In this document: one piece after another, positions 1 through 64,000 of the stretch
How positions within the stretch are numbered: the stretch's first letter is position 1
How the letters are laid out: each line of letters starts with the position of its first letter
From: Rhodospirillaceae bacterium
GTDB lineage: Bacteria; Pseudomonadota; Alphaproteobacteria; Rhodospirillales; Rhodospirillaceae
Length of the DNA: 64,000 nucleotides
Direction: 5' to 3'
NCBI GenBank assembly: GCA_009693785.1
Contig: SHWP01000009.1
Coordinates: 1 to 64,000 of the forward strand
The notes under the pieces: model-generated
The model's database searches: none
What the model was told of the DNA's origin: nothing
What the model saw: the letters and a program-made list of their open reading frames with translations, nothing else
Program-made: the position numbers and the translations under genes

Positions 1-1953
1 GCCCGAACTATCCTGTGGTTTTACGAACACGCCATCCGCATTGTAACCCTCGATCACTTTCTTGAGTTGCACGAATTTCTCGTACGGGTTTATTGCCGGA
101 TCGCTCGCCCACAGATTATTGGGCAATCCCCGGCCTGAGTTATAGGCGCCCTCGTAAACCACCGGATCATCCCACAGCGCGAGATTGGATTTGGCGTTGG
201 CGCGGGCATGTCGTAGCGCCTTCAAGTCGATCGAGCCTTGCAATGGCACGGCACCTGGCCCATCGGCCACAACCTGCAACGTGCCGTCGAAATTCACCAC
301 CTTGCTGTAGCCCCGATTCATGAATGTGAGTTGCGATTGGCTATGGGCGCGATACTCGCCGCCATGGCCCGCTGTGATTACATAGGCGGTGTTTTCGAAG
401 GCGCGAGTATGGCGGCTGAGGTCCCACGCGCGGCGGCGAATGTTATGGGGCTCGGATGTGGGGTGAATGATCACTTCGGCGCCCCGCGTGACAAAGCCGC
501 GCGCGGTCTCGGGGAAGTTCATGTCGAAGCAAATCTTGGTGCCGAGTCTGCCAATCGGCGTGTCGGCCACCGGGAACAAATGTTCATAGCCGTACTTGTC
601 GACGTATTGAGTGTAAACGCTGCCTGGTGTGGTGTCGGGCAGCATTCCAAACACATCCGCGCAGTGAATCTTGCGATAGCGGTGAATCAGGTTGCCACTG
701 TCATCGAAAATAAACGCAGTGTTGAAGAATCGCCCAGGCCATTCGGGGTCGAACTCGAACACACCACCCGCCACATAGGATTTGGTGTCCTGCGCGAACC
801 TGGCCAGCTTGTCAGCCTCGGGCCCCGGAAACGAAATGCCGATGAGATGCGCCAGGTGCGACGAGCGGCTGCCGAGCGGGCTGGCCGCGCCGGTGAGAAA
901 GAATTCTGGGAACACAACCAGACGCACGGCGGGCGAACGTGCCACCCAACCGATCATATCTATTGCCGCATCAAGATTGCGCATGCGGTTTTCGAGCAAT
1001 TGCTCGGGCTTGGCCGAGCCCACCGAGACGCATTGACAGAGTGCAACTTCGTAGCGGTCTTCTTGTTTTGGCGCGGGCGGCTTGGCTTGCGCGGCCATCA
1101 AGCATTGCGATTCCTTCACCCAATCCGCTCGCGTGGCGGGTGAAGGCCGAACCCTGCCCGCCTTGGCTTTGTAGCCTGGCCCATACAACGGCATGCGCAC
1201 GGTGGCCAAGTAATTGCCCATGGGCTCTTGGCGGCGGCGGCGTAAATTTTCGAGATCAATGTCAGCAGTGAAGAACGACTCATCGCCCCCGGCGGCAACC
1301 TTGGTGCCCCACCATTCGGCCACCATCGACGCGGGCGACAACTTCACCGAAACATTGCCGCGCGTGATGGATGTGGCAGAGGCCACGGCGACATAACAGA
1401 TATTCTCGTAGGCGCGGGCCTGGCGAGCAGCCATTCGCGCTTCGAAGTTTTGATCGCGGCGTTCACGCGATGGATTGAGAATGATTTCCGCGCCAGCCAT
1501 GACAAGCGCACGCACGACTTGCGGATAAAGCACATCCTCGCCACACAACACGCCGATCTGGCCCAATGGCGTGTGGGCAACTTGAGCGCGATAAGGAATG
1601 AATGTGTCGGCGACGGTGTCGGTAAAGCCCTCAATCAGGTCGGGCATCACCTTCGCTGTGCGCAGGATTATTTTGCCGTCTGGGCTAGCGAGAAACCCCG
1701 CCGATCGCGGGGCTGCCTCTCCCGTTACGCGAACATAAGCCGAAGCACCTATATATAAGTCGTGCTCCCTCGCCAGCCGCCCTAGCAAGCCCGTGACCAT
1801 TTGCTCTGCGGGCGCGTCATGTTCGCTGCCATCGCCATGGGGCAACACGGCAAGCGCCGGTCCAGTATCGACGAGGGTACGTCTGGCCTCGCCCAATACG
1901 GCCGACAGAGTACCTTCGTCCTTCACCGTCCATGGTGTTTGCACAACAATCAT
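1..1953 (-). CDS. Tandem-domain carbon-nitrogen hydrolase (nitrilase superfamily), 3' end outside window
   Basis: The ORF track misses this gene because its stop lies beyond position 1; I read it directly from the minus strand as 651 open codons from ATG at 1953. It carries two nitrilase-superfamily domains. Domain 2 (from about residue 300) has the whole Glu-Lys-Cys triad: E350 in VVFPEFF, K428 in HRYRKIHC and C475 in GTKICFD. Domain 1 (about 1-240) keeps K101 and C137 (GVLCGED), but the Glu position reads LPHGD, with H39. The family hydrolyses amide or nitrile C-N bonds; the substrate cannot be told. There is no signal peptide, so it is probably cytoplasmic. The plus-strand ORFs listed here are shadows. 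The start is the first ATG in the open frame; the three upstream ATG frames I checked close quickly. Confidence 0.85.
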   Translation of the reverse strand, partial: MIVVQTPWTVKDEGTLSAVLGEARRTLVDTGPALAVLPHGDGSEHDAPAEQMVTGLLGRLAREHDLYIGASAYVRVTGEAAPRSAGFLASPDGKIILRTAKVMPDLIEGFTDTVADTFIPYRAQVAHTPLGQIGVLCGEDVLYPQVVRALVMAGAEIILNPSRERRDQNFEARMAARQARAYENICYVAVASATSITRGNVSVKLSPASMVAEWWGTKVAAGGDESFFTADIDLENLRRRRQEPMGNYLATVRMPLYGPGYKAKAGRVRPSPATRADWVKESQCLMAAQAKPPAPKQEDRYEVALCQCVSVGSAKPEQLLENRMRNLDAAIDMIGWVARSPAVRLVVFPEFFLTGAASPLGSRSSHLAHLIGISFPGPEADKLARFAQDTKSYVAGGVFEFDPEWPGRFFNTAFIFDDSGNLIHRYRKIHCADVFGMLPDTTPGSVYTQYVDKYGYEHLFPVADTPIGRLGTKICFDMNFPETARGFVTRGAEVIIHPTSEPHNIRRRAWDLSRHTRAFENTAYVITAGHGGEYRAHSQSQLTFMNRGYSKVVNFDGTLQVVADGPGAVPLQGSIDLKALRHARANAKSNLALWDDPVVYEGAYNSGRGLPNNLWASDPAINPYEKFVQLKKVIEGYNADGVFVKPQDSSG

Positions 1954-2160
1954 ATCGGCCCCGAGCGCTGGAACTCTCTCGCCTTCTTATCGCTTACATT
2001 GGCCATGGGTCATAACGGGCTCAAGCCCGGCTGGAGGCAAGTGGTCGCAGTGCGGTCTGTCATTGCATGATCAAATCGCTGCGCGAACACGGCGGCCTAG
2101 CAAACGCTGCCCCTAGTCAGGACTTGGGGCCCATAACACCAGGCCTCGGTTTTGCTCAGA
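1954..2160. other. Intergenic gap upstream of the tandem nitrilase
   Basis: No supportable gene. ATG codons on the minus strand near 2063-2067 and 1996-2006 run into stops within a few to about twenty codons. Presumably this holds the nitrilase promoter, but I see no convincing -35/-10 pair. Confidence 0.4.
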
Positions 2161-2436
2161 TCAATCCATCTGAAGTGAAATTTTGGTGGGATGCTCGCCA
2201 AGCACCGACAAGACGAGCCAGGGCTTTGCCTTGTTTTGGTAGACCCGCGTCGGGGTGAGCTTGCCATAACTGCTTTTCTTGACGTCCAGCACGTCTGCGT
2301 GATCGCACCCAATCACTGAAATGATCGAATACCCCGACTTCTGCCGCGTCGAACGGACCCGCTCGGCCTCGCCGGAATCCTCGCAGACATCGACCACCAA
2401 ACCATGGCGGCAGGTAATCAGGTCATAATGCGACAT
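2161..2436 (-). CDS. Small hypothetical protein (91 aa)
   Basis: A 91-residue protein starting MSHYDLITCRHG. It is preceded by AAGGGAG five bases before the ATG, a good ribosome-binding site, and its composition looks like a real cytoplasmic protein. It has a Cys/His-containing start (TCRHG), one further Cys pair region (VCEDSGEAE, IGCDHAD) and no signal peptide or membrane segment. I do not recognise the family. It reads in the same direction as the tandem nitrilase about 200 bases downstream and divergently from the radical-SAM gene. The overlapping 71-aa ORF in another frame is treated as a shadow. Confidence 0.6.
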   Translation of the reverse strand: MSHYDLITCRHGLVVDVCEDSGEAERVRSTRQKSGYSIISVIGCDHADVLDVKKSSYGKLTPTRVYQNKAKPWLVLSVLGEHPTKISLQMD

Positions 2437-2569
2437 AGCGGCTCCCTTGTTTGCTCAAGCATCATGGCTGGATGCGGCGTTGCCACCCTGATGGGCGTCA
2501 ATTTTAGGTATTGCAGGCGCTAGCCGCTTGCCGCAGAAGGGCAACAGAACAGCCATTAAGCAAACACAT

Positions 2570-3619
2570 ATGAACGCTTCGCCCGGACAAACACTGCGCA
2601 CGCCGCGTCAGCTCGCAAGAATCGGATTAGTGAAGTCTACCGATGTTGCTGGATTGGAACAGGTAACAACACGCTATGCCATGGCCATTACGCCTCACGT
2701 GTTGGAGTTGTTGCGCCAACCCGAGGAAGGTAACGCCATTGCACGCCAATATTTGCCAAGCGTTCATGAATTGATCGCGACGCCGAACGAGATCAGCGAC
2801 CCCATTGGCGATGCCGCCCACAGCCCGGTGAAGGGCGTCATCCACCGCTACCCCGACCGCGCGCTCTTGATGCCGACTCAAGTCTGTGCGGTTTATTGCC
2901 GGTTCTGCTTCCGGCGCGAGGCCGTGGGGCCCGACTATGGCGCGCTAAACGACGCCGAGTTAGAGACAGCGCTGAATTACATCCGGCAATCGCCAGCCAT
3001 TTGGGAGGTTATCCTCACCGGCGGCGACCCTTTGATTCTTTCTGCGCGGCGCTTGAGCGAGATCATTGCCGCGCTTGACGATATTCCGCATGTGGCAACT
3101 CTTCGTATTCACAGCCGTGTGCCCGTGGCTGCACCCGAGCGCATCGACCAAGCATTACTCGACGTTTTAGCAGCGACACACAAACCCATCAATCTTGCCA
3201 TTCATTGCAATCACGCCGCGGAGTTAACGCCAGCAGCGGTGGCCGCATGCCAGCGCCTGCGCAAGTCTGGCGTCGCACTGTTCGGCCAGAGTGTGCTGCT
3301 TAAGGGCGTAAACGATGACGCAGTGATTCTAGAGGCACTGTTCCGCGGCATGGTTGCTGCTGGCATCAAGCCCTACTACTTGCATCAACTCGACCGGGCG
3401 CCCGGCACATCGCACTTTGCCGTGCCAATTTCACGCGGGCAGGAAATTGTGAAAAACTTGCGTGGCAAGCTCTCGGGCCTCGCGCAGCCAACCTACATAC
3501 TCGATATTCCTGGCGGTGCTGGCAAAGTTCCAATTGGCCCAGGATACCTGAGCGGTGACGATAATTATCTCATGGTCGAAGACCCTCACGGCGCAAAGCA
3601 CGCCTTGCCCGCTGGGTAA
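2570..3619 (+). CDS. Radical-SAM lysine 2,3-aminomutase family protein (KamA/EpmB type)
   Basis: About 349 residues. The radical-SAM [4Fe-4S] motif CxxxCxxC is explicit (CAVYCRFC, C106/C110/C113 from this start), followed by FRRE and the glycine-rich TGGDPL strand. The PLP-binding lysine sits near the C-terminus in GGAGKVP (about K319). Family members interconvert alpha- and beta-lysine. The length fits the short branch that includes EpmB, which supplies beta-lysine for modification of elongation factor P, rather than the longer fermentation KamA. Neither epmA nor efp is next door, so the branch is undecided. The track starts at a TTG (2528); I prefer ATG 2570, fourteen codons in, because the first residues look non-conserved. 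Confidence 0.85.
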   Translation: MNASPGQTLRTPRQLARIGLVKSTDVAGLEQVTTRYAMAITPHVLELLRQPEEGNAIARQYLPSVHELIATPNEISDPIGDAAHSPVKGVIHRYPDRALLMPTQVCAVYCRFCFRREAVGPDYGALNDAELETALNYIRQSPAIWEVILTGGDPLILSARRLSEIIAALDDIPHVATLRIHSRVPVAAPERIDQALLDVLAATHKPINLAIHCNHAAELTPAAVAACQRLRKSGVALFGQSVLLKGVNDDAVILEALFRGMVAAGIKPYYLHQLDRAPGTSHFAVPISRGQEIVKNLRGKLSGLAQPTYILDIPGGAGKVPIGPGYLSGDDNYLMVEDPHGAKHALPAG

Positions 3620-3622
3620 AGG

Positions 3623-4300
3623 CTATCGCTTCTTCTCGAATACGAACCACTCTTTGGTAAAACGCTGGAACGGTGCGCAATCAAGATTGAACCAGCCGTC
3701 GAGGTAACTGAATTGTGTGGCTGTAATTTTCATCTGCGACCAGGAATAAATTGGCGTGCCGTTGGGCGCAGGAAACGCACACGCACCCCTTTTCATCGCC
3801 CCTGAGAATCCGTCGCCATCTGACTCAAAAAAGACATCGCAACCTTTCAGGCCTGCCATGTCGGCTGGAGTGACGCCCGATAGTTTTGCGGGATCGAGAT
3901 ATGCACCTGAAGTCTGCGTGACAAAGTCGGGTTTGTCTGCGGGCCAAATGTGCAGATTGAGGCGCAGCTTCTTTTCCACTGCATCGACTTCAAAGCCATA
4001 GATGCGCTGGCGGGTCACTTTGCCCGGCATACGCGCATCTTGCCATTCGGCATAAAAGACTTCGGGCCCGAAACTGGGCAAATCGACCTTACGGATAAAC
4101 AAGAGCGTGGCCGGGTTACGCTCTTTCTCAGGTAAGCCAATGGCCGCCTGGGCTTTAGCTTGGGAAAGGTTGTCGTAATCTCCCGCCCACAAGGCTACAA
4201 ATCTTTGAAAATCCTGTGCTGGATTGTCAGCATGTACCCGATTTGGCACTAGAAAGCCCAGAACAAAGGCAAATAAAATTGCCGGATTCAGGCGATTCAT
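3623..4300 (-). CDS. Exported CpcT/CpeT-like protein (copy 1)
   Basis: A secreted protein of about 225 residues. The signal peptide MNRLNPAILFAFVLGFLVPNRVHA is followed by a domain matching the CpcT/CpeT (DUF1001) pattern: FVALWAGDYDN at the N-terminus, RQRIYGFEVD in the middle and LKGCDVFFESDGDGF later. In cyanobacteria this fold attaches bilins to phycobiliproteins; nothing else here suggests phycobilisomes, so the role is unknown, possibly binding a hydrophobic ligand in the periplasm. I place the start at ATG 4300, because AAAGGA six bases upstream is a good ribosome-binding site and overlaps the longer ATG used in the track. It has a paralogue at 8807-9478. It converges with the aminomutase gene only three bases away. 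Confidence 0.75.
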   Translation of the reverse strand: MNRLNPAILFAFVLGFLVPNRVHADNPAQDFQRFVALWAGDYDNLSQAKAQAAIGLPEKERNPATLLFIRKVDLPSFGPEVFYAEWQDARMPGKVTRQRIYGFEVDAVEKKLRLNLHIWPADKPDFVTQTSGAYLDPAKLSGVTPADMAGLKGCDVFFESDGDGFSGAMKRGACAFPAPNGTPIYSWSQMKITATQFSYLDGWFNLDCAPFQRFTKEWFVFEKKR

Positions 4301-4442
4301 GGCGCGTCCTTTCATTCAGCAGCTGAAGGCGGCGGATAATCTTTAACCCGTTGGCTCCCATGGGGGATCGAGGCTACAGTATCCCCCGAACAAGGCCTAG
4401 GGAGCATAACCCAAGGCCGCATCAGCAGCGGAGTGGGATGTC

Positions 4443-5693
4443 ATGGCGGCGGCAAATCATCATCATGTTGTTATTGTCGGTGGCGGAGCGGCAGGAATTA
4501 CTGTCGCGGCAGAATTACGCCGCCACGATCATGAAGACGCACTCGATATCGCGATCATCGAACCCTCTGAGGCGCATTATTACCAGCCTGCCTTCACCCT
4601 GGTCGGCGCTGGGGCCTACAGCCTCAAAGCGACAAAAAAAGCAGAAGCGAAGCTGATCCCATCTGGTGTCACCTGGATTAGGGATGCGGCCGCAGGCTTC
4701 GACCCGGACAACAACACCGTGCTTCTCGGCTCGGGTGGAAAAGTGTCGTATGACTACTTGGTCGTCTGCCCGGGCATGAAGCTAAATTGGGATGGCATCA
4801 AAGGCTTGAAAGAAAGCCTTGGTAAGGGCGGTGTGTGCAGCAACTACTCGCCCGACACCGTGGAATATACTTGGACCTGCTTGCAGGCCATCAAGCGCGG
4901 CGACATTGCTTTGTTCACGCAGCCTGCTATGCCGATCAAATGCCCGGGCGCGCCACAAAAAATTGCCTACCTCACTGCTGATTTTTTGAAGAAGAACGGC
5001 ATCCGACAATTCGTTGATGTGAAATTTTTAACCCAGACGCCTGCGATTTTTGGCGTACCGTTTTACGCCAAGGAGTTGGTGAAGATCGCTGCCGCTCACG
5101 GCATTGATGTGCGCTATCAACACAACCTGACTGAGATTGATGCTGGCGCGCGCAAAGCCACCTTCGACATCGTTGGCGGAGATAAACAAGGCCAGAAGGT
5201 CACGTTGGATTACACCATGCTGCACGTTACCCCACCGCAAGTGGCACCCGATGCCGTGCGATCAAGCCTACTGGCCAACGCGGCAGGCTATGTTGATGTG
5301 CACGCCAATTCATTGCAACACGTCAAATACAAAAATGTATTTGGTTTGGGCGATGCCTGCTCGACCGCCAATTCGAAAACCGCCGCCGCCGTGCGCAAGC
5401 AAGCCCCAGTCGTGGTGCGCAACATCAACCACCTTTTGCGCAAGGGCCAGATCGAGGAAGCCTACGATGGCTATGCCTCATGCCCGCTGACAACGGCATA
5501 CGGCAAGGCGCTGATGGCTGAGTTCATATACGGCGGCAAGCCAACACCCACCCTGCCACTCGACCCCGCCAAGGAGCGGTGGGTGAATTGGTGGATCAAA
5601 ACCACAGGCCTGCCAATTCTATATTGGGACTATATGCTCAAAGGCCACGAGGCTTTTCCGGGGCACAACACGAAGTTTCAACCACCGGCTTAG
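4443..5693 (+). CDS. sqr: Type II sulfide:quinone oxidoreductase (SQOR-like flavoprotein)
   Basis: A 416-residue FAD enzyme that oxidises sulfide and passes electrons to quinone. The N-terminal Rossmann motif is VVIVGGGAAGITVAAEL. Redox cysteines are visible as C132 (GGVCSNYS), C167 (IKCPGAPQKI) and C347 (YASCPLTTAYG). Blocks such as CSNYSPDTVEYTW, MLHVTPPQ, NVFGLGDA and SKTAAAVRKQ resemble the mitochondrial type II enzyme rather than the phototroph type I enzyme (family recall, not an alignment). It would sit on the cytoplasmic side of the membrane. No persulfide dioxygenase or rhodanese is adjacent. It overlaps the convergent tannase gene by four bases. ATG 4443 is taken as the start. Confidence 0.92.
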   Translation: MAAANHHHVVIVGGGAAGITVAAELRRHDHEDALDIAIIEPSEAHYYQPAFTLVGAGAYSLKATKKAEAKLIPSGVTWIRDAAAGFDPDNNTVLLGSGGKVSYDYLVVCPGMKLNWDGIKGLKESLGKGGVCSNYSPDTVEYTWTCLQAIKRGDIALFTQPAMPIKCPGAPQKIAYLTADFLKKNGIRQFVDVKFLTQTPAIFGVPFYAKELVKIAAAHGIDVRYQHNLTEIDAGARKATFDIVGGDKQGQKVTLDYTMLHVTPPQVAPDAVRSSLLANAAGYVDVHANSLQHVKYKNVFGLGDACSTANSKTAAAVRKQAPVVVRNINHLLRKGQIEEAYDGYASCPLTTAYGKALMAEFIYGGKPTPTLPLDPAKERWVNWWIKTTGLPILYWDYMLKGHEAFPGHNTKFQPPA

Positions 5694-7243
5694 CGCTTTA
5701 CCCAGTTTGCTGCATCGTTGGGATCGCCTTTGCCCGCATAAACGGCCGAGGCCGGATACGCATAGACGGGGCGCGTGAAAAGCGTCTGGTTCTTCGGCAG
5801 CGGCAAACGGTATTCACCCGGCAACGGAATTGTCTCTTTCGGTTTGGCGGCGATGAGTTTGTCGGGCGCCGCCCCCTTCTCTACCCAATCCTCCATCGCG
5901 CTGAGAGAATCTACGGCGTCAGGGCCGGGGCCGCCCCGGCAATGGTACATGCCGGGGATTACGAACAGTCGGAAGAACGGATCGAGTTTATCCTTGCCGC
6001 CAAAGGCTTTTTCATGAGCGGCGTACACGTCGATAGCTGTGGCAGGTGTGAGCGAGTCATCCGACCATGAATGGTAAAGCAGCAATTTACCGCCTGACTG
6101 CTGGAATGCCGCCAAGCGCTTGCCATCAGGGCCGAAGGACGGCAGTTCGTCCACCGGCGCGAGGCGAACCTCGTGTTTGGCGAAATCTAACTCTGCCAAA
6201 TTTTTAGGCGCATCGGGCCCACTGAAGCGGCGCAAATAATTGCGTGCAACACCTTCCATACCTGGTGGCTTGCCATTGAGCCTGACCAAGCTTCGCAACC
6301 AGCCCAACTCGCCGCCGCGCGAGTAACCACGACTGGCGTATTTCACCCCGCCGATGCCTGTCACGCCTGCATATATCTTGGTGGCGGCCTCAGCCTGCTC
6401 GGGCGTCAAGCATTGGCCTGCCGGAGCTTTACCGCACGTGGCTGTCGCGGGATCGAAGGCACAGGCTTCCGCATTGCCAATGATGCCGTCTTTTACCCCA
6501 TCATCCATATCGCACGCATTCAGAGCGGCCTTGTGCAGAACGCCAATTGCTGCCTCATCAAGAATGCTCGATCCATCGACGCGGGTATTAGCCTTAATTG
6601 CCCAGGTGATGTTGGGCACAGCAGCACCTGCAGCGGGCGCCCCCGCAATAATGCCATCGTAATCTTCGGGGTACATCAACGCGGCCGTGAGCCCTTGCCG
6701 CCCGCCCGTGGAGCAACCGCGATAATAGGCGTGATCGTGCGGGCGGTTGTAATAGGCTTTAGCAACAGCCTTCAGCAGTAACGTTGTGACATGCGTGGAG
6801 CGGTGTGCAAAATCTTCCATCGCTTGCGGATCATTCGCGAAGGCCATGTCCTGCTCGGCATGACCCATGTCGGTATGAGCAACGGCGTATCCGCGAACCA
6901 ATGCATCGTCAGTGCGTTCCATTTGAATCGCGCCACAGAGCCCGCCGCAACCCGCCATCATAAGTCGACCCTGCCAACCGGAGACCGGCAAACGGATTTC
7001 GACGGAGTTCTTAGGCGCAATATTTGCGACAACGCGGCAATAGCCGGGAAGGCTTTGGGTTTCGCCAACGCGTTCAGATCTTGAAATTGTTACAGCCGCC
7101 CCAACTGCCTGGGAAAAATCTTGGATTTTGAGTGAGGCGCAAACCGCATCATCAATTGCCGCCCAGGGGCTACCGCCGGGGTCTTGTGCAAGGACGGTTT
7201 GACTCAAGACCACGCCAACGACAAACACAAGGCCACGAATCAT
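5690..7243 (-). CDS. Exported tannase/feruloyl esterase family protein (copy 1)
   Basis: A 517-residue secreted esterase. Signal peptide MIRGLVFVVGVVLSQTVLAQ. The catalytic serine lies in YRGCSTGGRQGL (S178), and its flanking C177 pairs in this family with the Cys next to the catalytic His (MYHCRGG), giving the CS-D-HC arrangement; WSDDSLTP probably supplies the Asp. Family members cleave galloyl or feruloyl esters of plant phenolics; some act on other aromatic esters. It lies ten bases downstream of a paralogue of nearly equal length, so the two are probably co-transcribed from the upstream copy. The substrate is not deducible from sequence. Confidence 0.9.
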   Translation of the reverse strand: MIRGLVFVVGVVLSQTVLAQDPGGSPWAAIDDAVCASLKIQDFSQAVGAAVTISRSERVGETQSLPGYCRVVANIAPKNSVEIRLPVSGWQGRLMMAGCGGLCGAIQMERTDDALVRGYAVAHTDMGHAEQDMAFANDPQAMEDFAHRSTHVTTLLLKAVAKAYYNRPHDHAYYRGCSTGGRQGLTAALMYPEDYDGIIAGAPAAGAAVPNITWAIKANTRVDGSSILDEAAIGVLHKAALNACDMDDGVKDGIIGNAEACAFDPATATCGKAPAGQCLTPEQAEAATKIYAGVTGIGGVKYASRGYSRGGELGWLRSLVRLNGKPPGMEGVARNYLRRFSGPDAPKNLAELDFAKHEVRLAPVDELPSFGPDGKRLAAFQQSGGKLLLYHSWSDDSLTPATAIDVYAAHEKAFGGKDKLDPFFRLFVIPGMYHCRGGPGPDAVDSLSAMEDWVEKGAAPDKLIAAKPKETIPLPGEYRLPLPKNQTLFTRPVYAYPASAVYAGKGDPNDAANWVKR

Positions 7244-7253
7244 GGCGATACCC

Positions 7254-8792
7254 TCAACGTTTGTGCCAGTTCACCGCATCGGCAGCACTGCCCGCGCCGG
7301 AATAGACGGCTGTAGCCGGATACGGAAAGAGCGGCCTGCTACTTAGCACGGTTTCTGGCTTCAATGGAAATGGCCGATAACTCTGTGCAGGAAGATTTGT
7401 TTTGTAGGCAACTAATTTATCCGGGGCCGTACCCTGCTCGACCCATGTTTCCATGGCGCTCAAAAAATCTGCCAAGTTAACCCCATTGCCGCCACGGCAA
7501 TGGGCCATTCCTGGCAGCATGAAAAGCCGGAGGAATGGTGGCAAATTATCTGCGCCAAATGCTTTCGCTTGAGCCGCATAGAAATCGAGCGAGGAGGCTG
7601 GCGTGGCGTCGGTATCGGACCAGCCATGATAGAGGAGAATTTTGCCGCCTTTGGTCTTGTACTGCGCCAGTTTCTTGCCGTCGGGGCCGTAATCTAAAAG
7701 TCCGCCAAGTGGCCCTCCCGTCGTACCATGCTTGGCGTAATCGAAGTCTGACAGTTTAGCTGTAGGGCCAATGACAGCCTCGACCAAGAACGCGGCACTG
7801 CCAGCGCGACCGGGCGGCTTGCCATCGCGGCCAATAAAGCCCGCAGTCCAGGATGCTTCGCTGCCTTTAGCGTAGCCCATCGCATAGAATGGGGAGCCGT
7901 CACCGCGCCGCGCACCATTGTAAATTTTATCGGCGGTTGAGACTTGTTCAGCAGTTAAACACTGGTCTGAGGCCGAGCCCTCACATTGCAGCGAGGCCGG
8001 ATCGAACGCACACATTTTTGGATTGCCGATAATGCCGTCTTTTAATCCATCGTCCATGTCGCAGGCAGCGACCGCCTTTTCACCCAACAGCGAGATCGCC
8101 TTGGCCGTGAGAATCGGGCCGCCATCGGGCCGCGTGTTAGAGGCATAGGCAAAAACATTGTGAGGTGTCACCATTTGTGCGGCAGGTGCACCCGCAATGA
8201 TGCCGTCAAAATCCTCAGGGTACAGCAATGCCTCGGTCAATCCTTGCCGTCCGCCCGTGGAACAGCCCCGATAGAAAGCATGATCTTGTGCGCGGCCGTA
8301 GGTTTCAGCCACGACAGCCTTGGCTAATACGGTCGCAAGATGCGTCGAACGGTGCAGCCAATCTTGCACCAGCCCTTTGTCTTTCGACCATTCGCGCTCG
8401 TCGCCCGATGGCGGAACCTTATGGCCCATGTCGGTGGTAGCAACGGCATAATTGCGCAGCAACGCATCGTCGCCCGCAGCAGAATTAATAATACCGCACA
8501 AGCCGCCACACCCAGTAAACAGAAATCGACCTGTCCAGTCTTTCGCGGGCATGCGAACCTCAACGCCGATGGAGGGCGCTATATTTGCAAGTATATGGCA
8601 GTAGCCGGGGAGATCGGGCGTCGCGGCCATAAGCTTGGCCGACTGAATTGTTACCGCCGCGCCAACAGCTTTTGAAAAATCTTGCGCCATAACGGCAGTG
8701 CAGTTTCTTTCATCAATGCTCACCGCGGCATTAGCCGCAAGTGCTGCGTTAAGTGATCCAAACAAGAATATGGCAGCAAATCGGAGCAACAT
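7254..8792 (-). CDS. Exported tannase/feruloyl esterase family protein (copy 2)
   Basis: A 512-residue paralogue of the gene just downstream. Signal peptide MLLRFAAIFLFGSLNAALAA. It has the same YRGCSTGGRQGL serine motif (S178), GCGGLCG oxyanion-side block, YHGWSDTDATPA acid region and MAHCRGGNG histidine motif, so it looks catalytically complete. The two copies share long identical stretches (PEDFDGIIAGAPAA against PEDYDGIIAGAPAA) but differ across the lid region, suggesting a duplication followed by substrate divergence. It is probably the second gene of a three-gene minus-strand unit led by the CpcT/CpeT-like gene 15 bases upstream. Confidence 0.9.
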   Translation of the reverse strand: MLLRFAAIFLFGSLNAALAANAAVSIDERNCTAVMAQDFSKAVGAAVTIQSAKLMAATPDLPGYCHILANIAPSIGVEVRMPAKDWTGRFLFTGCGGLCGIINSAAGDDALLRNYAVATTDMGHKVPPSGDEREWSKDKGLVQDWLHRSTHLATVLAKAVVAETYGRAQDHAFYRGCSTGGRQGLTEALLYPEDFDGIIAGAPAAQMVTPHNVFAYASNTRPDGGPILTAKAISLLGEKAVAACDMDDGLKDGIIGNPKMCAFDPASLQCEGSASDQCLTAEQVSTADKIYNGARRGDGSPFYAMGYAKGSEASWTAGFIGRDGKPPGRAGSAAFLVEAVIGPTAKLSDFDYAKHGTTGGPLGGLLDYGPDGKKLAQYKTKGGKILLYHGWSDTDATPASSLDFYAAQAKAFGADNLPPFLRLFMLPGMAHCRGGNGVNLADFLSAMETWVEQGTAPDKLVAYKTNLPAQSYRPFPLKPETVLSSRPLFPYPATAVYSGAGSAADAVNWHKR

Positions 8793-8806
8793 TGGACTCT
8801 CCTTCG

Positions 8807-9478
8807 CTATTGCAGCGATGTCATGCGCTTGTGCACGCTCGGCAGATCATCGGAACGCCCACCAGCAACCTTATCTGTGTCGACATACAGCCAGCGGTCG
8901 ACACGCTGGTAGTTTTGCTCAGTCAACGTTAGCATGTAGCGCACGGCACGTTTGGGCTCATCGGGCTTCATGGAAAAGACGCATGCCTTTTCCTTCATCA
9001 CAGCGTTGAAAATATCGCCATCGCGAGTCCAGAACACGTCACACCCCGGCAACAAATTAGCGTTATCTTTGGTCAAGCCAGCCAGCTTACCGGGATCAAG
9101 ATGCGCCTCGCGTACGGCTTTATCGTCTTTGATGAAATACAGTTTCATCCGAATCGCGTTTTCAGCTGCATCAATTTCAAATGTTGCGATGCGTTGGCGG
9201 ATGACGTTCGTCGGATCGGCGTCACGATATTCCTCGATATAAAACACATGCTCGCCAAATGCTGGCAACGTGACAGGCTTGTTGATGGCGTAAACTTCGG
9301 TATGGCGTTCAGATTCTGGAATGCCCGCGCGCTCTTCAGCCCGGTACTGATCATGGTTATCGAACTCGCCCGCAAAGAGCCGGGTCAAATCAGCCAAATC
9401 TTGTGACGTGGGCGTGGCACTCGCCTGCGTATTCAGAACCAACAAACCTGCCAAAACAAAAGCAAACACACGGACCAC
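8807..9478 (-). CDS. Exported CpcT/CpeT-like protein (copy 2)
   Basis: A 223-residue secreted paralogue of the 3623-4300 gene. Signal peptide MVRVFAFVLAGLLVLNTQASA, then the family pattern LTRLFAGEFDNHDQYRAEE, LPAFGEHVFYIEEYRD, IRQRIATFEID and LLPGCDVFWTRDGDIF. It lies 15 bases upstream of tannase copy 2, so the three genes likely form one transcript. Being tied to secreted esterases here and near SQR in copy 1 argues for a periplasmic role unrelated to phycobiliprotein assembly. The biochemical function is not known. Confidence 0.75.
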   Translation of the reverse strand: MVRVFAFVLAGLLVLNTQASATPTSQDLADLTRLFAGEFDNHDQYRAEERAGIPESERHTEVYAINKPVTLPAFGEHVFYIEEYRDADPTNVIRQRIATFEIDAAENAIRMKLYFIKDDKAVREAHLDPGKLAGLTKDNANLLPGCDVFWTRDGDIFNAVMKEKACVFSMKPDEPKRAVRYMLTLTEQNYQRVDRWLYVDTDKVAGGRSDDLPSVHKRMTSLQ

Positions 9479-9514
9479 GGCAACACTCCTATAGCTATGC
9501 CTTAGTCTAGCAAG

Positions 9515-10921
9515 CTATCCGCCTGTTGAGATAGGCCTTACCCATGCCGGAGCGTGATGGCCCAACGGTACTGCTGGCAATGACCACGCTGGGGGTGTGG
9601 TACTCATCTGCGCGACGGGGCTCAGAAATCCAAGCCGCCCCCAGGGCGTATCTCGTTCCAAGGACCACGCATCGATTTCACCGCGGCTGATGGGCTCACG
9701 CGCAGCCGCCGCATCGGCCAAACCAAAACTCTGAAACCACATAGCCGTGCGTGCGAGCGATGCCTTCACATGCCAACTGCCGCCCTCTTCGGCGCGACGC
9801 TGCAATGCGGCGATCACGCCTAAGGCAGCCAAATACCCGGTGCAATAATCGCTGGGCGCGGCGGGAATGACTTCGGGCTCCAGAGCATCATCAATTGTTT
9901 TGCCGCTATGTTCCAATGCCACGCCTGTGCACGACTGCGCGAGTTGCTCCCAGCCAGGACGATTTGCCCATGGCCCCGTGTGGCCATAACAGTTGATCGA
10001 CACATAAATGATGCCAGGCCGCAACTTGGCAACAACATTGGGCCCAAACCCAAGCCGCTCCATGTCACCTCTGCGATAGCCTTGTGAAAACACGTCCGCA
10101 GTTGCTAACAATCCGCGCAGTGCCTCAGCGTCCATCGGATCAGGAAGGTGCAAGAACGCAGCACGTTTGCCATGGCCCGTGTCGGGGATAAAAATCGGAA
10201 TGCTGGGTAAATGCGGCGATGAAATATGCAACACCTCAGAGCCATGCTCGGCCAAACTGCGCGCACACGTGGGTCCGGCCAAAATGCGCGTGAGGTCCAG
10301 AACTCTCACGCCACTCAAGGGCCGGTCGGCAAGTGGCAATGGTACCGGTGGCGCATCGCCAATACGTTCGATGGCTACTAATGGCTCCTGACTAACGGAC
10401 TTGCCTTGGTCATGGGCGGCCCATTCTTGCGCAGTACGCAGAATGGCACCGCATTGGCTTGCCTGGGCCAGCGTATCTTCCAACTCACCAGAGTTCCATT
10501 GTTTGACCGCAGCAGCGATTGCGACACGATCATTTTCGCAAGCTAAAATTTTCAAAGTGCCATCCCGCAGATGTGGCAAAGCGCCGTGCAGATGAATCCA
10601 ACGCCCATCCTTGCAGCGATAAATCGCCATGGTCGGCACATCGCCTTGTGCAGCTGGAAAAGGCCGGCCATCAAGCCGTAAATGACGAAAGCCCGTCAGT
10701 GATGCCGCTGCGTGACGCACATTGACTTTTATATTTTGCGACTTGCCGCCACGCTTTTGCCACAACCCCGCAGCCGCGCTGGCCACGGCACCAATGGCAC
10801 CCGCCGCAGCCTCGCCCACGCGAAAGCGTGTCGGTAACACAGGGTCTGCGCCTGTGAAGACCACCTGAGACAGTCCAAGGCTGGGAAACAGGGCCGTGAG
10901 ATCGGAAAATGCTGCGTTCAT
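9515..10921 (-). CDS. Family III CoA-transferase (CaiB/BaiF-like) with permuted domain order
   Basis: Family III CoA-transferases move CoA between carboxylic acids. The hallmark LSGVRVLDLTRILAGPTCARSLAEHGSEV normally lies at the N-terminus, but here it falls in the middle (around residue 210 from this start). It is preceded by a segment resembling the middle and C-terminal part of the family (GEAAAGAIGAVASAAAGLWQKRGG, then YRCKDGRWIHLH) and followed by a second copy of the middle segment (GYLAALGVIAALQRR). That suggests a circular permutation or a fused, partly degenerate repeat. The track starts at 11044, overlapping the divergent hydrolase; I prefer ATG 10921 (MNAAFSDLTALFP), which leaves about 95 bases for promoters. 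Confidence 0.75.
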   Translation of the reverse strand: MNAAFSDLTALFPSLGLSQVVFTGADPVLPTRFRVGEAAAGAIGAVASAAAGLWQKRGGKSQNIKVNVRHAAASLTGFRHLRLDGRPFPAAQGDVPTMAIYRCKDGRWIHLHGALPHLRDGTLKILACENDRVAIAAAVKQWNSGELEDTLAQASQCGAILRTAQEWAAHDQGKSVSQEPLVAIERIGDAPPVPLPLADRPLSGVRVLDLTRILAGPTCARSLAEHGSEVLHISSPHLPSIPIFIPDTGHGKRAAFLHLPDPMDAEALRGLLATADVFSQGYRRGDMERLGFGPNVVAKLRPGIIYVSINCYGHTGPWANRPGWEQLAQSCTGVALEHSGKTIDDALEPEVIPAAPSDYCTGYLAALGVIAALQRRAEEGGSWHVKASLARTAMWFQSFGLADAAAAREPISRGEIDAWSLERDTPWGRLGFLSPVAQMSTTPPAWSLPAVPLGHHAPAWVRPISTGG

Positions 10922-11015
10922 TTTGCGTGGATTGAGGTGTGCTTTATCTCGCCGTCCGTCAATGTAAGCGCTAATCTTTGCGCCGTCGCCGAGTCTTGAG
11001 GGGAAGGAACGCACC

Positions 11016-11837
11016 ATGGACGCCACGCCAGCAAAAATGCGCAAAACCTATATCGACGCCCGCCATGGGCAAATGCATGTGCGCTATGCCGGGCAGCACC
11101 ATGGCGAGCGCCGCCCACTGCTGTGCTTCCACCTCAGCCCTGTCTCGGGCGTGATTTACGAGACTTGGCTGACCGAAATGGGCCGCGACCGGCTGACCAT
11201 CGCGCCCGACACGCCGGGCTATGGCATGAGCGATTACACCCTCACTCCGCCCGAAATTAAAGACTTCGCCCAGGCCATGGGCGATGTGATGGATGCCTTC
11301 AACATCAAGGAGGCCGATGTGATGGGCTATCACACCGGTTCAAAGATCGCGGTGGAGCTGGCGCGGCAACGCCCCGCGCGCATCAAGCACCTCGTGCTGA
11401 TGTCCGCCCCCGTCTACACCGAAGATGATTTAAAGAAACAACGGGCTGCCAATTCCATGCCCGAGGCCGATGCCGAAGGAAAATTCTTGGTGGCCGCGTG
11501 GAAGGGTTTGCTGCAATGGCAGGACAAACGGGCAAGCCTCAAAGATACGCTCAAACACTTTCCCGATCACCTGCGCGGCGGGGATAAGCGCGGCTGGGGC
11601 CATCGAGCGGCCTTTGCCTACACGTACCCCAACACAATCGTCGATGTGAGCGCGCCGATTCTGGTGTTCAACCCCGAAGACGATTTGGTGGAATACACTC
11701 CGCGCATCAAGCCGTACTTGAAGAACGGGCGCGTGAAAGACCTGCCCGGATGGAGCCATCAGTTGTTGGACTTCAGCGCCAAAGAAATGGCTGCGATGGT
11801 GCGGCCGTTCTTGGATGAGGATAAATTCCCGGCTTAG
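11016..11837 (+). CDS. Alpha/beta hydrolase-fold protein with His at the nucleophile position
   Basis: A 273-residue cytoplasmic protein of the alpha/beta-hydrolase superfamily. The HxSPxSG-like oxyanion block is LCFHLSPVSG, and the nucleophile elbow, usually GxSxG, reads GYHTG (G104-G108) with His106 where Ser, Asp or Cys is expected. A candidate catalytic His is in LPGWSHQLLDF near the C-terminus and an acidic residue in NPEDDLVEYTP. Related HxTG-type elbows occur in other annotated hydrolases, so this may be a genuine subfamily and not decay. It is transcribed divergently from the CoA-transferase and ends 47 bases before parS. Confidence 0.8.
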   Translation: MDATPAKMRKTYIDARHGQMHVRYAGQHHGERRPLLCFHLSPVSGVIYETWLTEMGRDRLTIAPDTPGYGMSDYTLTPPEIKDFAQAMGDVMDAFNIKEADVMGYHTGSKIAVELARQRPARIKHLVLMSAPVYTEDDLKKQRAANSMPEADAEGKFLVAAWKGLLQWQDKRASLKDTLKHFPDHLRGGDKRGWGHRAAFAYTYPNTIVDVSAPILVFNPEDDLVEYTPRIKPYLKNGRVKDLPGWSHQLLDFSAKEMAAMVRPFLDEDKFPA

Positions 11838-11884
11838 TTTAGATTCTGACCGAGCGTTCACTGACCTGTGGATCGTGGGCACAT

Positions 11885-11900
11885 TGTTTCACGTGAAACA
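11885..11900. other. parS: parS centromere-like site (ParB/Spo0J binding)
   Basis: The sequence TGTTTCACGTGAAACA is a perfect 16-bp palindrome identical to the widely conserved chromosomal parS consensus bound by ParB. Flanking bases extend the palindrome to 20 bp (ATTGTTTCACGTGAAACAAT, 11883-11902). ParB loads here and spreads to form the partition complex with ParA; in most bacteria such sites cluster near the replication origin. It sits in a non-coding gap between two convergent genes. I noticed no second copy in the window, and parA/parB are not here. Confidence 0.88.
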
Positions 11901-11967
11901 ATTGAGCGGGTCGAAATCTACACCAGCGCGGTATGACGCGGTGCAATATGACTGTTCCGCCTGTTAA

Positions 11968-11995
11968 GCCTGATAAAACAGGGTTTTTATCAGGC
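11968..11995. repeat. Perfect 11-bp inverted repeat (hairpin) next to parS
   Basis: GCCTGATAAAA, a six-base loop (CAGGGT), then TTTTATCAGGC: an exact 11-bp stem between two convergent genes. It could be a bidirectional transcription terminator, although no clean T-run follows the stem. A second, looser pair (TATACCGC at 12001 and GCGGTATA at 12029) and a further GCGCGGTAT copy at 11926 make the gap unusually rich in short repeats. Confidence 0.6.
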
Positions 11996-12094
11996 GGCGT
12001 TATACCGCTGCGGAATAATTATTCACGCGCGGTATAGTGCAGCGCACCAAAGCCCCGAAGCGCTGGAACAAGATGTTCGCCGGACAGCTATAAC

Positions 12095-13378
12095 TTACCG
12101 ATACCCCAACTCGGCTGGCGCACTGAGGTTGCGATAGCGCTCACGCAATTTGGTTTGCCGCGTTTCCAAGCTTTGCGCTTGACCCTTGATGAACACGTGG
12201 GTCGGCGCGGCACCTGCTTCGAGCGGATCCATATCCCAAATCACCACGTCGGCATCCTTGCCCACGGCAAGCGTGCCATATTTATCGGCAATGCCCCACA
12301 TCTCGGCCGGATTTTTGGTGAGCGCCGCCAATGCGGCCTCACGCGGCAAGCCGTTGGCGGCGGCAATGCCCGCGTAAAACGCCGCGTTACGGCCATTGTA
12401 GGCGACGTGCTCGCCCATCACGGCGATGGCGATTTTCACGCCAGCGGCATTTAACTTCGCCGCGTTTTCAAGCGTCGCACCGAGGGATTCAAAACGGCTG
12501 GGCAAATTATCCGTGGGATCGAGAATGACCGGGATGCCAGCTTTGGCGATCTCTGCGGCTACTTTCCAGCCTTCGGCGGCGTCGAGCAGGATGACTTTCA
12601 ATTTATACTCGGCCGCCAACGCGATTACGGCCTGAATATCCGATGCGCGGTCCACATCGACAACCAATGGCATTTTGCCGTTGAGCACGGGCAATAACGC
12701 TTCGAGATCAAGGCGCGGCAACACTGTTTCGCGCGCATTGCCCTCGTCGAAATCGCTTTTGTGGCGCTCAAAATAGCGCGCATCGGCAAAGGCCTGACGC
12801 AATACCATCCACACCGCGCCGCGCGCACCACCGGTTAAGCGTTTGGCGCGCTCGCCAATATTCATGAACATCGCGATCTTGGGCTGAATGCTAAACGCCG
12901 CCCCCTCGCCTAACGACATCAGCGCCCCTTGTCCCGCAAACATGGTTTTTCCCAAATCGGGTGCAGTGATGGCGCGGGTTATGCCCTTTACGCGGGTAAT
13001 GGGGATCAATGCCGAGGCGGGATTGATGCCCGGTGCCAGGTCAAACGCGGCGCTGAACAGGGGCGAATCGGCTTCGGTATCGTTAGTCGATTTTTCCAAC
13101 TCGATTTCGAGAATGCCAAGCCGCGTGTATGAATTCATCAAACCAGGCGTGACATTGGCGCCCTTGGCATCGATCACGCTTGCACCCGCCGGAGCAGCCA
13201 GCCCCACGCCCACAGCCGAGATCACACCGTTGTCGAAGACCACCGTGCCATTAGATATGGTGCCAGCAGATACGGTATGCACCGTGCCGTTGACGATGGC
13301 GACAGGAGCAGCCTGAGCCGCAGCGGCGAACAAACTCGCGACCACAAACACGCCCGCGTGAACATGCAATGTTTTCAT
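12095..13378 (-). CDS. Exported amidohydrolase-like protein lacking the HxH metal motif
   Basis: A 427-residue member of the amidohydrolase superfamily (imidazolonepropionase/prolidase-like branch). Signal peptide MKTLHVHAGVFVVASLFAAAAQAA, then the beta-sandwich start VAIVNGTVHTVSAGTISNGTVVFDNGVISAVG and a closing VGKDADVVIWDMDPLEAG block. At the first metal site, where active relatives read DAHSH, this one reads NSYTR (N82-R86), so the two His ligands are Tyr84 and Arg86. It is probably not a standard metallohydrolase; it may be a partner or inactive subunit of the enzyme encoded just upstream. Its ATG overlaps that gene's stop by four bases (ATGA), the classic sign of translational coupling. 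Confidence 0.82.
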   Translation of the reverse strand: MKTLHVHAGVFVVASLFAAAAQAAPVAIVNGTVHTVSAGTISNGTVVFDNGVISAVGVGLAAPAGASVIDAKGANVTPGLMNSYTRLGILEIELEKSTNDTEADSPLFSAAFDLAPGINPASALIPITRVKGITRAITAPDLGKTMFAGQGALMSLGEGAAFSIQPKIAMFMNIGERAKRLTGGARGAVWMVLRQAFADARYFERHKSDFDEGNARETVLPRLDLEALLPVLNGKMPLVVDVDRASDIQAVIALAAEYKLKVILLDAAEGWKVAAEIAKAGIPVILDPTDNLPSRFESLGATLENAAKLNAAGVKIAIAVMGEHVAYNGRNAAFYAGIAAANGLPREAALAALTKNPAEMWGIADKYGTLAVGKDADVVIWDMDPLEAGAAPTHVFIKGQAQSLETRQTKLRERYRNLSAPAELGYR

Positions 13379-14790
13379 CGCACGTCCTCCTTGTTGATAT
13401 AGCCCACCTCGAAGTCGGATCGGTATTGCTTGGCTGGGTCGTCGTAATCGTAGGTTAGCGCGCCATCGATGAATACCTTCTCGGCATGGCTATACACGCT
13501 TAACGGGTTAGCGCTCCAGATAACCACGTCTGCCATCTTGCCTGGCTCTAACGATCCCGTGCGGTCATCAATCGCCAGCGACTTGGCGGGATTGAGGGTG
13601 TTCCACTTGATCGCCTCGCCGTCGGAAATTTTCAAGCCCATGCGCCGCCCGGCGGCAAGCGCCTTGGCTGCATCGAGATTGAGGCGTTGAATGCCCACGG
13701 CAGAGTCAGAATGCACCACCGCGCATGCGCCCGCATCGTGCATCAACGCGATGTTCTCTTCGATGCCATCAAGCGATTCCATCTTGAAGCCAAACCAATC
13801 CGACCACATCGAGGCGCAAATGCCTTCTTTGGCCAGCACGTCGCGGACTTTGTATGCCTCAACCGCGTGATGGAATTGTGTAACTTTGTAGCCAAACTCT
13901 TTGGACATATCGATGACTTGCATCATTTCGTCGGCGCGATAGCAATGCATTTGCACCAGAATGTCGCCGCGCAGCGCCGCCGCAAGCGTGTCGAGTTCCA
14001 AGTCGCGTTTGGGCGGCTTGGCGGTCGCATCGTTTTTCTTACGCTTGGCCTCGAATTGATCCCACTCGTATTGATATTCCAGCGCCTTGATCCATGCGGC
14101 GCGATAGCCAGCAAAATTCGCCATGCGCGTCGCGGGCGTGCGGTTCTTCTCGCCATAAACACGTATGGGGTTTTCACCACAGGCCATCTTTAGGCCGTAC
14201 TTGGCGCCCGGAAATTTCATGCCTTGAACCGAACGGCTCCAAACGTTCTTCAAAATTACCGAGCGTCCGCCAAACAAATTGGCCGACCCGGGCAAGATCT
14301 CCATGGCCGTTACTCCGCCCGCCAGCGCGCGAGCGAACTGCGGGTCTTGCGGCCAAATCGAATGCTCGTCCCACACTTCGGCGGTATTCGGGTCGGTGGC
14401 TTCGTTGGTGCCTTCCACCCCAGGTACGCTGGGCGAAGGGCCCACGCCCATGTGTGAATGGGCATCGATCAGGCCCGGCGTCACGAACTTGCCCTTACCG
14501 TCAATGACCACGGCCCCCGCAGGTGCCGCACCGCCCTCGGTAACGCTAACAATCTTGCCGGCGTTCATGACAACGGTCGCATTATGAATGGTCGCCCCGG
14601 TGCCCGTATGCGCTGTGGCGCCGACTATGGCCGTCAACACCGATGGCCGTGGCGTATAGGTACTGGGATAGGGGTCAGTGATGATGTCGGCCAGGCGCTT
14701 GCCCGCAGCCGACCCGGCAAATTGCGCCGTAGCAGGCGCGGCTGCAGCCAAGGCCAAAACGCTTACTGTGGCCAGGATGTGAATGCGCAT
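13375..14790 (-). CDS. Exported amidohydrolase, metal motif intact
   Basis: About 471 residues. From ATG 14790 it has a clear signal peptide (MRIHILATVSVLALAAAAPATAQ) and a GGGGGAA ribosome-binding site; the longer track start adds 22 non-signal residues and is rejected. The first metal motif is intact (TPGLIDAHSHMG), with further family blocks AGGVTAMEILPGSANLFGG, VQMHCYRADEM and the C-terminal SLEPGKMADVVIWSANP. Relatives hydrolyse cyclic amides or Xaa-Pro type peptides in the periplasm. It is coupled to a metal-motif-less paralogue downstream, so the pair may form a hetero-oligomer (inference). Confidence 0.85.
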   Translation of the reverse strand: MRIHILATVSVLALAAAAPATAQFAGSAAGKRLADIITDPYPSTYTPRPSVLTAIVGATAHTGTGATIHNATVVMNAGKIVSVTEGGAAPAGAVVIDGKGKFVTPGLIDAHSHMGVGPSPSVPGVEGTNEATDPNTAEVWDEHSIWPQDPQFARALAGGVTAMEILPGSANLFGGRSVILKNVWSRSVQGMKFPGAKYGLKMACGENPIRVYGEKNRTPATRMANFAGYRAAWIKALEYQYEWDQFEAKRKKNDATAKPPKRDLELDTLAAALRGDILVQMHCYRADEMMQVIDMSKEFGYKVTQFHHAVEAYKVRDVLAKEGICASMWSDWFGFKMESLDGIEENIALMHDAGACAVVHSDSAVGIQRLNLDAAKALAAGRRMGLKISDGEAIKWNTLNPAKSLAIDDRTGSLEPGKMADVVIWSANPLSVYSHAEKVFIDGALTYDYDDPAKQYRSDFEVGYINKEDVR

Positions 14791-14870
14791 GACGGTTCCC
14801 CCATGTACCCTTTCATGTCTTTGGGTACGGTGACATGCTGCCACCGCTTCCCGCAAGCCACCTGAGTTCC

Positions 14871-15605
14871 ATGAATTCTACCAAGAACACCGCTCACCAA
14901 ACCATCACAGGCCGTATCGCTTATCTGAGCGACCGGTCGGCCGATTCGGGCCGGGAGCGGGGCTGGGAAAATTTCAGCATTTCGGTCTTTGCCGACCGGT
15001 CCATGACACTGCGCGCCTGTAGTATGATCGCTGACACCCCGCATGTCGTGCGCGACGTAACCCAGACGGTCGACGCCGCGATGAATCCGCAAGACTGCTT
15101 TGTTCGTGTGCGCACGGGCGGCGCGTTTACGGGCTCAGGCTGGTTTCGTTGGGGCGGCGGAACGGCAGAAGGCGAAGCCTTCACCGCAGCCGAAGGGCGT
15201 GTGCGTGAACACGATTCCTATGGGCCAGGGCCTGTGATTTTTTGCAACCACTCTATTGTTGGCGATGCATGGATGACAGCTGCTTACCCATTTGCGCAGG
15301 GCAAAGGCCTCGCGGCCATCTCTAATATGTACACAGCCTCGCGAAATAAACAGGGCGCCACGGGGCCATCACTCAACCGGCTTATCATGGGCCTGATGTG
15401 GCAAGGCACCGAGACCATCACAGTCAAAGCCGGGCAATTCGAGGTCAATAAATTCAAGCTCAACGGCATTGATCGTTCTGAAGATCTCTCGCCTGAAAAA
15501 CTGGCTTATGAGATTTGGGTTCTGACCGACGGTTCGCATGTCCCGGTTTTGTCCATGTACCGGGGCGAGCGGCGGTATGAGTTGGTGACTTATGCGCGTG
15601 ATTAA
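14871..15605 (+). CDS. Conserved hypothetical protein, DUF3108-like C-terminus
   Basis: About 244 residues from ATG 14871 (MNSTKNTAHQTITG); the track start at 14835 is less likely. There is no signal peptide. The C-terminal part (ITVKAGQFEVNKFKLNG, then YEIWVLTDGSHVPVLSMYRGERRYELV) resembles the pattern of DUF3108-type proteins, but I cannot assign it firmly. It contains a glycine-rich middle (GSGWFRWGGGTAEGEAF). It overlaps the next gene by 14 bases, so the two are almost certainly translated together, linking it to an orphan binding protein. Function unknown. Confidence 0.7.
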   Translation: MNSTKNTAHQTITGRIAYLSDRSADSGRERGWENFSISVFADRSMTLRACSMIADTPHVVRDVTQTVDAAMNPQDCFVRVRTGGAFTGSGWFRWGGGTAEGEAFTAAEGRVREHDSYGPGPVIFCNHSIVGDAWMTAAYPFAQGKGLAAISNMYTASRNKQGATGPSLNRLIMGLMWQGTETITVKAGQFEVNKFKLNGIDRSEDLSPEKLAYEIWVLTDGSHVPVLSMYRGERRYELVTYARD

Positions 15606-17088
15606 AAAATTCCTGATCTTCGGTCTTGCGCTTTTGGCGGGACATTCTGCCGCTGCGGAAAAAATATTGCGTATCGGTGTGACCTCGCTACCGGGCGATC
15701 TCGGCGGGCCCTACGGAAACATTGTCATTCCCTCGCTGTTGCCATCGCTAGCAATTTACGACCCGATCGTGAAGTTCGATGCTACTGGCACTGTGGTGCC
15801 AGCATTGGCTGAATCATGGCAGATGATTACGCCGACAACTTGGCGCTTTAAATTACGCGCAGGTGTTGCGTTCTCCAACGGTGAGAAACTAGATGCGGCG
15901 GCTGTCGCGGCGGCAATTAATTACCTCGCCTCTGAGGCTGGATTATTGGAGGTGGTGGCTCAGTTGGTGGTCGACGTGAAAGAGGCCCGCGTTGTCGATG
16001 CCCTGACCTTGGATGTCGAGACCGAAGCGCCCAATGTTTTGCTCCCGCGCCGGCTTGCCGGTGTACGGATTCCTGCGCCGAACGCCTGGAAGGATCTTGG
16101 CCGTAAGGACTTTGGCCTCAAACCCGTGGGCACTGGGCCTTTTATGGTCGAAGACTGGGGCGCGGCCAAAGTTATTTTTCTGGCCAATCGCGCCTCTTGG
16201 CACGCACCGGTGATTGATCGCATTGAAATCTTGGAGGTCAACGACCTCAATGCACGCGTACTAGGTTTACGTACCGGCGCGCTTGATATTGCCTTCGATG
16301 TGGGCCCAGAGGACCGCTCCCTGATTGAATCGGCCGGTGGGCGCATCAATATCCGCAACACGGGCCGTATCCAAACCGTGGCATTTGTATCCAACAAGCC
16401 ATCGCCGGTGGCCGATGTGCGCGTGCGCCAGGCGTTGAATTATGCCGTTAACAAGCAGCGCATTATCGATGTGCTGCTGGGCGGCACTACAACACCGGCC
16501 ACTCAAGGTGCCGTAAAACAAGCCTTCGGGTTTGAGCCGTCTCTTGAGGCCTACCCCTACGACCCAGACCGCGCTCGAGCAATGCTGAAAGCGGCAGGCT
16601 ACGAACAAGGCTTCGACATGCTGCTGAACTTTCCGCCCGGCGTCATGGCTGCCGATGAGGCCTATTATCAACAGGTCGTCTCGGACCTGCGCGCAGTCGG
16701 TGTGCGGGTTACAATCGAGACGTCAACTTTTGTGCAACATATCACCCGAATCAGAACGGGGGGATGGCCGGGCCTGGGATTTGGCATGGACTTTAACAAC
16801 ATGCCGACGCTGGATGCCCTGTGGTCAATCCGCATTCATAGTTGTCTGTGGGCGGCCCCCTGGCATTGCCGCCCGGAATGGACCCCCCTCATTCGCGCTG
16901 CTGAAACGGCCACCTCGGTGGATGAACGCCTCGCCCTTACCCGGCAATTACTCAAGCTATACCATGACGAACCGACTGGGGTTTTCCTCTGGGAAATGCC
17001 TGGAATCGATGGAATTGGGCCGCGCGTGCGCAATTTCACCCCGGGGCTGGGGACTTTGAACTTCGATACAATGGACGTTGCCCCATAA
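15592..17088 (+). CDS. ABC-type peptide/nickel substrate-binding protein (SBP family 5), copy A
   Basis: A 498-residue periplasmic binding protein. Signal peptide MRVIKKFLIFGLALLAGHSAAA, then ILRIGVTSLPGDLGGPYGN, YDPIVKFDATGTVVPALAESWQ and the typical WRFKLRAGVAFSNGEKLDA and VRQALNYAVNKQRI blocks of family 5. Such proteins deliver oligopeptides, nickel or other solutes to ABC permeases. No permease or ATPase genes are adjacent, so it must share a transporter elsewhere or act otherwise. A paralogue lies at 20922-22436. It overlaps the upstream gene by 14 bases. Confidence 0.88.
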   Translation: MRVIKKFLIFGLALLAGHSAAAEKILRIGVTSLPGDLGGPYGNIVIPSLLPSLAIYDPIVKFDATGTVVPALAESWQMITPTTWRFKLRAGVAFSNGEKLDAAAVAAAINYLASEAGLLEVVAQLVVDVKEARVVDALTLDVETEAPNVLLPRRLAGVRIPAPNAWKDLGRKDFGLKPVGTGPFMVEDWGAAKVIFLANRASWHAPVIDRIEILEVNDLNARVLGLRTGALDIAFDVGPEDRSLIESAGGRINIRNTGRIQTVAFVSNKPSPVADVRVRQALNYAVNKQRIIDVLLGGTTTPATQGAVKQAFGFEPSLEAYPYDPDRARAMLKAAGYEQGFDMLLNFPPGVMAADEAYYQQVVSDLRAVGVRVTIETSTFVQHITRIRTGGWPGLGFGMDFNNMPTLDALWSIRIHSCLWAAPWHCRPEWTPLIRAAETATSVDERLALTRQLLKLYHDEPTGVFLWEMPGIDGIGPRVRNFTPGLGTLNFDTMDVAP

Positions 17089-17155
17089 AATTGTAGTAAA
17101 CCTTCTGACACGCGCAGTCTTTTTGCTACAACTGCGGTTGGGGATATCATTGAAA

Positions 17156-17425
17156 ATGCCAGTGATCGACTTTTTCCGCCCACCCTTTGCCATACGACGA
17201 AAACTCGCGGTCAGCTTGGCAGCGGTGAATATCGTTGGCACGTTGATATACTCATCCCTGTCCTACCAGGCTGTGCGTACCAGTACGCTTGGCGCTATCG
17301 ATGAGGTTTTGTGCGCTGCGGCTGAGGGGATACAGCAAATTGTCCCGCCGCTGGTGATTAATCAAGCCGAGACTGCGGATCGCACCGAGCCCCTATGCCG
17401 CTTGGGCCAGAGTGTTCGCAAGTAA
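17156..17425 (+). pseudogene. N-terminal fragment of a chemoreceptor-like membrane protein
   Basis: From ATG 17156 the frame encodes MPVIDFFRPPFAIRRKLAVSLAAVNIVGTLIYSSLSYQ followed by AIDEVLCAAAEGIQQIVPP. This looks like the cytoplasmic lead, first transmembrane helix and start of the periplasmic sensor domain of a methyl-accepting chemotaxis protein or similar receptor. It stops after 89 residues with no second membrane helix, HAMP or signalling domain. The 3' end overlaps the opposite-strand zinc-ribbon gene, whose own C-terminus also looks cut. I read this as a remnant left by a deletion or rearrangement. The family assignment is by pattern only. Confidence 0.5.
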
Positions 17426-17777
17426 TTTCAACGTCCTTTATTGGCCGTTCGCTGGTATTTTTGAGCGTTGCGGTCAATTCCATCGTGTTTACTTCGCTCT
17501 TGCTCCAGGAAAAGCTCACAATGTTGACGTAACTGGCCGCCGAACGCCTTTGCGGTGGCGGTGATGTTATCTGGGCCGATTGATTTGAACTAGTTGAAGT
17601 CGTCTGAGCCCCTTTCTCGCCAACATTGCTACCAATCAAGTAGAGTCCGAAAATTATCAATCCCACGAATTGCCAGAAGCCTAATTTGAACTTGACTACT
17701 TTGGCACCGCACATATGACACGCGTCTGCCTTCGTGCTAATTTCGTGTCCACATTCCTTACATGCCTTTAGAGCCAT
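17358..17777 (-). CDS. Zinc-ribbon membrane-anchored protein, probably C-terminally truncated
   Basis: About 139 residues from ATG 17777 (MALKACKECGHEISTKADACHMCGAKV). GGGAG nine bases upstream supports this start over the track's longer one. Two CxxC pairs (CKEC, CHMC) form a zinc ribbon, followed by one membrane helix (FWQFVGLIIFGLYLIGS), a Ser/Thr/Gln-rich linker and an outer domain (YVNIVSFSWSKSEVNTMELTATLKNTSERPIKDVEITCEH). Related proteins carry a longer beta-rich end after the ITCEHSGPSG segment; here it ends in GARCDPQSRLD, which looks like read-through of foreign sequence. The tail overlaps the chemoreceptor fragment on the other strand. Confidence 0.65.
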   Translation of the reverse strand: MALKACKECGHEISTKADACHMCGAKVVKFKLGFWQFVGLIIFGLYLIGSNVGEKGAQTTSTSSNQSAQITSPPPQRRSAASYVNIVSFSWSKSEVNTMELTATLKNTSERPIKDVEITCEHSGPSGIGARCDPQSRLD

Positions 17778-18094
17778 GACTAAAATCTCCCGACATGCCA
17801 AATTTTAGTTCTATTTTGACTAACGTTTTCTATTTCTTTTTCTTTAAACGCGGCGGATGACAAAGCGCCCCAGAGGTAAATGGCCTGCTGCCGGTTTGGA
17901 CAACACTGACCGGCCCACATTGAGTGGTCCGGGTTGAATATTAATTCAAGGTTAGTTTTTCGACCAGTGTGGAGTTAGCCTGCCGAGTGCCCGGTAACGC
18001 GGCAGTCGAATCTGGCGAGCTGATCACTTCAGGAGCCGACGGCCTGCACCTGGAATCAGACTCAGAGTAAAGATTGGTTACTCTCCCTCTCGCC
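17778..18094. other. Intergenic gap with an imperfect inverted repeat, possible mobile-element scar
   Basis: About 317 bases with no supportable gene. An AT-rich stretch (17815-17850) likely holds the zinc-ribbon gene's promoter. At 17910-17932 there is an imperfect palindrome, CCGGCCCAC-attga-GTGGTCCGG, of a kind sometimes seen at insertion-sequence ends; no transposase fragment is recognisable, so this stays a suggestion. Confidence 0.3.
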
Positions 18095-19432
18095 TCACCC
18101 GCCCTCATCGCCATCGATATCCTTGCCAGTATAGTCCTTGATCAGCGCGGTGGCGATCAAACTGCATACCGCACACGCCGCCACATAAATGGCAATCGCC
18201 GTGCCGGTGCCGTAACTGGCAAACAGCGTTGCGGCAATCAACGGTGCGGGGCCACCGGCGATGACCGAGGCTAATTGATAGCCCAGCGATGAGCCCGAAT
18301 AGCGCACGCGGCCCGTGAAGGCCTCGGCGATCAGGGCGGCTTGCGGGCCGTACATCATGTCATGCGGGATAAGCGACAACACGATGGCCACGAAAATCAG
18401 CGTGGGCGATTTGGTATCCAGCAGCCCGAAATACACAAAGGCGAACACGGCCATGGTCGCCGCGCCGATCAGGTACATTTTCTTGCGGCCAATGCGGTCG
18501 GACAAATGCCCCGACAAGGGGATGGTGACGAACGACAACATCGCGGCCACCAGCACGGCGGTGAGCAGAAAGTCGCGCGAGACGCCCAAGGTGGTGGTGC
18601 CGTAGGAAAAGATGAACGCGGTGAACACATAAAACGGCGCCTGCTCGCCCATGCGCAGCAGGGCCGAGAGGATGATTTCTTTGGGGTGCCTGCGAATGGC
18701 CGCTAACACCGGTTGGCGTTCGATGCGGTTGGTGGCGGCCAATTTGGCGAACGCGGGCGTTTCTAAAATGCCAAGGCGGATATACAGGCCCACGCCCACC
18801 AGCAAAATCGACAACAAAAACGGAATGCGCCAGCCCCACTCCATGAAGGCATCGCCCGACAGCGCGCTGAAGCCCAGCACAGCCGCGTTGGCCAGGAACA
18901 AACCTGCGGGAACGCCGAACTGCGGCCACGAGGCGATATAGCCGCGATGGGAATTGGTGCGCGCCCATTCCATGGCAAGCAACACCGAGCCGCCCCATTC
19001 GCCGCCCACGCCAATGCCCTGAATGAAGCGCAGCACCGTCAGCAGCACCGCGCCCCAAATGCCAATCGTCTCATACGTTGGTACCAAGGCCACCAGGAAG
19101 GTGGCGATGCCCATGAGCATAAGTGTGGCGATCAGCGTGGCTTTGCGGCCGATGCGGTCGCCATAATGGCCGAAGATGGCCGCGCCCACGGGCCGGGCGG
19201 CGAAGCCCACCGCGTAAATCAGGAACGCCTGCAAGGTGCCCATGAGCGGTTCGGACGCCGGGAAATACAGCTTGGCGAACACCAGCCCGGTGACAGTGGA
19301 ATAGAGAAAAAAGTCGTACCACTCGATGGTGGTGCCGATGGTCGAAGCGATCACCGCGCGTTTGAGTTGAACGTGATGATCCGCAGCCGAAAGCGCGAGC
19401 GCGTGTTGCGGCATGGTACTGTCAATCGTCAT
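18095..19432 (-). CDS. MFS transporter, metabolite:H+ symporter (MHS) family
   Basis: A 445-residue protein with twelve predicted membrane helices. The signature blocks are TTIEWYDFFLYSTVTGLVFAKLYFP, GHYGDRIGRKATLIATLMLMG in the first cytoplasmic loop, and GIGVGGEWGGSVLLAMEW, all typical of the MHS family (proline/betaine, citrate, shikimate and alpha-ketoglutarate symporters). It would import an organic acid or zwitterion with protons; the substrate is not resolved. The second-half loop GHLSDRIGRKKMYLIG is also present, so the transporter looks complete. No metabolic gene is clearly linked. Confidence 0.9.
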   Translation of the reverse strand: MTIDSTMPQHALALSAADHHVQLKRAVIASTIGTTIEWYDFFLYSTVTGLVFAKLYFPASEPLMGTLQAFLIYAVGFAARPVGAAIFGHYGDRIGRKATLIATLMLMGIATFLVALVPTYETIGIWGAVLLTVLRFIQGIGVGGEWGGSVLLAMEWARTNSHRGYIASWPQFGVPAGLFLANAAVLGFSALSGDAFMEWGWRIPFLLSILLVGVGLYIRLGILETPAFAKLAATNRIERQPVLAAIRRHPKEIILSALLRMGEQAPFYVFTAFIFSYGTTTLGVSRDFLLTAVLVAAMLSFVTIPLSGHLSDRIGRKKMYLIGAATMAVFAFVYFGLLDTKSPTLIFVAIVLSLIPHDMMYGPQAALIAEAFTGRVRYSGSSLGYQLASVIAGGPAPLIAATLFASYGTGTAIAIYVAACAVCSLIATALIKDYTGKDIDGDEGG

Positions 19433-19493
19433 GGCAAATAAGCTCCCCCAGAAGGCTCCCGGCGAACGTTAGCATAGGTGTAGAGGGGCCGCG

Positions 19494-20054
19494 CTAGGAC
19501 TTGGCGATGGAATAACGAATGGCGCGCACCTCGATTTTCTCCTCTCCTGCGGGCGTGCGCAACGTGACGCTGTCGCCCTCGCATGATTTCAACAAGGACT
19601 TGGCGATGGGCGAGACCCAACTGACCATACCAGCTTCCAGATTGGCTTCATCGATGCCAACGATGCGCACGGTTTTTTCATGGCCATGTAGGTCGGCATA
19701 AGTGACGGTTGCACCGAAGAACACCTGATCGCGGATTTTCTGAAGTGCTGGGTCGACCACCGTGGCGCTTTCGATGCGCTTGGTGAGATATCTCATACGC
19801 CGATCGATCTCGCGCAGGCGTTTCTTGCCGTAAATATAATCGCCGTTTTCCGAGCGATCGCCATTGCCCGCCGCCCACGACACCACCTCGACCACCTTGG
19901 GCCGCTCGACACGGGCGAGTTGGGTGAGTTCGTCGCGGAGTTTTTGAAAGCCTTCGGGCGTGACGTAGTTCTTCAATCCCGCGCCCAAGCCATCGGGCTC
20001 ATCTGCGAGATCGGCGTCATCGGCGTCGGACTCTTTGACGAAGGCTTTGCTCAT
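19494..20054 (-). CDS. greB: Transcription elongation factor GreB
   Basis: 186 residues. An acidic lead (ESDADDADLADEPDG) is followed by the coiled-coil domain starting at YVTPEGFQKLRDELTQL, the tip region NGDRSENGDYIYGKKRLREIDRRMRYL, then the FKBP-like C-terminal domain (VFFGATVTYADLHGHEKTVRIVGIDEAN through SPIAKSLL). GDYIYGKKRLREIDRR distinguishes GreB from GreA. It enters the RNA polymerase secondary channel and stimulates cleavage of backtracked RNA. The acidic N-terminal extension of about 28 residues is slightly unusual. Confidence 0.92.
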   Translation of the reverse strand: MSKAFVKESDADDADLADEPDGLGAGLKNYVTPEGFQKLRDELTQLARVERPKVVEVVSWAAGNGDRSENGDYIYGKKRLREIDRRMRYLTKRIESATVVDPALQKIRDQVFFGATVTYADLHGHEKTVRIVGIDEANLEAGMVSWVSPIAKSLLKSCEGDSVTLRTPAGEEKIEVRAIRYSIAKS

Positions 20055-20079
20055 GTGGATTGAGGTGTTTTCCTTTTAT

Positions 20080-20162
20080 TGTCATTGCCGGGCTTGACGC
20101 CTAGTTTTTATTAGCGACTAAAAGAAGCTTAGAAAAACTTGGCGTCAAGCCGGGGAATGACA
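20080..20162. repeat. Long inverted repeat (30-bp arms), dispersed-repeat type
   Basis: Arms 20080-20109 (TGTCATTGCCGGGCTTGACG...) and 20133-20162 are reverse complements with about three mismatches in 30 bases, separated by 23 bases. The CATTCCCCGGCTTGACG-like core resembles repeats scattered through many alphaproteobacterial genomes (from memory). It lies just upstream of greB and downstream of the RraA-like gene, so it could end transcription of one or shape the leader of the other. Confidence 0.7.
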
Positions 20163-20194
20163 AGTAAGAATCAGTCTGGCAGCATTGATCTACC

Positions 20195-20881
20195 CTACTC
20201 CCACTTCACATTCTTCATGGCCTTGAGCTTCTCCATCACGCTGCGGCGTTGCCAATAAGGTTGCTTGCGCATCTCGGGGTCTTGCTCGCCCGCGTTATGG
20301 GCCTCGACATTGCGGATGATGGTTTCAGCCGCCTCAGGCTTGAGCACCACCACACCGTCGCTGTCGCCCAAAATAATATCGCCGGGATAGACAATCACCC
20401 CGCCGCAAATCACGGGAATATTGAGCGAGCCAGGGCCATCGGAGGTGGTGGCGGTGGCCGAGACCGCGCGCGCGAAGATGGGCATTTGCGCACGCTCACG
20501 CGCGAGCAACGCCGAGTTCATGGTGGCGCCGTCGATCACCACGCCCGCCGCCCCCGCACCCTTCGCACCCATGGTCATGCTCATGCCCCACACCGCCACA
20601 TCGGTGTAACCGCCCGCATCCACCACGATCACATCGCCGGGCTTGGCGTACTTGGGGGCCAGCTCACCCATCATGCGGTCGTACCAGTATTCAGGCCGCA
20701 CGGTCAGCGCCGGGCCGCAGATGCGCCAGGTGGGGTCGAGCGGCTTGATGCCGGGGTGCATGGTTTGACGCGGGCCCGCCTCGAAGCCCGACACACCCAC
20801 ATGCAGCTTGGCTACTTTTGCGACAAGTTCCGCCGATGGGCGCTTGAAGTCGGTAATTATGGTGTGCGTGGCGACGCTCAT
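20195..20881 (-). CDS. RraA-like / HMG aldolase-family protein with altered active-site motif
   Basis: 228 residues of the RraA fold. Family blocks GDVIVVDAGGYTDVAVWGMSMTMGAKGAGAAGVVIDGA and IPVICGGVIVYPGDIILGDSDGVVVL are clear. Active 4-hydroxy-4-methyl-2-oxoglutarate aldolases, and E. coli RraA too, carry an Arg-Asp pair in DGxxRD; here the same place reads DGATMN (M121, N122). It may therefore not be an aldolase; the function could be binding or a different chemistry. It is transcribed away from the divergent binding-protein gene, with only 40 bases between their starts, so the two probably share a control region. Confidence 0.8.
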   Translation of the reverse strand: MSVATHTIITDFKRPSAELVAKVAKLHVGVSGFEAGPRQTMHPGIKPLDPTWRICGPALTVRPEYWYDRMMGELAPKYAKPGDVIVVDAGGYTDVAVWGMSMTMGAKGAGAAGVVIDGATMNSALLARERAQMPIFARAVSATATTSDGPGSLNIPVICGGVIVYPGDIILGDSDGVVVLKPEAAETIIRNVEAHNAGEQDPEMRKQPYWQRRSVMEKLKAMKNVKWE

Positions 20882-20921
20882 GACAATTCCAGTTGTGATC
20901 GATTTGCTCTAATCTCGCGGC

Positions 20922-22436
20922 ATGAAGCATAGCCACATGCCCCATATTCGCAATCAGATTACCGCCACGTTCTTCGCACTGATCACCCTGTGCGCAGCGC
21001 ATGCACATGCCGAGAAACACTTGCGCGTCACCACTTATAGTTTGCCGTTGGCGCAGGGCAACGTACACCGCTCGACCAGTTCGTCAGAGATTTACATTCA
21101 CACGGCCATGTTCGATCCGCTGACCATCGTGGACGAGAGCGCCAAGGTCTTGCCGTGGCTGGCCGAACGCTGGGAATCGCGCGACCCGCTGACCTGGCGG
21201 TTTTATCTGCGCAAGGGTGTGAGCTTTTCCAACGGCGAGAAGTTCACCGCCGACGCCGTGGCCACCAACCTGAATTATCTGATCTCGCCAGAGGGCAAGC
21301 GTGAATCTGTCTCGCGCACAGTCACCTCGATCGCGCGGGTGGATATCATCGACGACTATACGGTTGATATCGTCACTCATTTTCCCAACATCATGCTGCC
21401 GGGCGAAATCGCCATGGCACGTATGATGGCGCCGGGGCAGTGGCGGCGGTTAGGTATGGAGGGCTTTGCCAAAGAGCCTGTGGGCACTGGCCCCTTCAAG
21501 GTCGACCGCTGGGATGCCGCGCGCATCGAGCTCTCGGCCTTCACCGGTTCCTGGATCAGGCCCAAGTCCGACAAACTGACGTTCCTCAAGTTGCCCGATG
21601 CGGTCTCACGCACCCAGGCTATCCTGTCAAACAATGCCGATATCGCCATCGTCATCGGGCCCGAGGACGTTGCTGTGCTGGAAGCCGCGGGTCACACGCA
21701 CCATATCAGCCGCGGCACTGGAACCATGGGGCTGGCCTTTCTGAAAGACAAAGGCGGACCAATAGCGGATAAACGCGTACGCCTTGCGCTCAATTACGCC
21801 GTCAATAAAGAGCGCTATATCGCTGCGTTGTTGAACAACGCCGTCTTGCCTGCCAGCCAAGCCACACCGTCGTATGCCATCGCCTTTGACCCGTCCTTGA
21901 AACCGTTCGAATACGACCCCGCCAAGGCACGCGCCCTACTCAAGGAGGCCGGTTACGAAAAAGGCTTTACGTTGGTGGCCGAGGCGATTTTGGGCGGCAG
22001 TGCCGCCGATACAGCAATTTTTCAATACATCGCCCAAGACTTGGCCGCCGTGGGTGTGACGTTGGAAATGCGCAGCATTCCCAACAGTGAGATGATTAAG
22101 AAGGTCAATTTCGGCGGCTGGGCAGGCCAGGCCTACAACATCGACTTCAATGTCAAACCCAGTTTGGATGCCTATCGCACCCTCGACGTCTGCCTGACCC
22201 GGGGCGGCTATTATTGCGATGAGGATTTAATGCCAATCATCCGCGCGGCGCGGGTGGAGTTCGACATGAACAAGCGCGTGGTCCTGGTGCGCCAGTTGCT
22301 CAAGCGCCTGCGCGATGATCCGCCGACGCTCTATATGCATGAAACCGTCATGTTCGACGGGCTGCACAAGCGGGTGTCGGGCTATAAACCCATGAACCTA
22401 ATCATTAACTATCATCAGATTGACGTGACCGAATAA
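20922..22436 (+). CDS. ABC-type peptide/nickel substrate-binding protein (SBP family 5), copy B
   Basis: A 504-residue paralogue of the 15592-17088 protein. The secretion signal ends in LITLCAAHAHA. Family blocks include FDPLTIVDESAKVLPWLAERWESRDPLTWRFYLRKGVSFSNGEKFTA, KEPVGTGPFKVDRWDAARIEL and VRLALNYAVNKERYIAALLNNA. As with copy A, no ABC permease or ATPase gene is adjacent. Both copies keep the C-terminal arrangement DAYRTLDVCLTRGGYYCDEDLMPIIRAA, against a shorter Cys-containing version in copy A. It is divergent from the RraA-like gene. Confidence 0.88.
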   Translation: MKHSHMPHIRNQITATFFALITLCAAHAHAEKHLRVTTYSLPLAQGNVHRSTSSSEIYIHTAMFDPLTIVDESAKVLPWLAERWESRDPLTWRFYLRKGVSFSNGEKFTADAVATNLNYLISPEGKRESVSRTVTSIARVDIIDDYTVDIVTHFPNIMLPGEIAMARMMAPGQWRRLGMEGFAKEPVGTGPFKVDRWDAARIELSAFTGSWIRPKSDKLTFLKLPDAVSRTQAILSNNADIAIVIGPEDVAVLEAAGHTHHISRGTGTMGLAFLKDKGGPIADKRVRLALNYAVNKERYIAALLNNAVLPASQATPSYAIAFDPSLKPFEYDPAKARALLKEAGYEKGFTLVAEAILGGSAADTAIFQYIAQDLAAVGVTLEMRSIPNSEMIKKVNFGGWAGQAYNIDFNVKPSLDAYRTLDVCLTRGGYYCDEDLMPIIRAARVEFDMNKRVVLVRQLLKRLRDDPPTLYMHETVMFDGLHKRVSGYKPMNLIINYHQIDVTE

Positions 22437-22658
22437 CAGCCCGGTGCCACAATTGCGCCAGGCTGGGCAACTTAGGGTTCTAAACCTCGAACTTCGGCAT
22501 TTATTGAAGCCCTGGAACTACAGTAGAAATTAGCCCTATGCGGAACGGTTGCTTCGGCTGCTAAAACATCATAAGCAGCGGTTGGGTTCGCTTTCTGCGT
22601 TCGCGAGACCGGGATAGATATAAGCTCGGCTGCTTCTGGGCCGGGTCTTTGGGGTGAG
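22437..22658. other. Intergenic gap before the receiver-domain genes
   Basis: No gene that I can support. The region must hold the promoter of the first receiver gene; GGGGTGAG directly before ATG 22659 is its ribosome-binding site. ORFs listed on the minus strand here look like shadows. Confidence 0.4.
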
Positions 22659-23683
22659 ATGAGTACAAAAAAGTTCGATAAAGACCGGCGCGGCGATATC
22701 GACATTTATCTCGGGGAGCCGAACGAGCAAGTGCGCGAAAGCATGCGCGCCATGCTGCGTGGCGAGGGCTTCCGCGCACCCGCACCTTCGCGCGCATGGA
22801 AGACCTCCTCAGCGCGTTTGCTCAGAATTCCCCTGACCTGTTGATCCTCGCCGATGACATGCACGCCTCGACCTTCCAGTTGGTGAAGGACGTCCGTCAG
22901 TTCAAGATGGGGCGTAACCCCTTCATCCTGATCACGATGATGGTTGGTTCTGAAAACGACACCAACATCAAGAAGGCCATTTTGGCTGGCTCCGACGACG
23001 TGCTGGTTAAGCCCGTCTCGCCGGGCAAGATGCTCGACCGTATCGTCCACTTCACCTTCAACCGCTCCCCCTACATTGTCACCACCGATTACCTGGGGCC
23101 CGAGCGGCGGCGCAGCACCGATGACCGGCCCTCGAAGATCCGCCAGCTGCTGGTGGTCAATACCTTACGCGACAAGGCCGAGGGCAGGCGTGTGTCCGCC
23201 TCCGAGCTAAACCGCCAGGTCGAGCGCTGCATGACCGACGTGATGGCCTCGCGCCTCGACAGCCATGGCCTCAAGCTGGGGTATATCTGCAACCTCATCC
23301 TCAAGGCCTACGAAGAAAAGAAAATAGATAAGGCGGTTCACGACAACTTGCTGGTGCTGGTGCAAGTGCTGGAAGACGCCGGCCGCACGGCAAAAATCTT
23401 GGGCGAGCCCGATCTGGCCGACATTTGCGTCGACTTGGCGCGTCAAGTCGAAGAACTGGCCGAGGCCTACGAGAACCCGCCCAGCAGCGGCCTGGCGATC
23501 TTGCGCAAACTCACCCGCGCCTTCGACTTAGCCAAACAATCCACCGAAAAGCGTTTCTCACAAAACGCGGTCAAGCCCGATCAAGCTAAGGCCGCTGCAC
23601 CGCCACCACCGCCCGCGCCGGTCGATAGCGCGGCCAAAGGTGGTGACATCACCATCAGCGCCGAAGATTTGCTCAAGGGTTAG
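22659..23683 (+). pseudogene. Receiver-domain (CheY-like) protein with an internal frameshift, copy 1
   Basis: The frame from ATG 22659 encodes DIDIYLGEPNEQVRESMRAMLRGEGFR and then goes off-family; the frame of ORF 22796-23683 carries the rest (MEDLLSAFAQNSPDLLILADDMH..., DDVLVKPVSPGKM). Aligning to the intact paralogue at 23898 shows these are two halves of one protein. Removing a GC pair from the CGCGCACC run near 22780 restores GFRTRTFARMEDLL. So there is either a real two-base insertion or a sequence error. The protein has one receiver domain, with a probable phospho-Asp in ADD and the conserved Lys in LVKP, and a helical C-terminus without a DNA-binding domain, ending in a Pro/Ala-rich linker. 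Confidence 0.75.
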
Positions 23684-23897
23684 CGGCACATCAGACGCAC
23701 GTATGCCTGGTTGAGTACGCCATTCTACAATCCATAGCGCCAAGCGCCTAAACCTAAGGTAAACCGCCATCTTTTTGGGCACGGCCAACACCAAATATAT
23801 GTTGGCTGTGCTTGCATCCCTACAACTAATCCGAGATGATTAGGCGCTGTTTGGAACGTCCTGAGCTTCACACCGCAGAATAGAATCGTACGCCGTC

Positions 23898-24827
23898 ATG
23901 CCGCGCCTCGATAAAGAGATGATGCGCAAAATCACCGTCTATATCGGTGAGAAGAACTATTACGAGCGCAATCAGCTGCGCGACATGTTCAAGGCCCAGG
24001 GCGCGACCCAAATCGTCTGCCACGCCAACCTCCATGGCCTCAAAGAGGTCATGACGCAGGTGCCGCCAGATCTGTTGCTCATCGCCGATGATTTCGACAC
24101 CGATGTGTTTAGCGCCATCAAGGAAATCCGTGGCCAGAAGCTGGGCGACAACCCCTTCATGCTGATCGCCATGCTGGTCGACGCCAACCGCCCACAGTCC
24201 CTGAAACAAGCCATTGGCACCGGGGTCGATGACATCATCGTCAAACCCCTCACGCCCGACCGCATTCAGGACCGGCTGAGACTGGTCACCTTCCACCACC
24301 AGCCCTTCATCGTTACCGACGATTATATGGGGCCACAGCGCAAGAACATGGAATTGACAGGCCGCGTGCGGCGCATCGCGGTACTGAACACTATGCTCGA
24401 GAAGGTCAACGGCCGTGAGTTCGACAAGACGACGTTGAAGCAAGCCGTCGATGGTTCATTGCAACAAGTTCTGCAAGCCAAGCTCGACCGCAAAAGCTTC
24501 CGCCTGGGCGAGGTGTGCGAACGCTTGGTGAATGCCTTCGACACGGGTAATATTAACGAAGAAGTCCAACACGACATGATCATGCTGGCCGACGTGCTGG
24601 GCGAGGCCTCGCAACTGGCGGGCAAATTGCGCGATCCATCGCTGTCGGGGTTGTGCGAACAGTTATCGGAAAATGTGCGCGGCATCGCTGATCATTACGA
24701 TGATGTCTCCTCCAGCGAAATTGACCTGATTCGCAAGGTCACATCGGCCTTCAAGATGGCCATGAACGCTGGGCCCGCCGCCGAGGAATCCCAACCCGAT
24801 GCAGTCGATCTTTCGAAGCTCAGCTAG
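23898..24827 (+). CDS. Receiver-domain (CheY-like) protein without output domain, copy 2
   Basis: 309 residues. The N-terminal receiver domain has IADDFDTDVF, holding the likely phosphorylated Asp, and DDIIVKPLTP with the conserved Lys. After the linker FIVTDDYMGPQRKN comes a helical region (about 150-300) shared with copy 1 but with no recognisable DNA-binding or enzyme domain. It probably acts through protein contacts, in the style of chemotaxis or phosphorelay regulators. A better ribosome-binding site (AAAGAG) precedes MRKITVYIGEK eight codons in, so the true start may be about 23919 or 23922. It ends 18 bases before dctP, suggesting co-transcription with the TRAP genes. Confidence 0.82.
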   Translation: MPRLDKEMMRKITVYIGEKNYYERNQLRDMFKAQGATQIVCHANLHGLKEVMTQVPPDLLLIADDFDTDVFSAIKEIRGQKLGDNPFMLIAMLVDANRPQSLKQAIGTGVDDIIVKPLTPDRIQDRLRLVTFHHQPFIVTDDYMGPQRKNMELTGRVRRIAVLNTMLEKVNGREFDKTTLKQAVDGSLQQVLQAKLDRKSFRLGEVCERLVNAFDTGNINEEVQHDMIMLADVLGEASQLAGKLRDPSLSGLCEQLSENVRGIADHYDDVSSSEIDLIRKVTSAFKMAMNAGPAAEESQPDAVDLSKLS

Positions 24828-24845
24828 CTTCGTTACACTTGGCCC

Positions 24846-25871
24846 ATGACACTATCTCGCCGGGTTGTCTTGAGTGCCGGAGCGTCTGCATTGGCGGGCT
24901 CGAGCGTTTTGGCCGCGCCAGGCCAAACCCGTTTGCGCTTTGGCGCCTACTTGGCGCCTGCCAGCAATACCATCAAGTCCATCGTCGGCCCGTGGATCAA
25001 AGAGGTCGAGGCCGCTGCCGCAGGGCAGTTGGGCTTTGACCTTTATACCGGCGGATCTTTGGGGCGCAGCCCGTATGCCGCCTTCGACCTGCTGCGAGCG
25101 GGCGTGTCGGATATCGCCTTTGCACAACCCAACTACACCCCCGGCCAGTTCAAGCAGCTGCAAGTGCTGGAAGTTCCATTTCTGACGCGCAGCTCCGTCG
25201 AAGCCTCGGTGGTCGCCTGGACATTGTATGAGCGAGGCCTCGTGAAAGGGTTCGATGACGTACATGTGCTAGGCCTATGGACGGCAGAACCGGGATACCT
25301 GTTCATGCGCTTGCCCGTACGTAATTTCGACGATCTCAAGAATCTCAAAATCCGCACGGGGGGGCGCCTCGAAGGCGAATTTATCGAACGGCTGGGCGCC
25401 ACACCCGAGGCCATGTTCACCGCCGAGGTCTACGAGGCGCTTCGCCGCCACACAATTGATGGCGCGGTACAGGGCATCGTCTCGGCCCATACATTCCAAT
25501 CTTATCGGGCTGTCTCGCACGTCCTCAAGGCCCCCTTTGGTGTGATGTCGTTTGCCCTGTTGATGAACAAGCGCGCATGGGAACGCCTGCCACCAGAGTT
25601 GCAGGAAATCCTGACCGGCAAGGGCGGCCTGCACTTGGCGCTTTCGGGCGGTACGGCCTATGACAAATACGCGCGGGAAATAGACGCAAAATTTCACGCC
25701 ATCGGGACCATGACCTACGTCGAGCCGTCGCCCGAGGATATCGAACAATTGGAAGTGGCGGTGAAACCCCTGGTGGATGCGTGGATCGAGCGCACTGAGA
25801 ATGGGGCCGAAACCTATGCGGCGGCTAAAGACATTCTGGCGCAACTGCGCAGCCGCGAACGGGCGAGTTGA
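24846..25871 (+). CDS. dctP: TRAP transporter substrate-binding protein (DctP family)
   Basis: 341 residues. A Tat-like leader (LSRRVVLSAGASALAGSSVLAA) is followed by LRFGAYLAPASNTIKSIVGPWIKEVEAAAAGQLGFDLYTGGSLGRSPYAAFDLLRAGVSDIAF, the classic DctP pattern, and by FDDLKNLKIRTGGRLEGEFIERLGATPEAM, which includes the Arg that binds the substrate carboxylate in this family (KIRTGG). It captures an organic acid in the periplasm and delivers it to the DctQM permease encoded next. Its stop is two bases before dctQ. Confidence 0.93.
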   Translation: MTLSRRVVLSAGASALAGSSVLAAPGQTRLRFGAYLAPASNTIKSIVGPWIKEVEAAAAGQLGFDLYTGGSLGRSPYAAFDLLRAGVSDIAFAQPNYTPGQFKQLQVLEVPFLTRSSVEASVVAWTLYERGLVKGFDDVHVLGLWTAEPGYLFMRLPVRNFDDLKNLKIRTGGRLEGEFIERLGATPEAMFTAEVYEALRRHTIDGAVQGIVSAHTFQSYRAVSHVLKAPFGVMSFALLMNKRAWERLPPELQEILTGKGGLHLALSGGTAYDKYAREIDAKFHAIGTMTYVEPSPEDIEQLEVAVKPLVDAWIERTENGAETYAAAKDILAQLRSRERAS

Positions 25872-25873
25872 TC

Positions 25874-26416
25874 ATGCGTGAATCCAACACGCCCTCGCCG
25901 ATCGAATCGATCATCAACCGCGCTGTTGATTCCATCGCCACGCTTGGCTTTCTATGCCTCGTTTTTATCGCCTTCCTGACCATGATCGACGTGGTCCTGC
26001 GCTATCTCAATCTTGCCCGGTTTGATGGCCTGAAAGACTTGACGGAGGTCGCCTTTGCCGTGGTGATCGCATCGTGTTTTCCGGCGGGCTTGAAAAAAGG
26101 CAATGCCGTGACGGTGCATCTGCTTGGCAAGGCCTTGGGCAATCGTTGGCATGCCTGGTTCGACGTCATCGGCGCGGGGGTCATGTTGGGTCTGTTCGCC
26201 TTGCTTGCGTGGCAATTCACCGCGCTGACATTGCTGTACCAAGAAGCGGGCCGAACCACGTCGACATTGGAATGGCCCACCGCCCCCGTGTGGTGGATCG
26301 TCTCGGCACTCATGATGGCCTGTGTTGTCGTGCAACTTTGGGTCGCAGGCGCTGCGCTGCGGGCCGCGTTCAAGGGCATTCCGCGCCCGAGCCACGGCGA
26401 AAGCATCATGGAATAG
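25874..26416 (+). CDS. dctQ: TRAP transporter small permease (DctQ family)
   Basis: About 180 residues with four membrane helices (IATLGFLCLVFIAFLTMIDVVLRYL, EVAFAVVIASCFPAGLKKGNAVTVHLL, VIGAGVMLGLFALLAWQF, VWWIVSALMMACVVVQLW). The DVVLRY and GNAVTV-type stretches are typical of DctQ. It bridges the binding protein and the large permease. I start it at ATG 25874, two bases after the dctP stop, instead of the TTG used in the track, which overlaps that stop. Confidence 0.92.
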   Translation: MRESNTPSPIESIINRAVDSIATLGFLCLVFIAFLTMIDVVLRYLNLARFDGLKDLTEVAFAVVIASCFPAGLKKGNAVTVHLLGKALGNRWHAWFDVIGAGVMLGLFALLAWQFTALTLLYQEAGRTTSTLEWPTAPVWWIVSALMMACVVVQLWVAGAALRAAFKGIPRPSHGESIME

Positions 26417-26426
26417 GCCGCGCCAC

Positions 26427-27749
26427 GTGGATGTAACCCTCGTTGATCCGGCCGTGATCGGTTCTCTGGCCCTTGTCGCCGTGCTGGGCATGATCGCGCT
26501 GCATGTTCCCATCGGTGCGGCCATGGCCCTTGGCGGTTTCATCGGCACTGGATTGATCATCGGTTTTGGCCCGGCGGTGGCAATTCTGGGTATTGACCCC
26601 TCGCAACAAATCGCCAGCCCCGAGTTGGCAGTGATCGCCTTGTTCTTGTTGATGGGCAACTTCGCAGGTGCGGCGGGCCTATCGGCGGATCTTTACCGCC
26701 TCGCGCAAGCCTTCATCGGTCATCGGCGCGGCGGATTGGCCATGGCCACGGTGGCCTCGTGCGCGGGGTTCGGCGCAGTGTGCGGCTCGTCGTTGGCCAC
26801 GGTGGCCACCATGGCGCGCATCGCCCTGCCCGAAATGAAACAGCGCGGCTATGCGGATTCGCTCTCCACCGGTTCGATTGCCTCAGGCGCGACACTGGGC
26901 ATCATCGTGCCGCCCTCGGTGATCATGGTGCTCTACGCCATCCTGACCGAGCAATTCATCACCGCCTTGTTTGTGGCTGCCGTCGTACCCGCCATCATCG
27001 CCACTGTGGGTTACTTGATTGCCGTGCGCGCATCTGTCGCGCTCAACCCCGAGGCCGGACCAGCGGGCCCGCGCGCACCGTGGCCGGAACGCTGGAAAGC
27101 CGTGAAAGAAAGTTGGGGCGTGCTCTTGCTCGCGGTGTTGGTCTCGGGTGGTATTTATTCAGGTATCTTCACCGTCAATGAAGCCGCCTCCGTGGGGGCG
27201 GCCTTGGCAATTATTTTCGCCTGGGCACGCGGACGGTTAAACCGCACATCATTCTTCAAGAGTTTGAAAGAAACTGCCGCCTCCACCGCGCTGATTTACC
27301 TGATCATCATTGGCGCTAATATTTTCGGCTACTGCATTTCACTCTCGCACATCCCCGATATCATCATCACCGCCATCGAGGCACTGCCGATCCCCGACCT
27401 CATGATCATTTACCTGATACTGGCCATGTATATCGTGCTGGGCGCGATCTTCGATGAAGTCGCCGCCATGGTGATTACTCTGCCCTTCGTGTTCCCCGTG
27501 ATTACGGCGATGGGTTACGACCCGGTGTGGTGGGGCATCATCAACGTGGTGGTGATCGAAATTGGCATGATCATGCCGCCCATCGGGATCAATGTGTTTG
27601 TGATGCAGGGCATGGCGCCCGGCACCAGCTTGCGCACGATTTACACCGGCGTGATGCCCTTCGTGGTGGCCGATATCATCCGGCTGATTATTCTCGTGGC
27701 GCTGCCAGCCCTAACATTATGGCTGCCGAAGCTGGTGGGGCTGATGTGA
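26427..27749 (+). CDS. dctM: TRAP transporter large permease (DctM family)
   Basis: About 440 residues and roughly twelve membrane helices. Family motifs: FLLMGNFAGAAGLSADLYRLAQAFIGHRRGGLAMATVASCAGFGAVCGSSLATVATM and GSIASGATLGIIVPPSVIMVLYAI, with a second repeat ending in MIMPPIGINVFVMQGMAPG. It couples Na+ or H+ flow to solute import. The track start at 26322 lies inside dctQ; the likely start is GTG 26427 (VDVTLVDPAVIG), ten bases after the dctQ stop. A stem-loop six bases after the stop probably ends the operon. Confidence 0.92.
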   Translation: MDVTLVDPAVIGSLALVAVLGMIALHVPIGAAMALGGFIGTGLIIGFGPAVAILGIDPSQQIASPELAVIALFLLMGNFAGAAGLSADLYRLAQAFIGHRRGGLAMATVASCAGFGAVCGSSLATVATMARIALPEMKQRGYADSLSTGSIASGATLGIIVPPSVIMVLYAILTEQFITALFVAAVVPAIIATVGYLIAVRASVALNPEAGPAGPRAPWPERWKAVKESWGVLLLAVLVSGGIYSGIFTVNEAASVGAALAIIFAWARGRLNRTSFFKSLKETAASTALIYLIIIGANIFGYCISLSHIPDIIITAIEALPIPDLMIIYLILAMYIVLGAIFDEVAAMVITLPFVFPVITAMGYDPVWWGIINVVVIEIGMIMPPIGINVFVMQGMAPGTSLRTIYTGVMPFVVADIIRLIILVALPALTLWLPKLVGLM

Positions 27750-27754
27750 CGCTT

Positions 27755-27794
27755 AGAGCGAGCCGCGTAAATTCAGAATCGAACGGCTCGCTCT
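27755..27794 (+). terminator. Probable terminator of the TRAP operon
   Basis: AGAGCGAGCCG and CGGCTCGCTCT form a perfect 11-bp stem with an 18-base loop, six bases after the dctM stop and followed by a moderately T-rich stretch (ATCTATTTGTTGG). The long loop makes it a weaker candidate than a textbook terminator. Confidence 0.6.
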
Positions 27795-27806
27795 ATCTAT
27801 TTGTTG

Positions 27807-27857
27807 GCGCATCGTTTTTTGCCGAAAACCGGAAGCCCACTTTTCGGCACGATGCGC
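27807..27857. repeat. Dispersed palindromic repeat of alphaproteobacterial type
   Basis: GCGCATCGTTTTTTGCCGAAAA-ccggaagcccac-TTTTCGGCACGATGCGC is a long inverted repeat whose arms match except for an internal T-run. The core (GCCGAAAACCGG...CCCACTTTTCGGC) is strongly reminiscent of palindromic units scattered through Rhizobiales-type genomes. It fills the gap between convergent genes and abuts the stop codon of the membrane-protein gene. Confidence 0.7.
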
Positions 27858-28243
27858 TAGCCAAAAAGCCGGGCGGCAACAAACGCGAAGAAGAACCCCA
27901 CGGCATAGATGCCAAGCGAGCTGTAGAACGTAACTGTTCCGAATAACCTCAGGCGCTGGCACGCGAGCGCCAGCTTGGGGTCTGCCGGGCACGGCGTACC
28001 CCGATTCACATAACGCGCGACGCCAACCAGCGCCAACATCGCCCCGGCCACGCCAAAGACGATACCCTTGTGCTCGGACAATACAATAAGCTGCGGCACC
28101 GCGCTAACCAGCCCCGCCAAAGCCGCACCCGCGCCTATCGACACCAGCAAGGCTGGCAACGCGCAGCACACCAAGCATCCGCCCGAAAAGAACAGACTCA
28201 ACGTCGACGCGGCGATCTCGCGCGTGGCGATCCGATCGATCAT
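27857..28243 (-). CDS. Small Cys-containing membrane protein, MerT-like
   Basis: 128 residues with about three to four membrane helices. The N-terminal helix has the vicinal Cys motif GGCLVCCALPALLVSIGAGAALAGLVS, like the metal-binding first helix of mercuric and related metal transporters; a further CPADPKLALAC pair lies in a loop. Directly upstream is a MerP-like periplasmic metal-binding protein, so the two probably move a soft metal cation across the inner membrane. No merA or merR-type gene is adjacent, so mercury is not established; copper or another metal is possible. Confidence 0.7.
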   Translation of the reverse strand: MIDRIATREIAASTLSLFFSGGCLVCCALPALLVSIGAGAALAGLVSAVPQLIVLSEHKGIVFGVAGAMLALVGVARYVNRGTPCPADPKLALACQRLRLFGTVTFYSSLGIYAVGFFFAFVAARLFG

Positions 28244-28252
28244 AGGGTTCGC

Positions 28253-28537
28253 TTAAGGCTGGCGGTCGATACCGACCACCGCGTACCCGGCATCGGTGAT
28301 CAACTTGGTCACGGTGTCATCGGCCAGCGTGACCTCGGGCTTGGTATGAACCGTGACCTTCCGGCCTTCGAGGTCGACCTTGATGTCGGCCACGGCAGCT
28401 TGCTTCTTGAAGGATTTTTCGATGCCGGTGGCGCAAAACGCACAAACCATGCCGTTAACCGTGGCAACGATGGTTTCGGCCTGCGCCGTTGGCGCGGCCA
28501 GCATGGCAAGAATGAGGAAGTAACGTGTGTGTCGCAT
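28253..28537 (-). CDS. Periplasmic heavy-metal-associated (HMA) domain protein, MerP-like
   Basis: 94 residues. Signal peptide MRHTRYFLILAMLAAPTAQA, then a single HMA domain with the CxxC metal site in VNGMVCAFCATGIEKSFKKQ and the closing LITDAGYAVVGI. It binds a soft metal in the periplasm and likely passes it to the MerT-like protein encoded nine bases downstream. It is probably co-transcribed with the outer-membrane-like and Cys-rich genes upstream. Confidence 0.85.
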   Translation of the reverse strand: MRHTRYFLILAMLAAPTAQAETIVATVNGMVCAFCATGIEKSFKKQAAVADIKVDLEGRKVTVHTKPEVTLADDTVTKLITDAGYAVVGIDRQP

Positions 28538-28549
28538 GATGCACCTATC

Positions 28550-29194
28550 TTAAAACTGTTGAGCCCAATTGAACATCACTTCTCCGCGCGTATTAACCCC
28601 GCCCTCAACCAGCAATGCCTTGTAAAACAGGCGGACCAGCGGCGTGACAGCAGTGCTGCGGTTTTTGGCGGGGTGATGGTCGACCTGAACCATGATCCAG
28701 GTATTGATGTCATCGTAGTTGGCCAGATACGGCGCGAACCCGATGCGGGCGCGCTGCCAGGCCGATTTTTCGATGTGATCGGCGTACATCAAGCGCAGCT
28801 CGTAGGAGGTAAAAATGCGCCGGGTTTCGTAATCGGCTAGCATGCCCGTCCATGCCGCGAAGCGGGTTTTGCCAGGGCCCGGACCATCGTCATGCGCAAA
28901 CCCAACGCCGGTCATGGTGAAAATGTTGCCTTGGCCGTCGGGCATATTCCAACGTTTCACTAGTGTGTTCACCTGTGGTCCGAAGACGGTGAACTTGTCG
29001 CCGTGGATTTCCTTCTTGCCGTAGAAACCAACCGCGATTTTTGGCGTGAGGGTGTAATCGAGGGCAAGCGTGGAGCCGGTTTCGTCGTTCTCCTGCATGA
29101 TCATCGTGCCGCCGACGTATGAGATCGGCTTGGCGAGGGCGGATGCACCCAAGAACAACACCGTCGCAACAAGAACGCTTCTTGAAATTTCCAT
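28550..29194 (-). CDS. Secreted beta-rich (probable outer-membrane) protein of a metal operon
   Basis: About 214 residues from ATG 29194, which starts a good signal peptide (MEISRSVLVATVLFLGASALA). The track's 326-aa version adds 112 residues lying out of frame under the neighbouring Cys-rich gene and is rejected. Alternating hydrophobic/polar strands (SYVGGTMIMQENDETGSTLALDYTLTPKIAVGFYG, ending in NWAQQF with a terminal Phe) look like a small outer-membrane beta barrel. It lies between the Cys-rich exported protein and the MerP-like gene. The precise family is not recognised. Confidence 0.65.
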   Translation of the reverse strand: MEISRSVLVATVLFLGASALAKPISYVGGTMIMQENDETGSTLALDYTLTPKIAVGFYGKKEIHGDKFTVFGPQVNTLVKRWNMPDGQGNIFTMTGVGFAHDDGPGPGKTRFAAWTGMLADYETRRIFTSYELRLMYADHIEKSAWQRARIGFAPYLANYDDINTWIMVQVDHHPAKNRSTAVTPLVRLFYKALLVEGGVNTRGEVMFNWAQQF

Positions 29195-29294
29195 AGCAAT
29201 TAAATCCAAGGCCTGAGTGGCAGCCGTCACAAGACGACGGCTTGCGCATGACTTTAGGGTGAGGGAGCGGCGCGGAATCAAATCCCGCGAGCGC

Positions 29295-29618
29295 TCAGGC
29301 CGTTGGAGGGGGCAATAACGGTGGGCGGGCAACTGAGGTATATGCGCTGCTTGTACCGTAGCCAACAGTGGTCGTTGCGACGTGGGCCACAGGCGAGAAC
29401 GACAAATCTGCAATAACCTGATTGCCGCACATCGCGCCACAGCCCTGATCGAGGCTACAGGCATCGGGGTTACAGCCAGCATCGGGCGGGCACTGACAGT
29501 CCGACGACAGAGCCATGGACGCCGCTGCATGATGGTTCAATGCGTGCGTACCGGCGAGGCCCGCCAAGATGAGGGCCACAACCAAGACTCGCGAGACAAT
29601 GCGGCGCACGGAATTCAT
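29295..29618 (-). CDS. Small exported Cys-rich protein, possibly metal-binding
   Basis: 107 residues. A membrane/signal segment (VLVVALILAGLAGTHA) is followed by HHAAA and a Cys cluster CQCPPDAGCNPDACSLDQGCGAMC, seven cysteines within about 25 residues, well suited to hold metal ions. It is the first gene of a four-gene minus-strand run that continues with an outer-membrane-like protein, a MerP-like and a MerT-like protein, so a role in metal sensing or sequestration fits (inference). I do not recognise a named family. Confidence 0.65.
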   Translation of the reverse strand: MNSVRRIVSRVLVVALILAGLAGTHALNHHAAASMALSSDCQCPPDAGCNPDACSLDQGCGAMCGNQVIADLSFSPVAHVATTTVGYGTSSAYTSVARPPLLPPPTA

Positions 29619-29659
29619 GACGGCAGACTAACGCGGATTTTCAGGCCAAGAAAATCACA

Positions 29660-29676
29660 ACTCCGTCAGACGGAGT
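29660..29676 (-). terminator. Likely terminator of frmA
   Basis: ACTCCGT-ctg-ACGGAGT (minus strand) is a compact 7-bp stem with a three-base loop just past the frmA stop, followed by TGTGATTTTCTT. Confidence 0.55.
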
Positions 29677-29678
29677 CC

Positions 29679-30788
<1,110 letters not shown>

Positions 30789-30850
30789 TCAAGCTCCAGG
30801 TTAAAAATAATAGCTAAAAATGACGGCGCAGATTGGCCGAGATTCGCGCA

Positions 30851-30887
30851 AAGGAAAACCCCGGATCGGGAGTTGCCCGATCCGGGG
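30851..30887 (-). terminator. Strong rho-independent terminator of the VOC gene
   Basis: On the minus strand CCCCGGATCGGG and CCCGATCCGGGG form a perfect 12-bp GC-rich stem with a five-base loop, followed by TTTTCCTT. It lies 25 bases after the VOC gene's stop codon. Confidence 0.9.
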
Positions 30888-30912
30888 TGGAATGGGTTTC
30901 AGCAAATCCTTG

Positions 30913-31989
30913 TTATGCCTGGATGACCTCGACAAGCTCGCCCACGGCCCCTTGAATCGTGAAGCCCTTGGGCCGAATCCCGCCTGGCATGGGAAAGGCC
31001 CCCTCGCCGACCGGCTTGATACCGGCGGCCTTGCACATCGCCCGGCATTTATCGAGGTCTTTAACTTGCATGGTGATCATGGCCAGGCCCGTCTTGTCGA
31101 GCGCACAGGGGTAAAGGCGCCCTTCAGGCATTTTGAATTCCCAAATCTCCATGGACACATTGCCCAAGGTCCCCCACAGGAAATAAGTTTCGCGTGGCGC
31201 GCCGATCAACTCGTTGCAATTGCGCTGATGGCAATCCATCTGGCTGGTGCGTTTCAGTCCAAACGCCTTCAAATAAAACTCCTCGACCGGGCGCTGATCG
31301 AGGCTGACTAAGGAACAGCCACCCGCTGGCGTATGCAAACTGGGCTCTTTCCACTCTGGCCGGTCGTTGCGCAAGTTGATGGTGATGAAAAGTTGCTCTC
31401 CACCAGGTCCGAACGGCGCATAACTCATGACGTCCAGATCGCGCCGATCACCCTCAGCGCGGAAGAAATAGTACCGCGGCGGTGAGATCATTGGTGTGCC
31501 TGCCGAAGCCAGTGCATGGTATGATTCCGCGGCATCGCGCGCGCCGCCCTCCATCACCAGCAAACCCGGATCCCAGCAGTTGGCCGGAGGCACTTTGCCG
31601 CCTGCCCTCGGGCGGATCTCTTCGGCGTCGGGTGCTGCTTCAAGAATACGGATGGTCGCGCCACGCGTTGATTTCGGCGAGCCAATCAAGGCACAGCGTC
31701 GGCCAGCCTTGCCAGCGCCAGGTGCGGTGGACATTGTCTCGGAAAGCTTGCTGTCCGAGAGCAATTCAAAACCCATCACCTGGGTATAGAATTTGATGCT
31801 TGCATCGACATCCTTTGAGACCGTGGTAAAGGCCGCCACCTTAACCTCAAGCGGGTTTGAGCCCTCCATCGGCACCAGGGGCCAGCCCATATGCCTTATC
31901 GGTTCGGCCGCCAATGCCTGCCCGCCTAACAAAGCCGGGGCCAGCCCAGCGCCCGCTTTCAAAATATTCCTGCGTTCAAACTTGCTCAT
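30913..31989 (-). CDS. Tat-exported VOC (glyoxalase/dioxygenase-fold) protein
   Basis: About 358 residues from ATG 31989 (the track adds ten residues). The leader MSKFERRNILKAGAGLAPALLGGQALAA has a twin-arginine motif (RRNILK). Two vicinal-oxygen-chelate repeats follow: one from about VKVAAFTTVSKDVDASIKFYTQVMGFELL and a second around GGCSLVSLDQRPVEEFYLKAFGLKRTSQ with LAMITMQVKDLDKCRAMC. The fold supports metal-dependent isomerases, dioxygenases or resistance proteins; the reaction cannot be told. Folding before export via Tat fits a metal-cofactor enzyme. It is downstream of a TonB receptor in the same direction. Confidence 0.82.
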   Translation of the reverse strand: MSKFERRNILKAGAGLAPALLGGQALAAEPIRHMGWPLVPMEGSNPLEVKVAAFTTVSKDVDASIKFYTQVMGFELLSDSKLSETMSTAPGAGKAGRRCALIGSPKSTRGATIRILEAAPDAEEIRPRAGGKVPPANCWDPGLLVMEGGARDAAESYHALASAGTPMISPPRYYFFRAEGDRRDLDVMSYAPFGPGGEQLFITINLRNDRPEWKEPSLHTPAGGCSLVSLDQRPVEEFYLKAFGLKRTSQMDCHQRNCNELIGAPRETYFLWGTLGNVSMEIWEFKMPEGRLYPCALDKTGLAMITMQVKDLDKCRAMCKAAGIKPVGEGAFPMPGGIRPKGFTIQGAVGELVEVIQA

Positions 31990-32020
31990 GACAGCGCGCC
32001 CTTTATTTTGAGATGCCATA

Positions 32021-32058
32021 AAGAAAAACCGGGCAAGCGATAAATCACTTGCCCGGTT
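32021..32058 (-). terminator. Rho-independent terminator of the TonB-receptor gene
   Basis: On the minus strand AACCGGGCAAG and CTTGCCCGGTT form a perfect 11-bp stem with a ten-base loop, followed by a T-run (TTTTTCTTT). It sits 27 bases after the receptor's stop codon. Confidence 0.85.
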
Positions 32059-32084
32059 GGTTGGTCGATAAATGTTCGCTCGCG

Positions 32085-34448
32085 TTAGAAGCTGTAGTTC
32101 GCCCTGATCCCAAGCATGCGCTTGTCAGGCAAGCCATAACGAATTTCTTGGCCGGTGGCGAACGTGAACAGCGCCTCCGGTCCAAGCGTCGCATCGACTG
32201 CGGTCGTGTCTTTGGTGAGGTTTTTCACGAAGGCTTCAAGGCCCATATTGTCGTTGCGAATGCCAAGGCGGAGGTTGACATTGGTCTTGGATCCCACCGA
32301 CGCGGCATTAGCGAACTCGACGAAGAATTTACCGCGATGAGTATAGTCGATGCGGCCATACCAGTCGAAATTGCTGGTTAGCTGGTCGGTATACTCGCTT
32401 GAGAGCGACCACGAATGCTTCGGTGCTTGCGGCAGCCGGTTGCCAACGCCGTTTGTGGTGCCACGGATCGTCAAGCAGTCGCCGCAGGTAAAGACGCGGA
32501 TGCTTGAATCACTGTAGCCAAAGGTGCCGGAAAAATTGAGCTGCTCGGTGACTTGGAACTCGCCTTCAAGCTCGGCCCCCTTCAGATTGACCGAACCGAC
32601 ATTGGACACGGCTTGAATCTGATTCACACCACCTGTGGGCAAGGTGAAGATGATATTGACTGGCACCTGCCCGTTTCTCCAAAACGCCTTATAGAGCGCA
32701 AGGCGGGTCTGGACACGGCCATCCAACCACGTCGATTTTAAGCCGATCTCGTAGTTGTCGAGGCGTTCTTCGTCAAACGGAATATTGACGCCGAGCGCAG
32801 TAAATTGCGCCAAGACCGACGGTGGTTGGATCGCCAAGTTCGCGTTGAAACCACCTGGACGGAACCCGCGTGACCACAGCGCATAGGCTGTGGAGTTTTC
32901 GGTGTAGTTGTAATCAACTGTTACGCGCGGTGCGACGCTCGTGAAGGTTTTCTTGAACAATGGGCCGCCACCGACAATCAGCGCGCCAGTCGATGTCGTT
33001 AAAGCCTGTTGTTCAATTTTATCCCGCTGATAGCGAACTTCACCGCTCACCGTCAGATCAGGCATCACGTCGTAGTAGACGCCACCGAAAACCGAAGGCG
33101 TGTGGCTTTCACTCCGCGTGGTGCTCGACAACACAAGATTGCCAATCGGCGTGGTGCCATAGACGCCCGCGCCGCCAGGATTTTTGAATTTCAGATAGTT
33201 CGCACCAGCGAGAAAGCGAAGGTCGCGATCGCCTGGAGATGTCAGGCGTAATTCCTGGTTAAAGTCGCGATTCCTACCCTGGACCATGACCAGCCACAGG
33301 ATGTAAGGCCGCACACCTGGGGCTGTGCTAAAGGTGTTACGAACGTTCTGTCCATCACGGAAAGAAAGGTTGGAGATCTGAGAAACTTTCTCTTTGCGGA
33401 ACGCCGTGATCGACGTGAGGTTGTAACCTTCAGGCGACGTATAATCGATCACCATGTTGGTTTGGAGAGAATCGCGCCTCAGGCCGCCGTGCTGCAAGTA
33501 ATGGGGATCAAACGCAGTCGGGAACTTGGCGACATTATCGATCAGAACACCGCGCGCCGCTGCGTCAATTGTCCATTGCGCCGAGATATATGACGCCGGG
33601 AACTGGTCGGCCTTCGGGATCGTGCCGCAAAACCACAACCCGCCATTGCGCGTGCCGCCAAGGTTGCACGGCAGGTCGGCAGGCGGTTTCATGGCAAGTT
33701 GCGCTGGCGGGCCGTCGTCATCTTTGAAGCGCGTGGCGTAAATCTTGACTTTCAAGCTATCGGTAGGCGTGAAGACTGCTTGGCCCGTAACTGATTTGGT
33801 CGACTGCTGACCCAGCTTACTGCCAGTGTCGGCAAAGTTGATGTATTGGCCACCCTTATTCATGTAATGTCCGTTGATACGGATCGCAAATCGCTCGGCG
33901 ACGACAGGGCCTTCCAAACTCACCGAACTATCTGTTGAACCGAAGCTGCTGTATTCAGCCTTTACGCGCCCTTTGAATTCATCCGATGGATCTTTGGTGA
34001 CGTAATTGACGGCGCCTGTAAAAGTCGACCGGCCAAAGTAGGCGCTTTGCGGCCCCTTCAGCACTTCGATGCGAGCGACGTCGGTCACCTCTGGCGTCGC
34101 ACTGCCGAGGACTGGCGCGCCATCGACGAACAACAATCCTGGCGCGATCGAGAAACCGCGAAAGACGATTTGTTTGCCCGAGCGGTCATTGCGCCCCGAG
34201 CCACCGCCCACCTGACTGACAGAAAATAAACCTGGCGTGAAACTCGACACTTCGGAGAGTGAGGTTAACCCGATAGACTCAATCGACTTGGCTGTGAAGG
34301 CGGTGATCGCCAACGGAACCTGCATCAAACTTTCTTCGCGCTTACGCGCGGTGACCACAATTTCTTCCAGCTTGACGTCTTGCGCCTGGACCCCTGACGC
34401 GAACATCACCAGAGCCGTCGTTAGTAGCAATCCCTTACGGCATGTCAT
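32085..34448 (-). CDS. TonB-dependent receptor, copy 1
   Basis: 787 residues. Signal peptide MTCRKGLLLTTALVMFASGVQA, then a TonB-box-like DVKLEEIVVTARKREESLMQVP and the plug domain (IESIGLTSLSEVSSFTPGLFSVSQ, RIEVLKGPQSAYFGRSTFTGAVNYVTKDP). The remaining roughly 600 residues form the beta barrel, ending in GIRANYSF with a terminal Phe for BAM recognition. GGGGGAGAG six bases upstream supports the start. It actively imports a substrate too large for porins. It is divergent from the M24 peptidase gene, with a 328-base control region between them, and is not closely related to the tandem pair at 38-43 kb. Confidence 0.93.
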   Translation of the reverse strand: MTCRKGLLLTTALVMFASGVQAQDVKLEEIVVTARKREESLMQVPLAITAFTAKSIESIGLTSLSEVSSFTPGLFSVSQVGGGSGRNDRSGKQIVFRGFSIAPGLLFVDGAPVLGSATPEVTDVARIEVLKGPQSAYFGRSTFTGAVNYVTKDPSDEFKGRVKAEYSSFGSTDSSVSLEGPVVAERFAIRINGHYMNKGGQYINFADTGSKLGQQSTKSVTGQAVFTPTDSLKVKIYATRFKDDDGPPAQLAMKPPADLPCNLGGTRNGGLWFCGTIPKADQFPASYISAQWTIDAAARGVLIDNVAKFPTAFDPHYLQHGGLRRDSLQTNMVIDYTSPEGYNLTSITAFRKEKVSQISNLSFRDGQNVRNTFSTAPGVRPYILWLVMVQGRNRDFNQELRLTSPGDRDLRFLAGANYLKFKNPGGAGVYGTTPIGNLVLSSTTRSESHTPSVFGGVYYDVMPDLTVSGEVRYQRDKIEQQALTTSTGALIVGGGPLFKKTFTSVAPRVTVDYNYTENSTAYALWSRGFRPGGFNANLAIQPPSVLAQFTALGVNIPFDEERLDNYEIGLKSTWLDGRVQTRLALYKAFWRNGQVPVNIIFTLPTGGVNQIQAVSNVGSVNLKGAELEGEFQVTEQLNFSGTFGYSDSSIRVFTCGDCLTIRGTTNGVGNRLPQAPKHSWSLSSEYTDQLTSNFDWYGRIDYTHRGKFFVEFANAASVGSKTNVNLRLGIRNDNMGLEAFVKNLTKDTTAVDATLGPEALFTFATGQEIRYGLPDKRMLGIRANYSF

Positions 34449-34776
34449 GCGTAGCTCTCCCCCTTAAAACCATTGATGCGAAGGCACTGTATCGCAGATA
34501 CCTGAGTTAACGTGTGCACGCCTTCACCAAGACCGTGCCATTGTACACATGCCCGGGTTGCCCCGCAAATCCGCAGGATCACAATTTTGAAGCATGCCCA
34601 GGGAGTGATAAGGATTAATGCGCGTGTTAGGGGCGCTCGCAAAGTAAGATTAAGAACTTATCAGACAAGCCGTGCAGGCTTCTATTTATCCATGATTTAT
34701 TCATTGTTCGCTTCTCGCTTTTCCAAACCGCTGACCAGGCGCATGATCGGCACCCAATTTATGAGGAGAGTAGGCC
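34449..34776. other. Divergent promoter region between the TonB receptor and the M24 peptidase gene
   Basis: About 328 bases with no supportable gene; the 112-aa ORF here is Arg/Cys-rich and looks spurious. The right half is AT-rich (TATTTATCCATGATTTATTCATTG near 34682), as expected for a promoter, and ends in GAGGAGAGTAGGCC before ATG 34777, a strong ribosome-binding site. No clear operator palindrome was seen. Confidence 0.45.
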
Positions 34777-36144
34777 ATGGACCGACGCGATCTCATGACT
34801 CGTACAGGAATTGGTATTGCCGCCGCCGCGGCTGCGGCGTTGTCGCCTAATGCGAACGCCGCCGGACCGGCAATGGCGATCCCGAAGGTCAATCCATCGG
34901 GCAAATTGCTGGTCAACAAAGACCGCGCCCGGCAAATCATGGAGCGCTACAAGATCGACGGCCTGATCGCGGCGACCGCCGTCAATGTGTACTACCTGAG
35001 CAACCTCACGCCCTTGAATGTGCGCTATCGCTCCGAGCTTGGCGGGTTCGCGACATTTCCACGTGACCCCGACCAGCCGAGCTTTGTGCTATGTGGAACA
35101 TCCGAGACTTTCGACATCGCCAACCGTGATCGCGAGATCCCCGAACAGATTTTCTTCACAGGAATCAAACCCGACGCCGTGGTCAAGCCTGGTATCGAAC
35201 CAGAGGCGTCGCAACCACGCGAATACATCTCAAGCAAAAATTGGCAGTTCACGGAACGCGAGACGAGATGGCTCGCGATGCAAAAGCAGGCGCTCGCCAC
35301 GGTGGCGCCTGGCGCTGGGTGGGCGATCGCGCGCGCGTTGAAACGCTCGGGTCTGACCAAAGGCCGCATCGCGGTTGATGACATGCGGATCAAATACTTG
35401 CTTGATGAAATCGGCTTTGAGGGCGTCACCATTGTTCCAGGCGATGACCTGTTTAAGTTGATCCGCATGGTCAAGACGCCAACCGAAGTCGAGATGATGC
35501 GCATCGCCGGACGCAGCAATGGCGAAGCGGCCATGGCGACCATGCGCCGGTTTGAGGCAGGCATGACCTTCGATGATTTCGAGAACATGTTTCGCCAGGA
35601 AAGCGCCAACCGCGGCAACCAAATGCTTTCGATCCTCTGCGGTATTCCCGGTGGCATGCTGCCCGACGGCGTAGCCGTTAAAGGCAGGCCTTATCTGATC
35701 GATGCGGTCAGCACCTTTGGCGAATATAACGGCGATTTCGGCCGCACGCTCGTGCTGGGCGAGCCCAGCAAGGAAACGTTGTTTCGGGCCAAGGCGATGG
35801 AGATCGGGCGCGATACGGTGTTTGCCATGGCTAAGCCTGGCGTCAAATTCTCGGCGGTACGCCAAGCCGGCTTCGACGCCATGGTCAAAGCTGGCATTCC
35901 CGAGAAGGCGGTGTTCGTAACCCCCCATTGCGTAGGCCTAGTTCATTCCGACCAACCTTTCCGCCTTTCGGGTATCGATGACACCCCGTTCGAGCATGTG
36001 CTGGAAGAGAACATGGTCCTGACCATCGACTTGCCGCACCTTGAAATCGGCTATGGCGGCGGCCATTTCGAAGACTTAATCCGCATCACCAAGACCGGCG
36101 TGGAACCGTTCAATGAATTGAGCGGTCCATTGGTCGTGGTGTAA
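34777..36144 (+). CDS. Tat-exported M24-family (prolidase/creatinase-fold) protein, copy 1
   Basis: 455 residues. The leader MDRRDLMTRTGIGIAAAAAAALSPNANA looks like a twin-arginine signal. Then comes a creatinase N-domain (LVNKDRARQIMERYKIDGLIAATAVNVYYLSN) and the C-terminal M24 pita-bread domain. Metal-ligand motifs are LIDAVSTFGEYNGDFGRT (two Asp), TPHCVGLVH (His) and GGHFEDLIRIT (Glu); the other Glu of the usual E-P motif reads TIDLPH, an Asp at 418. It probably cleaves Xaa-Pro peptides or related compounds in the periplasm. A paralogue follows after 85 bases. Confidence 0.85.
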   Translation: MDRRDLMTRTGIGIAAAAAAALSPNANAAGPAMAIPKVNPSGKLLVNKDRARQIMERYKIDGLIAATAVNVYYLSNLTPLNVRYRSELGGFATFPRDPDQPSFVLCGTSETFDIANRDREIPEQIFFTGIKPDAVVKPGIEPEASQPREYISSKNWQFTERETRWLAMQKQALATVAPGAGWAIARALKRSGLTKGRIAVDDMRIKYLLDEIGFEGVTIVPGDDLFKLIRMVKTPTEVEMMRIAGRSNGEAAMATMRRFEAGMTFDDFENMFRQESANRGNQMLSILCGIPGGMLPDGVAVKGRPYLIDAVSTFGEYNGDFGRTLVLGEPSKETLFRAKAMEIGRDTVFAMAKPGVKFSAVRQAGFDAMVKAGIPEKAVFVTPHCVGLVHSDQPFRLSGIDDTPFEHVLEENMVLTIDLPHLEIGYGGGHFEDLIRITKTGVEPFNELSGPLVVV

Positions 36145-36229
36145 ACGCCTGAGAACTCAACGTTCTATTCAGATTGCGCCCCCACCGCCCGCAGGCGCAG
36201 AATAACGCCTTCAAATATAGGAGGCGGAT

Positions 36230-37621
36230 ATGGTGGAGCGCAGAGACGTGTTGAAGGGTGCGGCAATGGGTGCGGCAGGGTTTGCAGTGAGCGGCGCACC
36301 CGCGCATGCGAAGCTCGCGGGCACCATCGAGATTCCCGGACAGGTCAAATACCCCGGCGTCGACGGCAAGATGCTGGTGAACAGACCGCGCGCTTACGCG
36401 ATTCTAGAGCAGCACAAGCTCGACGGCTTGATCGCGCTCAACCCCATGAATGTTTACTACCTGACCAACACCCTGCCGACGATGACCAAGTTCCGCAGCG
36501 ACTACAGCGGCTTTGCCACCTTCGCGCGCGACCCCACACAACCAAGCTTCCTGATCGCTAGCAGCGCCCAAGCCTGGGATGTGGTCAACGGCGACCGCGA
36601 GGTGCCTGAACTGATCACCTATGGCGGCAGCACCAGTTGGGACGCCCGCGCCCAAGGCGCTGTCCAACAGATGAATGTTGAGCCCAAAGCAATTTCCAGC
36701 AGTTACACGGTCCGCCCAGGTGTGCCCCTGACACCGCGTGAACAGCGCTGGGCCAATGCCCAAAAGAAATACAATGCTAATGCGGCCGCTGGCCCTGCCT
36801 GGGCGATTGTTCGCGCACTCAAACAATCGGGCCTCGCCAAAGGCCGCATCGCGATTGACGACATGCGCATCAAGTATCTGCTCGATCAAATCGGCTTCGA
36901 GGGCCCGACCTTCGTTCCGGGCGAGAGCATCTTCCGCATGATCCGCATGGTCAAAAGCGAGACCGAAATTCCCCTGATGCGCATCGCAGGCCATAACAAC
37001 GCGGTCGCCACCATGAATACGATTAAGTCCATCGAGAAAGGCATGACCTTCGCTGAAATCGAGCGGCGCTTCCGGGTTGAGTGTGCCGTACTCGGCAGTG
37101 AGATGACCTCATTTCTCGCGGGCGTGACGATTGGCTTGTTCCCCGATGGCGAAGCTGTGCCGGGCAAGGCGTTCCTGATCGATGCTGTCAGTCATTTCAA
37201 AGAATACCACGGCGATTTTTCGCGTACGGTGTGTATCGGCGAACCACCCAAGGACGTCATCGCGCGCGCCAAGGCCAACAAGGTTGGCCGCGACGCCGTG
37301 TTCGAGGCGATCAAGCCCGGCGTGAAATTCTCGGACCTGCACCGCATCGGCAAGGAAGCCCAGGTAAAGGCCGGCATGCCGCCCGAGATTCTCATCGTCA
37401 ATGCGCACACCTTGGGACTTGAGCATGGCGACAACCCCATGCGCATGGAGATGAACGGCCCGCCCATCGACCATGTGTTGGAAGAAAACATGGTGTTGAC
37501 GGTCGACCTGCCCTACATCGAAGTGGGCTGGGGTGCGGGCCATAACGAAGACCTGTTGCGCGTGACCAAGACCGGCTTCGAGCCCATGAACACCATCAGC
37601 GACCCGCTAGAGGTTGTTTGA
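36230..37621 (+). CDS. Tat-exported M24-family (prolidase/creatinase-fold) protein, copy 2
   Basis: 463 residues, paralogous to copy 1 throughout. Leader MVERRDVLKGAAMGAAGFAVSGAPAHA (RRDVLK, twin-arginine). Metal motifs: LIDAVSHFKEYHGDFSRT, NAHTLGLEHGD and GAGHNEDLLRVT; the E-to-D change recurs as TVDLPY at D426. A strong AGGAGG ribosome-binding site lies just before ATG 36230. Two Tat-exported homologues in a row, next to three TonB receptors, suggest a peptide-scavenging module (inference). It ends only 23 bases before the phosphatase start used here. Confidence 0.85.
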   Translation: MVERRDVLKGAAMGAAGFAVSGAPAHAKLAGTIEIPGQVKYPGVDGKMLVNRPRAYAILEQHKLDGLIALNPMNVYYLTNTLPTMTKFRSDYSGFATFARDPTQPSFLIASSAQAWDVVNGDREVPELITYGGSTSWDARAQGAVQQMNVEPKAISSSYTVRPGVPLTPREQRWANAQKKYNANAAAGPAWAIVRALKQSGLAKGRIAIDDMRIKYLLDQIGFEGPTFVPGESIFRMIRMVKSETEIPLMRIAGHNNAVATMNTIKSIEKGMTFAEIERRFRVECAVLGSEMTSFLAGVTIGLFPDGEAVPGKAFLIDAVSHFKEYHGDFSRTVCIGEPPKDVIARAKANKVGRDAVFEAIKPGVKFSDLHRIGKEAQVKAGMPPEILIVNAHTLGLEHGDNPMRMEMNGPPIDHVLEENMVLTVDLPYIEVGWGAGHNEDLLRVTKTGFEPMNTISDPLEVV

Positions 37622-37644
37622 GCCAAGCCGGGCGGACCCCGGCC

Positions 37645-38364
37645 ATGGGGCGTGTTTCTTTTCGGGTTGGCGCTGCGGTGCTGGCTGGCGTGGCGGCGTT
37701 GGGGCTGGCGTGGTTTGCGGCCGCTGGCGAAGAGCCGCTGTACCTCACCCCCGCGCAAATCGACTTTTCAAGACTGTTGCCGCCACCCACGAGCGATGAG
37801 TCCGAGGCGACCAAGCTTGAAATCGCCGAGCTTCATCGCGTTGTTCAGGACAGTTCACCTGAGCGCAAGGCGCGCGCACGCTACGACCACGACAACGAGA
37901 ACCTCACCATCTACAACGAACTGTTCGGGCCAGGGTTTGATCTCACGCGCTTGCCATTGACCAAAAAACTGTTCGACGAGGTGCAGCACGACCGGCGGGC
38001 CGCGACCGACTTAGCCAAGGAAACATTCCACCGCCGCCGCCCCGCGGTGCAAGACCCGACGCTCGCGCATTGTGGTGAATCCTGGGATCCCTACAGTTCC
38101 TACCCCAGCGGGCATTCTGCCTGGGGGTTTTCTTCAGGCGTTGTGCTGTCCGCAATGGTGCCCGAAAAGACCTCAGCGATTCTGGCGCGTTCGCGGGAAT
38201 TCGCCGAAAGCCGCATGGTCTGCGGCATGCATTTTCGCAGCGACACCGTCGCCGGCCAAGTGGTTGGCACTGTGGTGGGCGAGCGTTTGCTCGCAAACCC
38301 CGCTTTTAAGGTGAAATTCGATGCCGCCACCGCGGAACTGCGCGCGGCGATGCCGAAACCTTAA
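37645..38364 (+). CDS. PAP2-family acid phosphatase (class A type)
   Basis: About 239 residues. An N-terminal hydrophobic segment (VSFRVGAAVLAGVAALGLAWFAAAG) is a signal peptide or anchor. The three PAP2 motifs are complete: KETFHRRRP (Kx6RP), PSGHS, and SRMVCGMHFRSD (SRx5Hx3D), which carries the nucleophilic His. It hydrolyses phosphomonoesters in the periplasm. I start at ATG 37645 in place of the track's TTG overlapping the peptidase stop. Probably the last gene of the M24 operon; it overlaps the convergent TonB receptor by four bases. Confidence 0.85.
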   Translation: MGRVSFRVGAAVLAGVAALGLAWFAAAGEEPLYLTPAQIDFSRLLPPPTSDESEATKLEIAELHRVVQDSSPERKARARYDHDNENLTIYNELFGPGFDLTRLPLTKKLFDEVQHDRRAATDLAKETFHRRRPAVQDPTLAHCGESWDPYSSYPSGHSAWGFSSGVVLSAMVPEKTSAILARSREFAESRMVCGMHFRSDTVAGQVVGTVVGERLLANPAFKVKFDAATAELRAAMPKP

Positions 38365-40652
38365 AAACTCCCACGCAAGGTCAAAACAATATCTTGATTG
38401 AAGCGGACCCGGCGAGATTCTTGACGCAAGGCTGGCGAGAACCCACGGTTGCCGGTGTAGGTCACACGCTTGCGAATGCCCCCGGCCCGAAGGATGCGCC
38501 GGTATTCAAGCTTCGCGGTCATACCCGCGAACGCGCGCATTTCCGCGAAAGCCGTGCCGTCGAACTTTCGATTGAAGACATGCCGATAATTGATGTCAGA
38601 CGCCGCGCGCCGGCCTTCATCATCAACGCTGAGGCCATAGGCCAAATCACGCCAGCCGGTATCGTGGCGAAAACCCAACGTATAAAAGTGGTTGGCGTAA
38701 TCTTGAAACCTGGTTCGCGCGCCCGTGAAAGCATCGGTGCCACGCGTGCGGCGCACTGTGCCATTGGCATTGACAACGACCCCAGGCAGGCCCAACGCGC
38801 TGAGCCGTATGCTGGCCTTAGCCTCTAGGCCATACATACGGCCTGAGCCCGTGTTACCGACCGCCGAGACAGCACGGGCCGGGCCAACCGGGATATTATC
38901 AAGCCGGTCCGAGATATCGTTGTAAAACGCTTTGAGCGAGGCAACGCCGCCATCGTTCGGCAACCGGCGTTCATATGTCAGTGCGTATTCCCAAGCCTTT
39001 TCAGGCACGAGGTCTGGGTTGCCAGCGTTGACTACGTCCGAACGGGCATCATCGTCCTCGAATGTGGCAACGAAATTTGCGAAATCGAGCTGGCTGACAT
39101 TGCGATGTACAAACGCGCGCAGTTGCGACAGTGGCGTAATGTCATAACGCAGATCAACCCCTGGGCGCACAAAAAACAACGATCGCCGGTTATTCACGTC
39201 AACTCCGGTTTGATTGAGCTTGGAATACTCCAGCTCAAGGTTGGTATCAACGAACAGCGACGAGGTGGCTTGCCATGACAGCGTGGTGAATGATTCAAAC
39301 CGCGTCTCTTTAATTTTGGCTTTGGCGTTGAATAAAACCACGCGTCGCAAGGTGCCGCCTTGGTTGGTAAACAGATCGACCGTTTTGTCGAGTGTGTTAA
39401 TGGCGACTTCCGCACCTGCTTCAGCGTTGATCGCCTCCGACACGTCCTGGCGATAGGAGCCACGCACAATTTTCTCGGAGTTCACACGATCTTCATTTTG
39501 CAATCGTGTCAGCGTCTCCGCGCGGCCTGCCAAGGTGAGCTTAAAGGGGGTGTCGCGATCAAACGTTCCATGAGTATAAACGAAGAGGCCCTTGAATTGC
39601 CCACCTCCCGTAAAATCGTGCGTGTAGTCGCCGCCAACCTCCCACGTCTTCTTGCCTGTGTCGGCGACACGGTCATCAAAAAACAAAAACGAGGATGGCG
39701 TAACCGGCAGGGCATAGCTGTAAACGGGAAACTCTTCGACTTCTTCTTCGTTTCCATAGCGGCCATTGAGCGCCAGCCGGTCGCCGTTGGAAAAGGTGTA
39801 GCCCGTGTTCGCGGTCAAGGCCCGTTCGTCAGCGATGGTTTCGTTGATCTCGAACTGACGCTGGTAGGGAAGTTCACTGAGGTTGATATAAGTTTCGATG
39901 CGATCGCGCTGTTGATAATACGGCCTGTCTTCGACAGCGATATTATAAGTCCAGGCATCAATCGTGCCGGAATAACTGGCGCGGCCATGCCATTGCACGC
40001 GCCCTTTATTATAATGTGTTGCACTGGCTTCCCAGGAGCCCGAGCCTGTCGACTCTTTCAAAACGACATTCACCACCAACCCTTCGCTACGCACATCAAG
40101 GCCCGCGACCGCGCCACGAATGACTTCAACACGCTCGACTTGGCGGGCTTGGATTCGTTGCAAGGTCGCGGCGGTGTCATTTGTTTTTCCCGCTAGCCGT
40201 TCGCCGTTGATCAAGATTTGGTCGCCAGTTGAGCCAAAACCACGGCGCTCGACTTGCTGCCCCCCCGAAAACCCACCGCCGCCATTCCCATTGAGTTTCA
40301 CAACGTCTTGAATGCCGGGAATACGATTTAAAATATCAATCACGGTAACAGCGCCCGACTTGGCGAAAAATTCCTGCCCGTACAAAACGCGCGTTCCATC
40401 GGCGGAAACACTGACCCCCGGTGATTTGAGCACGGCCTGTTCGGCAGCAGTTACGCTTGTCTGTGGCGGTACATTTTGGGCAAGCGCACGGTTTGCCGGA
40501 CCAATCGAAATGCCAATGGTCGTGCATACCAACGCTGCACGTACCAGTGCTTGGCAGTTGCCAACACTGTTATTCGGCGGCGAGGGGATCAATTTTGGAA
40601 GACGATCGTTAATGGCAAATTTCAAAGGACCAGCCTTGTTCGCAGAACGCAC
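38361..40652 (-). CDS. TonB-dependent receptor, tandem copy 2 (downstream)
   Basis: About 763 residues from GTG 40652, chosen because VRSANKAG there aligns with the start of the upstream paralogue; the track's ATG 40724 is 24 codons longer. Signal-like stretch ALVRAALVCTTIGISIGPANRALAQ, then the plug (GVSVSADGTRVLYGQEFFAKSGAVTVIDILNRIPGIQDVVKL, RRGFGSTGDQILINGERLAGKTND, VERVEVIRGAVAGLDVRSEGLVVNVVLKE) and a barrel ending in VLTLRGSF. It is very similar to the neighbouring receptor along the whole length, so a recent tandem duplication is likely. Ligand unknown. Confidence 0.9.
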   Translation of the reverse strand: MRSANKAGPLKFAINDRLPKLIPSPPNNSVGNCQALVRAALVCTTIGISIGPANRALAQNVPPQTSVTAAEQAVLKSPGVSVSADGTRVLYGQEFFAKSGAVTVIDILNRIPGIQDVVKLNGNGGGGFSGGQQVERRGFGSTGDQILINGERLAGKTNDTAATLQRIQARQVERVEVIRGAVAGLDVRSEGLVVNVVLKESTGSGSWEASATHYNKGRVQWHGRASYSGTIDAWTYNIAVEDRPYYQQRDRIETYINLSELPYQRQFEINETIADERALTANTGYTFSNGDRLALNGRYGNEEEVEEFPVYSYALPVTPSSFLFFDDRVADTGKKTWEVGGDYTHDFTGGGQFKGLFVYTHGTFDRDTPFKLTLAGRAETLTRLQNEDRVNSEKIVRGSYRQDVSEAINAEAGAEVAINTLDKTVDLFTNQGGTLRRVVLFNAKAKIKETRFESFTTLSWQATSSLFVDTNLELEYSKLNQTGVDVNNRRSLFFVRPGVDLRYDITPLSQLRAFVHRNVSQLDFANFVATFEDDDARSDVVNAGNPDLVPEKAWEYALTYERRLPNDGGVASLKAFYNDISDRLDNIPVGPARAVSAVGNTGSGRMYGLEAKASIRLSALGLPGVVVNANGTVRRTRGTDAFTGARTRFQDYANHFYTLGFRHDTGWRDLAYGLSVDDEGRRAASDINYRHVFNRKFDGTAFAEMRAFAGMTAKLEYRRILRAGGIRKRVTYTGNRGFSPALRQESRRVRFNQDIVLTLRGSF

Positions 40653-40754
40653 AGCGGACGCCCGCATGCCATGTGTGCCTACCCAAGGCTGGTCAAGGCC
40701 ACAAGACCTTGGCTGAACTATCATCTATTAATACTGCGGCTGGCAGGCCGGTCC

Positions 40755-43028
40755 CTAGAAAGTTCCGCGCAGGGTGAAAGCGATGGCCTGCTCGAACAAG
40801 GCGCTGCGCGATTCCTGACGCAGAAGCGTTGAAAGGCCCCGGTTACCCGTATAGGTGAACCGTTCGCGGTGGGCACCTGCACGCAAGAACCGGCGAATTT
40901 CCAGCTTGGCCTTGACCGCCCCAACGGCTCGCATTTCGACGAAGGCGGTGCCATCCAAGTAACGGTCCAAGAGATGATAGTAGTTAATGTCTGACGAATA
41001 GCGCTGACCTTCCTTGTCCATGGTCACGCCATACGAGAAGTCGCGCCATTCGGTGTCGTGGCGAAACCCAACCGTATAAGAATAATTGGGGTGATCTTGA
41101 TACTTGGTGCGCGCGCCGGTGAAGGCGTCGGTCGCTTGCGAATGGCGTAACGTTCCGCTGGCATTCACGACTGCCCCCGGCAACCCAAGCGCGCCCAAGC
41201 GAATACTGGTCTTGGCTTCGACGCCGTACTCACGGCCCGGCCCGGTATTACCCACTGCCGATACCGAACGTGTTGGACCAACAGCGATGTTGTCGATGCG
41301 ATCGCTGACATCGTTATAAAAGGTCTTGATCGAAACCACTCCGCCGTCGCTCGGCAACCGCCGTTCTAGCGTCAAAGCGTATTCCCATGCCTTTGTGGGC
41401 ACGATATTTGGATTGCCCGCGTTGACCACATCGGACCGGTTATCGTCGTTTTCGAAAGTGGCGACGAAGTTCGCGAAATCGAGCTGGCTAATGGTGCGGT
41501 GGGCGAAGGCGCGAAGTTGCGTGAGGGGTGTGACGTCGTAACGCAAGTCCAGCCCAGGGCGCACGAAGAACAACGAGCGGCGGTTGTTCACATCGGCGCC
41601 GGTCTGGTTGAGCTTGGAATATTCCACCTCAACATTCGCATCGACAAACAATGAAGGCGTGGCTTGCCATGATAGGTTGGTAAACGGCTCGAAGCGCGTC
41701 TCGCGGATATTAGCTTTGGCATTGAACAAGATAACGGGGCGCAGGGTGCCGGATTGATCGACAAACAACTGCACTGTCTTGTTGAGCGTATTGATGGCCA
41801 CTTCGGATCCGGCTTCGGCATTGATCGACTGAGATAGCCCCCAGCGATAGGACCCGCGCACGATCTTCTCGGAATTGGCGCGGTCTTCATTCTGCAAGCG
41901 AACCAGCGCCTCGCGTCCACCGGCGGGTGTCAGCCTAAAAGGATTGGTGCGATCAAACGCGCCGTGAGTGTAGACGAAGAGGCCCTTGAATTGGCCGCCG
42001 CCGGTAAAGTCATGGCTGTAATCACCACCAACTTCCCAGGTCTTCTCAGCCGTGTCGCGTTCCCGGTCATCAAACACCACGAACCTCGACGTCGCACCGG
42101 AAAGGGCATAACTATAAACGGGGAATTCTTCGAGTTCATCTTTGTCGCCATAGCGCCCGTTCAGCGCCAAACGATCACCGTTCGTGAAAGTATATCCGGT
42201 ATTGGCGGTCAAGATCCGCTCGTCGACGACGACCTCATTGATTTCGAACTGGCGTTGATAAGCAGCCCCGCTGAGGTTGATATATGTCTCTACGCGGTCG
42301 CGTTGTTGAAAGCGCGCGGCCTGTTCAACGGCGACATTGTAAGTCAACGCACCAGCCGATCCGGAATAACTAGCCCGGCCGCCCCACCTGACCCTGCCGC
42401 CGCTATAGTGAGTGGCGATACCCTCCCAAGACCCCGAACCAGCAGACTCCTTCAGGACCACATTGACCACCAAGCCCTCGCTGCGGACGTCAAGGCCAGC
42501 GACGGCCCCGCGAATCACTTCGACGCGGTCCACTTGGCGGGCTTGAATACGCTGCAAGGTTGTCGTGGTGTCATTGGTCTTGCCCGAGAGTCGCTCGCCG
42601 TTGATCAGAATTTGTTCGCCTGTGGAACCAAAGCCGCGGCGTTCGTTTTGCTGAAAATTGCCGCCCGGAAGCAAGCTGTTATCGAGCTTCACGACATCTT
42701 GAATTCCGGGAATGCGCTTCAAAATATCGACAGCGGTGACAGCTCCGTACTGAGCAAAAAATTCCTGGCCGTAAATGACCCGCGTGCCGTCATCGGACAC
42801 ACTCACGCCTGGCGCATTAATGGGAACTTGGATGCTGTCTGCTTGTGGCGCTGGGACCGAAGCACCTTGCGCCAAGGCGGCCTCTGTCAGGCCAACCATA
42901 AGACACGCCAAGGCCACGCAGCGCCACGTTTTGCAGTCACGCCCGCTGGCGCTCAGCAATGGTAGGCTTGGGTGCAAAAAGGAATTAACAGAGAAGATCA
43001 AAACATAAGCCTTGTTCGCTGAGCGCAC
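40755..43028 (-). CDS. TonB-dependent receptor, tandem copy 1 (upstream)
   Basis: 757 residues starting at GTG 43028 (MRSANKAYVLIFS). It has an unusual long lead before the hydrophobic signal CVALACLMVGLTEAALAQ, shared in outline with its downstream twin. Plug and barrel match the twin nearly block for block (RIPGIQDVVKL, RRGFGSTGEQILINGERLSGKTND, barrel end AFTLRGTF). The two genes are about 100 bases apart and read in the same direction, so they may be expressed together. Divergence is concentrated in loops such as the plug segment DNSLLPGGNFQQNE, consistent with altered ligand range. Confidence 0.92.
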   Translation of the reverse strand: MRSANKAYVLIFSVNSFLHPSLPLLSASGRDCKTWRCVALACLMVGLTEAALAQGASVPAPQADSIQVPINAPGVSVSDDGTRVIYGQEFFAQYGAVTAVDILKRIPGIQDVVKLDNSLLPGGNFQQNERRGFGSTGEQILINGERLSGKTNDTTTTLQRIQARQVDRVEVIRGAVAGLDVRSEGLVVNVVLKESAGSGSWEGIATHYSGGRVRWGGRASYSGSAGALTYNVAVEQAARFQQRDRVETYINLSGAAYQRQFEINEVVVDERILTANTGYTFTNGDRLALNGRYGDKDELEEFPVYSYALSGATSRFVVFDDRERDTAEKTWEVGGDYSHDFTGGGQFKGLFVYTHGAFDRTNPFRLTPAGGREALVRLQNEDRANSEKIVRGSYRWGLSQSINAEAGSEVAINTLNKTVQLFVDQSGTLRPVILFNAKANIRETRFEPFTNLSWQATPSLFVDANVEVEYSKLNQTGADVNNRRSLFFVRPGLDLRYDVTPLTQLRAFAHRTISQLDFANFVATFENDDNRSDVVNAGNPNIVPTKAWEYALTLERRLPSDGGVVSIKTFYNDVSDRIDNIAVGPTRSVSAVGNTGPGREYGVEAKTSIRLGALGLPGAVVNASGTLRHSQATDAFTGARTKYQDHPNYSYTVGFRHDTEWRDFSYGVTMDKEGQRYSSDINYYHLLDRYLDGTAFVEMRAVGAVKAKLEIRRFLRAGAHRERFTYTGNRGLSTLLRQESRSALFEQAIAFTLRGTF

Positions 43029-43112
43029 GACAGGCGCCCGCGTGCGATGTTTGCCTACCTGACGGTAGCCGCCGCCACAAGCTCTTCACCGAATTGTCAC
43101 ATCAGTTCGCGA

Positions 43113-43226
43113 TCATGAGCGTGGGCCGATGATCACGAACGCGATCACGACCAGAACCAAAATTCCCATGATCCACAATGCAATTGGATCGCGCGGCTTG
43201 GCCTTATCGGTTTGTGGTGTTGTCAT
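43113..43226 (-). CDS. Very small single-helix membrane protein (37 aa), not in ORF track
   Basis: A 38-codon frame read by eye: MTTPQTDKAKPRDPIALWIM, then GILVLVVIAFVIIGPRS. A polar, charged N-terminus is followed by one clean transmembrane helix, the design of many small membrane regulators. GGAG lies ten bases before the ATG. It sits alone upstream of the receptor pair in the same direction. I do not recognise a family, and such short frames can occur by chance. Confidence 0.5.
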   Translation of the reverse strand: MTTPQTDKAKPRDPIALWIMGILVLVVIAFVIIGPRS

Positions 43227-43425
43227 CGGTTCGAGTCTCCATGGGCTATTAACAAGATGAATATGCTCTCAGTCGACCCCAGTTTGATGATCGTCTCACG
43301 GGGCGATCCAAGGCCGTTCGCTATGCGGACATCGAGGCAAGACCGCCTAGCTCTGACATTCATCGCATAGCCTTCCAGCGGCACTCGATGAGACCTAAGA
43401 TTACCTCGCAAAAAGGGGGGCGATT

Positions 43426-44781
43426 ATGCGTCAAAAATTTAAAGCGATCTTGGGCCTGGTTGCGGGAGCTTTCTGGGCAGGTTTGGCCGTGGCTAAACCT
43501 ATCGTGTTTGAAAACGTCACTCTAATCGACGGCACCGGGCGGCCAGCGATGGCCAACAGCACCGTCGTCGTCGATGGCCACCGCATAACAGCTGTCGGCC
43601 AAGGCAAAGTGACGGTTCCGCGCGGCGCCAAACGCATTGATGGCACCGGCAAATATCTCATTCCCGGCATGATGGATCTGCACCTTCACCTGATCGGTGG
43701 AGGAGCATGGAAAGATTCCAGCGCGCAATCGGGCAAGCCGCTTGATTTCGATTTGGGTCTACAGACTCTGCAAGGCTTCCTCTATTACGGCTTCACGACA
43801 GTCTACGACGCCGGAAACAACCCCGCGTTCATCCTGCCGATGCGCGAGCGCGAACGGGCAGGAAAAATAATTTCGCCGCGCATTTTCGCGACGGGGCAAC
43901 TGCTGTCGTATCCCGGCAGTTGGAGCGTGGGCTACGCCGGGATTGGCGTGCGTGATTGGCCCGAGACCATCAAGGACCTTGATCTGCAACTCTCACGCAA
44001 ACCCGATATTCAGAAAATCACCTACGAAAGCTTCGGGGCCGGTCCCAATCCGCTGATCAAGTCTTTACCCAAAGACTTGATGGCGCAAATGATCACCTAC
44101 CTTCATCAACACGGCGTACGCACGACCGCGCACATCGCCAACGAAACCATGGCCCGGGATGCCATCGCGGCGGGCATTGATACGCTTGCGCATGCGCCAG
44201 GCGTGGGCGTGATCACGCAAGATTTTGCCAAGATGGTGGCGGAGAAAAAAATCCCGATCCAAACCACGCTATCGGTGTTCGATGAAATCTCGCAAATGGA
44301 TCAGGGCGTGGGTTTTCTGAAAACTCCCGAGTATGCCGCTACGGTGGACGCAGGCGAGATTCCAGCCCGAGAAAAGTCGCGCGAACGTTACACCAAGCTC
44401 GGTTGGCCCGCGTGGTTCACGACCATTCTGCCCTATGCCAAGCGCAACTTGAAAATGATCCATGACGCGGGTGGCATATTGGCGCTGGGCAGCGACCGCA
44501 CTTTCGCCCCGGCGGGTTTGCGGGAATTGGAGTTGGTAGTGGATGCTGGAATCTCGCCGCTCGACACCATTCGCATTGCCACGCTCAACGCAGCCATCTT
44601 TCTCGCCCGTGAAAAAGACCTCGGCTCAGTCGAAGTTGGTAAATTGGCAGATCTCGTTTTGCTGTCAGCCGATCCCACCGCCGACATTAAAAATGTGCGC
44701 AGGGTCGAGATGGTGATGAAGGGCGGGAAAATAATCGACCGGAGTAAATTGAATTTACCGGTCAACCGCAAAATAAAATAG
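43426..44781 (+). CDS. Exported amidohydrolase, metal motif intact (imidazolonepropionase-like)
   Basis: 451 residues. Signal peptide MRQKFKAILGLVAGAFWAGLAVA, then VFENVTLIDGTGRPAMANSTVVVDGHRITAVG and the metal motif MMDLHLHL (H86, H88). Later blocks include TTAHIANETMARDAIAAGIDTLAHAPG (His ligands), GILALGSDRTFAP (Asp) and the closing VGKLADLVLLSADP. The family includes periplasmic Xaa-Pro dipeptidases and lactone or amide hydrolases. GGGGGG before ATG 43426 is a good ribosome-binding site. It stands alone, convergent with the small gene downstream. Confidence 0.88.
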   Translation: MRQKFKAILGLVAGAFWAGLAVAKPIVFENVTLIDGTGRPAMANSTVVVDGHRITAVGQGKVTVPRGAKRIDGTGKYLIPGMMDLHLHLIGGGAWKDSSAQSGKPLDFDLGLQTLQGFLYYGFTTVYDAGNNPAFILPMRERERAGKIISPRIFATGQLLSYPGSWSVGYAGIGVRDWPETIKDLDLQLSRKPDIQKITYESFGAGPNPLIKSLPKDLMAQMITYLHQHGVRTTAHIANETMARDAIAAGIDTLAHAPGVGVITQDFAKMVAEKKIPIQTTLSVFDEISQMDQGVGFLKTPEYAATVDAGEIPAREKSRERYTKLGWPAWFTTILPYAKRNLKMIHDAGGILALGSDRTFAPAGLRELELVVDAGISPLDTIRIATLNAAIFLAREKDLGSVEVGKLADLVLLSADPTADIKNVRRVEMVMKGGKIIDRSKLNLPVNRKIK

Positions 44782-44795
44782 CGGGGCCGCCGTGC

Positions 44796-45089
44796 TTAGG
44801 CGTGCCAGTTCGAGACCAGGAACTGAGATATCTCGGGCTTGATATTGTACCAGCGCGCGTCATTGCGGGTTGAGTCGATGACGACCAGCTTGTCGTCCGT
44901 GTTCATGGCGGTCCAAACTTTGTTGCCAACCGCTTGAGCATCGAGTTCACCGTGCATATAAAACACGTTCTTGTTGATGCGCGCCCAGCTCACGCCAAAC
45001 GCTTCAACGGCCTCGCGGATTTTATCATCTCCACGTTCCGGTCTGAATAATTCAAACGCAACGAAGATGTTGCGCATCTGCGACGACAT
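44796..45089 (-). CDS. Small conserved protein with a Cas2/SinR-like pattern
   Basis: 97 residues (MSSQMRNIFVAFELFRPERGDDKIREAVEAFG...). The pattern of a first strand NIFVAFEL, helix DDKIREAVEAFG, then VFYMHGELDAQAVGNKVWTAMNTDDKLVVIDSTRNDARW resembles the small ferredoxin-fold proteins often annotated SinR-like and distantly related to Cas2. There is no CRISPR array or cas gene in the window, so an adaptation role is unlikely. Function not known. Confidence 0.6.
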   Translation of the reverse strand: MSSQMRNIFVAFELFRPERGDDKIREAVEAFGVSWARINKNVFYMHGELDAQAVGNKVWTAMNTDDKLVVIDSTRNDARWYNIKPEISQFLVSNWHA

Positions 45090-45326
45090 GACGAAACCCC
45101 TCGCGACTTTCTATAGCAGTACGATAAACATTCCCGCGGGCGCGACTCCCAACAGGTTTGTCCCAGGTTATATGCTCAGTCGTTAAGAAATATTCAATTC
45201 CATGGGTTTGGCAACCTGAAAAGAGCAGGCGCCAATTTGTCGAAATACCTGAAAATCCAAGACAAAGGCACACTTTTTGAGCGATTTACCCGCCAGGTAC
45301 TTCTAATAGCTGGTGATTGATTAGCC

Positions 45327-46403
45327 CTACCCTGCCAGCGCCGGGGCAACCTCGGTCATAAGCCGGGTCATATTCGTCATGGCCAAGTGCCGATCACCGA
45401 TGACATCGACAAATGTCGCATATCGGCGGGTACCGGTGCGTGCCATGTCCTCGCGAAACCAGGCCACCACATCGGCCACGCTGCCGATGGGGTTATTGGC
45501 CATGAGTTTGGCAACCATGGCTTCCTCGCCAGCACCCTTTTTCTCGGCGAAAGTCAGCAGGTCTTGCAGTGCAGGTCCAAAAGGCCCCGTGGTCGCCGTT
45601 GGGTCAAACGCCCCGGTGCGCCCAGCACGCAGCCAATCGCGAAAACGCGGGGTGAACTCGGCAAAGGCCTGCTCGCGCGTATCGGCAATATGCACGCAGG
45701 CACTGCCCACATGAACCGGTCTTGGGCCTTTGTGCCCAGCAGCACTGAGTGCCGCGTCATAACGTTTGACAACAGACTCACGTTCGGCATGCGTTTGGTG
45801 CCACGACAATAACAACGCCAACCCGCGCTTTGCCGAAATCATCATGGTGCTGTCATGCTGGCCCGCGACAAAAATCGGCGGATGGGGTTTGGTGAAGGGC
45901 CGCGGATACACCTTCACCGGCGGGAACGGCCACAACGACGGACTTCCATCGCTGAGCAGGCCATCGACATACTCGGCTGACAAAGCACGATGAATCACCT
46001 CGACGCCATGATCTAGCGAGGTGGCAAATTTTTCCAATGGCATGCCAAACACCATGGCGTCGAGCGGATAGCCGCCCCGGCCCAAACCTAAATCGAACCG
46101 GCCGCCCGACATGTTATCGAGCATCGCCGTTTTTTCTGCGATGGCGACGGGGTGTTGCAATGGGATGAGCGAGATGGCGTTGCCGACGCGGATTTTTGTG
46201 CTCTGCGCTAATAAGGCCGAAGCCATGACCAACGAATCTGGGCAGATTGAGAAGCCCAAGAAATGGTGCTCGTTGATCCACACCGAATCACAGCCGAGCC
46301 GTTCGGCTTCGCGCGCATAGAACAGCGCATCGTCGTAGACGGCGCGATGAGACTTACCGCCGATATCGTTGAGCGAGAGAAAGGCGCCAAAACCAACCAT
46401 CAT
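45327..46403 (-). CDS. LLM-class flavin-dependent oxidoreductase (luciferase-like)
   Basis: About 358 residues. It follows the bacterial-luciferase TIM-barrel pattern: FYAREAERLGCDSVWINEHHFLGFSICPDSLVMASALLAQSTKIRVGNAISLIPLQHPVAIAEKTAMLDNMSGGRFDLGLGRGGYPLDAMVFG, then IFVAGQHDSTMMISAKRGLALLLSWHQ. These enzymes use reduced FMN or F420 to oxidise organic substrates. I start at ATG 46403 (or the adjacent 46400), about 20 bases after the upstream amidohydrolase-like gene ends, so the two form an operon. Substrate unknown. Confidence 0.88.
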   Translation of the reverse strand: MMVGFGAFLSLNDIGGKSHRAVYDDALFYAREAERLGCDSVWINEHHFLGFSICPDSLVMASALLAQSTKIRVGNAISLIPLQHPVAIAEKTAMLDNMSGGRFDLGLGRGGYPLDAMVFGMPLEKFATSLDHGVEVIHRALSAEYVDGLLSDGSPSLWPFPPVKVYPRPFTKPHPPIFVAGQHDSTMMISAKRGLALLLSWHQTHAERESVVKRYDAALSAAGHKGPRPVHVGSACVHIADTREQAFAEFTPRFRDWLRAGRTGAFDPTATTGPFGPALQDLLTFAEKKGAGEEAMVAKLMANNPIGSVADVVAWFREDMARTGTRRYATFVDVIGDRHLAMTNMTRLMTEVAPALAG

Positions 46404-46422
46404 CGCGCCCCAAACTGCGGCC

Positions 46423-47328
46423 TTATTCAGCCGCTTGCGCGGCGTCCACAACGGCCGGTTTATCTTTGAGCTTGAAGATTTTGATCGCGTTGTTTCGCAG
46501 AATCTTAGCTTTGGCCGCCGGACGGAAGTTATGGGCCTCGACTTCTTTCATGGCGCGGCGCGGGTCGACCACGGGCCAATCGGTGCCGAACATGAATTTA
46601 TCCTGGCCATAGCTGTTGGCGTAATGCACGGCCTGAGGCGGCCAATACTTCGGCGCATAAGCATCGCCCGCCATGAAGATATTTTCGTGTTTCCAGCACA
46701 TGGAAATCATTTCATCGACCCATGGCGTGCCAAGGTGAATGCCAATGAGCCTCAGTTCTGGAAAATCGATGGCGACTTGATCGAGCAAAATCGGCTTGGC
46801 CACGGTCGGTAAGCGGCGGTCTTTTTGATAGATCAGGTTTTGACCCACCTGCATCATGATCGGAATGTCGAGCTCGCAGCACTTGGCGTAGTACGGATAA
46901 ATCTGCGCCGCATCGGGCGGAATGCCAAACCAATGCGGATACCAGTGGGCGGCCACGAAGCCGTATTCTTTCACCGCCACTTCCAGATCGCGCAGGCCTT
47001 GCATGCCGCGCGTGGTGTCGACCCCGGCTGCACCCGAAAAGCGGTCGGGGTATTGTTTGCAAACTTCATAGACACGCTCGTATTTGAGTTCCGTGGAACC
47101 CTTGATGCGTAAATCGCCGCAGCGGGCCGCACACAAGATCGAGCGGGAAATGCCGGCCTCGTCCATCATTTTAATGTAGTCCTCGACTTCCACGCCCTTG
47201 CGGATGGAGGAGTCCTGGCGGACCTTGTCCTGGAAGGAACTGTCGGAAGCCACGGCCCCGCCGGTGAACTCTTTCGAGGTGCGCAAGTTGACCACGATGT
47301 CGATGGCGCCGTTTTGCGGTGCGGGCAT
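46423..47328 (-). CDS. Amidohydrolase 2 (ACMSD-like) family protein lacking the HxH motif
   Basis: About 301 residues from ATG 47328. The TIM-barrel pattern of the amidohydrolase-2 family is clear (SILCAARCGDLR, FSGAAGVDTTRGMQGLRDLEVAVKEYGFVAAHWYPHWFGIPPDAAQIYPYYAKCCELDIPIMMQVG, LIGIHLGTPWVDEM, FGTDWPVVDPRRA). At the start, where active relatives read DxHxH, it reads IDIVVNLRT, with V12 and N14 replacing the two His. Later His and Asp positions remain. It may use another metal arrangement or be inactive. Paired with the LLM oxidoreductase, it could belong to an aromatic degradation step (inference). Confidence 0.82.
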   Translation of the reverse strand: MPAPQNGAIDIVVNLRTSKEFTGGAVASDSSFQDKVRQDSSIRKGVEVEDYIKMMDEAGISRSILCAARCGDLRIKGSTELKYERVYEVCKQYPDRFSGAAGVDTTRGMQGLRDLEVAVKEYGFVAAHWYPHWFGIPPDAAQIYPYYAKCCELDIPIMMQVGQNLIYQKDRRLPTVAKPILLDQVAIDFPELRLIGIHLGTPWVDEMISMCWKHENIFMAGDAYAPKYWPPQAVHYANSYGQDKFMFGTDWPVVDPRRAMKEVEAHNFRPAAKAKILRNNAIKIFKLKDKPAVVDAAQAAE

Positions 47329-47516
47329 GGGCTTAGTCCTAAATATGGCCAGGAAACAAGCCAATCCCCGTAGCAGCCAGGCCCGCGCACCGTCAAGGCG
47401 GCCAGCCTATGGGCGCGGGGTGAGCTAAGATGAAAATAATATAGACGGAGCCAGCCTCCGCGCTGAATGATGGCGGCTAGAATGACAAAGAACCAAAAGT
47501 TCCAATGGGGGTCCAT

Positions 47517-48452
47517 ATGCGCGGTGTTGTAATTGGTTTCGCGTTGAGCATCGCCGTGGCGGGAAGCGCCGTGGCGGCCGAAAGCATGAAACCTGGAACT
47601 GTATTCCGCGATTGCCCCACCTGCCCCGAAATGGTCGTGGTGCCGCCAGGAAGTTTCACCATGGGCTCTGATGCCAAGAACACCATGCGCGGCGGCGAAG
47701 CCCGGCCCGAGGGCCCGGCCCGTCCGGTCACTATCGCCAAGCTCTTTGCCGCGGGGCGCATGGAACTGACCAACGCGCAGTTTCGCGCCTTCGTCAAAGC
47801 CACCGGCCACGTCTCGTCGCGGGATTGCAGCATCGGACTGGGCAAAGAAGAGTTTGATAAACTCGACTTCGAAGGGCCCTTTTTTGGCCGCAAACCCGCC
47901 GATGACGAAGCCGTGGTCTGCGTGTCGTGGAACGATGCCAAAGATTATGCCGCCTGGATGTCAGGCGTGACAGGCAAGCGCTACCGGCTGTTGACCGAGG
48001 CCGAGTGGGAATATGCAACCAAGGCGGGCGCCAAGACCAAATGGCCGTGGGGCGACAACGACCTCGACGCCTGCAAGTACGAGAACACGTATGACTTAGA
48101 CAGCGCAGCAGACATGCCTGCTGGAGCCAAAGTTAATTGGGAGGCACTCGCCTGCCATGATGGCCAAGGCCGCATCGCCAAGGTTGGCTCGTATCCACCC
48201 AACACCTTCGGGTTGTACGACATGCTGGGGAATGTGTGGGAATGGGTCGAGGATTGTTCGCTCGAACTTTATCCCGCCACACCCAATGACGGCTCTGCCG
48301 TTCAAGTGGCTGCCAATTGCGAGAAGCGCGGCGTGCGCGGTGGCAGCTGGTACACCCGTCAAGACCGCCACCGCACCACCTTCCGGGGCCGCGATGCATC
48401 GACCGACCAAGCCCATCATTTCGGCATCCGCATCGCGCGCGATATTGAATAG
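47517..48452 (+). CDS. Exported SUMF1/FGE-fold protein, copy A
   Basis: About 311 residues. I start at ATG 47517, which has GGGGG seven bases upstream and opens the signal peptide MRGVVIGFALSIAVAGSAVA. The domain begins FRDCPTCPEMVVVPPGSFTMGSD and includes the core RLLTEAEWEYATKAGAKTKWPWGD, LYDMLGNVWEWVEDC and CEKRGVRGGSWYTRQDRHRTTFRGRD, the full formylglycine-generating-enzyme fold. The paired active-site Cys of true FGEs near the end (around RGGSxxC...C) are absent, so it is probably a binding or other-function member. Copy B follows 28 bases downstream and copy C is at 60 kb. Confidence 0.85.
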   Translation: MRGVVIGFALSIAVAGSAVAAESMKPGTVFRDCPTCPEMVVVPPGSFTMGSDAKNTMRGGEARPEGPARPVTIAKLFAAGRMELTNAQFRAFVKATGHVSSRDCSIGLGKEEFDKLDFEGPFFGRKPADDEAVVCVSWNDAKDYAAWMSGVTGKRYRLLTEAEWEYATKAGAKTKWPWGDNDLDACKYENTYDLDSAADMPAGAKVNWEALACHDGQGRIAKVGSYPPNTFGLYDMLGNVWEWVEDCSLELYPATPNDGSAVQVAANCEKRGVRGGSWYTRQDRHRTTFRGRDASTDQAHHFGIRIARDIE

Positions 48453-48480
48453 ACCGATACCGGCATAAGGACACATCACC

Positions 48481-49413
48481 ATGAGATTTTTTCCTCTTCT
48501 GCTATCGGTCGCAGCCGTTGTTAATCTTGCCGGATGTGCGTCATCCGGCGGGCCCACCAAAGCGTTTCGCGATTGCGCGAATTGTCCGGACATGGTCCGC
48601 GTTGCGGGCGGCACATTCCAAATGGGCTCGGATCGCGTTGAAGAAATGCGCGCGGACGAAACGCGGCCCGAAGGGCCAATCCGCACCGTCACCATCAAAC
48701 GCGCGTTCGCACTTGGCAAATATGAGGTTACCAACGCTCAATTTCGGCAATTCATCAACGCCACGGGCTACCGCCCATCGGCGGTGTGCAATACTTGGGT
48801 TGGTAAAGAAGCCCTCGCCGTAATGGATTGGCGTAACCCCGGCCATAGCAAGCCGCCCGCCGAAAATGAACCGGTGGTGTGCGCGTCGTGGTACGATGCC
48901 AAGGCCTATGTGGCGTGGCTGTCGGGTGTAACCGGAAAGCTTTATCGACTACCGACGGAAGCCGAATGGGAATATGCCGCCAAGGCTGGCAGCAGCACCA
49001 CATGGCCGTGGGGCGAAGACGAAACCCAGGCCTGCAAATATATGAACACTTACGATCTTGATGCCAAGGATAAGATCCCGCCCGAGCGTGCAGTACGTTG
49101 GGAAGCCACCAACTGCCGCGACGGATTTGCCGAGGCCGCGCCCGTGGGCTCGTTCCCAGCGAATGCCTTTGGCTTGCATGACATGCTGGGCAACGTGTGG
49201 GAATGGAACGAGGACTGCTCGCCCAAACTTTATGCCGCCAAGCCCGATGACGGCTCGGCCTATCAGCACGAGAAGTTGTGCGACATGCGCTCGGTGCGCG
49301 GCGGCAGTTGGCAAACGCGCCAAAGCCGCAACCGGCCGACCTTCCGGGGCCGCGACCCCGAACTGCGCGCCTCGCACATCTTCGGGTTCCGGGTGGCGAG
49401 AGATTTGGATTAG
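48481..49413 (+). CDS. SUMF1/FGE-fold lipoprotein, copy B
   Basis: 310 residues. The signal MRFFPLLLSVAAVVNLAGC has a lipobox (LAGC), so the protein is probably lipid-anchored. Domain blocks mirror copy A: FRDCANCPDMVRVAGGTFQMGSD, YRLPTEAEWEYAAKAGSSTTWPWGED, LHDMLGNVWEWNEDC and SVRGGSWQTRQSRNRPTFRGRDPELR. Again the C-terminal catalytic Cys pair of genuine FGE is missing. The conserved N-terminal FRDCxxCPxM is common to all three copies and may form a disulfide. The tandem with copy A implies joint expression. Confidence 0.87.
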   Translation: MRFFPLLLSVAAVVNLAGCASSGGPTKAFRDCANCPDMVRVAGGTFQMGSDRVEEMRADETRPEGPIRTVTIKRAFALGKYEVTNAQFRQFINATGYRPSAVCNTWVGKEALAVMDWRNPGHSKPPAENEPVVCASWYDAKAYVAWLSGVTGKLYRLPTEAEWEYAAKAGSSTTWPWGEDETQACKYMNTYDLDAKDKIPPERAVRWEATNCRDGFAEAAPVGSFPANAFGLHDMLGNVWEWNEDCSPKLYAAKPDDGSAYQHEKLCDMRSVRGGSWQTRQSRNRPTFRGRDPELRASHIFGFRVARDLD

Positions 49414-49427
49414 CGCATCGCACCCAG

Positions 49428-50210
49428 CTAAATCTTTGTGCCTTCTTTATCCCACACTTTCTTTTGAGCATCCCAGGCGTCAGGCGCCTTGGCGCCAAAG
49501 GCCGCGGGGTTCATTTGCCGCGTGACGATGGGCAGCGTCGAACCATCGGGCTCGAAAAATTGCCCGCCGGTTTCGACCGTGAGATTGTCGATAATTTTCT
49601 TCAGATGCGCCGCACTTTCATCGACCGTGAACACGCCCATATCGGCGGTGGATTTGGTTTTCACGAAGCCCGGATGCGCACAGGCGACCGCGATGCCGCG
49701 CGGCTTTAGCAGTAAGGACAGTTGCATCACCACCTGATTGAGCGCGCTTTTGGATGAGCGGAACAAAATCATTCCTGCGGGCGGCTTTGAGCCAATGCGG
49801 CTGGATAAGAAAAACATTTTTTTCTGCGCGCTGGCCGCCACATTCTCCACAAACGTTTCAGCCAGTTTCATCTGCGCCATAGTGTTGATCTTGAAGGCCT
49901 CCATCCAGGCCTCGTAGTTGGTATCGCCAATCGTTGAAGCCGGATTGTTGGTTTTGGCGGCATTGCCCAACAGCAGGTCGATGGGTTTGCCCTTGAGCTT
50001 CGCGCCAAGCGCGTCGATGGTGGCGAAGTTGGCAAGATCGCAGGTTTCAATACTCAATTTACCTGGGTGCGCCTTGGCAAGCGCTTGCAAGTCAGTGGCA
50101 TTCGCCGGATCGCGCACGGGGGCAATGACCTCCCATCCCTCGCGCAGATAAAGACTCGCAAACCCAAATCCGAGCCCGCGATTAGCACCCGTGATCAGAA
50201 CTGTGGGCAT
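49428..50210 (-). CDS. Short-chain dehydrogenase/reductase-like protein with Tyr-to-Phe change
   Basis: 260 residues. The Rossmann motif is ITGANRGLGFGFASLYLREG, cofactor-side DLAN and LLLGNAAKTNN. The catalytic YxxxK block reads LFRSSKSALN: Phe150 stands where the proton-donating Tyr should be (codon TTC checked), with Lys154 retained and Ser136/137 nearby. It may be a non-catalytic or altered SDR of the C-factor type. Its ATG is 13 bases downstream of the nitrilase-like gene's stop, so the two are an operon. Confidence 0.85.
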   Translation of the reverse strand: MPTVLITGANRGLGFGFASLYLREGWEVIAPVRDPANATDLQALAKAHPGKLSIETCDLANFATIDALGAKLKGKPIDLLLGNAAKTNNPASTIGDTNYEAWMEAFKINTMAQMKLAETFVENVAASAQKKMFFLSSRIGSKPPAGMILFRSSKSALNQVVMQLSLLLKPRGIAVACAHPGFVKTKSTADMGVFTVDESAAHLKKIIDNLTVETGGQFFEPDGSTLPIVTRQMNPAAFGAKAPDAWDAQKKVWDKEGTKI

Positions 50211-50222
50211 TATAGTCCTTCC

Positions 50223-51254
50223 TTACTCCGCCTCAATCACGCCGAGTTTGCGCAAACGTTCAATCACCTGCTGCTGCAGGCCCTTGAAGTGCTCAGGCGT
50301 GGGGTCTTTGGTCATCAATGAATTGGGTGGATAGAAATCTTTGCGGGCGTAGGTCGAGGCATACAAGTCCATGCGCAGCCGTGTCGGGAAGTTATTGATA
50401 TCGGCGGCGTTACGCGCCCGGCGCAGCGCGGTGATGTTGATATCCGAGGCGGCCGCAACGGTTTCGCCAAAGCCCGCTTCATTCAGCACCCGGCCCTCGA
50501 AGTCGATGACCTTCGATAGCCCATCGCAGGTGTTGTCGAGAAACGGATAGCCGATCATGCCCGCGGAATTCGCCGAGACAACGTAGGCCAAATTTTCAAT
50601 GGCCCGGGCGCGCTTCATGATGTCCTTGGGCGTCAGGCCGGTTTTGTAAGGCTCTGAGGTGGGATGACAAAACACTTCCGCGCCACGCAAGGCAAAGCAA
50701 CGCACCAATTCGGGGTATTGGATTTCTTCCGAAGCGATGCAGGCCAAATTGCCGATGGGTGTTTTCGCCACGGGGAACAGCGCATCGGCCCCGTAAATAT
50801 CCAGATACTTATCGAGGTAATCGTGTGGCGTGGGCGTGAACATCGACGTCAGGCGGTGATAGTGCAGAATCAATTTCCCCGCCGGATCGAAAATGAACGA
50901 GCCTTGGAAGAACACATTGGGGAAGTGTTTGTCGCGCACATAGGCATTGCCAGCCAAATACACTTTGGCGTTCTGGGCAATAGCTGCTAGCGCGGTGTAT
51001 TCGGGTCCGTCGACATCCACAGCCGCCAGCCCCGCCCATTTCGGAATTGACATGCCCATGGGAACCCCGGTCATGAAATATTCCGGCAGCACAAACAATT
51101 TGGCATCGGGCCCAGCCGAAATGCGGCTGCCGGGCACTGTGACCTTGAGGCGCTCAATGCAGCGCATCATCATTGCTTGGGCAGTGGCCCGGTCTGGGCA
51201 GTCATTGACCGGATGGCAGGCGAGCTGCATGGGCACGGCTCGATAAACCAGCAT
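50223..51254 (-). CDS. Carbon-nitrogen hydrolase (nitrilase superfamily) with Lys-to-Arg change
   Basis: About 343 residues from ATG 51254, which has AGGGGAA upstream; the track adds 22 residues. Catalytic Glu58 is in FVLPEYF and the nucleophile Cys172 in GNLACIASEEIQYPELVR. At the middle triad position, usually YRK, it reads HYHRLTS, with Arg134 in place of Lys. Other family blocks are normal (VYLAGNAYV, GSFIFDPAGKLIL, EVFCHPTSEPY). Length matches single-domain relatives and parts of it resemble domain 2 of the gene at the left edge. Substrate unknown. Confidence 0.85.
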   Translation of the reverse strand: MLVYRAVPMQLACHPVNDCPDRATAQAMMMRCIERLKVTVPGSRISAGPDAKLFVLPEYFMTGVPMGMSIPKWAGLAAVDVDGPEYTALAAIAQNAKVYLAGNAYVRDKHFPNVFFQGSFIFDPAGKLILHYHRLTSMFTPTPHDYLDKYLDIYGADALFPVAKTPIGNLACIASEEIQYPELVRCFALRGAEVFCHPTSEPYKTGLTPKDIMKRARAIENLAYVVSANSAGMIGYPFLDNTCDGLSKVIDFEGRVLNEAGFGETVAAASDINITALRRARNAADINNFPTRLRMDLYASTYARKDFYPPNSLMTKDPTPEHFKGLQQQVIERLRKLGVIEAE

Positions 51255-51412
51255 TGCGGGTTCCCCTTCCCCTGGCGGCGTTGGCAGATTAGCGTGGCTA
51301 CACGGCAACGCAAATCGCATGATACCAGCGGTATGCTACAGCGCCCGACACCATCACGTTTTCGCCATGAATGATTGCGACAAATCATGGAGTTGAAAAG
51401 AACAGGTCCGAA

Positions 51413-52120
51413 ATGACGGTATTTATGAGATCAGTGTCCATGCCCACGGTGTTGATGTCGTTGGCGCTTGCGGCCTGCGGCAGCGACGGCGGTAATGGCG
51501 GGCCCGGACGGCGCGAAGCGGGGATGTATATGGAAGGCTTGGGCGGGCGCGGGCTTATCATTCGCCCCGGGCCAAGCGCGAACGAAGCTTACTCCGGCGG
51601 GATTGATCTAAAAAAGCGCGGCGACTGTGCGGGTGCAATCGCCAAGCTTACGCCCGTGGCTAACCTTGGACCTGGCTATGAAAATGCGCAGTCGGCTTTG
51701 AGCGAGTGCCTGCTCGCTGGTGCGGCAACCCCCGAAAGCAGTCAATACATGGAGGGCTTAGTGTGGCTAATCCGCGCCGCCGACGGCGGCTGGACCGATG
51801 CACAAGGCAAACTTGCCCAGATTTATGCCCTTGGCCCTGCAAATCATCGCAACCTTGATGAGGCGGCATTGAGACTGGCACTCTATCGCAGCAGCGCATC
51901 GGTGGCACGGCTTGGCTTCACGCCCTTGGAGAAAAACGTTGAAGACCGCATTGCAACTGCCGTTGGCCCCGAGCGCATGAAAGCTGCTGAGACTCGAGCC
52001 GCCACTTGGCAGCCCAAGTTGTGGGTTCCACAGCGGCCAGCACAGGACTCAGGCCCAGAAATGCGCGGCCAGCGTCGCGGGCCACCGCTACAGCAACATC
52101 TACAACTTGCTCGTAGTTAG
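51413..52120 (+). CDS. Hypothetical lipoprotein with Sel1-like repeats
   Basis: About 235 residues. From ATG 51413 (AACAGG upstream) the lead MTVFMRSVSMPTVLMSLALAACGSDGG has a lipobox (LAAC). After a Gly-rich linker it has helical stretches of the Sel1/TPR sort (GIDLKKRGDCAGAIAKLTPVANLGPGYENAQSALSECLLAG, then LIRAADGGWTDAQGKLAQIYALGP). The C-terminus is basic and Gln/Pro-rich. Such repeats mediate protein contacts at the envelope. It overlaps the stop of the convergent VOC gene by four bases. Specific role unknown. Confidence 0.7.
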   Translation: MTVFMRSVSMPTVLMSLALAACGSDGGNGGPGRREAGMYMEGLGGRGLIIRPGPSANEAYSGGIDLKKRGDCAGAIAKLTPVANLGPGYENAQSALSECLLAGAATPESSQYMEGLVWLIRAADGGWTDAQGKLAQIYALGPANHRNLDEAALRLALYRSSASVARLGFTPLEKNVEDRIATAVGPERMKAAETRAATWQPKLWVPQRPAQDSGPEMRGQRRGPPLQQHLQLARS

Positions 52121-53232
52121 CGTTTTTTCTTCGCCGTTTTCTTTTTTGCCGGTTTCTTCGGTGCGGATTTTTTCTGGGCTGCCGGCTTTGCTTTTTTCTT
52201 CGCAGGCTTGGCCTTCGATTTGGCAGCTTTTGCTTTGACCGGCGCCAACTGCCCTTTCGACGGCACGCTTACGCGTTGTGTGAATTCGAACATCTCCTCG
52301 TTCGGACCCTTGGCTAGCATGGTCTTGTAAGGCATGCCGTCATCGGTGATCAGCGTCGGCGGCGTGACAATCTCCGAGCCGTACACGCGTAGCTTTTGGT
52401 GGAGTTCATCGAGGTTCTTGGCATCGTGAGTGAGCAACGAAAAGCCAAGATGGCCGGGCTTCATGCGGCCCACGAGCCGCTTGCCGGTGCGATTGAAGAA
52501 ATGCACACACAAAATTTTGCCGCTGGCTTCGGGCGGATCGCCATAAAGCAGGAAGTGAATGCGTGTGCCATCGGGCGTTCCGGTGAGGTTATTGACCTGG
52601 CTGCGATAGGCTTCGGGCGTTTCCGCATCGCCGACCGCTTTGAGGCCAAGCACCCCTGAATAAAAGGCGCGCGTGCGTGTCAGATCGCCTGCGACAACAG
52701 AGATGGTGGGAATTTCGCTAAAGGGGCCGTCAGGCGAACCGGCGCGCATCGATGTGGGGAAATGACGGTGACCGACCATGATCAACACCGGCACGCCATC
52801 GGGTCCTGAGAACAAGCACTCCTCGCTGATCGTGTCGCCGATTTGGTGTTTGACGGGTTGCGAGCGGAATTTGTAGCCCGCCATCTCGATCTTGCGCACC
52901 GAAGGCAGTATCGGATCAGCGACATAAAAGTCGATGGCCTTGGGCCCAACATCGGTGCCTGAGTCGGCATTGATCGCGCCAAAGTCGAGTCGGACTTTTT
53001 GCGTGGGCGTTGGCGTGAATTCCACCAAGCGCAGCTGCCCGATCGGGTAGCCCTTGCACGATAACACCGCCATGTTCGCCTTGGTGCCGGGCGCGATCCG
53101 CCAGGCGTTGAGCAGACTTTGCGGCACGGGGCCGGCGCGCTCGACCTTCAGCTGCATGATATCGCGAAACAGGCTTAACGCCTGTTTCATGTTGGTGACA
53201 CCCACGGTCGCAAGTCGCATTGCCGAAACCAT
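52117..53232 (-). CDS. Two-domain VOC protein with a histone-H1-like Lys/Ala tail
   Basis: 371 residues. Two vicinal-oxygen-chelate units: residues about 1-140 (LATVGVTNMKQALSLFRDIMQLKVERAG) and about 155-300 (ISVVAGDLTRTRAFYSGVLGLKAVGDAE). Residues 326-371 are a Lys/Ala/Pro tail (KAKAAKSKAKPAKKKAKP...) with 20 lysines in 46, like histone H1 or other nucleic-acid-binding tails. Tail and VOC domain together are unusual; the tail may bind DNA, RNA or polyphosphate, or be a localisation element (inference). AAGGGGAA seven bases before the ATG supports the start. Divergent from the exported MBL gene across a hairpin-containing gap. Confidence 0.82.
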   Translation of the reverse strand: MVSAMRLATVGVTNMKQALSLFRDIMQLKVERAGPVPQSLLNAWRIAPGTKANMAVLSCKGYPIGQLRLVEFTPTPTQKVRLDFGAINADSGTDVGPKAIDFYVADPILPSVRKIEMAGYKFRSQPVKHQIGDTISEECLFSGPDGVPVLIMVGHRHFPTSMRAGSPDGPFSEIPTISVVAGDLTRTRAFYSGVLGLKAVGDAETPEAYRSQVNNLTGTPDGTRIHFLLYGDPPEASGKILCVHFFNRTGKRLVGRMKPGHLGFSLLTHDAKNLDELHQKLRVYGSEIVTPPTLITDDGMPYKTMLAKGPNEEMFEFTQRVSVPSKGQLAPVKAKAAKSKAKPAKKKAKPAAQKKSAPKKPAKKKTAKKKR

Positions 53233-53274
53233 GCCGTTCCCCTTCCTTGATCCAAACGCCAGCCAAATGTGTGC

Positions 53275-53303
53275 CTTCTGGGCAGTAGTCCACTGCCCAG
53301 AAG
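53275..53303. repeat. Perfect 12-bp inverted repeat in a divergent promoter region
   Basis: CTTCTGGGCAGT-agtcc-ACTGCCCAGAAG is an exact palindrome with a five-base spacer between divergent genes (VOC protein and MBL enzyme). No T-run follows on either side, so an operator or mRNA hairpin is more likely than a terminator. Confidence 0.65.
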
Positions 53304-53367
53304 CGGGCCTATTATGGCGGGGGATGATTGAGCCGCCTAGCGCGGTTGTTTGTGATTGGAGGGGATA

Positions 53368-54237
53368 ATGCGAGCCCTGCTCGGCATATTAATTATCGCC
53401 ATAACCTGGACTGAGGCCGCCTGGGGCCAAGCTTCGGCCATTCCAGCCGACATGCGCAACCGTGTGACGACCGAGCTTGCGCCTGGGCTTTATACCTTTG
53501 GCAGCTTCGCGGCACGCAGCATTTTTGTGGTCGGCGAGGACGGTGTGATCGCAACCGATCCTGTCAACCCCGACTTCGCCAAGGACATGCGCGCGGCCAT
53601 TACCAAGATTACCGATAAGCCTGTGAAGTACGTGGTGTATTCGCATCAGCATTGGGACCACGTACGCGGCGGGAAGATCTTTAAGGATGAAGGCGCTACG
53701 TTCATCAGCCATGAAAATTGCGTGAAGCATTTCACTGCCGACCCAAACCCCGATGTCGTGATGCCCGATAAAACTGTGAAGGGTGGCGAGAGTGTTTCGG
53801 TTAAAGGCAAGACGCTGAAGTTGATGTACTTTGGGCGCAATCATGGCGATTGCATGCTGGTGATGCAGCTTGAAGGCGCAGACGTTTTATACGTAAACGA
53901 TCTGGTGACCCCCTACTCCCTCGGCCTAGGCTTCATGCCCGATTATAATCCAAAGGAATGGGCCCGCACTCTCGGCGAGTTAGAAGCCAAGCCCGATTGG
54001 CAGCGCATGGTAGGCGGACATGGGTTGGAATTTGGAAAGCGCGATGCAGTCACGCAACGCAAGCGGTTCTTAGAGCAGCTTATGGCTGCGGTGAAGCCAG
54101 AGTTCGACAAAGGCCGCAGCGCCGACGACATTGCTGCAACCATTGACCTGCCCGAGTTCAAGAACGTGCGTGGTTACAAGGAACAAATCGCGCGAGCTGC
54201 CGAACGTATTTATCACTACTATGAAATGGGATGGTGA
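53368..54237 (+). CDS. Exported metallo-beta-lactamase-fold hydrolase, copy 1
   Basis: About 289 residues. ATG 53368 has a near-perfect GGAGGGGAT site and starts a signal peptide (MRALLGILIIAITWTEAAWGQA). The zinc motif is intact: YSHQHWDHVRGG (H93, H95, D97, H98), followed by FGRNHGDCML and GGHGLEFG for the remaining ligands. It would be a periplasmic di-zinc hydrolase; whether it acts on lactams, lactones or phosphoesters is open. It is the first of four genes in a tightly packed plus-strand run with a second MBL protein, a DUF1838 protein and a methyltransferase. Confidence 0.87.
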   Translation: MRALLGILIIAITWTEAAWGQASAIPADMRNRVTTELAPGLYTFGSFAARSIFVVGEDGVIATDPVNPDFAKDMRAAITKITDKPVKYVVYSHQHWDHVRGGKIFKDEGATFISHENCVKHFTADPNPDVVMPDKTVKGGESVSVKGKTLKLMYFGRNHGDCMLVMQLEGADVLYVNDLVTPYSLGLGFMPDYNPKEWARTLGELEAKPDWQRMVGGHGLEFGKRDAVTQRKRFLEQLMAAVKPEFDKGRSADDIAATIDLPEFKNVRGYKEQIARAAERIYHYYEMGW

Positions 54238-54239
54238 CC

Positions 54240-55148
54240 ATGAAGCTTTCAATTCTAGCCACGGTAATATCAGCACTTTCGGCTAGCGCCTTCGCAGCCG
54301 ATGCGCCCACTCGTGAAGAGTTGTTGAGACCTGCCCCCAACCCCGCCTGGAACCGGTTCGTCGTTGGTAAAGGCGAGACTCTTGAACTTACGCCGGGCGT
54401 TTACACTTACTCGGGCAGTGCCCGGACTATTTTCATCGTCACCAAGGACGGCGTAATTGCGACCGACCCAGCGACGCCCGCCGACGCCAAGGCAATGCGC
54501 GAGGCCATTCGCAAGGTGACCGATAAGCCGGTGAAATATGTGGTCTATTCACATAACCACTGGGACCACGTGCGTGGCGGGCAAATTTTCAAGGACGAGG
54601 GCGCGAAGTTCATTTCCCACGAGAAATGCGTGCAGCATTTCAAGGACAAGCCCGATCCCGACATTGTCATGCCTGACATCACGTTCCCCAAGAACTACAC
54701 TGTGAAATTAGGTGGGCGTAAATTGGAGCTGATCTATCTCGGCCCCAATCACGGTGACTGCTTGGTGTTTATGCGCCCTGATGGCGATGCGCATAAATAT
54801 TTATTTGCCGTCGATATCGCCACGCCCGGCGGCGCGCCGCTAACATTCATGGCCGGCTACGATCCTTACAACTGGATACGGACCTTGAAAGAATTAGAGG
54901 CAATGGATTTCACCGCCATCATTCCCGGCCACGGCGTGCCCCTGGCCGATAAATCAGCCCTTACCGAGCGGCGACACTATCTGGAAGCGGTGATGGCGGC
55001 GGTAAAAAAGGCCACGGATGAGGGTATGCCCGCTGACCAAATTGCCGACAAAGTCCGGGTCCCTGAGTTCGCTTACTTGCGCGGCTACGATATTAATGTC
55101 CGGGACAACGTTCGCCGCATGCAGGCGTTTTACGGGATTGGTGAATAA
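54240..55148 (+). CDS. Exported metallo-beta-lactamase-fold hydrolase, copy 2
   Basis: About 302 residues from ATG 54240, two bases after the stop of copy 1 (an earlier ATG at 54231 overlaps that stop). Signal peptide MKLSILATVISALSASAFA. The zinc motif SHNHWDHVRGG, LGPNHGDCLVF and IPGHGVPLAD are all present. It shares whole blocks with copy 1 (KVTDKPVKYVVYSH, KDEGAKFISHEKCVQHF), showing tandem duplication. Its stop shares a base with the start of the next gene, so translation is coupled. Confidence 0.9.
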   Translation: MKLSILATVISALSASAFAADAPTREELLRPAPNPAWNRFVVGKGETLELTPGVYTYSGSARTIFIVTKDGVIATDPATPADAKAMREAIRKVTDKPVKYVVYSHNHWDHVRGGQIFKDEGAKFISHEKCVQHFKDKPDPDIVMPDITFPKNYTVKLGGRKLELIYLGPNHGDCLVFMRPDGDAHKYLFAVDIATPGGAPLTFMAGYDPYNWIRTLKELEAMDFTAIIPGHGVPLADKSALTERRHYLEAVMAAVKKATDEGMPADQIADKVRVPEFAYLRGYDINVRDNVRRMQAFYGIGE

Positions 55149-55954
55149 TGGATCAGGTTGCGCGGCGCGCGCTATTGGCTGGCGGCAGCACAGCCACTTT
55201 GGTCGCTGTTGCGCGAGCTGCTCATTGCGTTGAGGCAGCAGCCCCCAATCTTGCCGTTGATTACGTCAAGATCCGCGCACGCATGGATGGCAACCCAGTC
55301 TATTGGTTGTCGCGGGGCGTGAAGTACCTGCTGGCAAATTATCAGATCACGCCGCTGCATGGCTTCAACATGGTCTCATGCGTCGTGGCCGATAAGACAG
55401 GCGATGGCTTCACCGTGCGCACGCTTGAGGCTTCATTTGCCGTCGATGTTGCTGGCACGACGTTGGTTGATTCGTTTTTCAATCCGCTCACCAAGGCCAA
55501 TGAAAAAATCCCCGCCGTTGCACCGCTAGTGGTGGGCTACGATTTCGCACCCGATGGTGCCATGACATTGCCTGTGGCTGATCCGCGTCGTGCAAACACA
55601 GATTTTTCTGGGCAAATATTGCCGCGCGCGGGTATGAGCAGTCACATCGCCATGGAAGAACGCTTTGTGGTCCGGCCGAAAGGCGGCGGGGTCAGCGCGT
55701 TGAGCGAAGTGATTAAGTACACGGGCGTTCAATCATCATGGCAGGCTGCAAGCGGTATGTTTATGCGGGCCACCAAGACCCTGGTTGTCTTGCGAAATTG
55801 GAATTTTGGCGGTGGCGATGCGACGGCCATGCTGCTTTCGACGTACGATGGCCAAAAGTTTCTGACGTTCGATGACGTCATTGCTGAAGCAGGCCGGGAC
55901 AAGATCGAACAAGCCCAACCCGGCTTTGTGCAAAAGCTCGCCGCGTTTTTGTAA
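55148..55954 (+). CDS. Tat-exported DUF1838-family protein
   Basis: 268 residues. The ATG overlaps the preceding stop (TAATG). The N-terminus ARRALLAGGSTATLVAVARAA looks like a twin-arginine signal. The rest (VDYVKIRARMDGNPVYWLSRGVKYLLANYQITPLHGFNMVSCVV ... TLVDSFFNPLTKANEKIPAV) fits the DUF1838 pattern, a family of unknown function. Tight coupling to two MBL-fold enzymes suggests it acts on the same substrate in the periplasm (inference). Confidence in the exact family is moderate. Confidence 0.72.
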   Translation: MDQVARRALLAGGSTATLVAVARAAHCVEAAAPNLAVDYVKIRARMDGNPVYWLSRGVKYLLANYQITPLHGFNMVSCVVADKTGDGFTVRTLEASFAVDVAGTTLVDSFFNPLTKANEKIPAVAPLVVGYDFAPDGAMTLPVADPRRANTDFSGQILPRAGMSSHIAMEERFVVRPKGGGVSALSEVIKYTGVQSSWQAASGMFMRATKTLVVLRNWNFGGGDATAMLLSTYDGQKFLTFDDVIAEAGRDKIEQAQPGFVQKLAAFL

Positions 55955-55964
55955 GACAGAGCAT

Positions 55965-56846
55965 ATGCAAGTCAGTGACATCGACGCCACCAATGCCGCC
56001 ACGCTGGCCGCTATTCGCGATGGCCGCGCTGTCGTTGACCCAGGCGCGTTTCCATACATCGGATTTTACAACGTCGATCTGTTCGATTGCCCGCCGTTTG
56101 TGATGTACACGGCCGACGATTGCCCGCGCGCGCATAACATTCTCTATCAACGTGAATTCGAGCCGATGTCGATGCTGATCTGGTGCAAGCTTGCGCGCAC
56201 TGCCACAGGCATTGTCGATTTGGGCGCACATGTGGGGGTTTATTCTTTGGCGGCGTCGGCATTGCGCCCTGATCTTAAAATTCAAGCCTTCGAGCCGAAC
56301 CCCTATGCCTACACGCGATTGCGCCTGCACAAGACCATGAATGGGTTTCAGAATCTGGTCGACCATCCCTACGGCGTAGCGCGCAAAGAAACGATGGTGA
56401 AGTTCAGCTGGCGGCTTAAGGGCAAGCACATGATTTCGTCAGGCGCCTCGATCGGGCATTACGGCCCCGAGACACCGCAACAAACTTTAATCACGCAGAT
56501 GATCTGCCTCGACGATACCGACTTTCATACCCGCATGGGCGCACGCCCGCTAATCAAGATGGATATTGAGGGGTCAGAGGATCACGCCATCGACGGCATG
56601 ACCAAGATTTTCGCGTTAAAGCCTGATTTGCTATATGAAACCAACTTACAAAAGGCCGCCGATAAGCTCACGCCGATGATGCAGGCCTTAGGTTATTCGT
56701 TCTACTTAGTGCGCGAGAAACAACGCCAATTGGTGCACCGCGACCGGCTTTACAAATCGGATTTGGAAGCCGGGGATCTCAACCAATTTCTGACCGTGCG
56801 CCCGCGCGCCGAAGTGGCGGCGATGTTTAACGTCGTCGCAGCGTAA
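55965..56846 (+). CDS. FkbM-family methyltransferase
   Basis: About 293 residues from ATG 55965, ten bases after the DUF1838 stop; the track's longer frame runs back into that gene. The SAM-binding start GIVDLGAHVGVYSLAASAL and AFEPNPYAYTRLRLH, then KMDIEGSEDHAIDGM, are typical FkbM blocks. Such enzymes O-methylate small molecules or sugars. It has no signal peptide, unlike its operon neighbours, so it may only be co-transcribed. Confidence 0.87.
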   Translation: MQVSDIDATNAATLAAIRDGRAVVDPGAFPYIGFYNVDLFDCPPFVMYTADDCPRAHNILYQREFEPMSMLIWCKLARTATGIVDLGAHVGVYSLAASALRPDLKIQAFEPNPYAYTRLRLHKTMNGFQNLVDHPYGVARKETMVKFSWRLKGKHMISSGASIGHYGPETPQQTLITQMICLDDTDFHTRMGARPLIKMDIEGSEDHAIDGMTKIFALKPDLLYETNLQKAADKLTPMMQALGYSFYLVREKQRQLVHRDRLYKSDLEAGDLNQFLTVRPRAEVAAMFNVVAA

Positions 56847-56853
56847 TTATTTT

Positions 56854-57345
56854 CTACAGCTTGGTCGGATTTGGCGCATCGCCATAGACCTCTTTCGGAT
56901 CGAAAGCCTTGGCGGCTTCTTCGTAATTGAGTTTTTCAATCACATTGCCGAGTGGTTGGCCCAAGGGCACTGAGCGGTAAAAGCAGCTTTTGAAACCGAC
57001 ATGGCAACTGGCCCCCGAGCCGCCCACACGCACGCGCAGCCACACGGCGTCTTGGTCGTCATCGATGCGCAGCTCCTCGACCTTCTGCACCAGGCCAGAG
57101 GTGCCGCCCTTGTGCCATAAAACTTGTCTACTGCGGCTAAAGTAGTGGGCCTCGCCCGTCTCGATGGTTTTGGCCAAGGCCTCGGCGTTCATGTAGCCCA
57201 CCATTAGCAACGTACCCGTCTCGGCATCGGTGGTGATGGCCGGTAGCAGGCCCTGGTCGTCAAACTTCGGGGCCAAGGTATGACCCTCCTCGACCTGCTC
57301 AACGGAGAGGCGCTTGCCAAAGGTCGGGGCTGCGGCGGGGGTCAT
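56854..57345 (-). CDS. hisI: Phosphoribosyl-AMP cyclohydrolase (histidine biosynthesis)
   Basis: About 163 residues from ATG 57345 (AAGGACC upstream); the track's longer start adds 49 residues unlikely to be coding. It opens the purine ring of phosphoribosyl-AMP, the third step of histidine synthesis. Family blocks: [63 protein letters not shown] and a zinc-binding Cys region [15 protein letters not shown]. No other his genes are adjacent. A C-terminal extension ([24 protein letters not shown]) follows the core. Divergent from cysS. Confidence 0.93.
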
Positions 57346-57527
57346 GGGGTTGGTCCTTGATTGAGTCTGGGGCTGGAGATGCCCCCCGGGCCTCGGAAAG
57401 TCAACCAAGGGGTCTAACCAATCCGATGGCTTGATGTGGGGCAACCGGGTGGTTTTGCAATCCCAGGGCCGTTGGAGTATCACCCCAGGCATACAACCCC
57501 TTGCCCGCAGGCCCTGAAAAACCGTCT

Positions 57528-58907
57528 ATGTCATTGATTCTTTACAATACTTTGATGCGACGCAAGGAGCCGTTCACCCCCGCCGACCCGGCCCGGGTGA
57601 CCATGTATGTGTGCGGCAACACGGTTTACAGCTACGCCCACATCGGCAATGCCCGTCCGCCCGTGGTTTTTGACGTCCTGCACCGGCTGTTGAAGGCCCG
57701 GTATGGCCAGGTGGCCTATGCCCGCAATATCACCGATGTAGATGACAAGATTAACGCCGCCGCCAAGGCCCAGAAGGTGCCCATTACCGCCATTACCGAC
57801 AAATTCGCCCGGATTTACCGCGAGGATATGGCCGCCCTAGGCGTACTACCCCCCACCAGCGAACCCCACGCCACGGGCCATATTCGCGAGATTGTGGCCA
57901 TGATCGAAGGCCTCATTGCCTCGGGTCATGCCTATGCCGCGGAAGGCCATGTTTTGTTTAATGTTCCAGCCTTTGCGGCCTATGGCCAGCTCTCGGGCCG
58001 CAACCGTGACGACATGGTTGCCGGTGCCCGGGTCGAGGTTGCCCCCTACAAAAAAGACCCGGCCGATTTTGTGCTGTGGAAGCCCTCGACCCTCGACCTG
58101 CCCGGTTGGGATAGCCCCTGGGGCCGGGGCAGGCCGGGTTGGCATATCGAATGCTCGGCCATGATCGAGGCCCACCTGGGCCAAACCATCGACATTCATG
58201 GCGGCGGCAACGACCTGATTTTCCCGCACCATGAAAACGAGATCGCCCAGAGCGTGTGTGCCCATGGCGGTGCGCCGCTGGCCCGCTATTGGATGCACAA
58301 CGGCTTTCTGACCATGGACAAAGAGAAGATGTCCAAGTCGCTGGGTAATGTGCTGCTCGTCAACGAGATCCTAAAAACAGCGCCAGCCGAAGCAGTGCGC
58401 TGGGCGCTGCTGAGTGCGCACTACCGCCAACCGTTGGACTGGTCCGACGATCTCATCACTCAAGCCAAGCGCACGTTAGACCGTTTGTATTTAGCGCTCG
58501 ATCAAATCAAAGGCCTTTCTGCGGCCAACACCCAAGCCCCTGCTGCCGTCATCGCGGCGCTCGACGACGATCTCAACACACCTATTGCCATGGCCGAGAT
58601 TGCCAACGTCGCCCGCATGCTGAACTCCGCTACCACTGATGCAGACAAGGCGCGCCTGAAAGGCGAATTGCTGGCGGCAGGTGCGATGTTGGGTGTGCTG
58701 CAACAAGACCCTGCCGTTTGGTTAAAGGGCACCAGCAGCACCACTGATGTGAATGCCTCCGAGGTTGAGCAACTTATTGCCGCTCGCAATGCCGCGCGCA
58801 AAGCGCGTGACTTCAAAGAAGCTGATCGTATCCGTGATCAGATCGCCGCCTTGGGCGTGGTGATCGAAGATCGTGCCGATGGCACACATTGGCGCAAGGC
58901 AGGATAA
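57528..58907 (+). CDS. cysS: Cysteine--tRNA ligase
   Basis: About 459 residues, the usual size. Class I synthetase signatures: [13 protein letters not shown] for the HIGH motif and [10 protein letters not shown] for KMSKS. The zinc/cysteine site starts with [15 protein letters not shown], and the other ligands fall in [15 protein letters not shown] and [18 protein letters not shown]. It charges tRNA-Cys in the cytoplasm. I use ATG 57528 ([16 protein letters not shown]), matching the family start, instead of the track's earlier frame start. argE follows six bases after the stop. Confidence 0.97.
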
Positions 58908-58913
58908 AGCATC

Positions 58914-60074
58914 ATGCCCAACACCGCGCGCGCTATCGATATGCTCAAGACACTGGTGGGGTTCGACACGGTTTCGCGTAAATCGAATTTGGCCTTGATT
59001 GAGCATGTGCGCGGACTGCTTGCCGCGCACGGTATCGAGGGCCGCTTGGTGTACAACGACTCCAAGACCAAGGCGAATTTACTGGCGACCATCGGGCCCA
59101 ACGTGGCCGGTGGGGTGGTACTGTCGGGTCATACCGATGTGGTACCGGTTGAAGATCAAGACTGGCATAGCGACCCATTCCAAGTCGTGGAGAAGGACGG
59201 CAAGCTGTTTGGGCGCGGCACGTCCGACATGAAGGCTTTCGTGGCGATTGCGTTGGCCGCCTTACCCGACATGACTAAGGCAGGACTAAAACGACCCATC
59301 CATTTTGCTTTCTCTTACGACGAAGAGGTGGGCTGTGTTGGCGTGCCTTCGCTCATCAAGCTGTTGAACGCCGAGTTACCCAAGCCCAGCGCCGTCGTGG
59401 TGGGCGAGCCCACCGAGATGAAGGTGGTGACCGCCCACAAAAGCGTGACGGGTGTGCGCACGGTCATCACGGGCCATGAAGCCCATTCCTCACAACCCCA
59501 TCGCGGGGTCAGTGCGGTAATGGTAGCGGCAGAGTTGATCGAATTCCTGCGGGCCGTGAGCGCCGATGCGGCCAAGCGTGGGCCAACCAATCCGCTATTC
59601 GAGCCTGAGCACACCACCATTACCATCAACCGCATCGAAGGCGGCACCGCGCCCAATATCATGGCGGGCCATTGTGCCTTTCAGTGGGACGTCCGCTCGC
59701 TGCCCGAGGAAGACCCCACCGTTTATATCCGCCGCTTCACCGACCATTGCCGCGATGTGGTGCTGCCGCGCCTGCATAAAATCTCCACGCTCTGCAAAAT
59801 TGAATCGGTGGCACGCGCCAGCACCCCTGCCCTGAAGCCTGAAAAAAACTCAGACGCCGAACAACTCTGCCGCATGCTGACGGGCGATAACGTCACCCGG
59901 CATGTGTCCTTCGCCGCCGAGGCGGGGCAGTTTCAACATTCAGGTTTGGCGACCGTCATTTGCGGGCCAGGTTCCATCACTCAGGCCCATCAGCCCAACG
60001 AATTCATCGACGTAAGCCAGGTTGAGCTGGGCGTGAAATTCGTCGACGACTTGATCAAGCACTTAAGCCGGTAG
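58914..60074 (+). CDS. argE: Acetylornithine deacetylase (M20 family)
   Basis: 386 residues, standard for ArgE. Metal and catalytic blocks: VVLSGHTDVVPVEDQDWHSDPF (His and Asp ligands), LFGRGTSDMKAF (bridging Asp), SYDEEVGCVGVPSL (catalytic Glu) and the distal CGPGSITQAHQPNEF His. It removes the acetyl group from N-acetylornithine in arginine synthesis. It lies six bases downstream of cysS, likely on one transcript. It ends immediately before the convergent SUMF1-like gene. Confidence 0.93.
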   Translation: MPNTARAIDMLKTLVGFDTVSRKSNLALIEHVRGLLAAHGIEGRLVYNDSKTKANLLATIGPNVAGGVVLSGHTDVVPVEDQDWHSDPFQVVEKDGKLFGRGTSDMKAFVAIALAALPDMTKAGLKRPIHFAFSYDEEVGCVGVPSLIKLLNAELPKPSAVVVGEPTEMKVVTAHKSVTGVRTVITGHEAHSSQPHRGVSAVMVAAELIEFLRAVSADAAKRGPTNPLFEPEHTTITINRIEGGTAPNIMAGHCAFQWDVRSLPEEDPTVYIRRFTDHCRDVVLPRLHKISTLCKIESVARASTPALKPEKNSDAEQLCRMLTGDNVTRHVSFAAEAGQFQHSGLATVICGPGSITQAHQPNEFIDVSQVELGVKFVDDLIKHLSR

Positions 60075-60980
60075 TCAGGGCAGATCGCGCGCAACCCTGA
60101 GGCCCAACTGGCCATAACGATCAGCAGGCTTATAGCGCCCCCGGTTGGCCGAACGCCGGCCTCGGTATTCAACGCTCCATCCCCCGCCGCGATAAACACG
60201 ATAGGCGCAATTGTCTGTTATCAGTGCCGAGCCATCGGCAGGTGCGTTGTTATAGTTTTCGGTATGACAGTCCTCGATCCATTCCCACACATTGCCGTGT
60301 ACGTCGTGCAGCCCGAAGGGATTGGGTGGATAAGAGCCCACCGGCGCAGTTTCGGCAAAACCGTCGCGGCAATTCACCCCGGGCCAGGGCATGCCTTTGT
60401 GTACTTCGACTGAGGTCTGATCGCGCCCGTTATCGAACCGGCACAACTCGTCTTGATTGGCGCCAGAAAAGTATGGCGTGGTCGTGCCGCCACGCGCGGC
60501 ATATTCCCATTCTGCCTCGGTCAACAGGCGGTAAGGCTTGCCGGTTGTTTGCGCCAGCCATGCCACGTAGGCCTTGGCATCGGACCAATTGATGCAAACG
60601 ACGGGGTGCTCAGCGGTTTGCGCAAAATTCGGATCGCGCCAGGTCTTGCCCGCCTGCGTTTCCCACTTGGTCCCAGCCCAGACACTGCAGTCAGGACCGG
60701 TGGGATGGTTGGTCTTGCTCACAAACGCGGCGTATTGCCCGCGCGTCACTTCGAAGCGCGAGACTGCGAAGGGTTTAGCGAACGTCACCCGATGTTGCGG
60801 ACTTTCGTCAGGCTCGTGATTAACCTCGGTCACAGCCGAGCCCATCATGAACGTGCCCGCCGGGACCACGATCATCTCGGGGCATTGGCCGCAATCACGA
60901 AAATTGGCGCCAGGCGCAGGCGCGTTGCTTTGCGCCCAACCTATGCACGGCAGGAACGTCAGGATGAGAAGACAAACGAT
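60075..60980 (-). CDS. Exported SUMF1/FGE-fold protein, copy C, no normal start codon
   Basis: The track starts at ATG 60875, but the frame is open 35 codons further and encodes a signal-like stretch (IVCLLILTFLPCIGWAQS) and the family's conserved NFRDCGQCPEM, shared with copies A and B. The frame then runs directly into the 3' end of tRNA-Gly. Between the in-frame stop inside the tRNA and ATG 60875 I find no ATG, GTG or TTG, only CTG, ATT or ATC. Core blocks are normal (RLLTEAEWEYAARGG, LHDVHGNVWEWIEDC, YRGGGWSVEYRGRRSANRGRY), again without the FGE catalytic Cys pair. The coordinate given is the ATC at the tRNA boundary and is provisional. Confidence 0.72.
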   Translation of the reverse strand: MVCLLILTFLPCIGWAQSNAPAPGANFRDCGQCPEMIVVPAGTFMMGSAVTEVNHEPDESPQHRVTFAKPFAVSRFEVTRGQYAAFVSKTNHPTGPDCSVWAGTKWETQAGKTWRDPNFAQTAEHPVVCINWSDAKAYVAWLAQTTGKPYRLLTEAEWEYAARGGTTTPYFSGANQDELCRFDNGRDQTSVEVHKGMPWPGVNCRDGFAETAPVGSYPPNPFGLHDVHGNVWEWIEDCHTENYNNAPADGSALITDNCAYRVYRGGGWSVEYRGRRSANRGRYKPADRYGQLGLRVARDLP

Positions 60981-61053
60981 GGAGCGGGTGAAGGGAATCG
61001 AACCCTCGCGTCCAGCTTGGGAAGCTGGCAGGCTACCATTACATCACACCCGC
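60980..61053 (-). tRNA. tRNA-Gly (anticodon CCC)
   Basis: On the minus strand the acceptor arm GCGGGTG pairs with CACCCGC, the anticodon arm is CCAGC-TTCCCAA-GCTGG (anticodon CCC) and the T arm contains GGTTCGATTCC. The 3' CCA is encoded. 74 nucleotides. The SUMF1-like frame starts right at its 3' end. Confidence 0.95.
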
Positions 61054-61152
61054 ACTGAAGAAAAATCGTGCAGCACGAACGCGTGGAACATACGCGTATA
61101 ATGTCGTAGCGTGCCGGTCTGGCCAAATCAAGCGAGCGGGCAGAGTAGGATC

Positions 61153-61656
61153 ATGGAGTTTTTGGGCTTGGACCTGTGGACCTGGGTGTGTGGCGCTGTT
61201 CTGACAGCAGCCCTTGTCGCTTTATCGATTGTTGATTTCCGCACCGGCTATTTGCCCGATGTGATCGTGGCACCCTTGGGCCTGGTTGGACTGGCGGTGG
61301 CTATTATTGGCTCGCCCATCAAGGTGTCGTGGGTCATGGCGCTGATTGGGGCGGGTATTAACACGGCCTTATTTTACGGCCTACGTTGGGCGGTGAGCCG
61401 CTGGAAAGGCCGCGAGGCCATGGGGCTGGGGGATGTGAAGCTAATCGGCGTAGGTGGGCTATGGTTGGGGCCCTGGGGCTTGCCCTACATCATGGCCGCA
61501 GCAGGCATCGTCACTCTTTTTGGCGCATTGATCGCTGGGATCGTTACAGGCAAACCAGTTTGGCAAGGCGAAATGCCACTGGGACCGGGCTTGGCCTTAG
61601 GCATCCTCGGGGTATTTATCGCTGCCGTAGCGGGATGGCCTTTGGGGCCGATGTAA
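61153..61656 (+). CDS. Prepilin peptidase-like protein (A24 family, catalytic domain only)
   Basis: About 167 residues from ATG 61153 (AGTAGGATC upstream). A membrane protein with about six helices. The two aspartates of the A24 family are in SIVDFRTGYLPD and GLGDVKLIGVGG. It lacks the N-terminal methyltransferase half of full PilD, like TadV/CpaA-type enzymes, which process Flp pilins, and some stand-alone homologues. No pilus genes are adjacent. The 3' end meets the convergent HAD gene four bases away. Confidence 0.87.
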   Translation: MEFLGLDLWTWVCGAVLTAALVALSIVDFRTGYLPDVIVAPLGLVGLAVAIIGSPIKVSWVMALIGAGINTALFYGLRWAVSRWKGREAMGLGDVKLIGVGGLWLGPWGLPYIMAAAGIVTLFGALIAGIVTGKPVWQGEMPLGPGLALGILGVFIAAVAGWPLGPM

Positions 61657-61660
61657 ATGG

Positions 61661-62311
61661 CTACAACAACTTTGCAGCAACTTGACGGAGATTGTCGGCC
61701 ACGCCAAGGACATGCGGCAGGTCGAGTACATCACGCGGCAGTCTGTGTTGCAGGTCCAGCGCCCAGGTATCAATAAACGCGCCCGTGGCGGCGCGGATTC
61801 CGGTGGCTGTATCTTCCACAGCAACGGCAAGATCGGCTTCACATTCAAGGCGCTCTAACGCCGCCAAATATGGATCGGGGTTCGGCTTGCCGCGCTGAAC
61901 ACAATCACCGCCGATAACGGCATCGAACGCTGCATCCAAAGCCCAGCGCTTAAGCCAGCGTTGAGTTTCGGAAAGTGTATTCGACGTGACAATTGCTGTT
62001 GCCCAACCGCGCGCACGAACGCCCTTAATCAGGTCAACCGCACCCGGTGCAGGCGGTGCGTGCTCATACGCTGCCGCAACCAGCGCCAAATAACGCGCCA
62101 GTAGTTCATCGTTAGATTCGGGAAGGCCGTGCGCCTCGCGGAGCATCGCCAAGCCAACCGTCAATGGCGGACCATTGATGCGGTCAAACTCCTGGTCCGT
62201 GGGAGTTTTGCCACGCTGCTTTAGGAACTGAGTATAAACACCCTTGAGAACGCCCAGGCTATCGACCAACGTTCCATCAAAGTCCAGCAGCAGCGCGCGA
62301 AAGGCCGGCAA
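61661..62311 (-). CDS. HAD-family phosphatase (phosphoglycolate phosphatase-like)
   Basis: About 216 residues. HAD motifs in order: LLLDFDGTLVDSLG (nucleophile Asp), IVTSNT, and GKPNPDPYLAALERL ... AVEDTATGIRAA. The cap insert fits the phosphoglycolate/beta-phosphoglucomutase-like class. The track's ATG at 62374 overlaps the upstream gene by 55 bases; I prefer TTG 62311, which yields a normal HAD N-terminus (LPAFRALLLDFDG) just after the upstream stop, though the start is unsure. The substrate is not evident; the SpsF-like gene nearby could point to sugar phosphates. Confidence 0.83.
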   Translation of the reverse strand: MPAFRALLLDFDGTLVDSLGVLKGVYTQFLKQRGKTPTDQEFDRINGPPLTVGLAMLREAHGLPESNDELLARYLALVAAAYEHAPPAPGAVDLIKGVRARGWATAIVTSNTLSETQRWLKRWALDAAFDAVIGGDCVQRGKPNPDPYLAALERLECEADLAVAVEDTATGIRAATGAFIDTWALDLQHRLPRDVLDLPHVLGVADNLRQVAAKLL

Positions 62312-62319
62312 GCCGTGGC

Positions 62320-63291
62320 TCAATCGTAATACTGACGGGTGGCATAGGCCGCCCGGAAACCGGGCGAGAGCCACGACGGTCGCGGAACAGATTCATATTT
62401 CTGGTTCAACTTTGCCATGAGGCTATAGCATATCTGAAATACGAATCGGCTGCCGGTTTTCGGCGGCATTCCTTTGTGAATTCCGTGCGTGTCCTCGAAG
62501 AAGGTCGCGCCAAGCGGGCCCGTGACGGTGCGAATCCATTCCGGTGGAAAAATGCCTTGAACCGTGTCGTTGGATTTCCGGTGGAATTCCATCCAACTCC
62601 AGAATCGCTCTTGCTCTTCGACGGTCGGCCAGGTTTTTGCGACCCATGGAGATAGTACAGAGGTTGTATGGCTACGTTCGACGAACATGTGCGGGCCGTT
62701 CGAGCTGTTTACATCGCTGAGATAAACGAACAGCTTCAGTTCACGAAAATCGTCCCGGTCATTGTGAAAATATTGCATGCCTGCTTCGGGCTGATTGGAC
62801 GGATATGACCACCAAGCTGTAAAGATACTCATGGTCGGCGGTGCCTGTAGATACGCTTCTGCCAGCGCCAAAAGGCGCGGATCGTGAGCGACGCGTGCAA
62901 ACGACGCGCAATTCGAGATGGACGCTTGATCGAAGCTGGCAAACCTCATGTTGTCCGGGCACTCGGCCAACTTGCCCTCGACCATGGAACTATCGCCAAA
63001 GTCATTATTCCAAAAATAGGCTTTTTGGTTCTCGAAGTGTGTATGAATCTCACTGATTTCATCGTTTGAAAAAAGCGGCGGGAACCAGGCAAACCCTTTT
63101 TCCGTCAGTTCAGCGACAACCTTTTTATCCTCAGCTGACAGATCATAGGGCTCGGCCATTTTTCCGTAGGTGCGGTTCAAAAACCCCGCAGCACTATGAC
63201 CAAGGATATCGAGATTGCGCCGGTCCAAGCCGCCCTTCAGGAAATGTTGGATCAGCGCAGCAGGAATTATTGAGTCTTTTATTTCAATCAT
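62320..63291 (-). CDS. Phytanoyl-CoA dioxygenase (PhyH)-family 2-oxoglutarate/Fe(II) oxygenase
   Basis: 323 residues. The iron-binding HxD is in GMQYFHNDRDD (H176, D178), the distal His in FFEDTHGIHKG and the 2-oxoglutarate-binding Arg in GSRFVFQI. FVYLSDVNSSNGPHMFVERSH is the usual linking block. It hydroxylates an organic substrate using O2 and 2-oxoglutarate. It follows an SpsF-like gene on the same strand and precedes the HAD gene, so a surface-glycan or small-molecule tailoring role is possible (inference). Confidence 0.87.
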   Translation of the reverse strand: MIEIKDSIIPAALIQHFLKGGLDRRNLDILGHSAAGFLNRTYGKMAEPYDLSAEDKKVVAELTEKGFAWFPPLFSNDEISEIHTHFENQKAYFWNNDFGDSSMVEGKLAECPDNMRFASFDQASISNCASFARVAHDPRLLALAEAYLQAPPTMSIFTAWWSYPSNQPEAGMQYFHNDRDDFRELKLFVYLSDVNSSNGPHMFVERSHTTSVLSPWVAKTWPTVEEQERFWSWMEFHRKSNDTVQGIFPPEWIRTVTGPLGATFFEDTHGIHKGMPPKTGSRFVFQICYSLMAKLNQKYESVPRPSWLSPGFRAAYATRQYYD

Positions 63292-63438
63292 GACCTTGCT
63301 TTATCCTTTAGGCGCTCAGGGCCGTGGCGCCCATTCAAACTGTTTCACCGAACATAGATTAGGCTGCCAGCGGCGACAATGCTCGCGGACACCATTCGAC
63401 CCGCGACCGGTTAAAAATACCTTGCGCTATATCAAGAG

Positions 63439-64000
63439 TTATCCTCGTTTGAAGCCCTCGTTGCGTTGAAACCGGTCGTTGAGGGACGCAATCTCGGGAT
63501 GTTGGGCAATGAATGCGATAATATCCGCCATGGCGAACGCAGGATTAGCTGCGTAGAGCCCTTCATAAATTGCGGTCACAAACGCAAAGTCCGCAGGTTC
63601 GTCCACCGTCCAGCGATGGGCCGAGAGATCCTCGCTGTGCCTTAAATTGGCGATTTTGAACCGGCCAGGCGTTTCATATAGAAACGGCATCACGTGTTCG
63701 CGTTGCCACGCCTTCTCCGCCTCACGCCAGGCCTGTGACAGGGCGGCAAAGGTACAGACCTCCGCATCGAGACCGTCCGGAAATGTCGGCGGCTGAGTGT
63801 TGCAGGCAAAGTCAGCGCCACTTGTCAGCGCCAACTCAATCACCTGGTCGATTACGGCCCAGTCCGTAAGCGGACAATCCCCCGTCAAACGCACAACATG
63901 GCTTGGCGTAAAAGGCTCGGCCGCGCGGTAGACCCGGTCCAAAACATCCGTGAGTGAACCGCGCGAACAGATCACCTGTGCGTTTGCACAAACGCCAGCC
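63439..64000 (-). CDS. SpsF-like cytidylyltransferase (CMP-sugar type), 5' end outside window
   Basis: The frame is open to the right edge. Visible part: SRGSLTDVLDRVYRAAEPFTPSHVVRLTGDCPLTDWAVIDQVIELAL, FPDGLDAEVCTF and EHVMPFLYETPGRFKIANLRH, DLSAHRWTVDEPADFAFV. This matches the CTP_transf_3/SpsF pattern (acylneuraminate or spore-coat-polysaccharide type), which activates an acidic sugar with CTP. The N-terminal nucleotide-binding segment lies beyond position 64000. It suggests a surface-glycan locus begins to the right. Confidence 0.85.
   Translation of the reverse strand, partial: AGVCANAQVICSRGSLTDVLDRVYRAAEPFTPSHVVRLTGDCPLTDWAVIDQVIELALTSGADFACNTQPPTFPDGLDAEVCTFAALSQAWREAEKAWQREHVMPFLYETPGRFKIANLRHSEDLSAHRWTVDEPADFAFVTAIYEGLYAANPAFAMADIIAFIAQHPEIASLNDRFQRNEGFKRG

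Follow-up and report, generated by a model that had tools for sequence, protein, structure and literature searches.

Lysine-rich tails of the histone H1 type have been described on several bacterial proteins. The C-terminal domain of PhaF from Pseudomonas putida binds DNA and is disordered when free (PMC3574117), and the tail of AlgP from Pseudomonas aeruginosa is required for the spacing of polyphosphate (polyP) granules and links DNA binding to that spacing (PMC9239181). The lysine-rich C-terminal tails of actinobacterial TopA, HupB and Ku raise DNA affinity, and were likened to histone H1 by the authors (PMC7398561). More generally, lysine-rich low-complexity regions of prokaryotes are enriched in DNA-binding proteins, and eukaryotic surveys, as that work cites them, find low-complexity regions depleted in metabolic proteins (PMC6821194). 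In the open-access literature we found no vicinal oxygen chelate (VOC) protein with such a tail. The 371-residue VOC protein described here resembles PhaF in having a disordered Lys/Ala/Pro-rich C-terminal region on a body with another job, but the body of PhaF consists of a PHA-binding helix that carries an oligomerisation zipper, and its repeats are more regular. No phasin or PHA-binding domain of the PhaF type was found in the VOC protein, in which Glyoxalase was the sole Pfam match at 1e-3. It shares an H1-like C-terminal region with AlgP, in which, however, this region is a 154-residue array of regular KPAA repeats attached to a helical N-terminal domain that is not an enzyme fold. The bodies of TopA, HupB and Ku already bind DNA, while that of the VOC protein is a small-molecule enzyme fold.

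The gene lies in a 64,000-nucleotide stretch of a Rhodospirillaceae genome (assembly GCA_009693785.1, contig SHWP01000009.1), the whole of which is referred to as the window (Table 1). An initial annotation, made from sequence alone, described it as a VOC enzyme fused to an H1-like tail; the open reading frame, the two-domain VOC fold and the tail counts proved correct by sequence, Pfam, AlphaFold2 and Foldseek, whereas the status of the protein as an enzyme is uncertain. Pfam Glyoxalase PF00903 matched residues 174-317 (E 4.6e-13) and was present in all 16 orthologues scanned, and the N-terminal module had no Pfam match of its own at 1e-3. The AlphaFold2 model, for which a 16-sequence alignment was the input, contains two VOC modules (pTM 0.73), and the paired beta-alpha-beta-beta-beta modules that characterise the VOC superfamily were recovered by Pfam, AlphaFold2 and Foldseek together. 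Foldseek matches in the PDB that extended across both modules were two-domain VOC proteins, the top matches having E-values of 6e-15 to 2e-12, TM-scores to target of 0.59-0.71 and identities of 11-14%. These top matches, all of the same two-module architecture, were maize glyoxalase I (5D7Z), human GLOD4 (3ZI1), Bacillus cereus 1ZSW and dichlorohydroquinone dioxygenase (4HUZ). Profile matches to maize glyoxalase I were weak, phmmer found no close solved relative at E 0.1, and no NCBIfam model reached its cut-off, including the equivalogs for glyoxalase I, extradiol dioxygenase and HPPD. The VOC fold is secure.

Table 1. Features of the VOC locus, with positions in the window.
Feature	Coordinates	Strand	Basis or remark
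VOC gene	52117-53232	minus	Uninterrupted ATG to TAA, 371 aa
N-terminal VOC module, residues 1-155	52768-53232	minus	AlphaFold2 strands/helices 2-153, Foldseek
C-terminal VOC module, residues 170-320	52273-52725	minus	Pfam PF00903, AlphaFold2 strands to 320
H1-like Lys/Ala/Pro tail, residues 326-371	52120-52257	minus	Sequence, pLDDT, orthologue tails
Convergent lipoprotein-like ORF	51371-52120	plus	Translation; the stop codons of this ORF and of the VOC gene overlap
Two metallo-beta-lactamase-fold genes	53356-54237 and 54231-55148 (together 53356-55148)	plus	Pfam PF00753; divergent from VOC

The canonical metal ligands of VOC proteins are His, Gln and Glu, and are required in enzyme members but not in members that only bind. 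In contrast to the four structural relatives above, from which it also differs by the added H1-like tail, the 371-residue protein lacks the conserved canonical His ligands. At the level of aligned sequence, the ligand position of strand 1 is an invariant Thr176, the maize His ligand aligns with Leu266 (a shifted register would place Gly263 there), and the invariant Glu316 is the only canonical ligand kept, so that the canonical divalent-metal site is incomplete. Other conserved histidines (H226, H244 and H269) could form a different metal site, and enzymatic activity of this VOC-fold protein is uncertain.

The tail itself, KGQLAPVKAKAAKSKAKPAKKKAKPAAQKKSAPKKPAKKKTAKKKR, comprises 46 residues with 20 Lys, 12 Ala, 5 Pro, one Arg and neither Asp nor Glu, giving a net charge of about +21. 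The window has 299 open frames with a length of 80 codons or more, and the runner-up 46-residue stretch among them contains 9 Lys, and as such the composition of the tail is not due to chance. All residues of the tail have AlphaFold2 pLDDT values below 50, a level indicating predicted disorder. The region is therefore terminal, predicted to be disordered, rich in Lys/Ala/Pro and nearly devoid of acidic residues, as is characteristic of H1-like tails, and the initial description of it in these terms (20 of 46 residues Lys, none acidic) is upheld.

Conservation of the tail in orthologues had been proposed as a check, and we searched 73 genomes of the host's family. This identified 17 orthologues in five of 23 genera, nine of which carry in-frame Lys/Ala/Pro tails: all five from the genus of the window and two each from genera g3 and g17, which together are all the orthologues found in these three genera. 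Counted from the end of a conserved FEFTQ-type motif, these tails are 23, 31, 52, 54, 56, 61, 65, 77 and 118 residues long, with 35-48% Lys and at most two acidic residues. The other eight orthologues are tailless: the seven g2 proteins and the single g5 protein end one residue past the FEFTQ-type motif. L046, a more distant relative with 54% identity, stops within three residues of this motif. The eight tailless orthologues indicate that the tail is not needed for the VOC fold, and its absence from two genera that it is not essential to the VOC protein. A frameshift or annotation artefact was also ruled out as its origin, as the tail is in the same frame and follows the same body end in the nine orthologues, and no lysine tail is hidden in any frame behind the stops of the tailless ones. 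In such AAR-rich DNA a shift of one base would give mostly Arg and a shift of two bases Glu, and the Lys frame is the one used in all nine. Neither of the outcomes named beforehand as counting against the tail, its absence from all close orthologues or its creation by a frameshift, was thus observed. The best tree requires a minimum of two gains or losses, with the tailed L038 beside the tailless clade, although the data do not reject a tree in which the tailed orthologues form one clade (p-AU 0.19). Spread of the gene on plasmids was rejected, since the VOC body had no tblastn match among 72,556 plasmids.

The tails cannot be aligned residue by residue: composition is kept, while sequence and length vary freely. 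Together with clear repeat expansion in two of the nine (L034 and L036), this free variation is what would be expected if the tail were near-neutral baggage, in which Lys/Ala repeats born of slippage are tolerated in basic-shifted, freshwater proteomes and have no specific binding role. The tailed relatives include the RH-23may17 MAGs, Baikal-G1, K_Offshore and HKST-UBA118, and the tailless ones SFB_South and SI073, sample codes that we take to be mostly freshwater and marine or estuarine, respectively. The net charge of the VOC body is -15 to -21 in tailless orthologues (-4 in L046) and -8 to +28 in tailed ones. All seven neighbouring genes compared (window 49428-59999 and L032-L045), namely cysS, hisI, both metallo-beta-lactamase-fold genes, a CN-hydrolase, an SDR and one more, are likewise more acidic in the tailless relatives. 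This looks like a compact example of the proteome charge shift known from marine-freshwater pairs (PMC6706942), and body charge as a VOC-specific change was accordingly rejected. The same shift across neighbouring genes would suit a neutral origin of the tail. However, composition has been kept in nine lineages almost without acidic residues, and tails with 40% Lys on selected proteins are not what a proteome shift towards low salt would predict. The tails use a mixture of codons, and seven of the nine have a longest DNA repeat no longer than synonymous shuffling can produce, which indicates that their composition reflects more than recent slippage. In addition, one genome that is tailless for this VOC, G008, keeps lysine tails on other proteins. 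We therefore regard near-neutral baggage as a possible but rather unlikely explanation.

The surroundings of the gene are conserved irrespective of the tail on one side. The VOC gene is divergent from at least one metallo-beta-lactamase-fold gene (cluster 2) in both tailed and tailless lineages, and hisI and cysS are located beyond these genes in both. The pairing is suggestively reminiscent of glyoxalase I/II. On the tail side, a lipoprotein-like gene (cluster 15) is convergent in most tailed lineages in which the flank is covered, and in several tailless lineages the neighbour is a short co-directional ORF. Polybasic tails are able to bind acidic lipids, and the metallo-beta-lactamase-fold proteins begin with hydrophobic leader-like segments, so that the conserved adjacency could reflect a tail that binds anionic membrane lipid and places the VOC protein beside the products of the divergent genes. 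We consider this highly improbable, as the tail has no hydrophobic or amphipathic element and the adjacency persists where the tail is absent. Elsewhere in the window, 47505-48452 and 48481-49413 encode adjacent paralogues of the FGE-sulfatase (formylglycine-generating-enzyme-like) type, also with leader-like N-termini.

The initial annotation regarded the fusion of a metabolic fold to such a tail as unusual, a view that is not borne out by the rest of the genome. C-terminal lysine extensions are present there on hydantoinase A and a cupin, a C-terminal Lys/Arg extension on a ManC-like mannose-phosphate enzyme, an N-terminal lysine extension on DksA, and a short mixed extension on a hexapeptide-repeat transferase. 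In genus mates, RsfS of G004 has a very long lysine tail and endonuclease III of G003 is also tailed. In the sister genus g19, GlyQ carries N-terminal lysine tails of roughly 60-90 residues in three genomes (L187, L193 and L199), peroxiredoxin is tailed in two genomes, and chorismate mutase and one VOC protein, the latter at its C-terminus, have lysine tails. In G008 the tailed proteins are the acetolactate synthase small subunit and an endoribonuclease L-PSP (RidA-type) family protein. Pfam assigns the extended proteins to unrelated families. The list is a lower bound, obtained from two DNA patterns and targeted fetches in genomes of the family, and control columns showed considerable background for the lysine-codon patterns. 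A tail unique to this VOC gene was accordingly rejected, as such extensions are found on many unrelated soluble proteins. We note that the GlyQ (glycyl-tRNA synthetase alpha subunit) extension of L187 has a weak score to Pfam HC2 (histone H1-like nucleoprotein).

A single-domain VOC protein of g19 (L108-L118) is particularly informative, having an N-terminal lysine tail in all ten members recovered. Like the 371-residue protein it has a lysine-rich tail at one terminus of a VOC fold, but it is a single module, is not an orthologue, and bears its tail at the other end; the two-domain orthologue was not found in g19 among the 73 family genomes, and relatives of the single-domain protein elsewhere in the order are without the N-terminal lysine tail. 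The presence of tails at opposite ends of different VOC proteins implies that VOC proteins have acquired lysine tails on more than one occasion. H1-like tails are known on bacterial DNA-binding and granule proteins, and the lineage described here adds them to many unrelated soluble proteins. As a separate observation, a micro-ORF outside the window (G000:C51:68449-68499, L099) encodes nearly only Lys and Ala, MAAKKKAKKKKAKKKA. Its relatives (L098 and L100-L106) are 13-24 residues long with a conserved AGGGGA-type ribosome-binding site upstream, and are present in genera g1, g3, g17 and probably g19; among 297 genomes of the order the micro-ORF was found in no other family, and it was found in none of the genera with tailless VOC.

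On balance, we think it probable that the VOC tail is a polyanion tether, and one case of family-wide lysine tailing of unrelated soluble proteins. The disordered cationic tail would act as a sequence-non-specific electrostatic tether, to RNA or nucleoid DNA in the first place and to polyP in the second, and would set where the VOC protein sits, as a portable localisation or condensation module separate from VOC chemistry. Against this reading, the tailed proteins have no obvious pathway in common. That the tail binds a polyanion, that tailed proteins co-localise, and which ligand they share are what we infer here; binding of DNA, RNA or polyP by the tail is predicted from its composition, and sequence cannot choose among the three. 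GlyQ, RsfS and DksA are linked to RNA, the ribosome or transcription, and the presence of tails on these partners makes RNA at least as likely a ligand as DNA. Specific targeting of the VOC protein to polyP granules, as with AlgP (PMC9239181), has the merit of this precedent and of the presence of PPK1 in 16 of the 17 genomes with the VOC gene, in which polyP is probably available. PPK1 is, however, equally present in tailless lineages, and PhaC, found in most of these genomes, also occurs in both groups, so that polyP does not explain the split and polyP or PHA machinery was rejected as a discriminator between tailed and tailless lineages. As the tails also differ from AlgP in having no regular KPAA repeat and their composition does not separate polyP from nucleic acids, there is in our view a slim chance that polyP is the specific target.

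An extension of the tether reading is that lysine tails serve generally as an address label, by which otherwise unrelated proteins of metabolism, translation and the stress response collect on a common polyanion scaffold, in which case VOC proteins, GlyQ, peroxiredoxin, chorismate mutase, hydantoinase, DksA and RsfS would be brought together on RNA, the nucleoid or polyP. We consider this quite unlikely. If true, polyelectrolyte attraction would be the basis of a bacterial compartment. The tailed and tailless orthologues of sister genera constitute a natural experiment, in which the gain or loss of the tail may bear on localisation, condensation, adaptation to salinity, or nothing.
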